Origin: Beijerinckiaceae bacterium
Lineage (GTDB): Bacteria > Pseudomonadota > Alphaproteobacteria > Rhizobiales > Beijerinckiaceae
Reading direction: 5' to 3'
NCBI GenBank assembly: GCA_947474545.1
Contig: CANJJI010000001.1
Span: 1-64,000 of the forward strand
Length of the DNA: 64,000 nt
Part shown: piece by piece, positions 1-64,000 of the stretch
Position numbering within the stretch: the stretch's first letter is position 1
Layout of the letters: each line of letters opens with the position of its first letter
Translations under genes and position numbers: made by a program
Notes under the pieces: model-generated
Databases searched by the model: none
Seen by the model: only the letters and a program-made list of their open reading frames with translations
Told to the model about the DNA's origin: nothing

Positions 1-178
1 CTGCCGGTCGGCCTTGTCGCGCCGGCTCGGGCGAACCGGTCGCCTCCACACGTTGCAGCAGCTTAACTGCGCAACTGTCTGACACGCCGAATTGCCGCGC
101 CGCCTCACGCCGCGAGCCACCATCCCTAACCAGAGCAACGATGCGCTCGCGCAAATCAAGAGAATAGCTGTGTCCCAT
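1..178 (-). mobile_element. IS630-like transposase, N-terminal fragment (runs off left edge)
   Basis: Reverse-strand translation from ATG at 178 gives MGHSYSLDLRERIVALVRDGGSRREAARQFGVSDSCAVKLLQRVEATGSPEPARQGRPA, a typical IS630-type N-terminal helix-turn-helix. Not in the ORF list because it is truncated by the window edge. Confidence 0.85.
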
Positions 179-272
179 GAATCACCTCCGACAAAGGTGA
201 ATCACGTTCCCGCCAAAAGGGGAATCCCGCTCGATTCCTTTTTCAGGTACGAGGCTCTAAAAGCTGAGGCGT

Positions 273-3092
273 TCAGACCAGAACACCGTGACAGTGCTTG
301 TACTTTTTCCCGGATCCGCACGGGCAGGCCTCGTTACGGCCCACCTTGCCCCAGGTAAACGGATCAAGTGGATCACGCGCAACTGGCGCGGGCGCTTCAG
401 CCATCAGCGCCGGAAACGGGTTGACGAGGGCAGCGGGCGAAAACTCTCCGGCAGTAATCTTCGCATTGATCTCATCGATCGAAACCTCCATCCCCGTATC
501 AGCAGTGATGCCATCACCCTGTTCCGGTGGCTGATCTTGATAAGAAACTTCAACACGCATCAATTGCTGCGTCGCAGTTTCATGCCAGCGCCCAATCAAC
601 GAGTTGAACAGTTCAAACGCTTCGTGCTTGTATTCGTTAAGTGGATCGCGTTGGCCATATCCGCGCCACCCGATGACGTTGCGGAGGTGCTCAAGCATGA
701 CAAGATGCTCGCGCCAGAAATGATCTAGGACCTGAAGCACAATCTGCTTTTCAACATATCTCATTACGTCCGGCGTATTCGCCTCGACACGGCGCGCATA
801 GGCATCATCAGCAATCTTGTGCAGGCGTTCGGACACTTCCTCTTCAGTGATGCCCTCTTCTTTGGCCCATTCGGCAATCGGAGCATCGACGGCCAGATTG
901 GCTTTGATCGCCTCGTCAAGCGCGGCCAAATCCCATGTTTCCGGATAGGAATCCTTGGGAATATTCCGTGATAAGGTATCATCAACAACGTTAGCCCGGA
1001 AATCGGCCACCGTTTGTTCGAGCGATTCCTGCGCCATCATTTCACGGCGTTGTTCGAAGACGACCTTTCGCTGGTCGTTCATGACGTCGTCATATTTCAG
1101 AATATTCTTGCGCATGTCGAAGTTACGCGCCTCAACTTTTTGTTGCGCCTTTTCAAGCGCCTTGTTGATCCAGGGATGAACAATGGCTTCATCCTGTTCA
1201 AGGCCAAGCGTCGTCAGCATCGAATCCATACGCTCGGATCCGAAGATCCGCATCAGATCGTCTTGCAGCGAAAGAAAAAACTTGGAGCGCCCGGGATCAC
1301 CTTGTCGGCCCGCACGGCCACGTAGCTGATTATCAATACGCCGGCTCTCGTGCCGCTCAGTACCCACGATGTGCAGTCCGCCGGCTGACAGCGCAATTTC
1401 CCGCAATTCCGCAACTTCCGCCCTGATGGCCCCTTCCTTGCTCTTGCGCTCTGCCTCGTCATCAATTCCCGCGCATTCCTGGGCAACGCGCATTTCGACA
1501 TTGCCCCCCAGCTGAATGTCAGTGCCCCGTCCAGCCATATTCGTTGCGATGGTGATCGCTCCGGGAACGCCGGCTTCTGCGACAATAAAGGCCTCTTGCT
1601 CATGGAAACGCGCATTGAGAATGGCAAACAATTTGGAAGTCTTGTTTGCACGGGCGGCGGCATACAACTCCTGCAATGCAGCGGACTTGTCGAAATCGAT
1701 CATTCTGTAGCCATGTGACTTCAGAATTTCGCCAAGCTGCTCGGACTTCTCGATAGATGTTGTACCAACAAGCATCGGTTGCATCCTGGCATTCGCTGAT
1801 TCGATTTCCCGGATAATCGCACGGATCTTCTCTTCGCCCGTGCGATAGACTTCATCATCTTCGTCGATACGCGAAACCGGTCTGTTGGTCGGAATTTCCA
1901 CAACATCGAGCTTGTATATTTCTGCAAACTCGTTGGCTTCCGTCGAAGCGGTACCTGTCATGCCCGCCAGCTTGTGATACAGCCGGAAATAATTCTGGAA
2001 CGTAATCGACGCCAGGGTCACATTTTCAGGTTGAACCGCAACATTCTCTTTAGCTTCGAGCGCCTGGTGCAGGCCTTCGGAAAAACGCCGCCCAGGCATC
2101 ATACGGCCGGTAAACTCGTCGATGATGACCAGCTCTCCGTTGCGGACTATATAATCCTTGTCGAGCTGGAAAAGTTTGTGCGCCTTAAGCGCCTGTTGCA
2201 CATGATGCACAAGCGTAACGTTCGCCGCGTCATAGAGCGTGCTATGCTCAGTCAGCATGCCCTCCCCGCGCATCAGTTCTTCGATATGCTCATTGCCCGC
2301 TTCCGTAAGATTGACGGTACGCTGTTTCTCGTCGAGGTCGAAATCCTCCTTCACAAGTTTAGGAATGAGCTTGTCTATTGAATTGTAAAGTTCCGACTTG
2401 TCTTCTGACGGACCGGATATGATGAGAGGCGTGCGCGCCTCGTCGATAAGGATCGAATCCACTTCGTCGACGATGGCGAAGAATTGCGGGCGCTGAACCA
2501 TTTGGCCCAATTCATATTTCATATTATCGCGCAGATAGTCGAAGCCGAATTCGTTGTTCGTTCCGTAGGTGATATCAGCGGCATAAGCCGTACGCCGCTC
2601 ATCGTCATCAAGACCATGGACAATGATGCCGACACTCATGCCCAGAAACTTGTAGACCCGCCCCATCCACTCCGCATCACGCCGAGCAAGATAATCGTTG
2701 ACCGTAACGACATGCACACCCTTGCTCGCCAGAGCATTGAGATAACAGGCAAGGGTCGCAACGAGCGTTTTGCCTTCGCCTGTTTTCATTTCCGAAATGC
2801 CGCCTTCATGCAGCACCATACCGCCGATCATCTGCACATCGAAGTGCCGCTGACCCAACACACGCTTGGCCGCCTCTCGAACAGTGGCGAAGGCCGGAAC
2901 AAGGAGATCGTCGAGTGTTTTCCCATCTTCGAGCGCCCTGCGAAATTTCGCTGTCTGCCCGAGTAGTTCTTCATCACTGAGTTTGGAAATCTCAGCTTCC
3001 ATCGCGTTGATGGCCGCCACTTTAGGGGCGTATGTTTTCAGGCGGCGATCATTGGCAGAGCCGAAAATCTTCTTCGCGAGTGCGACGAACAT
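273..3092 (-). CDS. secA: Preprotein translocase ATPase SecA
   Basis: [19 protein letters not shown] start; [17 protein letters not shown] Walker A; C-terminal zinc motif [14 protein letters not shown]. The supplied ORF extends 49 codons upstream, but the canonical start is at 3092. Confidence 0.98.
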
Positions 3093-3536
3093 CAGTATGT
3101 CATCCTTCTGCCGGTACAGACCGACATGCCAGGGTGGTAACGCAACAGGCGCCAGCACTTGCTGGCTTGTCGCGCGGGGGGTCATATCCCGGTGTGCGTG
3201 ATCGCACAGGGCGCGACCAGCGCGTAACAGGTGTTCCATACAACGCTTTTGTTAACAGCTCGCCAGATAAGACCAAACGCACCTGTCGCCAAATATCACA
3301 TGTTCATGGCTGACCGGCCCAAAAAATCTTTACTGCCGCCGTTAGGGTGGAACGGCCTGAGAGATATGATCGGAGGGCATGATTGTCAACGAAACACCGG
3401 CTTATCGCACGAAATAGAGCACCCGCGCATCCCCCGGTTCAACAGATTGAGTCAGTCCGCCCTGCTTGTCTGCCCGGCTGAATTATAGGACAAGGCCCAA
3501 TACTTATTTGCCCGCTGCACAAATCAGGAGCCGCCT

Positions 3537-4388
3537 TTGTTCAGGAAAACAACTTGCCGCATAGCGGCCATTGGTCTGGCATCCGCCACGATTTGGACTC
3601 TGATCTCCAGCACCGCTTGGGCAAAGGTCATCGCCAGAGTCGACGGTGTCGAAATCACCGAAGACGATGCTGCGATAGCTTTTGAAGATCTGGGACCGAC
3701 CCTGCCGCCCCAGATGGACCCCGGCCAAAAACGGGAATATATCGTCAATTATCTCATCGATCTGAAATTGACGGCTCGCAAGGCAGCTGCCGATAAGCTC
3801 GACAAGGGCCCCGATTTTGAACGAAAAATGGCCTATTTTCAGGAAAAGGCCCGTATGCAGGCGTTACTTGATACTATCCGCGCAAAAGCAGTGACCGAAA
3901 CCGAGATAAACCGGGTGTATACTGAGGCCGCTACTTCGCAAGGTTCTCAAACCGAAGTGAAAGCCAGTCATATCCTGGTCGAGACGGAAGAGCAGGTAAA
4001 AGAGGCCCTCAAACGGGTCCGCTCTGGAGAAGATTTTGCCAAAGTCGCCACTGAGATATCGAAAGATCCCGGATCTCCAGGCGGTGAGCTTGGTTGGTTC
4101 ACGAAAGAGAAAATGGTCCCGGAATTCGCCGAGCTAGCCTTCAAAACACCCCCGGGCCAGATTTCGGACCCAGTGAAGAGCCGTTTTGGCTGGCACATCA
4201 TCAAGGTAGAGGATCGCCGTACGCAGGAATTTCCTCCGCTGGCCGACGTTCGCGGGCAGGTGGAACAGTTTATCACGCGCAAGTCCCATACTGAAGCCAT
4301 CCAGGCCCTGCGGGGCAATGCGAAAATAGAACAATTTCAGCCTCAGGAACCGGCGCTAAAGCCGATTTCACCATCGAGCGCCAGGTAA
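3537..4388 (+). CDS. Parvulin-type peptidylprolyl isomerase (SurA/PpiC-like), secreted
   Basis: TTG start, signal peptide, rotamase domain (ASHILVETEEQVKEALKRV...GGELGWFTKEKMVPEFAELAF...FGWHIIKVEDRR). Confidence 0.93.
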   Translation: MFRKTTCRIAAIGLASATIWTLISSTAWAKVIARVDGVEITEDDAAIAFEDLGPTLPPQMDPGQKREYIVNYLIDLKLTARKAAADKLDKGPDFERKMAYFQEKARMQALLDTIRAKAVTETEINRVYTEAATSQGSQTEVKASHILVETEEQVKEALKRVRSGEDFAKVATEISKDPGSPGGELGWFTKEKMVPEFAELAFKTPPGQISDPVKSRFGWHIIKVEDRRTQEFPPLADVRGQVEQFITRKSHTEAIQALRGNAKIEQFQPQEPALKPISPSSAR

Positions 4389-4428
4389 CTGCCGGCCTAC
4401 CGGTTGAGAACCTGACGCTATCTGGGCT

Positions 4429-4959
4429 GTGTTGTCATTCTGCCCAGACTGGGCATTGGGGGCGTTTGTCATGGGTCAAAGCCGTGGAGCGGTTGCTCCG
4501 GGAGATTTTTGGATCAGGATAATGTCGCTGGGCGGCTGGCTCCATGCCGATGTCACTGATTTTCCCAGGTTCGCGCGGCTGAAACGGCGCGCGACCGGCA
4601 ACGACGCACTGGCCTGCCCCTTCGAACTATGTGGGAATTTGGCAGATATACAGCCGCCAACCTATCCGGTACCGGCCACTGAACTGTTGGATAGAATTCT
4701 CACGATCGCACTTGCCGAACCACGTACTGTGCGGCGGGAGTTGAAATCCGCGAGTGCAGATTGTCAATTCAGGATGGAGTTCCAGCAGGCTTCGGCGTTT
4801 TTTCGCTTCCCGGATATCATCGCTATAGAAATCATTCCGAGCGGCCCCGATTCCTCCACCATCGCCCTTTGGTCTCGCAGCGTAGTCGGCCGCAAGGATT
4901 TCGGCATAAACCGGGCCCGCGTCGAGCGATGGCTAAATCGTCTCTCATCAGCCAATTGA
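4429..4959 (+). CDS. DUF1499-like protein
   Basis: C-terminal SFFRFPDII-type block and IALWSRSVVGRKDFGINRARVERWLNRL resemble DUF1499. Start codon uncertain (GTG). Confidence 0.7.
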   Translation: MLSFCPDWALGAFVMGQSRGAVAPGDFWIRIMSLGGWLHADVTDFPRFARLKRRATGNDALACPFELCGNLADIQPPTYPVPATELLDRILTIALAEPRTVRRELKSASADCQFRMEFQQASAFFRFPDIIAIEIIPSGPDSSTIALWSRSVVGRKDFGINRARVERWLNRLSSAN

Positions 4960-5035
4960 AGAGCTGGCACTTGACGAAATCCGGCGCACGCCCGATTGAA
5001 GCAAATACAATTCAACAGCAGCCGGACAAGACAAA

Positions 5036-6283
5036 ATGGCCAAGGCAGCCCCTATCTCTCCTCTCGCCCCCAAAACCTATCCAGATCTGCCACCTATCGA
5101 GGGCGTAAAGTTTGCAACCGCGGCAGCAGGCATTCGCTATAAGGGCCGTACGGACCTCATGCTGGCGCTCATGGACAAGGGCACTCAGGCTGCCGGTGTA
5201 TTTACCCGGTCTAAATGCGCTTCCGCGCCGGTTGACTGGTGCCGGTCAAAGCTCAAGGGCGGCAAGGCGCGCGCTCTTGTTGTGAACTCCGGAAACGCCA
5301 ACGCCTTCACCGGAAAAACCGGTTTGCAGCAGGCGAAATTCTCGGCGGAGATTACAGCCAAAGCAACGGGTGCCCCCCTTGGTGAAATTTTTCTCGCTTC
5401 GACCGGTGTAATCGGCGAACCGCTTGATGCCAGCAAGTTCAACGGTGTCATGGACAAACTGGTCGCTTCAGTTTCCCCGAACGGCCTGCTGGATGCTGCC
5501 CGCGCCATCATGACAACTGACACATTCCCGAAAGTAGCGACCGCCCGAACCGAAATCGGTGGGGTCGAGGTGACATTGGCTGGCATGGCCAAAGGCGCCG
5601 GGATGATCGCGCCGGATATGGCAACCATGCTGTCATATGTGTTCACGGACGCACCCATATCTGCAGTGGCCCTGCAGGCAATGTTGTCAAAGTCTGTGCA
5701 GGGTAGCTTTAACTCGATCACAGTCGACAGCGACACCTCGACGTCCGACACGCTCATGCTTTTTGCCACCGGAACGGCAGCCAAACGCGGCGCTCCGAAG
5801 ATCACAGATCCTAAGGACAAAAGGCTCAAGGGATTTCGCGCTGCACTCGACGTTTTGCTGCTTGATCTTGCCCACCAGGTCGTCCGGGACGGGGAAGGTT
5901 GCCGCAAGTTTGTCGGTATTGAAGTTCAGGGCGCTGCAACGGCCTCGGCGGCTAAAAAAGTCGCGCTTTCGATAGCCAATTCCCCGCTGGTAAAAACAGC
6001 AATCGCTGGCGAAGACGCCAATTGGGGCCGTGTGGTCATGGCGGTCGGCAAAGCCGGCGAAAAGGCAGATCGGGACAAGTTGGCGATCTGGTTTGGTGAC
6101 ATCCGCGTCGCCAACAAGGGCCTGCGCGATCCGGCCTATGACGAAGACAAAGTTTCTGATTATATGAAAGGCGAACAGATCGAACTGCGCGTCGATATCG
6201 GCGCCGGCAAAGCCCGGGCGAAGGTATGGACCTGCGATCTGACCAAAGAGTACATCGCCATTAACGGAGACTACCGAAGCTGA
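5036..6283 (+). CDS. argJ: Bifunctional glutamate N-acetyltransferase / amino-acid acetyltransferase ArgJ
   Basis: [21 protein letters not shown] autoprocessing motif and [10 protein letters not shown]; full length. Confidence 0.97.
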
Positions 6284-6366
6284 ATGCGCGCGCCGCGAAC
6301 TCTCCGCTTGATTCTCGCAGAGCTGAAGTTAAATTCGACGCATTGGTTGTATTCCAGTGGTGTCTC

Positions 6367-6867
6367 ATGCGTATCCGTTTGGCTATTTTTACCGCATTCA
6401 TTCTCTTTTCTGCCTGCAGAAGCGCCCCAACTGTGGCCTTTGATCCTTCTGCAGCGGAATTCATCAATAAGCCCGGGTCAATCAAAATAGATGGGCATGC
6501 ATTCTTTCGGGCTGAATCCGGCAAGGTTATCTTTGCAGCTGGCGAATACGCTTATTTAATTCCCGTCACGCCTTATGCCGAGCAGCGCTTTTTCCAAGTT
6601 TATGGCAAGGGCAAATATATCCAGACGAAATATATGCCCTGGGACGACGCCGACGCCCAGTTCAAAAAATATATGCGCTCGACCAAAGCAGAATCAACGG
6701 GACGTTTCAGCTTTGACAAGGTTAGTCCCGGCGAATATTTCATTGCCACATCTGCCACATGGCGCCCTGAAAACTCTTTTCTCACCGTTGGCGCAGCAAT
6801 CTATGAGCGGGTCACGATCACTGGCAAAGAAACCGAAGCCGTAAAGGTGATTGTTTCGGGAAAATGA
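6367..6867 (+). CDS. Putative lipoprotein of unknown function
   Basis: MRIRLAIFTAFILFSACRS N-terminus with lipobox-like LFSAC; no recognised domain. Confidence 0.6.
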   Translation: MRIRLAIFTAFILFSACRSAPTVAFDPSAAEFINKPGSIKIDGHAFFRAESGKVIFAAGEYAYLIPVTPYAEQRFFQVYGKGKYIQTKYMPWDDADAQFKKYMRSTKAESTGRFSFDKVSPGEYFIATSATWRPENSFLTVGAAIYERVTITGKETEAVKVIVSGK

Positions 6868-6901
6868 ACCGTAGCCTCAAAGCAGGAAAAGAAACATAAA
6901 A

Positions 6902-7303
6902 ATGAAAATCCTGCTTGTCGTCGCAGCTGCTCTTATTGATTCGGATGACCGCATTCTGATTGCCCAGCGTCCACAAGGAAAACAGCTTGCGGGCCTATGG
7001 GAATTTCCCGGCGGCAAGATCGATGCCGGCGAACGACCTGAAATGTCTCTAATACGCGAATTGCGCGAGGAGCTGGGCATAGAAGTGAAGGAAAATTGTC
7101 TGGCGCCCTTAACCTTCGCCTCTCATGCTTACGAAGATTTTCACTTGCTGATGCCGCTTTTTATCTGCAGGCGATGGGAAGGCCTCGTGTGTTCGCGCGA
7201 GGGACAGGCTCTCAAATGGGTACGCGCACAGAACTTGCGCGACTATCCGATGCCCCCCGCCGACGCGCCGCTTATTCCACACCTCATTGATCTGCTCGGT
7301 TGA
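6902..7303 (+). CDS. mutT: MutT-type (8-oxo)-dGTP diphosphatase, NUDIX
   Basis: NUDIX box GGKIDAGERPEMSLIRELREELGI. Confidence 0.93.
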   Translation: MKILLVVAAALIDSDDRILIAQRPQGKQLAGLWEFPGGKIDAGERPEMSLIRELREELGIEVKENCLAPLTFASHAYEDFHLLMPLFICRRWEGLVCSREGQALKWVRAQNLRDYPMPPADAPLIPHLIDLLG

Positions 7304-7702
7304 TCAGCCAAGCCACCCCAGCACAAGGCCCTGCAACAATAGAACACCAAGCCAATGCCCGCCATCAATCACGGTCAACATCGGTTTGGCCTTGCCATAG
7401 GCATGGTTTGTCACAAGCGTTGTCAGGACAAAGCCGAACCAGCAGAGGAGTCCGGTAATTAATCCAGCGGTGATGGTGACGCCGCTTTTTGCAACATGGG
7501 CAAGAATTCCTGCGAGTACAAACGCCATCACAAGTTCGGCGGCAAACGAAATGAACATAGGCACAATCGGCATTGTAGGCTTTGCGACGGGGGCCCAGCC
7601 ATGCGCTGTCATCCATTGCTTGCCAAGCAATCCATACCATAAGCCGCCAAATACAAAGGCAACCATTGCTGATATAAAAATTGCCAGATAATTGACGGTC
7701 AT
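7304..7702 (-). CDS. DUF1761-like small membrane protein
   Basis: MTVNYLAIFISAMVAFVFGGLWYGLLGKQWM; four hydrophobic segments. Confidence 0.75.
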   Translation of the reverse strand: MTVNYLAIFISAMVAFVFGGLWYGLLGKQWMTAHGWAPVAKPTMPIVPMFISFAAELVMAFVLAGILAHVAKSGVTITAGLITGLLCWFGFVLTTLVTNHAYGKAKPMLTVIDGGHWLGVLLLQGLVLGWLG

Positions 7703-7722
7703 TTCTTTTACTCCTCCAAAAA

Positions 7723-8136
7723 TTAAAGACCGCCCATTTTGCAAACCAATTTCCATTCCTCAGCGGTCACGGGCTGAACCGAGAGGCGGGAATTATTCAC
7801 CAGCACCATTTTGGAAAGTTTGGATTCCCGTTTGATTGCGTCGAGAGAAACAGGCGTCTTAAATGGCTTGACGGCCTTAAAATCCACCATCCCGAATTTG
7901 CCGCTGGCGTCGCTCGGATCAGGATAGAATTTCTTGATGACTTCAACAATTCCGACGACAGCCTTGCCTTCGTTCGAATGATAAAAAAACGCCTGGTCGC
8001 CGAGCTCCATCGCCATCAATGAAAGTTTAGCGGAATGATTTCGGACTCCATCCCAATGCGTGCCCTTTGCGCCTGCGGCAACCTGCGCATCCCAGGACCA
8101 TTTGACAGGTTCACTTTTTACAAGCCAGTAAGGCAT
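7723..8136 (-). CDS. EVE domain protein
   Basis: MPYWLVKSEPVKWSWD...WDGVRNHSAKLSLMAMELGDQAFFYHSNEGKAVVGIVEV is the EVE-domain pattern. Confidence 0.92.
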   Translation of the reverse strand: MPYWLVKSEPVKWSWDAQVAAGAKGTHWDGVRNHSAKLSLMAMELGDQAFFYHSNEGKAVVGIVEVIKKFYPDPSDASGKFGMVDFKAVKPFKTPVSLDAIKRESKLSKMVLVNNSRLSVQPVTAEEWKLVCKMGGL

Positions 8137-8285
8137 CGTCCACTCCCGGTTCATCGCCCAAAACAGAATTTTAAACGGTTTCTCTGTCAAACCCTAGGCA
8201 GCACAAATCTTCTCCACAGAAGCCCGCCACACAAACTTAAAGTCCCCAGCCTCGTACTTTCACGCGCATGATGCTATAAATTTAC

Positions 8286-9590
8286 ATGCTTTACATTGAA
8301 CTCGGGATTGTGGTCGCTCTGATCCTCATCAACGGCCTTTTATCCATGTCAGAACTCGCGGTCGTGTCTTCGCGTCCGGCCCGTCTGAAGATCATGGTCG
8401 AGCGCGGTATCCCCGGTGCGCGCCGCGCTCTTGTGCTGGCGGCCGACCCAGGTCGATTTCTTTCAACCGTCCAGATCGGCATCACACTTGTTGGCGTCCT
8501 CTCCGGGGCGTTTTCCGGGGCCACACTTGGCCAACGGCTTTCTGAATGGCTCGCAAAAAATGGGGTGCCCGGAAGCGCCGCAGATGCACTCGGCGTCGGC
8601 CTCGTCGTTGCGTTGATCACATACGCTTCCCTAATTGTCGGCGAACTTGTCCCCAAACAGATCGCACTGCGAAATCCCGAGGGCGTGGCGGCACGTGTAG
8701 CCCCGGCCATGACAATTCTTTCACATGTCGCCCATCCCATTGTCTGGCTGCTCAGCTTTTCAGGCCGCGCACTTCTACGAATGCTGGGCCAGCACTCGCA
8801 GCGGGACGAGAAAGTCACAGAAGAAGAACTGAAAACAATCGTTGCAGAGGCGGAAAATGCCGGTGTTCTCGAATCTGAGGAGCGCCAGATGATCACCGGC
8901 ATCCTCCGTCTAGGCGACCGGGCCGTTCGCGTCGTCATGACACCACGTACCGAAGTCACCTGGATTGATCTGAGCGCCAGTGAAGCAGAAATCCGCAAAA
9001 TTCTCATTGAAACGCAGCATTCACGCCTGCCTGCCGGGGAAGGCTCCTCAGATGAAATGACCGGCGTCGTAACCGCGCGCGAAGTCCTTGCTGCACTTTT
9101 GTCGGGCCAGACTTTTGATATCAGGGCCTACGTACGCAAGGCCCCCGTCATTCACGATAATGCCGATGCGCTGGACGTTTTGAGCATGTTAAAAACGGCG
9201 ATAGTGCCGATGGCTCTGGTGCATGACGAATACGGTCACTTTGAAGGAATCGTCACGCCGGCGGATCTCCTTGAGGCGATTACAGGCGCATTCCGCACGG
9301 ATTCCGAAGAAAGCGATCCCGCTATCAAACGCGAAGATGGCTCATGGCTCCTTGCGGGCTACATGCCCGCCGATGAGATGGCCGAACAGATAGGTATTAC
9401 CCTGCCCGAGAACCGGGACTATGAAACCGTAGCCGGGTTTGTTCTCTCCCACCTTCACCACCTCCCGACCACAGGAGAATGGGTAAATGCAATTGGATGG
9501 CGCTTCGAAGTGGTCGATTTGGATGGTCGCCGGATCGACAAAGTTCTGGCATCACGCCTTCCACCTGCGCGCCGCGAGCACGTAGGATAA
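8286..9590 (+). CDS. CNNM/CBS-domain (hemolysin/CorC family) membrane protein
   Basis: N-terminal DUF21 segment (LILINGLLSMSELAVVSSRPARL), VVMTPRTEVTWID CBS region, C-terminal CorC_HlyC domain. Confidence 0.93.
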   Translation: MLYIELGIVVALILINGLLSMSELAVVSSRPARLKIMVERGIPGARRALVLAADPGRFLSTVQIGITLVGVLSGAFSGATLGQRLSEWLAKNGVPGSAADALGVGLVVALITYASLIVGELVPKQIALRNPEGVAARVAPAMTILSHVAHPIVWLLSFSGRALLRMLGQHSQRDEKVTEEELKTIVAEAENAGVLESEERQMITGILRLGDRAVRVVMTPRTEVTWIDLSASEAEIRKILIETQHSRLPAGEGSSDEMTGVVTAREVLAALLSGQTFDIRAYVRKAPVIHDNADALDVLSMLKTAIVPMALVHDEYGHFEGIVTPADLLEAITGAFRTDSEESDPAIKREDGSWLLAGYMPADEMAEQIGITLPENRDYETVAGFVLSHLHHLPTTGEWVNAIGWRFEVVDLDGRRIDKVLASRLPPARREHVG

Positions 9591-9637
9591 ATGAAATTAC
9601 GGACTGACACAGCAGCAGCCCGCATTTTCCAATTCTG

Positions 9638-10912
9638 TTATTCAGCTGCGTCGCTCAATTTGTTGCCGAAATCAGGCGGATTTTTCGTATCGAGCTCTTT
9701 CCAGTTTGTGTCTCGCGGGAACCTTATAGCAAGCGACCGTATGGCCCGGTAATCGATGCCGCTATCGGCGCCGAAAGGAAGTATGCCTTTGGCATGATCA
9801 TCCAGTGCCTTGAGCAACATACGCCGGGTGCGGACGATGACCGCATCACTCGTGCCAAGAAACTCTTGCGAGCGGTCCATAATGGGACCCATGGACTCCT
9901 CTATGATGAAATCTTCATAAACGAAGTTCTTCATGATGCCGCTGAAGTGGCCATTCTTCATGGCACTTCGATCCTGATTCCAGGCATTCGCCTCGCTTCC
10001 ACGATCTGCTGCGAAGTCATCGTGATCAGGCCCTGAGCGATCCATGGCTTGCTGGGCATACCAGTCCGGCACCGGTCCGAACGGATTCATATAATAATAC
10101 CAATGCGCGCTCCACTCATCGTCAATCGGCACGACGACAACCACGAGGCGTGGTTCCTCGTGATTGCCTGGAATCAAAGAATAATAAGGCAGAACGACCT
10201 CACGAATACGCGCATAAATGGAACCGTCAGGAAGATTGCGAAGCGCAGCTTCACGATAGCCGTAGGGCTTGTCGATGAATTCAAATCGTGGGGCTGAATC
10301 GTTCGTTACCATCGAGCCGGTAGTGTTGGGCCGCGAGCGTGGAACCGATGTCGAATGCAGAAAGTTGAGATGCGCAGAATCGAGCTGACCCTCAAACCCT
10401 TGCAGCCAGTTTCCATGCACGATAGCGCAACGCAGGAGTGAATCGGCCGGCGGGTGATGAAATTCAAAGTCGTAGAAGGGCGGCGGTGTTTCTCGCTTGC
10501 CCATATAGACCCACACAAGTCCGCCTGCTTCCTTGGCCGGATAGTGAACGACAGGCACCCGCGCCGCAAAAGCTTCCCGGCTTTCGGCAGGCTCAGTTGG
10601 CGTATCGACAACGACGCCCGAAACGTCGATTTTCCAGCCATGAAAGATGCATCGCAATCCGTTGCCCTCGTTGCGTGCAAGAGCCAGCGATGCGCAACGA
10701 TGCGGACAAGCCTTGCGCAAAATACCAACACGGCCATCAGTGGCACGAAACGCTACCAGATCTTCACCCAACAACCGGAATGTTTTCGGCGCGCCATCTG
10801 CCACCAGACTGGCCGAACGGACAGCCGGGGTCCATAGTTCACGCAACATGTCGCCCATTGGTGTTCCCGGACCAACGCGCGTGAGTCTTTCATTATCTTC
10901 TTTGGAAAGCAT
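9638..10912 (-). CDS. Rieske [2Fe-2S] aromatic ring-hydroxylating oxygenase, alpha subunit (phthalate dioxygenase-like)
   Basis: CPHRCASLALARNEGNGLRCIFHGWKI Rieske ligands; EGQLDSAHLNFLHS non-heme iron site. Confidence 0.88.
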   Translation of the reverse strand: MLSKEDNERLTRVGPGTPMGDMLRELWTPAVRSASLVADGAPKTFRLLGEDLVAFRATDGRVGILRKACPHRCASLALARNEGNGLRCIFHGWKIDVSGVVVDTPTEPAESREAFAARVPVVHYPAKEAGGLVWVYMGKRETPPPFYDFEFHHPPADSLLRCAIVHGNWLQGFEGQLDSAHLNFLHSTSVPRSRPNTTGSMVTNDSAPRFEFIDKPYGYREAALRNLPDGSIYARIREVVLPYYSLIPGNHEEPRLVVVVVPIDDEWSAHWYYYMNPFGPVPDWYAQQAMDRSGPDHDDFAADRGSEANAWNQDRSAMKNGHFSGIMKNFVYEDFIIEESMGPIMDRSQEFLGTSDAVIVRTRRMLLKALDDHAKGILPFGADSGIDYRAIRSLAIRFPRDTNWKELDTKNPPDFGNKLSDAAE

Positions 10913-11017
10913 CCTAGCCTCCTTCGTTTCCTCAGCCAGTTGCACGGTCTCTTCGCGGACCGCGCCTGTTCGCATCTATGATGCGCCGGACTCAACGCGC
11001 CGTAAACTACTTTTCGT

Positions 11018-12019
11018 TCAATTTTCGCTGCGTTGCGGTCGCGAAAGCAGCGAGTCGATCGCGCTGGAGATATCGATATTGCCTATCAACAGAGCATTTA
11101 CAGCTTCGCAAATTGGCACTTCGACGTTTCTTTCCCGGGCCATTTCGACCAATACGCCTGTTGTGAAGGCGCCTTCCGCCAGCTTGCCGCCACCGGCTTC
11201 CGCGACAGACTTTCCCCGGCCTAGCGCGAGCCCGAAAGCGAAATTGCGGGACTGCGTCGAACCGCAAGTCAGCACGAGATCCCCAAGCCCGGACAGTCCC
11301 ATCAATGTTTCGGACTGCGCGCCATACGCTGCGCCAAACCGCCGCAATTCAGCAAAGCCCCGCGCCACCAAAGCCGCATTCGCGCTTGCCCCCAGGCCCC
11401 TGCCCGAAGCAATCCCGCAGGCGATGGCCAACACATTTTTGGCCGATCCACCGATCTCTACGCCGCGCACGTCTTCACTATGGTAAAGGCGGAACGTCGA
11501 TGTACCCAGGCTGTCCGCCAGTTTCTTAGCAACCCCCGGGTAAACCGAAGCAATCGTCACCGCCGTCGGCAATCTCTTTGCGACATCTTGGGCAAAACTC
11601 GGCCCGGAAAGAACTGCGACCGGCACGTCAGGTATAGCCTCCGTCACAACTTCCGACATAAATTGGCGCGTTTTACGTTCGATGCCCTTTGCACACACAA
11701 CAACAGGAACCCTTGCCTGAACCAGGGAGCGAATGGACTGCGCCACATCGCGCTGAGCCTGCGCAGGAACGACCAATAAAATGGCGTCCGCCCCCGCAAC
11801 GCACTGCAGATCATTCGAAAGCAAAACATTTTTCTCCAGCGCGATACCCGGCAGATAAGCTATATTTTCGCGAGCCTCGGCCATGGCTTCGATATGGCCC
11901 GCCTCGCGACCCCAAATTGTGACTTTGCGTCCCGCGCGCGCGGCAACATTGGCCAAGGCTGTCCCCCAACTACCCGCGCCCAGGACGGCAACGTGATCGA
12001 TCTGCCGGTCATCGCTCAT
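11018..12019 (-). CDS. gpsA: Glycerol-3-phosphate dehydrogenase [NAD(P)+]
   Basis: VAVLGAGSWGTALANVAARAG, LSGPSFAQDVA, KNVLAIACGIASG, GLSGLGDLVLTC. Confidence 0.97.
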   Translation of the reverse strand: MSDDRQIDHVAVLGAGSWGTALANVAARAGRKVTIWGREAGHIEAMAEARENIAYLPGIALEKNVLLSNDLQCVAGADAILLVVPAQAQRDVAQSIRSLVQARVPVVVCAKGIERKTRQFMSEVVTEAIPDVPVAVLSGPSFAQDVAKRLPTAVTIASVYPGVAKKLADSLGTSTFRLYHSEDVRGVEIGGSAKNVLAIACGIASGRGLGASANAALVARGFAELRRFGAAYGAQSETLMGLSGLGDLVLTCGSTQSRNFAFGLALGRGKSVAEAGGGKLAEGAFTTGVLVEMARERNVEVPICEAVNALLIGNIDISSAIDSLLSRPQRSEN

Positions 12020-12028
12020 GCGGAGCTC

Positions 12029-12637
12029 TTATCTTTCGGCCTGACGCGGGAACGGATCGCTCCCACTACGTGTCCACATGGACTCGAATTGCTGAAGGAA
12101 TTGCGCCACAGCGTCCTGACTTTCTATAACAATCAAGTCGTTATCCTGCCGCCTGGCCCCGGAATACGAAAAATTGGCCGACCCAGTGCGCAGCACTCGA
12201 CCGTCAATCTGATAGGCTTTCAGATGCATCAAATCATTGCCTCCGAATTTCACCCGCGTTTCAACATTCGGCAAACGCAGCAAAGTCCTGAACGGCGAAG
12301 ACGGATCGGGGTTTTTCAATGCGGGCTGATCTGGATCGAAATAAATGCGCACCTTCACACCGCGCCGGGCCGCATCGGTCAATGCGTTCATAATCGTCTG
12401 ATCCGAGAGTACATATGCGGCCATATCCACCCGCGTCCGCGCAGATGCCAGAAGCGCGCGGTCAATCTCAGCCAAATTTGTTTGCGGCGCGTAATAAAGC
12501 CGCACGCCCGCCATCGTGCGTTCCCGATCAAGTGGTCCGCGCGCTTCGACTGGCACAAGCGCTAAGAACAGAATTATAAACCCTATTCGCCATGGCATCA
12601 GGCCCGTTTGCGAAACCAGGGTCGGACGTAAACGCAT
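12029..12637 (-). CDS. Secreted phospholipase D-like (Nuc-type, single HKD) nuclease
   Basis: Hydrophobic N-terminus (IGFIILFLALVPVEA) and HLKAYQIDGRVLRTGSANFS (HxK-x4-D...GSxN). Start codon overlaps the tsaD stop (TGATG at 12639-12635 on minus strand). Confidence 0.87.
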   Translation of the reverse strand: MRLRPTLVSQTGLMPWRIGFIILFLALVPVEARGPLDRERTMAGVRLYYAPQTNLAEIDRALLASARTRVDMAAYVLSDQTIMNALTDAARRGVKVRIYFDPDQPALKNPDPSSPFRTLLRLPNVETRVKFGGNDLMHLKAYQIDGRVLRTGSANFSYSGARRQDNDLIVIESQDAVAQFLQQFESMWTRSGSDPFPRQAER

Positions 12638-13692
12638 CAAGCTTTCCCGTTCGACGGATGAACGTTCTTGTCGAGAGGCCACCTCGGCCGGGCGGCAAAA
12701 TCCAGACCGTCAGCCATCCCGAGGCGCAATCTTTCAATGCCGGTCCAGGCAATCATCGCACCATTGTCTGTACACAATGCCAGCGGCGGGGTGATTAGGC
12801 GAAGTCCCGATTCAATTGTCAGCCGGTGCAGCGCCCGGCAAATTGAGTCATTGGCAGCAACCCCACCGGCAACAACCAAAGCATTCGGCGAGCCAACTTG
12901 CTGCCTGAAAGCTCGCAGTCCCGCACGTGTCCGCTCAACCATGATATCGACGACGGCCGCCTGAAATGATGCACAGAGATCGGCAATATCAGTTCCCGAC
13001 AAAGGTGCTGTGCGCTCAGTTGCCAGCCGGACAGCTGTTTTCAACCCTGAAAAGGAAAAATCCGGGGTTTCACGTCCGTACATCGGTCTGGGAAATGCGA
13101 AGCGCTGGGAGTCGCCACGTATAGATTCCTTCTCAACCTGCGGACCGCCAGGATAGCTCAATCCCAGCATCTTTGCGACCTTGTCAAAAGCTTCGCCAGC
13201 AGCATCATCGATCGTCGTTCCAAGGCGCAGATAATCACCAACTCCAAGCACAGCCAGCAATTGCGTATGCCCGCCCGAGACAAGCAGAAGTAGGTAGGGA
13301 AATGGGATCCCATCGGTAAGCCGTGCCGTCAAAGCATGGGCTTCCAGATGGTTCACCGCAACAAAGGGCTTCTTGGCCGCCAGTGCGATCGCTTTGCCCG
13401 TGACCATCCCCACCATCACACCGCCGATCAGGCCAGGACCAGACGCCGCAGCGACGCCATCAAGGTCCTGAAACCCGATTTCCGCCTCAGCCATGGCGCA
13501 GGCAACTATCCGGTCAATTGCCGCGACATGCGCGCGCGCCGCAATTTCGGGAACTACGCCGCCGAAATCCGCATGTTCCGCGATCTGACTAAGAACGACA
13601 TTGGACAAAATTTCGGCTTTACCTCCGCGGCCAAGTGCCACGACCGAAGCAGCCGTTTCGTCGCAGGTGGTTTCTATTCCAAGGACTCGCAT
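12637..13692 (-). CDS. tsaD: tRNA N6-threonylcarbamoyladenosine synthase subunit TsaD
   Basis: [43 protein letters not shown]. Confidence 0.98.
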
Positions 13693-13763
13693 GCCTCTTT
13701 CTAGTCGTTCCCGCAGCCGCGCGAAAGTCTATGCCTTGAACCGATTTGGAGATAGAAGCGGCC

Positions 13764-14687
13764 ATGCAAGTTTTACCCTGGATCAGAATCGGAACGCGGG
13801 GCAGCCCGCTTGCCTTGGCTCAAGCCCACCAGATCCGTCAGCAGCTCTCTCAAGCGCACGGAATCCCTGAAGCTCGTCTCGAAGTCGTGGTCATTCGCAC
13901 CACCGGAGATATGATTCAGGATAGAGCGCTTTCAGAGGCTGGCGGCAAAGGCCTTTTCACCAAAGAACTTGATGCAGCCATGATCGAAGGGCGGATTGAT
14001 ATTGCCGTCCATTCATCCAAGGACCTACCAACAATTTTGCCCGCCGAAATTTGCGTCACCGGATATACCGCCCGAGAAGATGTCCGCGATGTCTTCATCG
14101 GAAGAAACAATCAGACGTTGATGGCCCTCGCCGCAGGCGCACGAATCGGCACCGCATCTTTGCGCCGCGCCGCGATGGTGAAGCGCCTGCGGCCCGACCT
14201 TGAAATCTCCCTTTTGCGCGGCAATGTCGAGACCCGATTGCGAAAAGTACAGGCCGGGGATGTAGATGGCACCCTGCTCGCACTCGCGGGCCTCAAACGC
14301 CTTGGTCTTGCAGCCAGTGCAACCGAAATCCTGAGTGAGGAGCAATTTCTCCCCGCCGTTGGTCAAGGCGCTATCGGAATAACCGCACGCGGCGGAGATT
14401 CGCTGACACGACAGAAAATCGAAGCGATCTGCGACATAAAAACCTTCCATGCGCTGAATGCCGAACGCGCATTTTTGCGTGTCCTTGATGGTTCCTGCCG
14501 GACTCCTATCGCCGGTCTTGCACGAGTGGGCGGCGAACAGATCTCATTTCGCGGCATGATTCTGGACAAGGATGGATCACAATGTTTTGAAATCAGCAGG
14601 GATGCGCCGGTCTCGGAGGCCGAAAATCTGGGAATAGAATGTGGGCGCACTTTGCTGGAGCGCGCTCCTCCTGATATTTTCGCCTGA
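13764..14687 (+). CDS. hemC: Hydroxymethylbilane synthase
   Basis: RIGTRGSPLALAQ, HSSKDLPT, RGNVETRLRK, AERAFLRVLDGSCRTPI. Confidence 0.98.
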   Translation: MQVLPWIRIGTRGSPLALAQAHQIRQQLSQAHGIPEARLEVVVIRTTGDMIQDRALSEAGGKGLFTKELDAAMIEGRIDIAVHSSKDLPTILPAEICVTGYTAREDVRDVFIGRNNQTLMALAAGARIGTASLRRAAMVKRLRPDLEISLLRGNVETRLRKVQAGDVDGTLLALAGLKRLGLAASATEILSEEQFLPAVGQGAIGITARGGDSLTRQKIEAICDIKTFHALNAERAFLRVLDGSCRTPIAGLARVGGEQISFRGMILDKDGSQCFEISRDAPVSEAENLGIECGRTLLERAPPDIFA

Positions 14688-14711
14688 CGAACCCGTGGCG
14701 GAGCATCTGAA

Positions 14712-15431
14712 ATGCTGGTGCTGGTGACACGACCCCAAAAAGATGCGGAGCGCTTCGCACGTTTGTTGAGGCGGGCGGGACACAACGCCATCATTTCTCC
14801 GGTTCTGGCGATCAAAGAGACAGATCAATCGATTCCCCGCGAAAATTTTCACGCCGCCTTGATCACAAGCGCGAACGCCTTGAACCTCCTGAGGGAGGAT
14901 CGGCAGAAATATGGCGATATTTTAGACCTACCGGCCTATGTTGTAGGTGCGCAAACGGCCAGCGCCGCGCGCGAAGCAGGTTTTAGGAATATTCTGGAAA
15001 TTGCACCGGATTCGCAAACTCTGCTCCACGTTGTCCCTAAACATTTCGCTGCCCCGGGACATTTTATCTATCTGACCGGCGAAGTCAGAAAACCCCTACT
15101 GGAAGACGGTTTGCGCAGTGCCGGACATCAAGTAACCGTTCTAATCCTGTATCGTTCAGTTCCAAGTGCAAGCCTAACTGATGAAGCGTACTCCGCGTTT
15201 AGGGAAGGAGCAATCGACGCGATCGTCCATTTTTCCAGGCGAAGCGCGGAGATTTTTACACGTATCATCCGGTCAGCTGGCCTTCAGGCAGAATGCAGGA
15301 CTATCCTCCATCTATGCCATTCCGACGATGTCGCAGCAGGTCTGGCAAAGCTTGTGCCTTCCCGAATTGCAATTGCAACCAGCCCAAATGTGGCCGCGCT
15401 GCTCCAATTGCTGGAGGACCCAGGCAAGTGA
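14712..15431 (+). CDS. hemD: Uroporphyrinogen-III synthase
   Basis: MLVLVTRPQKDAERFARLLRRAGHNAIISPVLAI; directly downstream of hemC. Confidence 0.92.
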   Translation: MLVLVTRPQKDAERFARLLRRAGHNAIISPVLAIKETDQSIPRENFHAALITSANALNLLREDRQKYGDILDLPAYVVGAQTASAAREAGFRNILEIAPDSQTLLHVVPKHFAAPGHFIYLTGEVRKPLLEDGLRSAGHQVTVLILYRSVPSASLTDEAYSAFREGAIDAIVHFSRRSAEIFTRIIRSAGLQAECRTILHLCHSDDVAAGLAKLVPSRIAIATSPNVAALLQLLEDPGK

Positions 15432-15515
15432 CCCGCTGTGTCTGAGTTGGTAATTTCCTGCTCCCCGGCTAAAAGCTGCCAAGCGCCGATATCGCTACTG
15501 CCAGGAAAAGACGCA

Positions 15516-16553
15516 ATGTGTCAGCCAAAGCCTATCTTGTCCTCAATTGCCGCAATTGTAATGACCGCTATCACCGCCATTATTCCGCAAAGCGTCCTGG
15601 CGGACGAAGTTGAGTTTTTCAAAGGCAAGACCGTAAGGCTCGTAGTGGGCTTTGGCGCTGGTGGTGGGTACGACATATACGCGCGTACGATTGCACCCGC
15701 CTTATCCAAACAGCTTGGCGCAACCGTGATCGTCGAGAACCAGCCTGGCGCGGGTGGCATAGCTGCGCTTAACCGCGTTTTCATTGCCGCACCGGATGGG
15801 CTGACAATGATGATAGCAAATGGAACAGGCGCCGCTCTCGCGCAATTGACAAACCAGCCAGGCGTTCGCTTTGACATCAACAAGGTCGGGCATCTCGGCA
15901 CAGTGAGTGTGGAGCCTTGGCTCTGGCTTGTCTCATCAACTTCGCAAATCAAAACAGTTGACGACGCTTTCAAGCTCGGCCGGCCTGTAAATTGGTCGGC
16001 ATCCGGCCCGCTTGATGGACTGTCTGACGGCGCACTCTTCACATGCGAGGCGATCAAGCTGAGTTGCAAGGTGATCACCGGATATAAAGGTAGCCGCGAG
16101 GCGGCTCTCGCCGTCATGCGCAATGAAATGGATTCTCTCTATATATCCGACACGTCAGCGAACAATTACACCGGTAGTGGTGAATCACGGCCTGTTGTCA
16201 TTCTCAACCGCAAAAGATCACGCTTCTATCCGGACACGCCGACAATATTTGAAGCCTATAAAGTCCCGGCGGAAAACGAATGGCTGATCGACTTTCACTC
16301 TGCAGCAGAGGATCTCAGCCGCATCCTCATTCTTCCACCTGGCATGCCACCAGAACGTCTCGCTTTCATGCAGGCCGCGGTAAAGGACGTGCTGACTGAC
16401 AAAACTTTTATCGAAGAAGGCGAACGCACACAACGCTACATCGGCTTCGTCGATGCTGAAACAACGCGCAATCTCGTTGGCAAGGTCATTGGCAATATGA
16501 GTGAAGAACAGATCAAATCTGTGTTGCGTGTGCTTGCCGGTACCGTGCAGTAA
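15516..16553 (+). CDS. Tripartite tricarboxylate transporter (TctC/Bug-like) substrate-binding protein, paralog 1
   Basis: Signal peptide; FKGKTVRLVVGFGAGGGYDIYARTIAPALSKQLGATVIVENQPGAGG. Confidence 0.88.
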   Translation: MCQPKPILSSIAAIVMTAITAIIPQSVLADEVEFFKGKTVRLVVGFGAGGGYDIYARTIAPALSKQLGATVIVENQPGAGGIAALNRVFIAAPDGLTMMIANGTGAALAQLTNQPGVRFDINKVGHLGTVSVEPWLWLVSSTSQIKTVDDAFKLGRPVNWSASGPLDGLSDGALFTCEAIKLSCKVITGYKGSREAALAVMRNEMDSLYISDTSANNYTGSGESRPVVILNRKRSRFYPDTPTIFEAYKVPAENEWLIDFHSAAEDLSRILILPPGMPPERLAFMQAAVKDVLTDKTFIEEGERTQRYIGFVDAETTRNLVGKVIGNMSEEQIKSVLRVLAGTVQ

Positions 16554-16597
16554 AATTTGCCAGCTTGAGCGATGTGTTACGAGGTTCGGAGAAACTA

Positions 16598-17635
16598 ATG
16601 TTGAATTCTAAAGCCACCCACCTCTTTACGCTAGCGATCGCAAGTTTAGCTTCGCTTACAAGTTTCAGCATGAAAGCCGCAGCTGACGAGGCAGAATTCT
16701 TCAGAGGCAAGACTGTCAAAGTGATTGTCGGCTTTGGACCAGGCGGTGGCTATGACGCTTATGCCCGTATGCTCGCGCCCCATCTGACAAAACGGCTCGG
16801 CGCAACCGTCGTCGTTGAAAACCAACCGGGAGCAGGGAGCTTGGCTGCCTTGAACCGCCTATATGCTGCGCCGCCAGACGGTCTCCAGATGATGTTAATC
16901 AACGGCACTGCGGCTGCTCTATCGCAAATTGTAGGCGTCAGCGCGGTTCGTTACGATCTCGGCAAAATGACCCATGTCGCCACGGTCAGCGTATCCCCTT
17001 GGCTTTGGCTCGTCCCAAAGAATAACGGACTACAATCCATAGGCGAAGCGCGGAAAGTCACGAAGGACATTCTCTGGGGTTCAGGTGGCCCCATTGACGG
17101 AATGTCGGATGGCGCACAGGTAACCTGCGAAGCTCTGGCGCTCAAATGCAAAGTTGTCATGGGTTATAAGGGAAGTAACGAAGTAGCGCTCGCCGTTGCG
17201 CGTAATGAAATGGACTCTGTTTATGTGTCGGACACTTCGGCCAATAATTATGTAAAGGCTGGCGACGTGAGACCCCTTGCGAATATGTCGCGCAAACGTT
17301 CCCGATTTTTCCCTGATTTACCTACAGTATTTGAAACTGAAAAGCTTTCTTCGGAAGCCGAATGGCTACTCGATTTCCACTCTACGGTTCAGGACCTGGG
17401 CCGGATAATCGTGTTGCCTCCAAATATGCCGGCAGCACGCCTCACTCATCTTTCCGAAGCCATCAAGCTTATGTTGACCGACCGCGAAGTCGTCGAGGAA
17501 GGCGAGAAATCACAACGGTATATTGACTACGCTGATGGCGGTGCGACCACTAGAAACGTCGATAAGGTCGTCAATCAACTCACACCTGCCCAGCGCGAAC
17601 GTGTGCGCAAGATCTTGGAGATTGAAAAGAAATAA
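16598..17635 (+). CDS. Tripartite tricarboxylate transporter (TctC/Bug-like) substrate-binding protein, paralog 2
   Basis: FRGKTVKVIVGFGPGGGYDAYARMLAPHLTKRLGATVVVENQPGAGS; clearly homologous to the preceding gene. Confidence 0.88.
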   Translation: MLNSKATHLFTLAIASLASLTSFSMKAAADEAEFFRGKTVKVIVGFGPGGGYDAYARMLAPHLTKRLGATVVVENQPGAGSLAALNRLYAAPPDGLQMMLINGTAAALSQIVGVSAVRYDLGKMTHVATVSVSPWLWLVPKNNGLQSIGEARKVTKDILWGSGGPIDGMSDGAQVTCEALALKCKVVMGYKGSNEVALAVARNEMDSVYVSDTSANNYVKAGDVRPLANMSRKRSRFFPDLPTVFETEKLSSEAEWLLDFHSTVQDLGRIIVLPPNMPAARLTHLSEAIKLMLTDREVVEEGEKSQRYIDYADGGATTRNVDKVVNQLTPAQRERVRKILEIEKK

Positions 17636-17662
17636 TCCGGTTTTCGCGGCTCGGCACAAGGG

Positions 17663-19939
17663 ATGCTAAAAGCGCCCATGAGCGACACTGATTCCTGTCC
17701 CAGCACGTTGAACGATGGCGAAAACGCCGTTGCGGACGTACTGATACCTGTAGCAGTCGATACTGCATATTCCTATCGCATCCCACGGGAATTGCATCTT
17801 CAAGCCGGTGATTTTGTCCAAGTCCCGTTGGGCACACGAGATGCAACAGGCATCGTCTGGGAAATCCGCAGGTCTCAATCCGGTTCAAATCTCAAGGCCG
17901 TCATCGGCAGACACGACTATCCCCGGCTCGCCGATCCATTACGCAAATTCGTCGACTGGATCGCCCGCTGGACCCTGAGCCCACGTGGCATGGTTTTGCG
18001 CATGGTTGTGCGCGCGCCAGAGAATTCCGGACCCGAACCAGTGCGCGTTGGAATCCGCCTCGCCGCCGGTGGAACCCTACCGCAACGTATGACACCGGCA
18101 CGTTTGCGCGTCATCAAGGCGGCTGAAGGTGGGCTGATACATTCCAAATCCGCCCTCGCCGCACTTGCGGCATGTTCCGGCGGGGTCGTGGACGCTCTGG
18201 TCGACGAGGGCACACTGGAAGCAATTGCCTTGCAGCCGGAACCTGCGGCTCTGACTCCGGATATAGCCTTCGCCATTACGGATCTCGAAGACGACCAGCG
18301 GGCCGCTGCCGATTCACTTTCTGCAGCCGTATCGGCCCAGACATTTTCGGTAACCTTACTCGAAGGCATAACCGGGTCAGGTAAGACCGAAGTCTATTTC
18401 GAGGCGGTCGCTGCAGCCATACGCGCAGGCAGACAGGCACTGATCCTCATGCCTGAGATTGCACTGACAGGACAATTCCTCGATCGCTTCGCTTTACGCT
18501 TCGGCGTTCGTCCCGCCGAATGGCATTCCGTTGTCCCAGCGCGAAAGCGCCAACGCATCTGGCTTGGCGTTGCATCCGGCGAGGTTAAGGTCGTCGCAGG
18601 AGCACGTTCGGCGCTTTTTCTTCCGTTCCTAAATTTGGGGTTGATTGTCGTCGATGAAGAACACGAATCGGCTTATAAACAGGAAGATGCCGTGCCCTAT
18701 CATGCACGCGACATGGCTGTCGTACGGGGACAGCTTGAGCATGCCGCTGTCGTGCTCGCTTCGGCAACTCCGTCCATAGAATCACGCGTCAATGTGCAGC
18801 AGGGACGTTACCGACACTTGCGGTTGCAAGCCCGTTTCGGCGGCCGGGTCTTGCCCGAACTCCACGCCATCAACTTGAAAGCCGCCGGTCCTGCCCGCGG
18901 AAAATGGTTATCGCCGAGACTGGCAGCGAGTGTCGAGCAGGTTGTAGCGCGCGGCGAACAGGCGTTGTTGTTTCTCAACCGCCGTGGCTATGCTCCGCTC
19001 ACTTTGTGCAACTCCTGCGGCCACAAATTCCAGTGTCCAAACTGTACAGCGTGGCTTGTGGAACACCGTTTCAGGCGGGCCCTCATGTGCCATCATTGCG
19101 GCCATATTGAACGCAGGGTCGAAACTTGCCCTGAATGCTCAGCAGTTGATTCCCTCGTTGCCTGTGGTCCCGGTGTCGAGCGTCTCGCCGACGAAGTCGC
19201 CGAACGTTTTCCGGACGCCCGCAGAGTTGTACTCTCCTCCGATTTTCCAGGTGGAACCGAACGGCTCAAAAGGGAACTCGAAGAAATTGCATCAGGTGCG
19301 TTTGATATAATCATCGGCACACAACTGGTCGCGAAGGGACACAATTTTCCCCAGCTCACTCTGGTCGGCGTGATTGACGCCGACGTAGGCCTGACCAGCG
19401 GTGATCCGCGTGCGGCAGAGCGCACGTTTCAATTATTGCAGCAGGTGACGGGACGGGCAGGCCGCGGTGATCGTCCCGGCGTCGGGCTTGTCCAGACCTG
19501 GCAACCCGACCACCCCGTGATGCAGGCGCTCATCTCAGGTGACAGCGAGCGATTTTACGAAGAAGAAATCGCACAACGCGAACGAGCGGGCCTGCCTCCT
19601 TTTGGCCGTCTGGCGGCTTTAATTGTTTCAGGAAAGGATAGGGCTGCTGCGGAAGCTCATGCAAGAGCGCTTGTGCGCGCAGCCCATGCGCTTCCGCTAT
19701 CGGAAAGGTGGAGACTGGCTAGGGCCGGGCAAATTCCCGAAGGTGGCGATACAGTTATTCTGGGACCAGCCGAGGCTCCTATTGCGGTCGTTCGCGGCCG
19801 GCATAGATTTCGCATACTTGTGAAAGCACCGCGCAACGCGGATATGCAAGGTTTTCTGCGGGCCGTTTTGGCCGGAGGCCCGCCGGAACGAGGCGGTGTT
19901 CGTGTGTATGTCGATGTCGATCCCATGAGCTTTTTCTGA
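17663..19939 (+). CDS. priA: Primosomal protein N' (replication restart helicase PriA)
   Basis: LLEGITGSGKTEVYFEAV Walker A, VVDEEHESAYKQED, zinc-binding CNSCGHKFQCPNCTAW...CHHCG...CPEC. Start may be 17678. Confidence 0.97.
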   Translation: MLKAPMSDTDSCPSTLNDGENAVADVLIPVAVDTAYSYRIPRELHLQAGDFVQVPLGTRDATGIVWEIRRSQSGSNLKAVIGRHDYPRLADPLRKFVDWIARWTLSPRGMVLRMVVRAPENSGPEPVRVGIRLAAGGTLPQRMTPARLRVIKAAEGGLIHSKSALAALAACSGGVVDALVDEGTLEAIALQPEPAALTPDIAFAITDLEDDQRAAADSLSAAVSAQTFSVTLLEGITGSGKTEVYFEAVAAAIRAGRQALILMPEIALTGQFLDRFALRFGVRPAEWHSVVPARKRQRIWLGVASGEVKVVAGARSALFLPFLNLGLIVVDEEHESAYKQEDAVPYHARDMAVVRGQLEHAAVVLASATPSIESRVNVQQGRYRHLRLQARFGGRVLPELHAINLKAAGPARGKWLSPRLAASVEQVVARGEQALLFLNRRGYAPLTLCNSCGHKFQCPNCTAWLVEHRFRRALMCHHCGHIERRVETCPECSAVDSLVACGPGVERLADEVAERFPDARRVVLSSDFPGGTERLKRELEEIASGAFDIIIGTQLVAKGHNFPQLTLVGVIDADVGLTSGDPRAAERTFQLLQQVTGRAGRGDRPGVGLVQTWQPDHPVMQALISGDSERFYEEEIAQRERAGLPPFGRLAALIVSGKDRAAAEAHARALVRAAHALPLSERWRLARAGQIPEGGDTVILGPAEAPIAVVRGRHRFRILVKAPRNADMQGFLRAVLAGGPPERGGVRVYVDVDPMSFF

Positions 19940-19947
19940 AATCGAGA

Positions 19948-20853
19948 TCAGCCCTTCTTCATTACATCGAACAGCGCTTGCACCCCATGATGGCCATGAC
20001 CTGCCTGCATCGCCTTATCGAAATATGTCCGCGTCACATCCGTCAAAGGCGTTGCTGCCCCGCAAGCCGAGGCAAGATCATCAATCAGACCAAAATATTT
20101 GTTGAATACGCCCAATTCCCCTGTGAGAATTTCGGCGTATCGTTCTTGCGCCATCGCTAGCCCGTAATTTTCAAGGCTCATGGAATTACCAGCCCCTTGG
20201 GGCAAAAGTTCCGCAAGCAGCACAGGATCGAGACCGGCACGAGCGCCCAAAGCAAGCGCTTCAGCTGCAGCCATTGCATTTACACCGACCAAGAGATTGT
20301 TCACTGTTTTAACTTTGAGTGTCGCGCCAAATTCGCCCATATAACGGTGATGTGGTGTCAACGCATCAAATATGGGTTTCATTTCATCCGCGAGTATTTT
20401 ATCACCTCCAACAAATATAACTTCTTCCCTTGCCGCAACCGTCTTTCCCGCTGATCGCGCCGTAAGTTCGCAATCGAGTAACGAGCAGCCTTTCGCTTCG
20501 ATCGCGCTGCGAAGACGCGCCTTATCGTTTAGCGAATACGAACTCAACTCAATAATCACGCTTCCCGGCGACAAAGCAGATAAGATCCCATCCTCACCAT
20601 AAACTGCCGATTCCAATGCAGACGCAGCAGGCAGGCATTGCAGAATTACTTGGCAAAGCCGCGCAACATCAGCCGCGCTTGAAGCCGCTATACCTCCGGC
20701 CTCTTCAAACCTGTCCATATTCGTCAGGCTGTACCCGGTCACCTTAAAGCCGGCCCGCAACAACACGGCCGACATCGACAAGCCAATATTACCAAGACCG
20801 ATAAAGCCAGCGGAGTTCAGATCCCGGGCCAACTCAAACCTCCAATTCAACAA
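19948..20853 (-). CDS. NAD(P)-dependent 3-hydroxyisobutyrate dehydrogenase-like oxidoreductase
   Basis: GFIGLGNIGLSMSAVLLRAGFKVTGYS Rossmann motif; TVNNLLVGVNAMAAAEALALG. 5' end overlaps xthA 3' end. Confidence 0.85.
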   Translation of the reverse strand: MLNWRFELARDLNSAGFIGLGNIGLSMSAVLLRAGFKVTGYSLTNMDRFEEAGGIAASSAADVARLCQVILQCLPAASALESAVYGEDGILSALSPGSVIIELSSYSLNDKARLRSAIEAKGCSLLDCELTARSAGKTVAAREEVIFVGGDKILADEMKPIFDALTPHHRYMGEFGATLKVKTVNNLLVGVNAMAAAEALALGARAGLDPVLLAELLPQGAGNSMSLENYGLAMAQERYAEILTGELGVFNKYFGLIDDLASACGAATPLTDVTRTYFDKAMQAGHGHHGVQALFDVMKKG

Positions 20854-21640
20854 TAACCGGCGCGTGATCGGAGGGCTGTTCCCAGCCTCGTGCCTCTCGC
20901 AACACCATCATGCTTTTCAAACCGGGCGCGAGTTGCTTGCTGACCCAGACATGATCAAGCCGGCGGCCTTTGTCCGCAGTATCCCAGTCAGGCGAACGGT
21001 AGCTCCACCAAGTATAGAGTTTTTCATGTTCAGGAACAAAATGTCTGAGCGCATCGTGCCAGGGTCCGGCACCAAAAGCATGATTGAGCTTTTCCACTTC
21101 CACCGGCGTATGGCTGACTACTTTCAGCAATGCCTTATGGCTCCAGACGTCGTGCTCGAGGGGCGCAATATTGAGGTCACCAACAAGGATAGCATTTTCT
21201 TTCGCTAATTTGTCACTTTTGATCCACGACGCCAGTTCATCGACAAAATCAAGCTTGTGGCCGAATTTCAGATTCTGTTCGCGATCAGGAATATCACCGC
21301 CTGCGGGAATATAAAAATTGTGCAGATCAATCTTTGTCTTTCCTGCTTCCAGTTTGACGCTGATGTGCCGAGCGTCGCCCATTCCGCAAAAGTCTTGCTT
21401 GTTGACGTGCCCAAATGGCATGCGGGAAAGAATGGCAACCCCGTGATAACCTTTTTGTCCCGCTACTGCCTGATGTTCATAGCCATGCGGCCGGAATGTG
21501 CCGCCGGGAAACTCCGCATCGCGGCACTTGATTTCCTGCAGGCAGATAACATCCGGCGACTGCTCTTCAATGAGGCGTTCGACCAACCCCCTGCGCAAAC
21601 GAACGGAATTGATGTTCCAGGTGACAATTTTCAATTTCAT
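20834..21640 (-). CDS. xthA: Exodeoxyribonuclease III
   Basis: KIVTWNINSVRLR, CLQEIKCRD, GDLNIAPLEHDV, RRLDHVWVS, SDHAPVIVEL. Confidence 0.95.
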   Translation of the reverse strand: MKLKIVTWNINSVRLRRGLVERLIEEQSPDVICLQEIKCRDAEFPGGTFRPHGYEHQAVAGQKGYHGVAILSRMPFGHVNKQDFCGMGDARHISVKLEAGKTKIDLHNFYIPAGGDIPDREQNLKFGHKLDFVDELASWIKSDKLAKENAILVGDLNIAPLEHDVWSHKALLKVVSHTPVEVEKLNHAFGAGPWHDALRHFVPEHEKLYTWWSYRSPDWDTADKGRRLDHVWVSKQLAPGLKSMMVLREARGWEQPSDHAPVIVELEV

Positions 21641-21788
21641 GGGATGCCCAACGTGAGTGGATGGTCAAGGGGCCGGCACGATATTGAGCTGGCACCAAAT
21701 CTCAATGCCAATCAGCCACGTTCAGGTGACAAAAATCAACTGCCTCAACCCCGGAAATGGAACAGACGCCGGGCTGTAAACAACTTCC

Positions 21789-22481
21789 TCAATTCTGGGT
21801 ATCAAGCCGCTCATAATTGATCTTAAAATAACCTGGATCAGGCTTGGCCTGCAGGTCCACTTTTGCCAACGACACCTTGGTTTCAAAACCCTGGGGATCA
21901 AGCACTACCCAGCGCGTCAAGGCAAAAGTTTTCGCATCGAAAAACAGTTGAATTCGCGATGTGCCGCCAAATGTCGCCTTGTCCTCAATCTTGACATAGG
22001 CCTGATCGGGCCCGCTCTTGGCCTCCAGAACTTTTGTATCTTTAGCCAGATCGATCTGCGAGTTCAGCAAAAATTTGAGCGGCGTTTGACCGATGAAATA
22101 CAGGTCTTGCTTTGCCACCTTGCGATTGCGAACCGCTACGCTCTTGCCGTCGGCAATGATTTCAAGTGGGGATGGCGCATCGTAGACAAACCGCAAGCGT
22201 CCGGGTTTCTGCAAGTAAAATTTGCCACTTGTCTGCCTGCCGTCGGCCCCGATCTGGGTGAAATCAGCCGACATAGCGCGGACGCTGTTAAAATAAGCAT
22301 TGGCCTTCTGAATAATAGCTGCCGTATCCATGTTCGAAATATTCGGCGGGGGCGCAGCGCGCGTGATCGCTTGCGACGCAGGAGCCGAAGATTTCGGGCG
22401 AAGATCAAGTTGCGCTGATGCCTCACCGCTCATCGGCAGGCTAACACAAAGCAGCAAGATACAAAATTTCGTTTTCGACAT
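21789..22481 (-). CDS. lolA: Outer-membrane lipoprotein carrier protein LolA
   Basis: Signal peptide; ADFTQIGADGRQTSGKFYLQKPGRLRFVYDAPSPLEIIADGKSV. Confidence 0.93.
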   Translation of the reverse strand: MSKTKFCILLLCVSLPMSGEASAQLDLRPKSSAPASQAITRAAPPPNISNMDTAAIIQKANAYFNSVRAMSADFTQIGADGRQTSGKFYLQKPGRLRFVYDAPSPLEIIADGKSVAVRNRKVAKQDLYFIGQTPLKFLLNSQIDLAKDTKVLEAKSGPDQAYVKIEDKATFGGTSRIQLFFDAKTFALTRWVVLDPQGFETKVSLAKVDLQAKPDPGYFKINYERLDTQN

Positions 22482-22558
22482 GAGGGGCGCCCGATCTCTT
22501 CACTGTGCTGTTACGCGTACCCTGTGGCAATACTTCGGCAGGAAATTAATTCTGCTGC

Positions 22559-25180
22559 CTACCTGTCATCGTCCGGCCCGAGCTCAAACGCGCCACGATC
22601 AACGCCGCCCCCTACCAGAATTTCCCGTTTCCCGGAATGATTGGAGGGACTTACAAGGCCTTCTTTTTCCATCCGTTCTACCAGCGAGGCGGCCTTGTTG
22701 TAGCCAACTGACAGACGACGCTGGATGTAGCTCGTTGAACATTTCCGGTCGCGCAACACGATTGCAACGGCGCGATCATAAAGATCGAGCCCTTCATCGG
22801 AATCAAGGTTTCCCGGGAATTCACCGCTTTCGTCGCCCCCCGCTTCGTCCTCATCGACAGTGATCGCGTCGAGATACTGGGGCTGACCTTGGGTCTTGAG
22901 ATGGGCGACGATTTTCTCGACTTCGGTATCCGAAACGAATGGACCATGGACTCGCGATATCCGGCCCCCTCCAGCCATATAAAGCATATCACCCTGGCCG
23001 AGCAGTTGCTCGGCGCCCTGCTCGCCCAAAATAGTCCGGCTGTCGATCTTTGATGTCACCTGGAACGACACACGCGTCGGAAAATTCGCTTTGATTGTAC
23101 CGGTAATCACATCGACCGACGGGCGTTGCGTCGCCATGATAAGATGGATGCCAGCTGCACGCGCCATCTGCGCCAGACGCTGGATAGCGCCTTCAATATC
23201 TTTCCCTGCGACCATCATGAGGTCGGCCATTTCGTCAACGATCACCACAATATAGGGTAAGACAGTAAGCTCAAGCGCCTCATGTTCGAAAACCGCTTCA
23301 CCGGTCTCCTTGTCGAAGCCTGTCTGCACCGTCCGTTTGATTGTTTCCCCTTTTGCCTTGGCCTCAGCAACCCGCACGTTAAAACCGTCGATATTTCGAA
23401 CGCCTATTTTCGACATCTTCTTGTAACGGTCTTCCATTTCCCGGACTGCCCATTTCAGGGCGACTACAGCCTTTTTGGGATCAGTTACGACCGGAGTTAG
23501 AAGATGCGGAATGCCATCATAAACAGACAATTCCAACATTTTCGGATCGATCATAATCAATTTACACTCGTCCGGCTTCAACCGGTAAAGCAAAGACAGA
23601 ATCATCGTGTTGATAGCGACTGACTTGCCAGAACCTGTCGTACCCGCAACCAGAAGATGTGGCATGCGCGCGAGATCGACTGTAACCGGCTCCCCCCCAA
23701 TGGTTTTCCCCATTGCAATGGCAAGACGGTGTTTCGAGCGCTCAAAATCATCCGAAGCCAGCAATTCACGCAGATAAACCGTTTCGCGAAACTGGTTAGG
23801 AAGTTCTATACCAATCGCATTGCGCCCCTGCACGACTGCTACGCGTGCTGACAGGGCTGACATGGAACGCGCGATGTCGTCAGCCAACCCAATCACCCGC
23901 GACGATTTTATACCGGGTGCCGGTTCAAGCTCATAAAGTGTTACAACCGGCCCAGGCCTCACATTGATGATTTCACCTTTGACACCGAAATCATCCAGAA
24001 CGCCCTCAAGCAAGCGGGCATTTTGTTCCAAAGCGTCTAACGAAAGCTTGTTGGTCGTAACTTTCTTGGGTTCGCTCAAAAGTAGCAGCGGAGGCAATTG
24101 ATATTTTAGTCCATCAAGCAAGGAGGGTTGCGCTTCGCGAGCCGCCCGCCGGCTTGGCTTGATTGTGGCTATCGGCAATGTGACCCGGGGTGACGCCTCT
24201 GGTTCTTCCACAAGGGTCAATTGTCTGGGCCGGGCAGCTAAACCGGCTGGCGAAACTGACTGAGATTCTACGGGCGCCGGTCTTGCCGGAGCCAATATGG
24301 GTGCTTCAACGATCTGACTACGCGGTTGAATACGTGAGCCATCCGTAGATTTTGCTTCGTCCGCCCAGACATACTCATTATCTTCCCCCTGCCTGATCGG
24401 GGATTTCTGCTTGCTGCGGATCAGAGCTGACTTCAGGCTCAAGAAGCCATGAATCACGGCGCCCACGGCGACAATCGCCCACCCAGGCTCACCATTGCTG
24501 TCAGAATCGTAGTCTGAAGCTTTGTCCTTTGCGCTCTTTCGCGCCGCAGGCTTTTCAGGCTCATCAACATCGTCAGCAAAGGGATCTTCATAGCGAGCCC
24601 GGACCGCAGCTGAAATAGCCAGCACCGAAAGCAGGCCACAAGTTACCGCCATGATGAGAGTTACTGGTTTGGAATGACCGAAAAGCATTCGTGGCACACG
24701 AATGAGCGCGTCACCGATTACTCCGCCAAGTCCGGTAGGCAATGGCCAACGGTCCGTCGTCGGTAGCAAAGTCACAAATGCACAGCCCAGAAGCGTACCG
24801 GAAATCCAGCAAACAATTCGCAAACTGATCCGGTCGAGCCGATGGGTTGACATCAACCGCCAGCCCCAAACGCCGATCGGAAAAATCAATGCAATGGCGC
24901 CTAGGCCGGCCATCTGCATCAGACAATCAGAAGCGATTGCGCCGGGAAAGCCCAACAGATTTTTGATGGATTCGCTGGATGCGTAGTTCAGAGACGGGTC
25001 CAGGGTCGACCAGGTCACGAGCGCAAGGCCGATCGCAATCGCGCCGGTGACCAGGACAGCGCCAATCACCTCTGCAATTCGCTTTGAGACGAATTCGCGA
25101 ACTGAATCAGGTATCCTATCGAGAGCGGAAGCAACAAACATGTGCATTTTACAGTTCTGCAAAGGTTTAGGCACCCACAT
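22559..25180 (-). CDS. ftsK: DNA translocase FtsK
   Basis: [26 protein letters not shown]-terminal TM segments, C-terminal gamma domain ([31 protein letters not shown]). Start could be 25144. Confidence 0.97.
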
Positions 25181-25233
25181 TCAGCGCTGAATACGCTTGT
25201 CTGCGCCGCCAGCCCCAAGCTAGGACTTGCGAG

Positions 25234-25249
25234 TTAAGCGACCATTAAC
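25234..25249. promoter_or_regulatory. CtrA-type binding site TTAA-N7-TTAAC upstream of ftsK
   Basis: TTAAGCGACCATTAAC; the reverse complement also matches TTAA-N7-TTAA. Confidence 0.55.
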
Positions 25250-25285
25250 CCTAGTCGTCCCGAATACTTCCACGTGCAAAAAAGA

Positions 25286-25309
25286 AACGGCGCCCAAAAG
25301 GACGCCGTT
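25286..25309. terminator. Rho-independent (bidirectional-looking) terminator downstream of amtB
   Basis: AACGGCGcccaaaaggaCGCCGTT hairpin flanked by an A-run on the left and a T-run on the right. Confidence 0.75.
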
Positions 25310-25331
25310 CCTGTTTTTCAAATCCTTTGCC

Positions 25332-26831
25332 TTAGTGGTTGTACGCGCGCTCACCATGGTCGGCGAGATCCAGCCCCTCGCGTTCCTGATCAGTCGCCAG
25401 CCGCAGCCCTACTGTGAAGTCAACAATCTTGTAGATGATTGCCGAGCCTACGCCAGACCAGACGAGTGTCAGAAGAACAGCCTTCGCCTGCGCCCAGATT
25501 GCGGGACCGAACTCGTAGGCCGCAACAACTGCGCTGCCCGGTTTAGCTTCGTAATCAAGAATGCCAGTCCCGCCGAGAGCCGGATTAACCAGGATCCCTG
25601 TTGCCAGCGCACCCAAAATTCCGCCGACACAATGGATTCCGAACACGTCAAGCGAATCGTCGTAGCCCAGCTTGTTCTTGACCACTGCGACAAAGAAGTA
25701 GCAGAGAATGCCGGCGGCAAGACCAAGCACCAACGATCCCATCGGACCAGCAAAGCCAGACGCAGGCGTGACGGCGACCAGACCCGCGACGGCACCGGAA
25801 ACCATGCCGAGTAGGGACGGCTTTCCCTTCGAGGCCCATTCGACAAACAACCATGCGAGCGCAGCTCCAGCCGTGGCGACGAAAGTATTAACCAGCGCCA
25901 GAGCTGTCGTGCCATTCGCTTCAAGGTTGGAACCGGCGTTGAAGCCAAACCAGCCAACCCAAAGCAGGGAGGCGCCGATCATAGTCATAACAAGCGAATG
26001 AGGCATCATAGCTTCACGAGGATAGCCAACACGCTTTCCGATAATGAGCGCGCCCACCAAACCCGCAATACCAGCGTTTATGTGCACGACTGTGCCGCCC
26101 GCAAAATCTATTGCACCCCAGCGGAACACAAGACCAGCGTCAGCCTTGATCTCTTCGAGTTTCGCCGTAGCGGCCGCCTTCGCCGCACCATCTGCAGCCG
26201 CAGCGACCGCCTTGGCTGCATCACCGATCGCATCCGGGCCTGCCCAATACCAGACCATATGCGCGATCGGAAAATAGATGAACGTCACCCAGAGCGCCAC
26301 AAACAACATGACGGCTGAAAACTTCGTCCGCTCAGCAAAAGCGCCCACGATCAGAGCCGGCGTGATGCAAGCAAAAGTCATCTGGAACGCAAAGTATATG
26401 TATTCCGGTATCACGACTCCGTTCGAAAATGTTGCAGCATTGGAATCAGCATTCACACCATTAAGGAATATTTTTGAGAACCCACCGACGTAGTCGTTCA
26501 GGCTCCCACCGCTCGTAAAGGCCAGCGAATATCCGTAAATTGTCCAAAGTACCGCGACCAGACAGACAATCATGAAGATCTGCGCCAGAATCGAAAGCAT
26601 ATTTTTAGAACGGACAAGCCCACCGTAAAACAGGGCCAGGCCGGGAATTGACATCATGAGCACCAATCCGGTTGCCATGAGCATCCAGGCGGTATCGCCT
26701 TTGTTAGGCGTAGGCACCGCCGGTGCAGCAGTCTGCGCGAGAGCAAGACTGGTCCCCAGGGCCAAGCCTAGCAGCGATATGCCGGCCCCCTTCATCACTT
26801 TCTTTAACTTGCTGTTTATTGGCATATTCAA
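25332..26831 (-). CDS. amtB: Ammonium transporter AmtB
   Basis: FYGGLVRSKNMLSILAQ; conserved His regions VVHINAGIAGL and VFGIHCVGGI; C-terminal DQEREGLDLADHGERAYNH. Confidence 0.96.
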   Translation of the reverse strand: MNMPINSKLKKVMKGAGISLLGLALGTSLALAQTAAPAVPTPNKGDTAWMLMATGLVLMMSIPGLALFYGGLVRSKNMLSILAQIFMIVCLVAVLWTIYGYSLAFTSGGSLNDYVGGFSKIFLNGVNADSNAATFSNGVVIPEYIYFAFQMTFACITPALIVGAFAERTKFSAVMLFVALWVTFIYFPIAHMVWYWAGPDAIGDAAKAVAAAADGAAKAAATAKLEEIKADAGLVFRWGAIDFAGGTVVHINAGIAGLVGALIIGKRVGYPREAMMPHSLVMTMIGASLLWVGWFGFNAGSNLEANGTTALALVNTFVATAGAALAWLFVEWASKGKPSLLGMVSGAVAGLVAVTPASGFAGPMGSLVLGLAAGILCYFFVAVVKNKLGYDDSLDVFGIHCVGGILGALATGILVNPALGGTGILDYEAKPGSAVVAAYEFGPAIWAQAKAVLLTLVWSGVGSAIIYKIVDFTVGLRLATDQEREGLDLADHGERAYNH

Positions 26832-26856
26832 CCCCTTACTTTTCCTGTTGTTTTAC

Positions 26857-27249
<393 letters not shown>

Positions 27250-27301
27250 CTACCGACCCGCGACTGGCGGAAAGCCTGAGTGGCGGGATTGCAAACGGCA
27301 A

Positions 27302-27317
27302 TTCAAGGCACGTGCCA
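27302..27317 (-). promoter_or_regulatory. Candidate sigma-54 promoter upstream of glnK-amtB
   Basis: Minus strand TGGCACG-TGCC-TTGAA versus consensus TGGCACG-N4-TTGCA (one mismatch, in the -12 GC), about 107 bp upstream of the glnK start. Confidence 0.5.
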
Positions 27318-27474
27318 GATTCAATGAATTACATAAGATTATGATTTTAGGTCAATTATAGCCATAATTGCTCAGGCGGTTCCTTGCGTCAAAAAGAATG
27401 CCATCCAAGATGCCTAAATTATGCCCGTAACGACTAATTATTGCGCAAAAAAAACTCCAATCTTTCGGCTCTGG

Positions 27475-28368
27475 TTATTTTCTCCGCACTCGAATGAGTC
27501 CTTCTTGGGCAACACTCGCAACAAGCGTCCCATCCCGGTTGAAAATGTGTCCGAAGGCAAGCCCTCGCCCCTGTCCAGCGTTCGGACTTTCCTGTGCATA
27601 TAATAACCACTCATCGGCACGAAACGCCCGATGGAACCAAAGTGCATGATCAAGGCTGGCAGGTTGAAGCGTTCCGTCTGTTACCGAAAACCCATGCGAT
27701 ACAACCGTACAGTCCAGAAGTGTCATGTCCGATGCATAAGCCAGAACACATTGGTGGACTGATATGTCGCCAGGCAACCGCTTGTTGGCCCGAAACCAGA
27801 AAGTTTGAGCCGCCGGGCGTTCCTGGAGATCCCCAATCGGAAAATACCGGCCGGGATCAATTGGTCTGAATTCTAGCGGGGATTCGTCGGCAAAATATTC
27901 GAAGATCGGGCGCGGCCTCATGGCCTGAAACTGATTCTGAAGTACTACAAAACTAGAGAGCGACTCCGGCGGCGGAACGTCCGGCATGGCAACCGAATGC
28001 TCCAGACCTGATTCTTGAGCATGGAAAGAGGCTGTGACCGTAAAAATGGTCTGCTCATTCTGCAGAGCCCTGCAATACCTCGTCGAAAAGCTTTTGCCAT
28101 CCCGCAACCTGTCGACCTTAAAATCAATCGGCGTTGAAGGGTCCCCCGGCAGAATAAAATAAGCATGTAGCGAATGCGCCGAATGTTCACTGTTTACAGT
28201 ACGGAGTGTTGCCGCGAGAGCCTGAGAAATCACAACACCCCCGTAAACCCGGGGCCACCTGGTCTTTGGTCCAAAATACCGGAAGCTGTCCCTACCTGTT
28301 TCTTCTGCGTCAAAGAGACGTTCAAACGAAATTGTCCCATGGCCCATAATTTGCTCCAGCCGCGACAT
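27475..28368 (-). CDS. tesB: Acyl-CoA thioesterase II
   Basis: RVYGGVVISQALAATLRTV; HSLHAYFILPGDPSTPIDFKVDRLRDGKSFSTR. Confidence 0.94.
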   Translation of the reverse strand: MSRLEQIMGHGTISFERLFDAEETGRDSFRYFGPKTRWPRVYGGVVISQALAATLRTVNSEHSAHSLHAYFILPGDPSTPIDFKVDRLRDGKSFSTRYCRALQNEQTIFTVTASFHAQESGLEHSVAMPDVPPPESLSSFVVLQNQFQAMRPRPIFEYFADESPLEFRPIDPGRYFPIGDLQERPAAQTFWFRANKRLPGDISVHQCVLAYASDMTLLDCTVVSHGFSVTDGTLQPASLDHALWFHRAFRADEWLLYAQESPNAGQGRGLAFGHIFNRDGTLVASVAQEGLIRVRRK

Positions 28369-28512
28369 CGGACCAGGTCAGAGAACCGGCGCTTGCAAGA
28401 CCTAAAATCCCGAGTTTACCGCCCGAACCATTGAACACCTGGCGGTGAAATGACAAGCGCGAAGAATCGCGCCCATCAAAATCATATAGTTCCAAAACCC
28501 GGGCAGGCCAGC

Positions 28513-29835
28513 CTATTGATGTATACTTTCTCCATGAAGGGAAAGATCCAATCCCTGACGTTCTTCTTCCACCGACACACGTAGGCCGCAAGTCAGATCA
28601 ATAACTTTGAGGCAAAGCCAAGTACCGACAATACACCAGACAATCGTCACGCCAATACCGATTGCCTGAATGACAACTTGATGCGCATTGCCTTCAAGTA
28701 GCCCGGGTAGCCCAGCGGGGGCCTCTGGTGAAACCGATAGTCGCGCTGTAGCGAACACTCCTGCCGCCAACATTCCCAGAATTCCGCCAACCCCATGAAC
28801 GCCAAAAACATCGAGTGTATCGTCGTATTTCAACCATTGCTTGAGCGCAGTACAGGCAAAATAGCAGATAGCACCGGCAAACACGCCTATTATGACACCA
28901 TGCCAAGGCAATACAAAACCCGAAGCTGGCGTAATTGTACCCAAACCAGCAACTGCGCCGGAAATAATACCGAGTACCGAAGGGCGGCCACGTTGCGTCC
29001 ATTCCAGCAGGCTCCACACGATTGCCCCAGCACATGCTGCAAGATGCGTTGACACAATAGCAAAAACTGCTCTCGAACCAGCACCGAGCGCTGAGCCCCC
29101 GTTGAAGCCGAACCAGCCTACCCACAACAACCCTGTACCGATCACGGCGAGGGAAAGATCGAATGGCGCCATATTTTCCCGGCCGTAGCCCTGACGGTTC
29201 CCGATGACTAGAGCGGCCACCAAGCCGCCTACGCCGGCGTTGATATGCACAACCGTTCCACCTGCAAAATCCAGCACATTCATTTGGCCCAGGAATCCGC
29301 CGCCCCAAACCCAGTGAGCCGATGGAACGTAAACCACAAACAACCAGATCACACAGAAGAAACAGAACGCCGAAAACTTCATCCGGTCTGCGACCGCGCC
29401 ACCCACTAGCGCGCACGTGATAACAGCAAATGTCATCTGATAGAACATAAACAATATTTCTGGGATCGTCTTGGCAAGCGGACTAACCGTTTCCATTCCA
29501 ACCCCCGCCAGAAACGCCCGCCCCATCGTCCCGAGATACATTCCGTCGCCATGGAAAGCTAACGAATACCCGGCTGCCACCCAGAGTATCGATACGATCG
29601 CTGTCGCCGCGAAGCACTGCGCCATCGTGCCCAGAACGTTTTTCTTCCGAACCATGCCAGAGTAAAACAAGGCAAGGCCTGGCAGAGTCATCAACAATAC
29701 AAGCGCCGTGCAAAGCGTGATGAAAGTCGTATCCGCTGCATCAATCTTCAGGGCATCCTGCGCAAATGCGGGTGACAAAGTCATAATTATGGGCAAAGAG
29801 ATTGTGCACATTGCAGGCAGGCGTAGCGAATTCAT
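28513..29835 (-). CDS. Second ammonium transporter (Amt family)
   Basis: FYSGMVRKKNVLGTMAQC; VVHINAGVGGL and VFGVHGVGGIL conserved His regions. Confidence 0.95.
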   Translation of the reverse strand: MNSLRLPAMCTISLPIIMTLSPAFAQDALKIDAADTTFITLCTALVLLMTLPGLALFYSGMVRKKNVLGTMAQCFAATAIVSILWVAAGYSLAFHGDGMYLGTMGRAFLAGVGMETVSPLAKTIPEILFMFYQMTFAVITCALVGGAVADRMKFSAFCFFCVIWLFVVYVPSAHWVWGGGFLGQMNVLDFAGGTVVHINAGVGGLVAALVIGNRQGYGRENMAPFDLSLAVIGTGLLWVGWFGFNGGSALGAGSRAVFAIVSTHLAACAGAIVWSLLEWTQRGRPSVLGIISGAVAGLGTITPASGFVLPWHGVIIGVFAGAICYFACTALKQWLKYDDTLDVFGVHGVGGILGMLAAGVFATARLSVSPEAPAGLPGLLEGNAHQVVIQAIGIGVTIVWCIVGTWLCLKVIDLTCGLRVSVEEERQGLDLSLHGESIHQ

Positions 29836-29924
29836 CTGATCCCCTCGAGCATTTTTTTGTTCAAATTAGATCTCTTTCATCGGGTCAGTTTTGCCCAATG
29901 TCTGATCTATTTGATGAAAATAAA

Positions 29925-29940
29925 TACAATTATTATGCCA
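29925..29940 (-). promoter_or_regulatory. Candidate sigma-54 promoter upstream of second amt
   Basis: Minus strand TGGCATA-ATAA-TTGTA, about 90 bp upstream of the start; same spacing as the glnK element. Confidence 0.4.
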
Positions 29941-30145
29941 AGATGCACAAGCTATAAGCATTTGATTGAACGAGGCCATATTCACCGTTGCTGCCTAGTG
30001 CGCAATTATTGAACAAGTCTATTGATTATTATTTATGCAAAATGCCTAAAAAATAGATAGTCATATATGCTGAATTTGCTTCCCCACCGCATGCAGGCCT
30101 ATGAATTGAAAAACTCGAATACAATTCCTGGTAGCTGGATGTGGC

Positions 30146-31360
30146 ATGGCAAAACGGCAATTTGATCTGGTAATCGTCGGCGCAGGCGGCGCAGGCCTGA
30201 GCACCGCGATCGCGGCAAAAATCACACTAGGCCCAACGGCCCGGATTCTCGTGTGCGCCCCGGGCAGGCACACTCAAAGGCAATCCATTCAAGCCTATGC
30301 AATTTCGGCGGCGCCTAAAAATCTTCTGGAAAGGATCGGCGTATGGAGCAAAATCGCCAGAATACAGCCCATTCACCGAATGGAGATCACAGATTCGGAA
30401 CTCGGCGACGTTGTGCGTCAAACATATCTCGAATTTGATTCAAGCGAAAATTCGTCAGGTCCGCTTGCTCACATTATCCCTCACAACGACCTTATTTCCG
30501 CGCTTGAGGAGACAGCCGGAGCAGCAGGAATAGAGGTCTGTGACCGGGAGGTAACAGGATTTCAGTCGTCAACTACGAGCGTATCAGTAAAATTAAACCG
30601 AGACGAAACCATAACTGCCGGCCTGTTAGTTGGTTGTGACGGAGCAACGTCGCAGGTCCGCAATTTGGCTAGAATTCAAGTTGTCGGCTGGAACTATGAT
30701 CGCGAGGCCATTGTCGCAACAATCGCCGCTGAGCATGATCACGGAGGTACTGCGGTCCAGCACTTCCTTCCTGCCGGAACATTTGCGTTGTTGCCAAGAA
30801 ACAACAATCATTTCTCAGTTGTATGGGTGGAAAAGCCCCAATCAGCCGCTGCACTTTGCCATCTGCAAGAGACCGCGTTTATCGCTGAATTGCAAAAGCG
30901 GGCGGGCAACGCCTTTGGAAAGTTAGAGCTACGTGAAGGACCAACGACTTTTCCCCTCCAGCTCCAGATCGCACGCCGTTTTGTCAGTTCCAGACTGGTT
31001 CTGATCGGCGATGCTGCGCACACAATGCACCCGCTGGCTGGGCAAGGGCTAAATCTTGGGCTGAGAGATGTCGGCTATCTCATGGCCTACCTAGGCAAAC
31101 AGGCGCACCTTGGACTCGACATTGGGCAGCCGGACAACCTTCATGCCTATGAACAATCAAGACGTAGCGAAACAGTGAAAATGCTCGCCGCAACTGACGC
31201 TCTCTTTCGGATTTTCACAACCGAAGGCCGCCAGACACGGCTATTCCGCCGCCTGGGGCTGGGGCTCATCGATAGGCTACCGATCCTGAAGTCCACAATG
31301 ATTGGACAGGCTGCGGGCGATATAGGCCATGTGCCGGGTCTATTAAGTGCGAGAAGTTAG
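30146..31360 (+). CDS. UbiH/UbiF/COQ6-family FAD-dependent monooxygenase
   Basis: FDLVIVGAGGAGLSTAIAA; RLVLIGDAAHTMHPLAGQGLNLGLRDVGYL. Confidence 0.93.
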   Translation: MAKRQFDLVIVGAGGAGLSTAIAAKITLGPTARILVCAPGRHTQRQSIQAYAISAAPKNLLERIGVWSKIARIQPIHRMEITDSELGDVVRQTYLEFDSSENSSGPLAHIIPHNDLISALEETAGAAGIEVCDREVTGFQSSTTSVSVKLNRDETITAGLLVGCDGATSQVRNLARIQVVGWNYDREAIVATIAAEHDHGGTAVQHFLPAGTFALLPRNNNHFSVVWVEKPQSAAALCHLQETAFIAELQKRAGNAFGKLELREGPTTFPLQLQIARRFVSSRLVLIGDAAHTMHPLAGQGLNLGLRDVGYLMAYLGKQAHLGLDIGQPDNLHAYEQSRRSETVKMLAATDALFRIFTTEGRQTRLFRRLGLGLIDRLPILKSTMIGQAAGDIGHVPGLLSARS

Positions 31361-31369
31361 CCGAGCCTT

Positions 31370-31618
31370 TCAATTCTCCAACTTCCGCGCCTCATCCAGC
31401 AACATGATGGGTATGCCATCGCGTATGGGGAAAGCCAGACCGGCCTTCCTGCTGATCAGCTCCTGGCGGACCTTGTCATACTCGAGGGTCGTCCTTGTGA
31501 GTGGACATACCAATATTTCCAACAGCCGCGCACCTGCTGCCGGATGTCCGCCGGTTCGCAAATGTGATTTGTCGGATTGTGATACGGCGGACTGATCCAC
31601 TTCTTCCATGTCGATCAC
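31370..31618 (-). CDS. Trm112 family protein
   Basis: [47 protein letters not shown]. Start overlaps the upstream LON-domain stop. Confidence 0.92.
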
Positions 31619-32283
31619 TGCAGGGTTGAGGGTGTTGTGCCCGCTCGCGCCAGTTCCATTTCTGTAATCGCGACCAGAACTTCAGCCCGGGTCTTCAGGT
31701 CTTTAGCCTCAAGCAGAGCCTGCTTTTCGCGGACCCCGAATGGGCTGATCATCGAAAGCGCATTAACCAGCATTTCTGTGTGTGTCCCTTCAATCTCCTT
31801 CCAATCAACGTGCAAATGACGCATTTCAGCAAACCTTCGCAAGGCTTCGACAACGTTTTTCCGGTCAACGACATCTTCCCCTGCTCTGTCGACCAGATCA
31901 GCAACAAACTCATCGTATTCCACCCTACACTGCCGGTAGGGCGTCATCACGCTGAGTTCCTCCGCAACCCGGAAGCGCGCGACACCCGTCAATGTCAACA
32001 TGTAACGTCCATCACCTGTTTCCGCGATCTGGGTGATCCGCCCCACGCATCCAACGTTATGAATATCGAACTGGTGAGTACCGCCATTGCTGGCGTCTTT
32101 AGGCTGCACCATCCCAATCAGACGATGAACCTTTAGCGCATCGTCAATCATAGACATGTAACGCGATTCGAAAATATTCAGCGGCATCTGCCCGCGCGGC
32201 AACAGAAGTGCCCCCGGCAACGGAAAGATTGCGATGGAATTCGCCAGTTCCGCTGTACTCTTATAGGGCCTGTTGATACTCAT
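31615..32283 (-). CDS. LON peptidase substrate-binding (N-terminal) domain protein
   Basis: [35 protein letters not shown]. Confidence 0.93.
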
Positions 32284-32308
32284 GCTGACCCCGTTCTTTC
32301 AGTTGGAT

Positions 32309-33220
32309 TCAGGAAAATAGCATTCCCGACAGTTTCCGCCTCGCGGCAATCGTATCAGGATCCATCGGACCCCAGGCTTCAAAAAACTGCAGCAATTGCC
32401 TTCGCGCGCCATCATTATCCCATTTGCGATCCTGCCGGATAATTTCAAGAAGCGCATCCGCGGCAAGTTCTCTTTGGCCGCCACCGTTGTAGGCCAAGGC
32501 CAGATCGAAGCGTGCCTGATGATCAGCCGGGTTGGCGGTCACTTTTTCTTCAAGCAATCCAAAATCGCCAACTTGAGCCGCTTGCTCGGCCAAGGCGACT
32601 CCAGCTCTCGCGGCAGTCAGCTCCGGTCCTTCCTTGCCACTTACGGGCAATGCCTCAAGCACCGATTTTGCGGATATAATATCATTGTTTTCCAGATGCG
32701 CCCGGGCCAGCCCGGCAATGGCCTTGTGATTCTGTGGTTCGAATTCAAGCGCATGTCCAAATGCTTCGATGGCGGCGGCAAAATCACCGGCCTCAAGCGC
32801 TCCCTCGCCCTCCGCTATAAGCTCATCTGCCTGACCGGCAATCGGGCCAACGATTCGTTCGATAAAGCCCTTCACCTGGCTTTCTGGAAGGGCCCCTGCA
32901 AAGCCGTCAACGGGCTGACCCTTCTGGAATGCGACAACAGCCGGAATTGATTTTATACCGAGTTGCCCGGCAATCTGAGGATGTGCCTCAATGTTCATTT
33001 TGACAAGTTTCACCTTGCCAACTGCGGCGCTCACCACTTTGCGAAGTATGGGGTCAAGCTGTTTGCACGGTTCGCACCAGGGCGCCCAAAAATCTACAAG
33101 AACCGGCTGGCGCGTAGATTCAACCAGCACATCCTGTCTGAATGTTGTGGCAGTCGTCTCGATGACCCCGCTCTCCCCAACCTGACCAGCTGTAATCGGC
33201 TGACCTGATACGTCATTCAT
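32309..33220 (-). CDS. Thioredoxin / co-chaperone YbbN-like (thioredoxin + TPR)
   Basis: VLVDFWAPWCEPCKQLDPILRKVV followed by TPR-like region. Confidence 0.92.
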   Translation of the reverse strand: MNDVSGQPITAGQVGESGVIETTATTFRQDVLVESTRQPVLVDFWAPWCEPCKQLDPILRKVVSAAVGKVKLVKMNIEAHPQIAGQLGIKSIPAVVAFQKGQPVDGFAGALPESQVKGFIERIVGPIAGQADELIAEGEGALEAGDFAAAIEAFGHALEFEPQNHKAIAGLARAHLENNDIISAKSVLEALPVSGKEGPELTAARAGVALAEQAAQVGDFGLLEEKVTANPADHQARFDLALAYNGGGQRELAADALLEIIRQDRKWDNDGARRQLLQFFEAWGPMDPDTIAARRKLSGMLFS

Positions 33221-33413
33221 AACCTGTCTCCTGGCCGACCGAGGCTTCAGTTCATGCAGAAGCCTCTTGCGCCCCACACTTATGGAATGCAACCAGCTTT
33301 ACAACCGTACTTCGACACCGAAAATAATGTTTCGCATAAAGTTCGAAACAGGACGATTGCAATCCCGCGCGGTTTGCGGCATATACCGCCCGTCGCGCAA
33401 CCTGCGTGTGGAT

Positions 33414-33488
33414 GCGGGAGTAGCTCAGGGGTAGAGCACAACCTTGCCAAGGTTGGGGTCGAGGGTTCGAATCCCTTCTCCCGCTCCA
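33414..33488 (+). tRNA. tRNA-Gly (GCC), CCA encoded
   Basis: GCGGGAG...CTCCCGC acceptor, D-arm GCTC/GAGC, anticodon loop TTGCCAA, T-loop TTCGAAT, TCCA end. Confidence 0.97.
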
Positions 33489-33675
33489 ATACAGGTACGT
33501 GATTTAGGGACATTTTTGGTAGGGCAACCTGATAGCTTATCTGCTAAATGTCGGAGTTCATTCCAGCGGGTCCAATTTTTTGAATTTCATTGCATTTGGC
33601 TAGTCACCGAATTTTTCCGCCATTTGCGATTGCTAGTGTCTTGCGGCACAGGCGAATGCCTCATAGCATTGGTAT

Positions 33676-34182
33676 ATGGTCAGCACCCTCATCACCATCC
33701 GGAACGCACTTTCACGCGATGCAGCAGGCATTGCGGAAGTCCACGACCTGTCGTGGCGGGAGGCCTATCGCGGCATAATTCCCGGACGCGAACTGGAAAA
33801 GATGATTTCCCGGCGAGGACCTCGTTGGTGGAGCAATGCGATCTCGCGCGGTTCAAATATTCTTGTGCTGGATTTCGATGACAAGGTCGCAGGATATGCG
33901 ACATACGGCCGCAACCGTATCAGGGCCATGCCATATCGCGGCGAAATTTTCGAACTCTACTTGGCTCCCCAATATCAGGGAATAGGATTTGGGCGCCGCC
34001 TGTTCAAATCAGCGCGGGCAGATCTGGAACGGCATGGTTGCCGCGCCGCTATCGTATGGGCTCTCGAGGACAATGCACGCGCGATCTCATTTTACGAGCA
34101 TATGGGCGGACGCATACTGAGGCGGGCGCCAGAGAAGTTCGGAACCGACGTTCGTGAGCGCGTAGCGTTTGTTTTCGAATAA
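33676..34182 (+). CDS. GNAT family N-acetyltransferase
   Basis: LYLAPQYQGIGFGRRLFKSARADLERHGCRAAIVWALEDNARAISFYEHMGGR. Confidence 0.92.
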   Translation: MVSTLITIRNALSRDAAGIAEVHDLSWREAYRGIIPGRELEKMISRRGPRWWSNAISRGSNILVLDFDDKVAGYATYGRNRIRAMPYRGEIFELYLAPQYQGIGFGRRLFKSARADLERHGCRAAIVWALEDNARAISFYEHMGGRILRRAPEKFGTDVRERVAFVFE

Positions 34183-34298
34183 TCCCTTGCTGTTCCTAAG
34201 GCTGGTGACGTCATCGCGATTATTTTGCTGACCTAACGGCGCACCCTGGCTAAACTAAATAACCTTAATCTCCGAACAGGCAGAACCGGCCAAACCTG

Positions 34299-35057
34299 AT
34301 GATGCTCCTGCGTTCAGCCCTTTTCAACCTACTGTTCTATGTCAATCTCATCGCCCTGATGATACTTGGCCTTCCTACCTTGCTGATGAATCGTCATGCA
34401 GTTTTTTCGCTCGCAAGGTTGTGGGCGATGTCTTCGCTCTGGTTGCTTAAGGTAATCTGTGGCACATCTGTTCAATTTCGTGGCGTTCAAAATATACCCA
34501 AGGGCGGTTACATCATTGCGCCAAAACATCAGTCAATATGGGAAACTTTCGCTCTTTGCCTTTATTTTCCGGATTTTTCGTTCATTTTAAAGAGAGAGTT
34601 AACCTGGATACCGGTGTTCGGCTGGTATCTGAAAAAGGCAGCACAGATAGCGATAAACCGATCTTCAGGATCGGCAGCCCTAACAGAAGCCAGTCAACGG
34701 TCCCGCGAAATCCTTGATGCAGGACGCCAAGTGTTCATCTTTCCGGAGGGAACGCGCAGACCGGCTGGCGCGCCGCCACTCTACAAATTTGGTGTGGCTC
34801 ACATTTATTCACAATCAAATGCGCCATGCCTTCCTGTCGCTTTGAATTCAGGTCTTTTCTGGCCCCGCCGAAGCTTCATGCGCCTGCCTGGAACAGTTCT
34901 AGTCGAGTTTCTTGAGCCTATACCAGCCGGGCTGGACAAAGCAGTATTCTTCAGATTGCTTCAGGACAAAATGGAGCAAGCAACCAATAGATTGATTAGC
35001 GAGTCTGTCCAAGCCAACCCATTACTTTTAGAGGTATTGAATCGGAAGCCATCCTGA
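34299..35057 (+). CDS. plsC: 1-acyl-sn-glycerol-3-phosphate acyltransferase
   Basis: APKHQSIWETF (variant HX4D region, HQSIWE), FPEGTRRPAGAPPLYKFG. Confidence 0.9.
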   Translation: MMLLRSALFNLLFYVNLIALMILGLPTLLMNRHAVFSLARLWAMSSLWLLKVICGTSVQFRGVQNIPKGGYIIAPKHQSIWETFALCLYFPDFSFILKRELTWIPVFGWYLKKAAQIAINRSSGSAALTEASQRSREILDAGRQVFIFPEGTRRPAGAPPLYKFGVAHIYSQSNAPCLPVALNSGLFWPRRSFMRLPGTVLVEFLEPIPAGLDKAVFFRLLQDKMEQATNRLISESVQANPLLLEVLNRKPS

Positions 35058-35080
35058 AATCGCCTAGCCGCAGGGAACAA

Positions 35081-35536
35081 TCAGTTTTCGTGAGGCTTGT
35101 GACGCAATTGATCCAATTCAGACATGAACGCGGTCAAATGATTTTCTATGGATTGCCGCAAACGCGCGGCACTACCTGGATATTCGCGCAAGACCCGTTG
35201 AAACAAGGCACGGGGAATGCGCAACACAGTTGTCGGCTCACGTGCAATAGCAGTCACTGGATTTTCCGTAACGGCGATCATAGCCATTTCACCGAGCAGA
35301 CCGCCTGTACCAACAACCATGATCGAGCTATCTTCATATTCGGTCCGAAATAGCGCCAAAGATCCGCTCAGGACAAAAAAGCCCCCTTCGGAGCGATAGC
35401 CACGGCGGGTCAGAGTCTCCCCCGTCACAAGTGTGCGGGTATCCGTTGAAAAAGCAAGAACCCGGAGCGCCTCTTCATCCAGATCGGACAAAACGGGCAA
35501 CCTCGCCAGCATACCAATTTCATCTTCCAATGACAT
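35081..35536 (-). CDS. Cyclic nucleotide-binding domain protein (Crp-like, no HTH)
   Basis: LPVLSDLDEEALRVLAFSTDTRTLVTGETLTRRG...GLLGEMAMIAVTENPVTAIAREPTTVLRI; ends without a DNA-binding domain. Confidence 0.85.
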   Translation of the reverse strand: MSLEDEIGMLARLPVLSDLDEEALRVLAFSTDTRTLVTGETLTRRGYRSEGGFFVLSGSLALFRTEYEDSSIMVVGTGGLLGEMAMIAVTENPVTAIAREPTTVLRIPRALFQRVLREYPGSAARLRQSIENHLTAFMSELDQLRHKPHEN

Positions 35537-35623
35537 GAATTGACCCGATCTCCCGCCCTAAGGGTGACAGCCTGAATTGAGGGTATTGAAAAACCTATAG
35601 TCTTTGAACTCAACCCTACAAAA

Positions 35624-36310
35624 CTACGGCACTAATTTATACCCGCCCCCTTCCGTCACCAGGAGTTGCGAATTGGACGGATCCTGCTCAATTTTCTGCC
35701 GTAGGCGATAAATATGTGTCTCCAACGTATGCGTTGTAACGTTGGAATTATATCCCCAGACTTCCCGTAACAATATTTCTCTTGTTACAACCTGCATCCC
35801 GGCCCTGTATAAATGGCGTAAAATGGCCGTCTCTTTTTCGGTGAGCCTCAGCTTGGTGCCTTTTTCTGTAATGAGTTGCTTGGCGCTCGGCTTGAAGAGG
35901 TACTGCCCTATCTGAAATGACGCATCATCTGTCGATTCATGCTGCCGCAAATGAGCCCGGATACGCGCAAGAAGCACAGCAAATCTGAACGGCTTGTTCA
36001 CGTAATCGTTAGCGCCGGACTCGAGGCCAAGAACCGCATCGGCATCCGTAACCTGGCCCGTAAGCATAATAATAGGCCCTTTAAAACCGTCTTTGCGGAT
36101 TATCTTGACAGCTTCCCGGCCATCCATATCCGGCAATCCGACGTCCATGATGATGACGTCAGGCGGACTTGCCCTCACGGCCGCAACGGCCTTCGTGGCC
36201 GTATCAACTTCAGTAGTGGAAAACTCCTCATACAGCGCCAGCTGCTCAGCCAAAGTCCCACGCAGTTCATTGTCGTCGTCTGTGATGAGAATTTTACGGA
36301 CCTGGGTCAT
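35624..36310 (-). CDS. OmpR/PhoB-type response regulator
   Basis: KILITDDDNELRG, DVIIMDVGLPDMDG, KPFRFAVLLARIRAHLR, winged-helix C-terminus. No adjacent histidine kinase. Confidence 0.94.
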   Translation of the reverse strand: MTQVRKILITDDDNELRGTLAEQLALYEEFSTTEVDTATKAVAAVRASPPDVIIMDVGLPDMDGREAVKIIRKDGFKGPIIMLTGQVTDADAVLGLESGANDYVNKPFRFAVLLARIRAHLRQHESTDDASFQIGQYLFKPSAKQLITEKGTKLRLTEKETAILRHLYRAGMQVVTREILLREVWGYNSNVTTHTLETHIYRLRQKIEQDPSNSQLLVTEGGGYKLVP

Positions 36311-36489
36311 GAATTTCTCGCAGCTCATGTTTTGGTGTTCCCATCTAGCCGTCCCATTCCACTATACGGAATTGGCAGAAGGAATATTATTGCGGAACCT
36401 GATCGAATCCTGTCAGACACGCAACCAAATTTATCATAAACAGACTGCGATCCGGTCGTGATCTCCAGGCTTGCCCGTCTCAACCGAAC

Positions 36490-37071
36490 GTGAAATTCGA
36501 TATGCGCTCCAAACGGCAGGCTCCACGTCCGGGAACAATAAAGGAATTATTATTTTCACCTGCCTTGCGCCTCAGAACAACTTCTAAACCAATCGTCAGT
36601 GGAAAACTGTTCTGCCCCGGGTTACAGATACCCTGTTCAATCGGTAGAGCCGGAACAACGTCCCATAAAATTGAGGGGGACGGCAAGACTCCACGTGGCC
36701 GATTCAAGATCGTTTCCGGATTTTGGCGCGCCGACAGATACAAGCGACCCCGCACTTCGCTTCTTATGCGCCCAACCCGATTGAACGACGGTTGGTGCGA
36801 TGACATACGGAGTGGCCTCTATAATCGTAGGGTCTCTCTTCCATCTTTCCAAAGCCACGAGGAACTATGGCGGATCGACTGTCTATATGATTTTGTCCTG
36901 GTGCTCGACTACAATTACGCCAGGCGAAGCAAAGCTCGTGGCAGCGCTATATTTTTTCATATCTGGCGCGACAACTGCACCCCTACTGAGGGCTGCATCG
37001 CCATTGACGCCAAACATATGACGAAACTGTTGTCGCGCTTGGCGGTTGACGCATCGCTAACCATTCGGTGA
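36490..37071 (+). CDS. L,D-transpeptidase (YkuD) family protein
   Basis: GDGKTPRGRF, IFFHIWRDNCTPTEGCIAI catalytic motif. Confidence 0.9.
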   Translation: MKFDMRSKRQAPRPGTIKELLFSPALRLRTTSKPIVSGKLFCPGLQIPCSIGRAGTTSHKIEGDGKTPRGRFKIVSGFWRADRYKRPRTSLLMRPTRLNDGWCDDIRSGLYNRRVSLPSFQSHEELWRIDCLYDFVLVLDYNYARRSKARGSAIFFHIWRDNCTPTEGCIAIDAKHMTKLLSRLAVDASLTIR

Positions 37072-37079
37072 CAGAAATT

Positions 37080-37790
37080 TCACAAAGTAACAGCTATCCT
37101 GTGGCCAAATATTGCTGTGCCTACTCTGACATGGGTGGCGCCAAGCTGAATTGCGAGCGGGTAGTCGGCGGTCATGCCCATCGACAGATTTGGAAGCGAC
37201 ATTTCGCCTGCCAATTTCGCCAGACGTGCAAAATACGGCGAAGCCTGTTGATCAGCTGGTGGAATACACATCAAACCGTCTATTTGCAGATTATATTCGT
37301 TGCGGCATTGGTCCAATAACAACGCCGCGTCGTCTGGCATGATGCCAGATTTCTGCTTCTCAGCCCCGATATTCACCTCGATCATGTATCGCAACGTCTT
37401 GTTCTGCTTCAGCTGCTCATCGGCCAGAACTTTCGCTAGCCGCCCTCTGTCGACAGTTTCAATAACATCAAATAAATGCACCGCTTCTTTTGCCTTATTA
37501 GTCTGTAACGGTCCGATGAGATGGAGCCGCACATCTGGATATCGGGCTTTGAGCGCCGACCATTTGTCCTGTGCTTCCTGCACCCTGTTTTCGCCAAAAA
37601 CCCGGTGACCGATACGAAGGAGGACTTCGATCGCGTCCACCGGCTGCGTTTTTGACGCAACCACTAGCTGCACTGACTCGGGGTCTCGATTGGCTTGCCG
37701 CGCAGCACGTGCAATGCCGTTACAAACAGCCCGATATCGTTCCTCAAGACCACTCGCTAGTGATGCTGATTCCATTGCGCTATTGTCCAT
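37080..37790 (-). CDS. YggS-family pyridoxal phosphate homeostasis protein
   Basis: LVVASKTQPVDAIEVLLRIGHRVFGENRVQEAQDKW; LSMGMTADYPLAIQLGATHVRVGTAIFG. Start codon uncertain. Confidence 0.95.
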   Translation of the reverse strand: MDNSAMESASLASGLEERYRAVCNGIARAARQANRDPESVQLVVASKTQPVDAIEVLLRIGHRVFGENRVQEAQDKWSALKARYPDVRLHLIGPLQTNKAKEAVHLFDVIETVDRGRLAKVLADEQLKQNKTLRYMIEVNIGAEKQKSGIMPDDAALLLDQCRNEYNLQIDGLMCIPPADQQASPYFARLAKLAGEMSLPNLSMGMTADYPLAIQLGATHVRVGTAIFGHRIAVTL

Positions 37791-37993
37791 TTCGCCCGGT
37801 CGTTTGTCCGGCCTATCCACATGATTTCATTTTTACCATTATAATTCCGCCAAATCACTCAATATTCGCCGCAAAACGGGACCGTTTGAGGAATTGGATA
37901 GACCTTCAAGGCATGGTATCAGAGCCAAGTATGCAGACGAGAGTCCGCGATTCAAAGGTCTCGCGAATTCCAGTTCCGAAAGCCGGTTTCACA

Positions 37994-38500
37994 ATGGTTC
38001 CAAAGCCGAAATTCGCTATTGCGCTGATATTCTTGCCTCTCGCACTCGGTGGTTGCCTTCAGCCTATGTACGGTGGTGTTGCAGGTGACAGCCTCCGTTC
38101 GGAGCTGGCCGCGATCAAGGTTGAGCCAATTTCCGATCGGATCGGGCATTATCTTGGCAATGAACTCGTATTTGCATTAAATGGAACGGGATCAGAAGTC
38201 ACACCAAAATACCGGCTACTCATTTCCATCGCTGAAAAGGTACAAACTCCGCTGATTGATACGATCAGCGGGCGGGCAACTGCTGGCACCGTGGTCGTGG
38301 ATGCTAATTATCGTCTGCTTCCGGTGGGTACTTCAGAACCAATTGTTCAAGGTACTGCCTTTGTCGCCGCCAACTACGATCGTACAAGTCAACGATTTGC
38401 TAACGTTCGCGCGGCTCGAGATGCGGAAATCAGAACGGCAAAGGCCCTTTCGGAGCAGATACATGTCCGGATCGCCAGTGCGTTGTCAGACCGGAAGTAG
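37994..38500 (+). CDS. lptE: LPS-assembly lipoprotein LptE
   Basis: MVPKPKFAIALIFLPLALGGCLQPMYGG lipobox; precedes holA as is usual in alphaproteobacteria. Confidence 0.88.
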   Translation: MVPKPKFAIALIFLPLALGGCLQPMYGGVAGDSLRSELAAIKVEPISDRIGHYLGNELVFALNGTGSEVTPKYRLLISIAEKVQTPLIDTISGRATAGTVVVDANYRLLPVGTSEPIVQGTAFVAANYDRTSQRFANVRAARDAEIRTAKALSEQIHVRIASALSDRK

Positions 38501-38507
38501 GTGACCC

Positions 38508-39548
38508 TTGGTTGCCGTAACGCACCGCGAAGCTGATAGTTTTGTTGCATCCAAAAACCCGTCTATCGATGTTTTTCTGGTGTTCGGCAGCGATTCCGGA
38601 CTCATCAGCGAACGGGCCCAAATCATATTGAAAAGCGCCGGCCTTAGTCTGGGCAATCCGGATCAAATAATAAGAATCGACGGTGATGAAATTGCCAACA
38701 ATCCAGGTTTGCTGTTTGAGGAGGCGCACGGTATCGGCTTGTTTGCCGACAAGCGCGCCATCCTGATCCGCGCTGGTGGAAAACAGATCATTTCACCTCT
38801 TGAAACGATGCTCGAAGCCCCGGCGCCCGATTGTAAGATTATCATCATGGCCGGTCCGCTCCGGAAAGATGCACCGTTGCGGGCCTTAGCAACGAGAGCC
38901 AAAAATGCCGCCGCGATTGAGTGCTACCCGGATCAAACCGGCGATCTTGAACGCCTTATTGATTCAGAACTGAACCGAGTAGGCCTGAATATTGACCCGC
39001 CAGCACGGCTCATCCTGGCCAGCTTGTTAGGTGACGACAGGCTTTCCACCCGCGCGGAATTGGAAAAACTGATTCTTTACACACATGGTACCGGGATCGT
39101 CACAGAAAGCGATGTTATAAATGCAGTCGCAGATGCATCTGTGCTTGCTTTAGATAATATCGTATTTTCAACGTTCTCCGGAGTTGTAACTTTTCTTGGC
39201 GATGAAGGCGCTCATATTTATTCGCGGACCTCAGAAACATTCGCGCTGATTTCAGCTGCCACTCGTCATTGTCAGCTCCTAAATCAAATCCGGATAGACG
39301 TTGAATCCGGAACCGCTCTTGAAAATGCGGTTGAGCGTAATGCAGGACGTATTGTATTCGGGGCTCGCCGCAAGACTTTATCCGATCAGGCTAGTTTTTG
39401 GAAAAGCGATTCGCTCACCCAATGTTATAGCGATCTCGTTCGTTCGACCCTCGAAACCCGGAGAGAACCTAATCTCTCAAATGCCATTGTAATGAACACA
39501 TTGCTCGGAATCGCCCGCCGCTATCAGACCTTGCGGCGCGCAACTTAA
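38508..39548 (+). CDS. holA: DNA polymerase III subunit delta
   Basis: TTG start; VFLVFGSDSGLISERAQ; KIIIMAGPLRKDAPLRALA. Confidence 0.92.
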   Translation: MVAVTHREADSFVASKNPSIDVFLVFGSDSGLISERAQIILKSAGLSLGNPDQIIRIDGDEIANNPGLLFEEAHGIGLFADKRAILIRAGGKQIISPLETMLEAPAPDCKIIIMAGPLRKDAPLRALATRAKNAAAIECYPDQTGDLERLIDSELNRVGLNIDPPARLILASLLGDDRLSTRAELEKLILYTHGTGIVTESDVINAVADASVLALDNIVFSTFSGVVTFLGDEGAHIYSRTSETFALISAATRHCQLLNQIRIDVESGTALENAVERNAGRIVFGARRKTLSDQASFWKSDSLTQCYSDLVRSTLETRREPNLSNAIVMNTLLGIARRYQTLRRAT

Positions 39549-39590
39549 TGATCTCAATAAGCTGAAACTTTATATGATCAGAAAAAAGAG

Positions 39591-40481
39591 CTAACTTCTC
39601 AGCCTCCGGCACAATTCATCAAGTTGTTCGAGTGACTTGTATTTAATCGCCAACTCTCCTTTTTCTCCGCGATGTTTGATTTCCACCACAAGACCAAGTG
39701 CATCTGTCAAAGCCTGTTCAAGCGACTTGGTATCAGGATCTTTCATGCTGTGAGAGGATTTTCCCTCAGGGCCGTTTGAATTAATCCCCTCACCTGAACT
39801 GTTTTGTCCAAGACGTTCGAGATCACGAACACTCAATCCCTGCTCGACTGCCCGTTTCGCCATGGAATCCATGTCGGAAAAAGCGAGCAAGGCGCGGGCG
39901 TGGCCGGCCGAAATCTCGCCGGACGCCAACAGGCTCCTGGAATATTCGGGTAGTTTCTGTAATCGTAAGATATTAGCTATATGACTCCGGCTCTTGCCGA
40001 TAATTCGGGAAAGATCAGCCTGTGTATAGCCAAACTCAGTTGCAAGCTGCTCATAAGCCCGCCCTTCATCCAAGGCGTTCAAGTCCGAGCGTTGAACGTT
40101 TTCGACGATAGCGAGTTCCAACGCCTCGCGATCCGATACATCAATAACTATAACTGGCACCTCGTGAATTCCCGCGAGTTGCGCGGCCCGCCATCGCCTT
40201 TCACCGGCAATGATTTCATATGCGTTCGTTGCGCCCTTTACGTTGCGAACGAGAATGGGCTGGATAACGCCCTTTTCTTTTATTGAATCCGCAAGCTCCG
40301 ACAACGATTCAGCATCAAAATTCCGGCGCGGATTTTTGGGATTCGCATGAACAAATTCTATGGGAACCTTGCGCTGACCCGATAGGCTTTCACTTGTGAC
40401 CTCTGTCTCAATTGAATTTTCACCCATTAGCGCCGCAAGACCACGTCCCAGCCCCAATCTTTGTTTATTTTCGTCAGCCAT
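39591..40481 (-). CDS. parB: Chromosome partitioning protein ParB
   Basis: RLGLGRGLAALMGE; YEIIAGERRWRAAQLAG; SHIANILRLQKLP; SAGHARALLAF. Confidence 0.98.
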   Translation of the reverse strand: MADENKQRLGLGRGLAALMGENSIETEVTSESLSGQRKVPIEFVHANPKNPRRNFDAESLSELADSIKEKGVIQPILVRNVKGATNAYEIIAGERRWRAAQLAGIHEVPVIVIDVSDREALELAIVENVQRSDLNALDEGRAYEQLATEFGYTQADLSRIIGKSRSHIANILRLQKLPEYSRSLLASGEISAGHARALLAFSDMDSMAKRAVEQGLSVRDLERLGQNSSGEGINSNGPEGKSSHSMKDPDTKSLEQALTDALGLVVEIKHRGEKGELAIKYKSLEQLDELCRRLRS

Positions 40482-40512
40482 AACCCATCTTTCATAAAGT
40501 TTTGCACCGTGA

Positions 40513-41310
40513 TCAGGCTGCACAAAGTGCCTTTTCCCTTTGGATAATCTCAGACGCAAGTTTCAGATAGGCCTGACTGCCAGCGCATTTGAAATCATAA
40601 AGCAATACGGGTTTACCGTGTGAAGGCGCCTCTGAAATCCGAACGTTTCGTGGTATAATGGTATCGTAAACCTTCGCACCCATATGCAAACGAACGTCAG
40701 CTACAACTTGGCTAGCAAGGTTATTGCGGGGATCGAACATCGTCAGCACGACACCATGAATTGTCAGGCCCGGGTTTAAGGTACGCTTGACTTGCTCGAC
40801 CGTGGATAGAAGCTGCGAAAGGCCTTCCAAAGCGAAAAATTCACATTGAAGTGGAACAAGGACACTGTCAGCAGCAGCAAGGGCGTTCACTGTCAGCAAG
40901 TTTAGTGATGGCGGGCAATCAACCAGGACATAAGTAAACGGACCGCCATCCAGATCCGGATCTTGATTAAGCGTATCAATTGCTTTCTTGAAGCGATAGG
41001 CCCGATCGCTGGAGGAGGCAATTTCAAGCTCCACTCCAAGAAGATCAAGCGTGGACGGGGCTATGAAGAGACCGGGAACTGACGTTGGCTTTGCGGCCTG
41101 GCGCAACGTGCCTTCGCCGACCATGACGTGATATGTGGAAAACTTGCGATTATTTTTTTCTATTCCAAGACCTGTGGATGCATTCCCTTGCGGATCGAGA
41201 TCAGCTATGAGCACTTTTTCGCCAATAGCAGCAAGTGCCGTCCCCAGATTGATGGCCGTGGTGGTCTTACCAACGCCGCCTTTTTGATTGGCCAGAACCA
41301 GAACTCTCAT
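40513..41310 (-). CDS. parA: Chromosome partitioning ATPase ParA
   Basis: MRVLVLANQKGGVGKTTTAINLGTALA; LIADLDPQGNASTGLG. Confidence 0.98.
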   Translation of the reverse strand: MRVLVLANQKGGVGKTTTAINLGTALAAIGEKVLIADLDPQGNASTGLGIEKNNRKFSTYHVMVGEGTLRQAAKPTSVPGLFIAPSTLDLLGVELEIASSSDRAYRFKKAIDTLNQDPDLDGGPFTYVLVDCPPSLNLLTVNALAAADSVLVPLQCEFFALEGLSQLLSTVEQVKRTLNPGLTIHGVVLTMFDPRNNLASQVVADVRLHMGAKVYDTIIPRNVRISEAPSHGKPVLLYDFKCAGSQAYLKLASEIIQREKALCAA

Positions 41311-41348
41311 GAACGTGCCTCGATTTATAGAATTCACGCCGAAGAGCG

Positions 41349-41990
41349 TCAGACCAAAGCCTCATTACCATTCCATTCAGCCTTGACGATTTTAGCCGAA
41401 GGTTCAGTAAGGCTGGGCAAAAATTCAAGTTTAACCCTACTAAATATAGGCGCATCCGTCAATTCTGATGCTACATCTTGTCCCTTTAGAAACAGCCCAA
41501 GGGCCCCATTTTTTAACAAAGGCGAACTCAGCTCCAAGAGTGATGGCAATCCTATAAGCGCCCGCGCTGTTACGATGTCGACTATTGGCAGATCATCAAT
41601 GACTGCTTCTACCCGGGCATTGTGCACCAGAGCCGGAGCTCCGGTCTCTCGAGCGACTTCCCTTAGAAAAGCACACTTTCGATGATCGCTTTCCACGAGG
41701 TGAATTTCAGTATTTTGGAAATCAGCAAGTAAAATTGCGATGACCAAACCGGGAAAACCCGCTCCAGATCCTAAATCAACCCACTTGCGCGCCTGAGGCG
41801 CCAGAGTTACCAGCTGTGCACTATCGGTAAAATGACGGGTCCATAAGCCGGGCAGTGTGGAGGGTGCTACGAGATTCTTTATTTTTTGCCATCGATGTAA
41901 TAAATTCTCATAGATTTCAAGGCGCACAATTGTTTCACGTGAAACACTGGTAATTCCTGGCAACCGGTTGCTTTTGACCTCCCAATTCAT
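41349..41990 (-). CDS. rsmG: 16S rRNA (guanine-527-N7)-methyltransferase RsmG
   Basis: [35 protein letters not shown]. Confidence 0.96.
41931..41946. promoter_or_regulatory. parS site (within rsmG)
   Basis: Perfect 16-bp palindrome TGTTTCACGTGAAACA. Confidence 0.95.
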
Positions 41991-43864
41991 GCGTAGTGTT
42001 GCCTTTTGTTGTTACTCTCCACCGCGCGGACGTAAGCGAGCAGGGCCGCGAGAGCAGCCGGAGTGACGCCCTCAATTCGTCCTGCCTGCCCCAAAGTCAC
42101 CGGTCGTATCTGATCAAGACGGTTCCGAATCTCTGTGGACAATCCGGCTATGTTTTCGAAACGAAGATCAGAGGGAATGATCCGGCCATCTTCCGCACGA
42201 AACGTATTTATGTCCGCCTGTTGCCGCCGCAGATAGACCGCATAAGTTGCATCGTTTTCCATCTGCCTTGATATTCTCGATTCTATTTTGCCTAACTCAG
42301 GCCAAATTTTGACCAGATCTTCCCAGCTTATTCCAGGATAGGACAATAATGTATAAGCATTCCGTGTAATGCCGTCCTGATTGACGTTGAGACCTAGAAT
42401 CCGGGCCTCGCTCGAAGTCAAACTCTTCCCTTTGAGTAAGCTTGTGGCCTCGACGAGCCCATTTGTCTTTTTCGAAAAATATTTTGCCCTCCCAGCGCCT
42501 ATGCAGCCCAGGTCGAGACCCAATGGCGTCAATCGTTGATCAGCGTTGTCAACGCGCATAGAGAGCCTGTATTCAGCGCGTGATGTGAACATGCGGTAAG
42601 GCTCACTGATTCCCCTCGTAACCAGATCATCAACCAGCACACCAATATAGGCCTGCGATCGGTCAAGCACAAAGCGGTCCCGGCCTTGAGACAACAATGC
42701 GGCGTTAAGCCCGGCTACCAGTCCTTGTGCGGCCGCTTCTTCATAACCCGTTGTTCCGTTTATTTGCCCCGCCAAAAAAAGTCCCGGCATTTTCTTGACC
42801 TCAAGAGACAGATTTAGCTCTGTGGGATCAACGTGATCATATTCGATTGCATATCCGGGCCTGAACATCTCAACGGCTTCTAGACCCGGTATCGTTCTGA
42901 GGAAACAAAGCTGAACGTCTGCCGGAAGCGACGTCGAAAGGCCATTCGGATAAATCGTCGGATCGCCCAAACCCTCAGGTTCCAGGAAGATCTGATGACT
43001 TTCCCTGTCGGAAAATCTTGTGACCTTGTCTTCGATCGACGGACAGTATCTGGGACCCCTTCCAGTTATCGATCCCGAATATACCGCTGACTTAAGGATA
43101 TTTTCCCTGATAATAGAATGCGTCTTCTCCAAAGTGCGCGTAATGTAACACAAAGCTCGATTAACCGGTGTTGTTTCACCAGTCATGCAAAATGGTTCCG
43201 GGTCCGAATCTCCAGGTTGCTGTTCAAGATTCTCCCAATTGATAGTCCTTCCATCAAGACGAGCCGGAGTCCCAGTCTTCAATCGCCCAAGGCGTAGTCC
43301 AATAGATTCAAAACTTTCGGACAGCGTATCGCAAGGAGCTTCGCCAACCCTGCCAGCTCTCATCTGTTCATTTCCGATATGAATAGTACCACGCAAAAAT
43401 GTGCCGGTTGTTACCACAATTGATCCGCACTCGAATCGCTTCCCAGCGGAGGTAGACGCACCATCCAGTCGCCCATTCCGAAATTCCAGACGAGCAATTT
43501 CCGCTTCAAGTAATTCCAAATTAGGATATGAAGAAAGTGTGTCCAGCATGGTCTCCCGGTAAAGTTTTCGATCCACTTGAACTCGCGGACCGCGAACCGC
43601 CGGCCCTTTACTCCGGTTCAATACGCGAAAATGTATACCGGCCATATCCGCCACCCGACCGATCAGTCCATCCATCGCATCGACTTCGCGAACTAGATGC
43701 CCCTTCCCCAGCCCGCCAATAGCCGGGTTACACGAGAGAGAACCGATAAGCCCAATTTTGTGCGTGAACAAAGCAGTCTTAGCGCCGAGGCGGGCGGCAG
43801 CGGCAGCGGCTTCGCAACCTGCATGACCACCCCCCACTACTATCACATCGTATCGCACAGTACC
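41987..43864 (-). CDS. mnmG: tRNA uridine-5-carboxymethylaminomethyl modification enzyme MnmG (GidA)
   Basis: [67 protein letters not shown]. Confidence 0.98.
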
Positions 43865-43891
43865 CATCCTAGAGCATCTCCTTCCGATCAA

Positions 43892-43907
43892 TGTTTCACG
43901 TGAAACA
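43892..43907. promoter_or_regulatory. parS site (mnmE-mnmG intergenic)
   Basis: Perfect 16-bp palindrome TGTTTCACGTGAAACA. Confidence 0.95.
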
Positions 43908-43912
43908 ATATC

Positions 43913-45238
43913 CTATTTTCCCATGCAAAATCTCGAAAAAATCGCCCCCAAAATATCCTCGGTTCCGATCCGCCCTGAGATACGCCCCAATTGTTGAGCT
44001 CCCGCCCTCAGCCATTCCAATGTAAGCTCGAGAAATTCGGACGACACCGATTCTAGCGAATTCTCGAGCATTTGCATACATTCCTCAAGCGAAGCTCGCT
44101 GACGCTCATTGACGAAAATGACTGAATTCGAATTATCCCACGCACCGCGGCCGGCCTCAAGGATCCTCTCAAAGAGAACCTCTAATCCACGACCCGTAAT
44201 AGCAGAAACTTTTATTCCAGAAAGTGAGCGTAATAAAAATTCCTCACACAAATCCGATTTGGTATATATAGGTATGACCGGTGCCCCCAAGAGACCGGCG
44301 GGTACCGCCATTTCAACACTCCCCGCTGGCAACAGCCACAAAACGAGGTCAGCAGCTTTCCCGGCTAAAAGGGCCCGTTCAATCCCGATCAATTCAACTG
44401 TATCATCGGTCTCCCGAATGCCAGCGGTATCGAAAAACCTCACCAGAAATCCACCAATATCGACAGATACTTCAATTACATCCCGCGTTGTTCCCGCAAC
44501 CTCTGTGACGATGGCAACATCACGCCTCGCCAGCAAATTGAGGAGTGATGATTTTCCTGCATTCGGAGGGCCAGCGATCACAACTTTGAAGCCATCCCGT
44601 ATGACCTCACCAGAGGAGATAGCGCCCAAATGACCTTTTATCTCTGAGCAAAGTTTTTCGATACCTAAACGAGCCTCCTCAATCACCTCCCGTGGTGCAT
44701 CACCTTCGTCAGAAAAATCGATACTTGCTTCTAGCAACGCCATGATATCCAGAAGTTGATTACGCCAGTCATTACATTGATTTGAAGCCCTGCCGTCCAA
44801 TTGTGCAACCGCCTGCCGCCGCTGCGCCTCCGTCTCTGCCTCGAGAAGATCTGCTACTCCTTCCAGCCTAGATAAATCAGTTTTCCCATTCTGAAATGCA
44901 CGGCGCGTAAATTCCCCCGGTTCGGCAAATCTGCATCCTTCAATCCGGGAAAGTGATTTCAAAAGAGCTTTCTTCACGGCACTGCTACCGTGCACATGAA
45001 ATTCCAGACAATCTTCCCCTGTGAAACTGGATGGCCCGGGATGCCAGAGCACGATCGCCTGATCAAGAAGCTCAGCCGATACTGGGTCACAAATCCTGGC
45101 AAGCGTCGCCTGCCTCGCCACGAGACTACGGCCGATCATCTTCTGAACGATCTCAGTGCAATTCGGCCCTGAGGCGCGCAATACAGCCAGCGCCGATCGC
45201 CCGTCTGGCGTTGCAAAAGCATAAATGGTCGCGTTCAT
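43913..45238 (-). CDS. mnmE: tRNA modification GTPase MnmE
   Basis: GPPNAGKSSLLNLLARRDVAIVTEVAGTTRDVIEV; C-terminal IFSRFCMGK. Confidence 0.98.
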   Translation of the reverse strand: MNATIYAFATPDGRSALAVLRASGPNCTEIVQKMIGRSLVARQATLARICDPVSAELLDQAIVLWHPGPSSFTGEDCLEFHVHGSSAVKKALLKSLSRIEGCRFAEPGEFTRRAFQNGKTDLSRLEGVADLLEAETEAQRRQAVAQLDGRASNQCNDWRNQLLDIMALLEASIDFSDEGDAPREVIEEARLGIEKLCSEIKGHLGAISSGEVIRDGFKVVIAGPPNAGKSSLLNLLARRDVAIVTEVAGTTRDVIEVSVDIGGFLVRFFDTAGIRETDDTVELIGIERALLAGKAADLVLWLLPAGSVEMAVPAGLLGAPVIPIYTKSDLCEEFLLRSLSGIKVSAITGRGLEVLFERILEAGRGAWDNSNSVIFVNERQRASLEECMQMLENSLESVSSEFLELTLEWLRAGAQQLGRISGRIGTEDILGAIFSRFCMGK

Positions 45239-45306
45239 TTCGGTCTCATAGACCAGAATATCGAAACATGAAACAAGAAGGATAATCAGCGCAAGAGGAA
45301 TCGCCA

Positions 45307-47367
45307 GTGCCCAAAAACGAACTCGCTACAGCTGCAAGTCCTTATCTTCTTCAGCACAGGACTAATCCCGTCCATTGGCGCGAATGGTCAACAAGCGCAC
45401 TCGACGAAGCCAAAACTACCGGGAAGCCCATTCTTCTCTCCATAGGCTACGCCGCATGCCACTGGTGCCACGTAATGGCCCATGAAAGTTTCGAGGACGA
45501 ATCAACAGCGCAATTAATGAACTCTCTTTTTATAAATATAAAAGTTGATCGTGAGGAGCGCCCTGATATCGATCAAATATACATGGCTGCGTTACACGCA
45601 CTCGGCCAGCCCGGTGGCTGGCCCCTGACAATGTTCGTAACGCCCAACGGCGACCCATTTTGGGGCGGCACTTATTTCCCGAAAGAAGCATCGCACGGAC
45701 GGCCATCTTTCAGACAAGTCCTACAGGAGGTTTCCCGGGTGTATCGGGAAGCACCGGAAAGGATAACGAACAACACTGCTGCACTTAAAAAAGCTGTCAC
45801 TGAGTCCGCCCCGGCACAACCTGCTGTGATGATTACAAATATTATGCTCGACGACTTTGCCAAACGTTTATTTCCCCACATGGATATGACCAATGGCGGT
45901 ATGCAAGGCGCGCCAAAATTCCCGAATACTCAGATCCTTGAGTTTTTTCTTCGTGCAGCAAGACGAACCCACGACAAGACGTTTTTCGAGCCCGTCGCTT
46001 TGACGCTGACAAAACTGTACGAAGGCGGAATTCACGACCATATTGGTGGAGGGTTTGCGCGCTACTCTGTAGACGAGCGATGGCACGTGCCGCATTTCGA
46101 AAAGATGCTCTACGATAACGCCCAATTGCTGGAACTATATGCAGCGGCCTGGCAATTAGATTCCAAACCAGCTTTTCGCGCCGCTGCCGAATCAATTGTC
46201 ACCTGGCTTAAGCGTGAAATGATCGAACCCTGCGGCGCGTTTTCAGCTAGCCAGGACGCTGATAGCGAGGGCGTCGAAGGCAAATATTATTGTTGGACAC
46301 TGCAAGAAATCCAGACCGTTCTCGCTCCGTCAGACGCAGAGCTTTTTATCAGACACTACGATGTCCAGACCGACGGCAATTGGCAAGAATTGCACACGGG
46401 AACCCGGACCAATGTTTTGAACCGGCTGGCGAGCGTCCCTGCCGGTACCGCAACTGAAGCCAGGCTGACTTCGATAAGAAAAAAATTGCTTCAAAACCGA
46501 AAACACCGCGTTCCCCCGTTACGCGACGACAAAGTTCTCTCCGACTGGAACGGCCTGATGATTGCCGCACTGGCCAGGGCATCCTGTATATTTAATGAGC
46601 CTGAATGGATACGGCTGGCAGCACAAAGTTTTCGTTCCGTAATCGATTCAATGACCAAAGCAAACAATGATTACATGAGAATCGGACATTCACGCCACCA
46701 GGGAAAACTTGTCTGGCCCGGCATGTCCTCTGATTACGCTTATATGATACGCGCCGCGCTCATGTTAAATGAAAACGGAGCTGTATTCACTGCTTCATCA
46801 GGACAATCATATATTGATATCGCAATTCGTCTCGCTCGTGCGTTGATAACTTTCCATGCCGATTCTGAAACCGGTCTTCTCTCACTACCCGCTCAGGATG
46901 CTACCGACGTTGTTTACAGGACATATGCGACACAAGACGATGCGACCCCGAATCCAAATTCCATTTTTTTGCAAACGCTCCAAATTCTGGCCTCAGCTAC
47001 GGCCGATCCCTTGTTTATGGACCACGGCAATCTCATGCTCAAATCAATCAATACATTCGCGATCAAGAACCCCTTTGGCCATTCATCTTATCTGAATGCG
47101 CTGGATTCCAGATTCAATGCATTTGAAGCCATTGTTGTAGGTAATCAACGCCAGGAATTTTTGTCTCTGCTCCGACAGGAGCCGTTAGTGAGCCGATTCG
47201 TTATTGAACTCGACGAAACCTCGATACACCAATCCCGGCGGTTCGCGCCCGCTATGACGAAAGATAAAACCTTCGTCTTTATTTGCCACGGCGAAGTCTG
47301 TTCTCTACCGATTACACAAACCGGAGCTTTGAAAGAAACCCTGTCGAAAATGAATAACGCATCATGA
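45307..47367 (+). CDS. Thioredoxin-domain protein of the DUF255/YyaL (SPATA20-like) family
   Basis: YLLQHRTNPVHWREW; IGYAACHWCHVMAHESFEDE; long (alpha/alpha)6-like C-terminal region. Confidence 0.93.
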   Translation: MPKNELATAASPYLLQHRTNPVHWREWSTSALDEAKTTGKPILLSIGYAACHWCHVMAHESFEDESTAQLMNSLFINIKVDREERPDIDQIYMAALHALGQPGGWPLTMFVTPNGDPFWGGTYFPKEASHGRPSFRQVLQEVSRVYREAPERITNNTAALKKAVTESAPAQPAVMITNIMLDDFAKRLFPHMDMTNGGMQGAPKFPNTQILEFFLRAARRTHDKTFFEPVALTLTKLYEGGIHDHIGGGFARYSVDERWHVPHFEKMLYDNAQLLELYAAAWQLDSKPAFRAAAESIVTWLKREMIEPCGAFSASQDADSEGVEGKYYCWTLQEIQTVLAPSDAELFIRHYDVQTDGNWQELHTGTRTNVLNRLASVPAGTATEARLTSIRKKLLQNRKHRVPPLRDDKVLSDWNGLMIAALARASCIFNEPEWIRLAAQSFRSVIDSMTKANNDYMRIGHSRHQGKLVWPGMSSDYAYMIRAALMLNENGAVFTASSGQSYIDIAIRLARALITFHADSETGLLSLPAQDATDVVYRTYATQDDATPNPNSIFLQTLQILASATADPLFMDHGNLMLKSINTFAIKNPFGHSSYLNALDSRFNAFEAIVVGNQRQEFLSLLRQEPLVSRFVIELDETSIHQSRRFAPAMTKDKTFVFICHGEVCSLPITQTGALKETLSKMNNAS

Positions 47368-47444
47368 CCGCTGAGCTCACGATGCATTACGATTCGGCCA
47401 TTATCATTCAGGTGCGACCGGTTCCGAATCAATTCCCCTGAGCA

Positions 47445-48713
47445 TCAGGTATTCATCGACTCAAAGAAGCTTGAATTCCCCTTGGGGGTTTCACGCAGCT
47501 TACCCAGTAGGAACTCAATCGCGTCCACCGTGCCCATGGGATTGAGGATACGTCTCAGGACATACATTTTCTTGAGAATATCCGGCGCGACGAGCAGCTC
47601 TTCCTTTCTGGTACCAGAACGGGTGATATCGATGGATGGGAACACACGCTTGTCCGCAACCTTGCGATCAAGAATGATTTCCGAATTACCGGTACCTTTG
47701 AATTCCTCAAAGATTACTTCGTCCATGCGCGAGCCGGTGTCAATCAGCGCCGTTGCAATGATCGTCAAAGATCCACCTTCTTCGATGTTTCTGGCAGCGC
47801 CAAAAAACCTCTTCGGCCGCTGCAACGCATTGGCGTCCACACCACCAGTAAGTACCTTACCTGAAGATGGAACAACAGTGTTATAGGCGCGCCCCAGACG
47901 AGTAATTGAATCCAGCAGGATGACAACATCCCGGCCATGTTCAACCAACCGCTTGGCTTTTTCGATGACCATCTCGGCAACCTGCACGTGACGAACAGCA
48001 GGTTCGTCAAAGGTTGAAGACACAACTTCACCCCGAACAGAGCGCTGCATATCTGTGACTTCTTCGGGCCTTTCATCTATCAGCAAAACAATCAGATAAC
48101 ATTCCGGATGATTTGCCGTCACAGACTGCGCGATGTTCTGCAACAGAACAGTTTTACCTGTTCGAGGAGGCGCAACGATTAACGCGCGCTGACCTTTACC
48201 AATGGGTGAAACGATATCGATGACTCGCGACGAAAGGTCTTTCCTTGTGGGATCATCTACTTCCAGCTTCAGCCGTTCATCAGGATAAAGCGGCGTCAGA
48301 TTATCAAAATGTACTTTGTGCCGAACTTTTTCAGGATCTTCAAAATTAATCGTATTGACCTTCACCAATGCGAAATACCGTTCACCTTCCTTGGGACTGC
48401 GGATCAAGCCTTCAACAGTATCCCCGGTGCGTAGACCAAATCGCCTGATCTGTGAAGGCGACACATAGATATCGTCAGGCCCAGCCAGATAATTAGCGTC
48501 TGAAGAACGCAGAAATCCAAATCCATCCTGCAGGACCTCAACGACACCTTCACCAACAATTTCGATATCCCGGCTCGCCAATTGCTTCAAAATGGCAAAC
48601 ATCAATTCTTGTTTGCGCATGATCGAAGCGTTCTCGACCTCGTGCTCTTCAGCAAAGGCCAACAATTCTGTTGGAGACTTGCTCTTGAGCTCTTGCAGCT
48701 TGATTTCCCGCAT
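47445..48713 (-). CDS. rho: Transcription termination factor Rho
   Basis: [53 protein letters not shown]. Confidence 0.98.
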
Positions 48714-48915
48714 GGGGGATATTCCTTGATCGGATTAGCCGGGTGAAGGCCCGGATTTAAGGAAGGGAATTGGCTGGCGCTGGGAGCTTTTTAGCATTCC
48801 CGCCGGATCCAGAAAATCTCAGGATACCGGGCCGTCAGCAAATCAGGGATGGACCACATGAATATGATGAAATAGCGCCAATGGCAAGCACGATGTCAGC
48901 CGCGCAAAGCGCAGA

Positions 48916-49338
48916 TTAGTATGGCTTAACTATTACAAGCACTACAATTCCGATCATCAGCAAGGTCGGAACTTCATTCAATATCCTGTAAAATTTCTCA
49001 CTACGTACAGAAATCCCAGTTTCCAGTTTATGCCGTTCGGCAGATAAAAAACCATGAATGCCGCTCATGCCAATCGCGAGTAAAAATTTGGACAGAAACC
49101 AGGCCTCCCGCCAAATCTCTCCAGCGAACGCCATCCAGAGACCTGTAAACCAGACCACACACATCGCGGGATTCATGATGAATCTCAGAAGACGCCGCTC
49201 CATAATCATCAACATTTTATCGCTGCCGGAGCCCTCCTCAACCCCGGCATGATAAACAAACAATCGCGGTAGATAGAGCATTCCTGCCATCCACGAAATA
49301 ACCGATATAACGTGCAAGGCCTTGATCCAGAGGATCAT
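48916..49338 (-). CDS. hemJ: HemJ-type protoporphyrinogen oxidase / CopD-like membrane protein
   Basis: WIKALHVISVISWMAGMLYLPRLFVYHA; adjacent to hemE. Confidence 0.9.
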   Translation of the reverse strand: MILWIKALHVISVISWMAGMLYLPRLFVYHAGVEEGSGSDKMLMIMERRLLRFIMNPAMCVVWFTGLWMAFAGEIWREAWFLSKFLLAIGMSGIHGFLSAERHKLETGISVRSEKFYRILNEVPTLLMIGIVVLVIVKPY

Positions 49339-49354
49339 TTTCGACAGCTCCGTT

Positions 49355-50404
49355 TCAGCCCCTGATCACGCGAAGCATTTTCTCCACATGTTCGATTGGC
49401 GTCGAAGGTAGTATCCCATGTCCCAAGTTGAAAATAAAAGGACCAGCCGACAATTCATAAAGGATTCGCCGCACCTCTGATTCCAGACTATCGCCGCCGG
49501 TAAGCAGGACTAGCGGGTCCAAATTACCTTGAACAGTCTTCCGGCCCTGGATGTACTGAGCAACCCATCGTGTATTGTCTGACGTATTCAGACCAAGAGC
49601 ATCTATATCAACACAATCAAGGAATTCCATCAGATGCGTCGCAACACCTCTCGGGAAAGCGATGATTCGCGCATCTGGGCATTTTGCTTTGACCCCCTGA
49701 GCAATTTTGAGAATTGGCTCAAGCGACCATTTACGAAAAGCAGGCCCAGGCAAAACACCAGCCCAGCTGTCAAAAATCTGGACGATCTCCACCCCCGCGG
49801 CAATCTGGCGAACCAGATAGTCAATTGAAGCTGACACCAATTTGCCAATCAGTTTTTCGAAAAGCTCTGGATAACGATAGGCGAATAGCCGCGCTGGCGC
49901 CTGATCCGGCGTGCCCTTCCCCGCGATCATATAGCTCGCGACAGTCCAGGGTGCACCGCAGAAGCCTATGAAAGCTACAGCATCCGGAAGCTCACCTTTC
50001 ACCCGGTCAATAGTCTCAAAAACAGGCTCAAGCAGCTTTAAATCTATTTGATCATGAAGTCTGGATAAGCCGGCTGCGTCTCCTATCGGTTGCAAGCGCG
50101 GACCTTCACCTTGCTCGAATGAGACCTTCTGACCTAGAGCTTCGGGAATGACGAGAATATCGCTGAACAGGATGGCGGCATCAAACCCAAACCGTTCTAT
50201 CGGTTGCAACGTAGCCCGGCTAGCCAGATCAGGCGAGAAGCAAAAATGCATGAAGCTATCACTAGTGGCCCGCAGTTCCCGATACTCCGGTAGGTACCGG
50301 CCTGCCTGGCGCATGAGCCAGACGGGCGGACGCGGGAGAACCTTTCCAGCCAGAGCATCCAGTATCGGTTTGCTGTTTAAAGGCTTCGGCAGGGGAAGGG
50401 TCAC
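49355..50404 (-). CDS. hemE: Uroporphyrinogen decarboxylase
   Basis: PPVWLMRQAGRYLPEYRELRA; GFCGAPWTVASYMIAGKG; FNLGHGILPSTPIEHVEKML. Confidence 0.98.
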   Translation of the reverse strand: MTLPLPKPLNSKPILDALAGKVLPRPPVWLMRQAGRYLPEYRELRATSDSFMHFCFSPDLASRATLQPIERFGFDAAILFSDILVIPEALGQKVSFEQGEGPRLQPIGDAAGLSRLHDQIDLKLLEPVFETIDRVKGELPDAVAFIGFCGAPWTVASYMIAGKGTPDQAPARLFAYRYPELFEKLIGKLVSASIDYLVRQIAAGVEIVQIFDSWAGVLPGPAFRKWSLEPILKIAQGVKAKCPDARIIAFPRGVATHLMEFLDCVDIDALGLNTSDNTRWVAQYIQGRKTVQGNLDPLVLLTGGDSLESEVRRILYELSAGPFIFNLGHGILPSTPIEHVEKMLRVIRG

Positions 50405-50779
50405 TCGGAAACCTATCTAATAGAGATTCTAGAATCTGTTTTTAGCGTTTAGCCTGTGGGAATCAAACATCGAATTAATCGCAGGGAAATCAGTACACAA
50501 CCCACAAGCCAAGTTCTGGGACAACTACAATCGGGCATCTTAATATCAGAAAATAACACTTAATAACAGTAGCGTATTGAGGAAAAAAAAATCACGAATT
50601 GTGGGAAAACATTTATTTATCTTGTCCTCGCAATTCCTCTTTCACTGCAACGGTGGTGCCGCTGTTGACAAGACAGCGGGGATATCTCCTCAGTTCCCGG
50701 CATCCAGACGTTGTCGAGGATTGTCCACAACGGCCCGAGCGACCTGTGGGTAATTCCAAGAATCCAAGAGGGTTCCAAA
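50405..50779. other. Candidate chromosomal origin of replication (oriC/Cori-type)
   Basis: AT-rich intergenic gap between divergent hemE and ppsR (DUF299/RP001-type) genes, with DnaA-box-like sequences TTGTCCACA (50721-50729), TTACCCACA on minus (50745-50753), TTTCCCACA on minus (50600-50608), ATTCCCACA on minus (50455-50463), CAACCCACA (50498-50506); four GANTC sites at 50425, 50432, 50460, 50760. Confidence 0.75.
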
Positions 50780-51613
50780 GTGAATCGCAATTACTTTCAT
50801 TTGCATCTGGTATCGGATGCGACCGGGGAAACTCTGATTGCGGTCAGCCGCGCTGTTGCAGCTCTCTTCCAGAGCGCGGCGTCCATTGAACACGTTTACC
50901 CTTTGATCCGCTCCAGGGCGCAGCTGGACCGGGCCATCGCGGAAATCTCTTCTGCCCCGGGGATAGTGCTGTTCACCCTTGTCGACGAGGAACTTTCAGA
51001 AGTCCTTCAGAATGCCTGTTCTGAGATGGGAAGCCCCTGCCTTTCTGTCTTGCAGCCCGTTCTTAGCCTTTTCCAATCCTATCTCGGCGCCGTTTCCACT
51101 TCCCGCCCGGGCGCCCAGCACATGCTCAATGCCGAATATTTCAAACGGATCGACGCTCTCAACTTCACCATGATGCATGACGACGGGCAACAGCCGGAAA
51201 ATCTGGAACAGGCGGATGTATTGCTTCTCGGAGTCAGTCGTACATCCAAAACTCCGACGAGTATTTATCTGGCCAATCGAGGCATTAAGACTGCCAATAT
51301 CCCGCTTGTGCCGGGCGTACCCCTGCCCTCCTCGGTCACAGGCCTGAAAAAGCCGCTGGTGATCGGCCTGATTGCATCGCCCGAGCGGATTGTCCAGATC
51401 CGCCAGAACCGGCTGTTGACCCTGAATGCGGATCAGGAAACGCCCTACGTCGACCGCCTGTCGGTAGCCGAGGAAATCGCTCAATCCAAAAAACTATTCG
51501 TAGCCCACGGCTGGCCGATTATCGACGTCACTCGCAGGTCCATTGAAGAGACGGCGGCTGCAATCATGGATTTTTACAAGGAGCACAAACAGCGGCTTTC
51601 AGCCGAAAATTGA
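50780..51613 (+). CDS. ppsR: Pyruvate, phosphate/water dikinase regulatory protein (DUF299)
   Basis: GTG start; [58 protein letters not shown]. Confidence 0.94.
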
Positions 51614-51627
51614 TTGGAAGACCACAG

Positions 51628-52239
51628 ATGTCTAACTTTTGGTTGGGTCAAGACCCACTCGTCCTTGCCTCTGCAAGCAAAATTCGCAGCCAGATTCTCG
51701 CTTCAGCAGGAATTCCGCACGATATAGTTCCGGCCAGTGTTGACGAGCGAAATCTTGAAAACTCAGCGCAAGGACAGGAAGGGCCAGCAATTGCTCTGAT
51801 GCTGGCGCAAGCGAAGGCTGAATCAGTGTCCGCACAAAAGCCGGGGAGGATGGTTCTCGGAGCGGATCAGACGCTGACGATAGCATCACAAATATTCCAC
51901 AAACCAGGCTGCCGTGCAAATGCACGCCGCCAGTTGCTGTCGCTCAAAGGGCAAGCCCACCGGTTGAATTCGGCCCTGGCGCTGGTGCAGGGCGGGACCT
52001 TGCTGTTCGCCACTGTAATCAGCGCCACACTCACCATGCGCAATTTTTCAGAAGCGTTTCTAGACAATTATCTGAATGCGGCAGGTCCTGATATTTTCTC
52101 CAGCGTTGGTTGCTATCATATTGAAGGAATCGGCATCCACTTGTTCGACAAGATCGACGGAGACCAATTCACTATCATGGGCCTGCCTCTGATTCCGTTG
52201 CTGGACCATTTTCGAAACCTCGGTCTCATAATAAGATGA
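51628..52239 (+). CDS. Maf-family nucleoside triphosphate pyrophosphatase
   Basis: LVLASASKIRSQILASAGI; VLGADQTL; FTIMGLPLIPLLDHFR. Confidence 0.94.
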   Translation: MSNFWLGQDPLVLASASKIRSQILASAGIPHDIVPASVDERNLENSAQGQEGPAIALMLAQAKAESVSAQKPGRMVLGADQTLTIASQIFHKPGCRANARRQLLSLKGQAHRLNSALALVQGGTLLFATVISATLTMRNFSEAFLDNYLNAAGPDIFSSVGCYHIEGIGIHLFDKIDGDQFTIMGLPLIPLLDHFRNLGLIIR

Positions 52240-52273
52240 AACTGGCTTCCCGAAATACGTTGGACCGAAAACC

Positions 52274-52858
52274 ATGATCATCGGATTGACCGGCTCAATC
52301 GGAATGGGAAAATCAGCGACGGCCGCAATGCTTCGCGACGAAGGCATCCCCGTTCATGATTCCGATGCGTCGGTGCATTTACTCTACCGCGGGGCCGCTA
52401 TTCCGGCCATCGCTCGGCATTTTCCGGCCGCAATAGTTGATGGTATTGTCGATCGGGCCAGGCTCGGTCCCGAAGTTCTGGGCAAGCCGGAGAGGATGAC
52501 ACTGCTCGAATCCATCATTCACCCATTGGTGGGCCAAGCGCGACAGGATTTCATCAACAACAATTTAGCCGCGGGCCGTTCTATCATGGTTGTGGATATC
52601 CCGCTTCTGTTTGAAATTGGGGGGGAGAAGGATGTGGACATCGTCCTGGTGACCTCCGCTCCTGATGATATTCAGGAGCGAAGGGTTCTTGCCCGTACTG
52701 GGATGACACGCGAAAAGTTTCTTGCAATCCGCGCAAGGCAAGTTCCCAATGCTGAGAAATGCCGCCGTGCGCATAGGGTCATTGACACAAGTATTGGATT
52801 TGGTTCAGCCCAGCTTCAGGTCAGAGCATTCCTGCGGTCGATCGCGGCTTTCAGATAG
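52274..52858 (+). CDS. coaE: Dephospho-CoA kinase
   Basis: IIGLTGSIGMGKSATAAMLRDEGIPVHDSDASVHLLY; VVDIPLLFEIG. Confidence 0.96.
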   Translation: MIIGLTGSIGMGKSATAAMLRDEGIPVHDSDASVHLLYRGAAIPAIARHFPAAIVDGIVDRARLGPEVLGKPERMTLLESIIHPLVGQARQDFINNNLAAGRSIMVVDIPLLFEIGGEKDVDIVLVTSAPDDIQERRVLARTGMTREKFLAIRARQVPNAEKCRRAHRVIDTSIGFGSAQLQVRAFLRSIAAFR

Positions 52859-52868
52859 GAATCAGTAA

Positions 52869-53567
52869 ATGGCGTTGCGCGAAATTGTTCTCGACACGGA
52901 AACGACGGGGCTCGATCCCGCTACTGGTGATCGGCTTGTCGAACTCGGCTGTGTAGAGCTTCTGAATTCGATTCCAACAGGCGAAACTTTTCATCGCCAC
53001 ATTGATCCCGAGCGTGAAGTACCCCATGAAGCGTTTCGGATTCATGGCCTTTCAACGGAATTTTTACGCGGAAAACCCAAATTTGCTGAAATTGCGAGCG
53101 ATTTTTTTGAATTCATCGGCGAATCCAAACTGATTATCCACAACGCTGAATTCGACTTAAAGTTTCTGAACGCCGAATTGCGGCGAATAGAATTTCCGCC
53201 CCTCAACAGTGATCGCGTCGTGGATACGCTCGCGCTCGCGCGGCGCAAACATCCAGGTGCGCCGGCTAGTCTTGACGCCCTCTGTGTTCGCTACGGGATC
53301 GATAATTCACGGCGCACGAAACATGGCGCGCTGCTCGACTCTGAAATTCTGGCGGAGGTCTATCTGGAACTGACAGGTGGCCGCCAGTCAGCACTACAGC
53401 TTGCGAGCGTAGGACAGACGACCCGGAAAATTCAACTTGCCGTGGTGGATCTGGTCAAAATGAGGCCCGCGCCACTGCCGCAGTTTCTGATGACTGACGA
53501 ACTCACGGCGCACGAGAAAATGCTGGAATCAATGGGCGAGAAAAGCGTCTGGCGCCAATATCGGTAG
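52869..53567 (+). CDS. dnaQ: DNA polymerase III subunit epsilon
   Basis: REIVLDTETTGLDPATGDRLVELGCVEL; HNAEFDLKFLNAEL; HGALLDSEILAEVYLELTGGRQ. Confidence 0.97.
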   Translation: MALREIVLDTETTGLDPATGDRLVELGCVELLNSIPTGETFHRHIDPEREVPHEAFRIHGLSTEFLRGKPKFAEIASDFFEFIGESKLIIHNAEFDLKFLNAELRRIEFPPLNSDRVVDTLALARRKHPGAPASLDALCVRYGIDNSRRTKHGALLDSEILAEVYLELTGGRQSALQLASVGQTTRKIQLAVVDLVKMRPAPLPQFLMTDELTAHEKMLESMGEKSVWRQYR

Positions 53568-53590
53568 CCAGACGATTTCGTACCAATATA

Positions 53591-54067
53591 TCAAGCGTTC
53601 CCGGCAGGTGCGTCTTGGGCTTGGGCTCGTTGCTGGTAAAGGCCAACAAAATCGATCGGATCAATATACAGCGGTGGAAAACCACCGTTACGCACGGCAT
53701 CTGCGATGATTTGCCGCGCAAATGGGAAAAGCAGACGTGGGCATTCAATCAAGACGACTGGCTGCAACTCCTGTTCGGGAATATTTTGGAGCCTGAAAAT
53801 CCCGCCGTAATCGAGTTCAAATTTGAACAAGGTCCCAGCGCCCTCGCCAGCTGATCCTTCGAGCACGAGGCTGACAGAATATTCCGTATCGCTGAGCTTT
53901 TGCGCATTCACATTGACCTGAATGGCGATATTGGGAGCCGTCTGCTGCTGCGAGAGCGATTGCGGCGCATTTGGGTTCTCGAACGAAAGGTCTTTCGTAT
54001 ACTGTACCAATACGTTCAATTGTGGCACGGCCTGTTGCCCTGCGACCGCGCCATTTCCTTCAGCCAT
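53591..54067 (-). CDS. secB: Protein-export chaperone SecB
   Basis: [58 protein letters not shown]. Confidence 0.97.
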
Positions 54068-54163
54068 AGTCAATCTCCAAACGATCAAACATTGTGAGCC
54101 AAGTCAGCCCGCCGCCTAGCATGCCGGGGGCGGGGAAACAAGAAGTCGATATGTGAAGTTATT

Positions 54164-55147
54164 TTAGCCCTGTTTCTCGATATTGGCGATTTTGACATAA
54201 TCGCCCCACGCATTGATTTCACGCCGAAAATAGGCCTGTGCATCTGCAGGACTGGAAACCCAGGGGTCACTTGCAAAACTGTTGAGAAACTTTTTACCCT
54301 CATCGCTTGCAACGATTTCGCTGAGCCACGCGCCAAGCTGATCGACAATGGTTTTCGGCGTAGCGCTTGGCACAAAACCGGCCCACCAGCTTGTGACTGA
54401 AATAGGAAAACCCGATTCCACGAAAGTCGGATAGTCGGGCGCCGCCTGCAACCGCTCCTCGGTACTCACGGCGAGAATACGCATACGTCCCGCTTTGACT
54501 TGCGAAACGGCGAGCACATTATCGGCAATTGCATAATCGAGATTGCCACTCGACAGATCGTTCAGATATTGGGCGGCAGTCTTGTATTGTACTTCAACAG
54601 CCTGAAGATTGGCCTTCTCTTTGAAAAGGGCGCCAACAACACGCGCAGACGGATTTGCCAGCGCATAGCTTGCCTTCTCGCCTTTTATCTTTATCGCTGC
54701 AACCAGTTCGGCAAGTGATTTCCAGGGCGACTCCTCAGCGACCATGATCATGTTGGGTTGTTTGTTGATGGTGCCTATAACCTGAAGATCATTGCCAACA
54801 TCCACGGTTGGGACCTTCATGACGTGTTGGTTGGCTGCAAGCGCGCTTCCACCGGTGATATAAACGACATGCCCATCAGGCTTAGAGCGGGCAACATACT
54901 CTGTGGCGATGTTTCCGAGCGCTCCGACACGATTTTGGACAACCACGTTTCGCTTGCACAAGACGCGCATTTTTTCAGCGAAAAAACGAACATAAGTGTC
55001 GGCGCCGCTGCCAGCCGCAAAGCCGCAAACAAACTGGATATCCTGAGACGGAAAGGCCTGCGCGTGCACGGTGCGTGCTCCAGCCAGATACATACCTGCA
55101 ATGGCGGCTGAACCAATTCCAAACTGGCGGCGATTGATAGCGTACAT
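54164..55147 (-). CDS. Tripartite tricarboxylate transporter (Bug-like) substrate-binding protein, Tat-type signal
   Basis: NRRQFGIGSAAIAGMYLAGARTVHAQ signal; QFVCGFAAGSGADTYVRFFAEKMRVLCKRNVVVQNRVGALGNIA. Confidence 0.85.
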   Translation of the reverse strand: MYAINRRQFGIGSAAIAGMYLAGARTVHAQAFPSQDIQFVCGFAAGSGADTYVRFFAEKMRVLCKRNVVVQNRVGALGNIATEYVARSKPDGHVVYITGGSALAANQHVMKVPTVDVGNDLQVIGTINKQPNMIMVAEESPWKSLAELVAAIKIKGEKASYALANPSARVVGALFKEKANLQAVEVQYKTAAQYLNDLSSGNLDYAIADNVLAVSQVKAGRMRILAVSTEERLQAAPDYPTFVESGFPISVTSWWAGFVPSATPKTIVDQLGAWLSEIVASDEGKKFLNSFASDPWVSSPADAQAYFRREINAWGDYVKIANIEKQG

Positions 55148-55275
55148 GTGAAGCTCCACAGAATCAGGCGACCGGAATCCAACCACAATGTCTTATGATC
55201 TGGAGGAAGCTACACTCAGCGGCAAGTAGATCCAATTGCGGCAATTCAGGCAAGCAATACGGCGAACTCTACGTT

Positions 55276-56289
55276 TTACGCACCCAAGCCGTGCGGCTTT
55301 TCAAACTGCCCCGTTTTTCGAAACCGATAGAGATAGGTTGGGACGATGGTTTCGATCGATTCCGGAGTTATTCCCAAACCAAGCAGGGTTCGGCCGTCGG
55401 CGTCAGCCGCATCGGAAACAATATTGTCGGACAGAAGAAGAGTAACCTGATCACGTGTCAGCGTTAACCATTCGGGCCAAATACCCAGACTTAGCTTGTG
55501 CGCCAATTCCAGAGCGAACGCCTGGATATTGGCGACCGGTAGCGGAATGGGGACGAAAAGCCTTCTTCTGCCGGTGATGGAGCTAACGAAACGCATGAGC
55601 TCTTCGAAGGTTTTTACCTCAGGACCGCCCAGTTCGTAAATTTTGCCCTTGGAGGCGGCGTTATCGCAAAAGCCCGCCAAAGCGCGGGCGACGTCGCCTA
55701 CATAAACCGGCTGGAATTTGGTTTGCCCGCCGCCAAATAACGGAATGAAAGGAGATATCCGCGCTATAGCGGCAAAAGAGTTAAAAAAATCATCTTCGGG
55801 CCCGAAGATCAGCGAGGGTCTCACAATTGTAGCATCAGCAAAACCATCAAGGATGCCTGCTTCACCCTGGGCTTTGCTCCTTGCGTAGGCGGAGCTGGCG
55901 TTTGCATCAGCGCCGATGGCAGAAACATGGAGCACGGTTTTAACCCCAGAATCCCGGGCTGCACGTCCGATTGTTCGGGCTCCGAAGGCATGGACAGACT
56001 CAAAACTCTGCCGTCCTTTTGGCATCCTGACGCCCACAAGGTTTACTACAGCATCCGCGCCTTTTACTGCCGCCAGAACCGACGCAGGATATCGCACATT
56101 TGCCTGGGTGGCTGAAATCTGGCCGACACGTCCCAAAGGCTGAAGATGATAGGCCAGATCGGGGCGGCGGCAGGCAACGCGAACCCGCCATCCCATCTGT
56201 GCAAAGACCCGGACTGTGTGACGGCCAACGAAACCGCTGCCACCGAAAACAGTGACAAGACGGGCCGGATTTGGCGTGATCGAAGACAT
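55276..56289 (-). CDS. NDUFA9-like NAD(P)-binding protein (complex I-associated, atypical SDR)
   Basis: VTVFGGSGFVGRHTVRVFAQMGWRVRVACRRPDLAYHLQPLGRVGQI. Confidence 0.9.
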   Translation of the reverse strand: MSSITPNPARLVTVFGGSGFVGRHTVRVFAQMGWRVRVACRRPDLAYHLQPLGRVGQISATQANVRYPASVLAAVKGADAVVNLVGVRMPKGRQSFESVHAFGARTIGRAARDSGVKTVLHVSAIGADANASSAYARSKAQGEAGILDGFADATIVRPSLIFGPEDDFFNSFAAIARISPFIPLFGGGQTKFQPVYVGDVARALAGFCDNAASKGKIYELGGPEVKTFEELMRFVSSITGRRRLFVPIPLPVANIQAFALELAHKLSLGIWPEWLTLTRDQVTLLLSDNIVSDAADADGRTLLGLGITPESIETIVPTYLYRFRKTGQFEKPHGLGA

Positions 56290-56513
56290 GGTAAATTCCC
56301 GGCGTGATATCTCTGCGTATGCTGTCCTCTAATAGACTCCGGGAAGGCTGTACAGACTTGTGGCGAGGTCAAATTGTCTTCCTGAGAGTTGAATGCAGGT
56401 CCGCGAATCCGTTTCGGCGCCTATCGTAAAATTTTACCGATTCACTGCCCAAAAGACGATCCGTTGAGTTTCATTTGACAAGCACAGCCTAGCGCCCGTA
56501 TGAGACCCGCCGT

Positions 56514-56600
<87 letters not shown>

Positions 56601-56721
56601 TTTGCCTTTTCCCCGATTTTCTTACGGCGGAATGGTTGGTTGTTCTCAATATAGTAGAGTGAAACTCGCCCAGGCTTGTCATCGGTGCAACCTGGCGGCC
56701 CCCCGGGAGTTGAAACCTGTA

Positions 56722-57336
56722 ATGCCTATTCACGTCCACAAGCGCGACTTGCCGGAAGGTCTGGAATTTCAGGATTCTGTAGCGATTGATACAGAGACGC
56801 TCGGTCTTAATCCCCACCGGGACCGTCTGTGTGTCGTTCAATTGTCATCCGGCGACGGATCGGCCCATGTGGTGCAGATCGCACAGGGCCAGCCAGCGGC
56901 CCCTAATCTTGCCCGGTTGCTGGTAAATCCCAGCATTACCAAAATCTTTCATTTCGGACGATTTGACGTGGCTATGATGGCGAAAGCCTTCAACGTTATG
57001 ACGGCGCCGGTTTATTGTACCAAGATCGCCTCAAAGCTGGCGCGCACCTATACCGACCGCCACGGTTTGAAAGACCTTACCCGGGAATTGCTAGGCATCG
57101 ACATGTCCAAGCAGCAGCAATCCTCCGATTGGGGAGCCGACACCTTATCCGATGCGCAATTGGCCTATGCCGCCTCGGACGTTTTACACCTGCACGCCCT
57201 GCGCAAAGCTCTCGATGCTATATTGATTCGGGAAGGGCGCATGGATGTGGCCAAGGCCTGTTTCGAGTTCCTGCCTGTTCGGGCGCGCCTGGACTTGATG
57301 GGCTGGCCTGAAAACGACATATTTGCGCACGAATGA
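56722..57336 (+). CDS. Ribonuclease D-like 3'-5' exonuclease
   Basis: VAIDTETLGLNPHRDRLCVVQLSSGDG; HFGRFDVAMMAKAF; AYAASDVLHLHALRKAL. Confidence 0.94.
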   Translation: MPIHVHKRDLPEGLEFQDSVAIDTETLGLNPHRDRLCVVQLSSGDGSAHVVQIAQGQPAAPNLARLLVNPSITKIFHFGRFDVAMMAKAFNVMTAPVYCTKIASKLARTYTDRHGLKDLTRELLGIDMSKQQQSSDWGADTLSDAQLAYAASDVLHLHALRKALDAILIREGRMDVAKACFEFLPVRARLDLMGWPENDIFAHE

Positions 57337-57437
57337 TGAATTTGTAACAATCTGGTCTAGTATTGAGGACTGGAATTCTGCCGTACTGAACATCGGCCGG
57401 TAGCGCCCCAGAACCCGGATCTCCAATTTCGTCACAC

Positions 57438-58139
57438 ATGGCCCAAAATCTGTCGATTGATGCCGCTGATGAGCGCCGGCAGGTCCAACGGAACCGGTCA
57501 GGAGCCATTGCCGCAGCGCGCAGGCACACACAACATGTACGCTATTTCAAGCTTGGGATAATAATCGGGTCTGCTGCGGGAATTGGACTGTTGTTTGCGG
57601 TTACGTTTTTCGATCCTTTTTCAAATGTCCCATCAAACGTCTCGATAGCCAGTGCATCGCTCAATGGGACGAAAATCACCATGGAACTGCCCCGCCTGAG
57701 CGGGTTCAGGAAAGATGGGAAGCCCTATCAGGTGCGGGCCCGCTCCGGCGTACAGGACATCAGGACACCGAAAATCATCGAACTAAGTGAAGTGGAAGCG
57801 CGCATCCAAGTCGAGAATGAAAATACAGTCAATGTTATAGCGCCATGGGGCGTTTTCGACAGCGGCGCGGATTCGATGAAAATGTTCACACAGACCAGAG
57901 CTGAAACCATCACCATGAAAAGCACGTCCGGTTACACTGTGATTCTCAGGAGTGCGGATATAAACCTGAAATCCGGCGATCTGGTCTCCCCTGACAAGGT
58001 GATCGTCTTGATGCCGAGCGGGACAATTGCCGCCGATGCCGTGCAGGTAGGTGATGGGGGCAAGATCGTAACTTTTAATGGTAACGTGACATCTCTATTC
58101 AAATCAGCTGATGCCGAATCAACGACAGAGGCAAAGTAA
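57438..58139 (+). CDS. lptC: LPS export periplasmic protein LptC
   Basis: Single N-terminal TM; position directly upstream of lptA-lptB. Confidence 0.85.
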   Translation: MAQNLSIDAADERRQVQRNRSGAIAAARRHTQHVRYFKLGIIIGSAAGIGLLFAVTFFDPFSNVPSNVSIASASLNGTKITMELPRLSGFRKDGKPYQVRARSGVQDIRTPKIIELSEVEARIQVENENTVNVIAPWGVFDSGADSMKMFTQTRAETITMKSTSGYTVILRSADINLKSGDLVSPDKVIVLMPSGTIAADAVQVGDGGKIVTFNGNVTSLFKSADAESTTEAK

Positions 58140-58140
58140 A

Positions 58141-58779
58141 ATGGGTCTCGCGGCAAAACCTCAATCTGGATGTCTGAAACATTTTGCGCTTGGGCTGATT
58201 TTGGCTCTGGTGGCGGCCAGTGTGGCGCAGCCGTCCCTTGCCCAGCGCAAGAAGGGCAGTTCATCGCCCCTGATTCCCGGCGGCAATTCCAAAGCCCCCA
58301 TAGCCATCGATGCAGAGCGTCTCGAATACCTCGAAAAAGAACAGAAATTTATCTATTCGGGCAACGTGGTCGCCAAGCAGGGCGACGCCACGTTGAAAGC
58401 GCCGACCATGACCGTGTTTCTTGAAAGGGACGGAACAAAGAAACCTGGAACCGCCCCCACAGAAGGCGGCGTGAACGATCAAATCAAACGTATTGAAACG
58501 ACCGGGCCCGTCACCGTCACGTCAAAAGATCAATCCGGGAAGACACAGGTTGGTACGGGCGACAGGGGGCTTTACGACAAGCCGGCCAATAAGGTCTTTC
58601 TGATCGGGCATCCAGTGCTTACGCAGGATCAAAATATTGTCCGCGGCGCACCCGGTCAGACCCTAGAGTATGATTTGAATAGCGGACGTGCAAATTTCAC
58701 TGGTGCTGGCAGGGTATCAACAATCTTCGTGCCAGAAGACGACAAAAAGGGCGGGCGCAAGCCTGCACCAAAGCCTTAG
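58141..58779 (+). CDS. lptA: LPS transport protein LptA
   Basis: Signal peptide; PIAIDAERLEYLEKEQKFIYSGNVVAKQGDATLKAPTMTVFLE (OstA). Confidence 0.92.
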   Translation: MGLAAKPQSGCLKHFALGLILALVAASVAQPSLAQRKKGSSSPLIPGGNSKAPIAIDAERLEYLEKEQKFIYSGNVVAKQGDATLKAPTMTVFLERDGTKKPGTAPTEGGVNDQIKRIETTGPVTVTSKDQSGKTQVGTGDRGLYDKPANKVFLIGHPVLTQDQNIVRGAPGQTLEYDLNSGRANFTGAGRVSTIFVPEDDKKGGRKPAPKP

Positions 58780-58924
58780 CGCGTCCGCTGGCTACAAAAA
58801 CGCTGTCCCGCGTGACAATCGCTCAAAATTCCTGCATTGATCCGCGGCCCCGTTCCCTGTTATTCGCGGCGTGCCAGCGGCGTGGTTCTGGCCTCTCCAA
58901 CAAACTCCACGGTCTGGTGTGGCA

Positions 58925-59716
58925 ATGAGCTGGTTTCGGGGTCTCCGGTCAGGGTCCAGTTCGGAACCCGGCAAAGCTCATGACGCCTCCCGGGAAGGTT
59001 GGCTCTGTGCTTGGAATCTCGGCAAAAGCTATCGCGGCCGTCAGGTCGTCCAAAATGTGAGCCTCGCTGTGCGCAGGGGCGAGGCTGTGGGCCTCTTGGG
59101 GCCAAATGGCGCCGGTAAGACGACTGTTTTTTACATGATCACTGGCCTTGTTCAGCCAGATAAAGGGATGATTGAACTGGACGGCAACGACGTCACCATG
59201 TTGCCCATGTATCAGCGCGCGAGACTGGGTATAGGATATTTGCCGCAAGAAGCCTCCATTTTCCGGGGACTTTCCGTCGAGGACAACATTCGAGCAGTGC
59301 TTGAGGTTGCCATCCCCGAAAAGGACCGCCAGGCTGCTGAACTCGAATCCCTCCTCGAAGAGTTTGATATCAAGCGATTGCGCAAGTCACCGTCAATCGC
59401 GCTGTCTGGTGGTGAGCGCCGCCGTTGCGAAATCGCCCGTGCTTTAGCCGGGCAGCCATCGTTCATGTTGCTCGATGAACCATTTGCAGGCATCGATCCC
59501 ATTGCCGTCGGCGATATACAGGCGCTGGTCCGGCACCTCACCCATCGCGGGATCGGGGTCTTGATCACCGATCACAACGTGCGCGAGACGCTCGGCCTGA
59601 TTGACCGCGCCTACATCATCCATTCTGGACACGTGCTCACTGAGGGTTCACCTGAGGCCATAGTGGCGGACCCAGATGTGCGCCGGTTCTATCTCGGGGA
59701 AGATTTTCGTTTATGA
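58925..59716 (+). CDS. lptB: LPS export ABC transporter ATPase LptB
   Basis: [61 protein letters not shown]. Confidence 0.97.
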
Positions 59717-59935
59717 GTATAATCTATTGATATTCTTGATATAATCAATAAATTCCAGACAATTGTGGATTTCGTAACCGCGTTGTCTCAGATCATCTTA
59801 ACCGACGCGAATGATAAACGCCTGTGCGGCGCAATTGTTGATCGCCACATTGAGAATTTTGATGTTATAAGCAAGAAACGGGCCGAATGGTTTCGGTCTG
59901 GTTGTTGGAATGTTTCTCGGGTGTAGCTGAAGCGT

Positions 59936-61507
59936 ATGGCAATCTCGACTCGCTTGGTAATGCGTCAGGGGCAATCCCTGGTTATGACGCCGCAACTTTT
60001 GCAGGCGATCAAGCTGCTGCAATTATCTAACCTTGAGTTGATTAACTTTGTTGAACAAGAGCTTGAGCGCAATCCTCTGCTCGAAAGGTCGGACGACGCA
60101 CCTGCGGCTCTGGAAGATCAGCCAATTTCAGAAAAAGCCAGTGAGGACTCCGCTGGCAGCGACGATTTTGATGACCCGGGGGCTGAGGCAAGCGAAGGCG
60201 ATTGGGCCAGCGAGCGGCTTGAAACCAGCCAGGCGTCTATGGAAGAAAACCTCGGCACAGAAGTCGAGAACACGTTTGATTCCGACAAGACAGTGCCTGT
60301 TTCCACATCCCCCGGAGATGATGCACAATATACCGTCTCGGCTGGATCGATGGCCGGGTCCTCAGCAGGGTCGGATGAGTCACCAAATCTTGAAGCCTAC
60401 GTAGCGGCGCAGGTTTCCCTTGCAGATCACCTAGTGGCGCAATTGGCGCTAGCCATTCGCGATCCCGTTGAACGCATGATTGGCGAGATGCTGATCGATT
60501 CCATTGATGACGCCGGGTATATGCGCGAAAACATCCAGGAAATGGCTGGCCGGTTGGGTGTAGCGCCTGTGCGTGTGGAAAAAGTTCTCTCCGTCATCCA
60601 GACGTTTGATCCCGCTGGCGTGGGCGCCCGGAATCTGGCGGACTGCCTTTCCATCCAGTTGCGCGATGCCGACCGTTTCGATCCAGCTATGCAAGCGCTT
60701 GTTGCTAATCTTCCGCTGCTCGCCAAACGCGACTTCGTACAGTTGCGCCGCATTTGCGGGGTCGATCAGGAAGATCTGAATGACATGCTGGCGGAAATTC
60801 GGCGTCTGGATCCCAAGCCAGGCAGGGCCTTCAGCAACGCTGATGTTCAGCCTGTTGTCCCGGATGTCTTGATCCGGCCAGCTTCGGATGGGTCATGGCT
60901 CGTCGAATTGAATGCCGAATGTCTGCCGCGTGTCCTGGTTAATCAGACCTATGCCGCCCGCGTATCGCGAACGGCCTCAAGTGCTGCGGACAAGTCCTAT
61001 GTGGCCGAATGTTTGCAAAACGCCAATTGGCTAACGCGCAGTCTTGAACAGCGCGCACGTACGATTCTCAAAGTCGCCACTGAGATTGTGAAACAGCAGG
61101 ATGGTTTTTTTGCGAACGGGCTTGAGCATCTAAGACCGCTGAATCTCAAAACCGTCGCAGATGCCATCGGCATGCATGAATCCACCATATCCCGGGTGAC
61201 CTCGAACAAATACCTGTCGTGTCACCGCGGTCTGTTTGAATTCAAATTTTTCTTTACCGCTTCCATACCCGCCCAAAGTGGAGGCGAAGCTCATTCTTCC
61301 GAAGCGGTCCGGTTTCGGATCAAACAGATGATCGATCAAGAGAGCCACGCAGACGTACTCTCGGACGATGCCATCGTACTGCGGCTGAAGGAATCCAATA
61401 TCAACATTGCCCGCAGAACCGTGGCAAAGTATCGAGAAAGCATGAAAATCGCCTCCTCTGTGGAACGCCGGCGTGAAAAAGTCGCTAATATGCAAGCTGC
61501 GCAATAA
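59936..61507 (+). CDS. rpoN: RNA polymerase sigma-54 factor
   Basis: RQGQSLVMTPQLLQAIKLLQLSNLEL; VADAIGMHESTISRVTSNKYLSCHRGLFEFKFFF; RpoN box IARRTVAKYRE. Confidence 0.98.
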   Translation: MAISTRLVMRQGQSLVMTPQLLQAIKLLQLSNLELINFVEQELERNPLLERSDDAPAALEDQPISEKASEDSAGSDDFDDPGAEASEGDWASERLETSQASMEENLGTEVENTFDSDKTVPVSTSPGDDAQYTVSAGSMAGSSAGSDESPNLEAYVAAQVSLADHLVAQLALAIRDPVERMIGEMLIDSIDDAGYMRENIQEMAGRLGVAPVRVEKVLSVIQTFDPAGVGARNLADCLSIQLRDADRFDPAMQALVANLPLLAKRDFVQLRRICGVDQEDLNDMLAEIRRLDPKPGRAFSNADVQPVVPDVLIRPASDGSWLVELNAECLPRVLVNQTYAARVSRTASSAADKSYVAECLQNANWLTRSLEQRARTILKVATEIVKQQDGFFANGLEHLRPLNLKTVADAIGMHESTISRVTSNKYLSCHRGLFEFKFFFTASIPAQSGGEAHSSEAVRFRIKQMIDQESHADVLSDDAIVLRLKESNINIARRTVAKYRESMKIASSVERRREKVANMQAAQ

Positions 61508-61688
61508 AGTTATGGCAATTAACAATATAGAAATCAATGAGATAATATGACTTTATAAAGCTGTGGTTTCAATCTTGAACTTGCTCGAATGCACTATAAA
61601 CACAGCACAAAATTCGCTAAACACTGGTAACGTGTCGCAGAAGTATGGCTGGGAAAAAAACCAGGGCTTGGCTTGACTGGATAGACAG

Positions 61689-62153
61689 ATGACCATTCGC
61701 GTAACTGGCAAACATTTTGATCTCGGGGAGGCAATGCGGACCCATATTCTCGAGAAGATTGATGCTGCGATCGGAAAGTATTTTGACGGCCAGGTCAGCG
61801 GGCATGTTGTCGTGGACCATGAAGGCTCGGGATATAGGAGCGACTGCACCTTGCATTTGTCGTCGGGCATTACTTTACATGCTGAAGGCAGGGCGCACGA
61901 ACCTTACGCGAGTTTCGATCAGGCGTCGGAGCGTCTCGAGAAACGTCTTCGCCGGTACAAGCGCAGGCTTAAAGAACATCACGGCAGTCACAACCATGCT
62001 CCCGCACAGTCTGATGACACAATGGCCAATTATGTTCTGGAAGCGCCGAACCAGGATGCTGAAGAAACACATGATTTCAACGCGGTCATCGTCGCTGAGC
62101 AATATTCATCTCTCAAGACAATGGCCGTTGCGACGGCAACATCGGTTGGGTAG
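61689..62153 (+). pseudogene. hpf: Ribosome hibernation promoting factor, N-terminal domain intact but C-terminal domain deleted/frameshifted
   Basis: MTIRVTGKHFDLGEAMRTHILEKID...RLEKRLRRYKRRLKEHH intact. ORF ends ...SSLKTMAVATATSVG*, while the other frame at 62126-62197 reads RCDGNIGWVDPGNESQKAVGARP*, matching the usual long-HPF tail. Confidence 0.85.
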
Positions 62154-62257
62154 ATCCTGGCAACGAATCTCAGAAAGCAGTGGGAGCACGGCCTTAAGCC
62201 AATTTCGCAATTGCGATTGATCACGAATCTTACAATACACCGCGATCGGACGGACGG

Positions 62258-62734
62258 ATGAGCCAGATGATGCATCTTCGAGACTTTATAGCCCTGAATG
62301 CCATTATGCCCTCGGTGAAGGTGTCAAATAAAAAGCAGCTTTTTCAGGAGTTCAGTACGCGTGCGGCCTTGATTTCGGGTATTGGCGAGCGCGATATTTT
62401 CGACGCTCTTTGGCAACGCGAAAAATTGGGCTCAACTGGTGTAGGTAATGGAATAGCCATTCCTCATGGAAAACTTGCGAAAGCGGGCCGCATGTTTGGA
62501 TTGTTTACGCGGCTCGAAAACCCTGTCGATTTCGACGCCATGGATGGCATCCCAGTTGATCTTGCCTGCGTTCTGATCGCGCCGGAATCAGCAGGCGCGG
62601 ATCATTTGAAAGCCCTGGCGCACGTTGCCCGCACGTTGCGCGATGCGTCGTTTGTTGCTCTTCTGCGCGCTACTCGTGATGAAGTAGGTCTGTTTTCACT
62701 GCTGACAGGCGAGCCGGCATCTTATGCAGCTTAG
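62258..62734 (+). CDS. ptsN: PTS IIA-like nitrogen regulatory protein PtsN
   Basis: LGSTGVGNGIAIPHGKLAKAGRMFGLFTRLENPVDFDAMDGIPVDLACVLIAP. Confidence 0.97.
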   Translation: MSQMMHLRDFIALNAIMPSVKVSNKKQLFQEFSTRAALISGIGERDIFDALWQREKLGSTGVGNGIAIPHGKLAKAGRMFGLFTRLENPVDFDAMDGIPVDLACVLIAPESAGADHLKALAHVARTLRDASFVALLRATRDEVGLFSLLTGEPASYAA

Positions 62735-62742
62735 TTGTTCGT

Positions 62743-63747
62743 TTAAATCCAGCACCGTTTGCTGAAATCCAGATAGTAGAATTCAGGTTTTTCAGCGAGT
62801 GCACGCATGCCTTCCAATACCACTCCATCTTTTACGATCAGGTGCGTTTGAATTCTTTCCAGTAGATGTGTCATTGGCGCTTTGATGGTGAAAGCCGAAC
62901 GGAATTCACTATGCTCAAGAAACCCGGTTAATCTGGGCAATAGGCCACCGGCGAGCGTGACACCGCCTCCAGCAGAAAAAGCCAGCGCCATATCGCCGGC
63001 AAACCTTGCTGTCAGTTTCCAGAAGTGCCGGATGGCAGCGGCTTGAGCCCCGTGACTATCGGCTAGAGCAAGTCTGGTAAGGTCTTCTGGCATAAGCAGA
63101 TCAGATGAAATTGATGCGCCATGAACGATTTGCCGAGCCTTGTAAAGGCGAACAAGACCTGGCCCCGAGATCAACGTTTCGGCAGTAATTCGCCCTAGAG
63201 TCTTCTCTACCAGCGCAAAAATTTCCGCTTCTTCAGGATCTGCCGGGGCGAATTCTGTGTGGCCGCCTTCGCTCGGTAAAACAAGATAATGTTCATTCGT
63301 CTCAACCAGAGCCGCCAGCCCAAGCCCGGTTCCTGGTCCCAGAACCAGCCGGGTTTGTCCGCCTTTTCGTGCGCCACCCGCTGAACCGATCGACAGAAGC
63401 GAATCTGCGTCCAGGGTTGGAAGGGCAAGCGCGAGTGCTTCAAAATCGTTGAGCAGCAAACCCTGCTTGAGACTGAGCAAGTTCGCAATCTCGGGGCCGT
63501 TGATGTGCCAATTAGCGTTTGTAAGACGGACCTGTCTGTCCGCGACAGGCCCGGCCGCACAAACAATCAGAGACGCGGGCGATATGCCCGTGCCGGCCAA
63601 AGCACCGGTGCAAGCCGAAGCAAGGCCAGGGTGGTGTACTGTAATGGCCGGCGGCAATTGTGTAAGGGGTGCATCGGCGGCATTTGTATAGGCAAAGCGC
63701 GCATTAGTGCCGCCGATATCGCAAACTAGGATAGGGTAAGGAAACAT
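62743..63747 (-). CDS. glk: Glucokinase
   Basis: ILVCDIGGTNARFAY; LVLGPGTGLGLAALVE; PSEGGHTEFAP. Confidence 0.95.
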   Translation of the reverse strand: MFPYPILVCDIGGTNARFAYTNAADAPLTQLPPAITVHHPGLASACTGALAGTGISPASLIVCAAGPVADRQVRLTNANWHINGPEIANLLSLKQGLLLNDFEALALALPTLDADSLLSIGSAGGARKGGQTRLVLGPGTGLGLAALVETNEHYLVLPSEGGHTEFAPADPEEAEIFALVEKTLGRITAETLISGPGLVRLYKARQIVHGASISSDLLMPEDLTRLALADSHGAQAAAIRHFWKLTARFAGDMALAFSAGGGVTLAGGLLPRLTGFLEHSEFRSAFTIKAPMTHLLERIQTHLIVKDGVVLEGMRALAEKPEFYYLDFSKRCWI

Positions 63748-63876
63748 CGAATTATCCTTCACGTAACGGCCTTTCAACTGGACGTAGCGGGTTTGAATCA
63801 AATTCCCGGCACACACTTGGAAAGAACCTGCCAAGGGAATAAAAGCGCGGCAGTCTGCAACCGGGAGTTTTTCCTC

Positions 63877-64000
63877 ATGACGTTTCACTACGCCCCCATC
63901 TTTCCCCTTGCCAAGGATTCTACGCCTTATCGCAAACTATCCGAATCAGGCGTTCGGATGGAAAAATTTGGAAACAGGGACGTGCTTGTCGTCGAACGGG
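63877..64000 (+). CDS. Class I fumarate hydratase, N-terminal fragment (runs off right edge)
   Basis: MTFHYAPIFPLAKDSTPYRKLSESGVRMEKFGNRDVLVVER matches the fumarase class I N-terminus; no stop before the window end. Confidence 0.88.
   Translation, partial: MTFHYAPIFPLAKDSTPYRKLSESGVRMEKFGNRDVLVVER

Follow-up and report, generated by a model that had tools for sequence, protein, structure and literature searches.

The ribosome-hibernation protein HPF is regarded as near universal and as important for survival of starvation. Long-form HPFs, such as those of L. lactis (5myj) and S. aureus (5nd8), combine an N-terminal domain (PF02482) and a linker with a C-terminal domain (PF16321). The latter provides the interface of the dimer, in which conserved hydrophobic residues take part and the first strand of a monomer pairs with the last strand of its partner (PMC5620043). 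The contact between the two C-terminal domains has been described as crucial for the dimerisation of HPFlong (PMC6060826). Short HPFs, which possess the N-terminal domain without the C-terminal dimerisation domain, have been kept in beta- and gammaproteobacteria (PMC5620043).

The hpf gene described here lies in a stretch of 64,000 nucleotides (the window) from a genome of the Beijerinckiaceae (G000; 4.8 Mb, 286 contigs, 96% complete), which was compared with 60 relatives. The gene shares its N-terminal domain and linker with the long-form HPFs, adjoins rpoN and ptsN and is the ortholog of an intact long HPF in the sister species G019. Unlike the long form, however, its C-terminal dimerisation domain has been destroyed by a 94-bp deletion. 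In lacking this domain the product is similar to the short HPF/RaiA (YfiA) of beta- and gammaproteobacteria, but in G000 the loss is recent and has left a fossil behind, and the assembly is devoid of RMF.

The truncated gene and its out-of-frame remainder

The hpf ORF of G000 matches PF02482 (S30AE, the ribosome-binding N-terminal domain) over the full length of the profile (residues 3-95, E 2.2e-21), which agrees with the intact N-terminal domain proposed in an earlier reading of the window made from the letters alone (the sequence-only reading). The N-terminal domain (aa 1-95) is followed by a linker (about 96-132) and by some 14-16 residues that begin the C-terminal domain. The translation ends in FNAVIVAEQYSSLKTMAVATATSVG (also given as SSLKTMAVATATSVG), of which the last residues are a short out-of-frame TSVG in front of the TAG. 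A profile search for the C-terminal dimerisation domain, PF16321, gave no match in this ORF or anywhere in the 4.8-Mb assembly. The features of the locus are collected in Table 1.

Table 1. Coordinates (window positions) of the truncated hpf, its remainder and its neighbours
Feature	Position	Strand	Description
rpoN (sigma-54)	59936..61507	+	Intact upstream neighbour; three Sigma54 domains; dN/dS 0.035 vs G019
Truncated hpf	61689..62153 (incl. TAG)	+	154 aa; PF02482 match; aa 1-95 same as sister G019
Deletion junction	62126..62141	+	94 bp of sister G019 missing; breakpoint ambiguous over about 9 nt
Fossil HPF C-terminus, other frame	62132..62197	+	DGNIGWVDPGNESQKAVGARP followed by TAA; dN/dS 0.043 vs G019; position of stop codon shared
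ptsN (PTS EIIA-Ntr type)	62258..62734	+	Intact downstream neighbour; PF00359, E 1e-28; dN/dS 0.045 vs G019

The sister species G019 (L003) carries, likewise between rpoN and ptsN, a full-length hpf of 200 aa that has 94-95% amino acid identity and a C-terminal end reading SSLKTMAVATAVMELDMTGAPVVVFRHSSSDRINVVYRRGDGNIGWVDPGNESQKAAGVRR. Alignment with the hpf of close relatives, which the sequence-only reading had put forward as a check, reveals that 94 bp are missing relative to G019, corresponding to 31 codons plus 1 nt and hence shifting the frame near position 62126. The pairwise alignment runs at an offset of 0 to the left of the junction and of 94 to the right, with no further indel within the hpf ORF. 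Sequence matches to solved long HPFs place the C-terminal domain at about residues 134-190 of the G019 protein, so that the residues lost with the deletion (about 147-177) come from its central part. The internal out-of-frame deletion of the dimerisation domain, originally deduced from the ORF and its neighbouring frame, is thereby demonstrated against the intact gene of the sister species and of the rest of the genus. The ambiguity of the breakpoint arises because the flanks of the junction resemble each other (GT.GC.AC.G.A). A perfect short hairpin (GCCGT-TGCG-ACGGC, window 62124-62137), which may be due to chance, is also located at the junction.

Beyond the junction, the frame starting at 62126 translates as RCDGNIGWVDPGNESQKAVGARP with its stop codon at 62195-62197. 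Each codon of this tail has its counterpart in the C-terminus of G019, DGNIGWVDPGNESQKAAGVRR, up to and including the homologous TAA, so the match is not a product of chance. The out-of-frame C-terminus that the sequence-only reading had placed at 62126-62197 holds as written, except that the junction contributes in part to the R and C in front of DGN, and only from the GAC codon at 62132 onwards is the fossil clean. Taken together, the gene occupies the same place between rpoN and ptsN as the orthologous long hpf of the relatives, carries a frame-disrupting lesion compared to these intact orthologs and retains the homologous remainder out of frame, as an hpf pseudogene would. Rescue by frameshifting was discarded, as a shift at the junction would give back DGNIGWVDP only and the 31 missing residues would stay lost.

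As the frame is shifted and the central part of the C-terminal domain is missing, this protein is not expected to form 100S particles; given the known role of that domain, its loss of 100S dimerisation can safely be predicted. Binding of the 30S subunit, as proposed in the sequence-only reading, may be retained. No back-up copy of hpf was found in the assembly, in which PF02482 has a single match; the diverged short S30AE paralog present in several relatives is likewise absent from G000. With the genome 96% complete, a second hpf located in an assembly gap is possible but unlikely. RMF was rejected as a substitute, since none is found in G000 or in seven relatives. The baeRF family PF18844, used to look for a Balon-type factor, gave no match, which says little as this family may not be that of Balon.

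Polarity and age of the deletion

The next closest relative after G019, G003, also carries a full-length hpf. The presence of the long form in both species shows that the short form of G000 is derived and not ancestral. A short HPF shared by close relatives, which the sequence-only reading had named as evidence against a deletion, was looked for and is not what G019 and G003 encode.

In the part of hpf that precedes the deletion, G000 and G019 differ with a dS of about 1.05 and a dN/dS of 0.03, and aa 1-95 of the N-terminal domain are identical. The neighbouring genes rpoN and ptsN, with values of 0.035 and 0.045, served for comparison, whereas lptB, truncated by the end of the G019 contig, was left out. 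The fossil tail, with a dN/dS of 0.043 relative to G019, looks as though it were still coding. There are 0 amino acid changes in its 16 core codons, whereas a tail free of constraint over the full length of the G000 branch would be expected to carry about 20 nonsynonymous changes. A rough Poisson bound (95% upper limit) restricts the unconstrained time to about 15% of this branch, an estimate drawn from one genome pair (G000/G019) at a dS near 1 with a simple Poisson model. Because the tail shows no loss of constraint, the deletion is very young and dates to approximately the final 15% of the branch. Consequently, the conservation of the N-terminal domain almost entirely predates the deletion and is no argument for a functional truncated product.

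Loss of hpf in the genus and the order

Within the genus, hpf is long in 42 of 51 genomes and not long in seven, while two (G022 and G064) are unscorable. Four of the genomes, which form one four-species clade (G014, G065, G067 and G070; L091, L094, L092 and L093, respectively), have rpoN followed by ptsN with hpf wholly absent in between. In G062 (L095, minus strand), a remnant directly after rpoN consists of the start and the end of hpf, fused in frame as MGLRVLANTFRIGDG...HIIVYRRSDGAIGWVDP. As in G000, an internal deletion between rpoN and ptsN has left the gene ends in place, but in G062 nearly the whole gene is gone, the N-terminal domain included. The hpf of G006 (L104/L115, G006:C318) is apparently broken: a TAG interrupts its linker and its N-terminus cannot be recognised, although its position at a contig edge renders this case partly uncertain. 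Placed on an rpoN tree by a quick method, these states amount to four changes, namely in the four-genome clade, G062, G006 and G000; G064, the sister of G006, was scored as intact though its hpf is unseen, which leaves the count of four unaffected. Several of the genomes of the genus that lack hpf or carry a broken copy are metagenome assemblies.

At the level of the order, a survey of 149 genomes of at least 95% completeness found PF16321 in 127 and PF02482 in 140. Both HPF domains are missing from nine of the 149, eight of which are genomes of at most 1.5 Mb. The ninth, G056, is a genome of 3.1 Mb with a listed completeness of 100%. In genomes with the N-terminal but without the C-terminal domain, the match mostly spans about 300-308 bp, compared to 276-279 bp in long HPFs, as it does in a diverged short paralog. 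G116, a member of another family of the order, encodes an N-domain-only HPF (L117:2599-2973) that terminates in YKRRLKDH and is situated at the rpoN-hpf-ptsN locus, which indicates that clean loss of the C-terminal domain has also occurred elsewhere in the order. The locus is the same as in G000 and the C-terminal domain is likewise gone, but in G116 the sequence has diverged, no C-terminal fossil remains and ptsN begins only about 36 bp downstream.

Decay, remodelling or artefact

The best explanation, to which we assign a probability of roughly two in three, is that a single-copy long-form hpf has recently lost 94 bp and that hpf is here at an early stage of its decay. The partial similarity of the flanks suggests that the deletion may have arisen by slippage between short direct repeats that are imperfect; it took out residues about 147-177 and shifted the frame, so that translation stops a few residues later. 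Pairing of ribosomes into 100S particles would be beyond the product, which could at best act through its intact N-terminal domain as a silencer of monomeric 70S ribosomes. The repeated loss or breakage of hpf in the genus is the reason to read the G000 allele as early decay. The type of lesion is ordinary; what makes it notable is its freshness, together with about three other cases of hpf loss or breakage in the genus.

The truncated product may nevertheless still work, its N-terminal domain being intact, and could be a functional short-form HPF in which the N-terminal domain and linker silence 70S ribosomes without dimerising them, the change having been tolerated or favoured. The identity of aa 1-95 with the sister species is compatible with such a role, as are the N-domain-only HPF of G116, at the same locus and without a fossil, and the short HPFs of beta- and gammaproteobacteria (PMC5620043). 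However, the deletion is too young for this conservation to speak for a present function, an S. aureus strain defective in dimerisation survives very poorly in long-term culture (PMC6060826), and the whole-gene losses in several relatives point to decay and not to remodelling, which renders a functional short form rather unlikely. It is more improbable still that the deletion is an artefact of assembly or binning, or a minority variant in the sampled population. The genome is split into 286 contigs, the deletion is known from assembled sequence alone and the named relatives are mostly metagenome assemblies; against this, the flank similarity of only about 12 nt is imperfect and too short for an assembly collapse, and a real lesion gains credibility from the independent losses of hpf in relatives. 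Furthermore, the deletion has clean flanks, and no other clear frame break was seen in the window between 20.8 and 64 kb, the part syntenic with G003 (the first 20.8 kb are without a counterpart in the G003 stretch compared). General assembly decay is not supported for this part of the window, in which what looked like a second break (at 33409) turned out to be a tRNA-Gly. An old and stable short form in the lineage of G000, with an out-of-frame match due to coincidence, has a negligible probability and nothing was found in its favour: every tree-near relative of G000 carries the long form, sister G019 and outgroup G003 rule out an ancestral short form, and the tail can be matched to that of G019 codon by codon as far as the shared stop, most changes being synonymous.

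Early decay of hpf remains the preferred reading. As a tentative and rather doubtful alternative, the allele might be a long HPF that has been turned, naturally and only very recently, into a functional short one, in a genus in which 100S dimerisation is dispensable and repeatedly lost. If true, it would be a snapshot of a step taken long ago by beta- and gammaproteobacteria and by G116. Among the roughly 50 species sampled from this genus, about four separate events have removed or damaged hpf, one of them so recent that the fossil of the missing half can still be read. Owing to these repeated and recent losses, the genus offers a natural system to ask if, outside the laboratory, it is of importance that ribosomes are dimerised and not just silenced.
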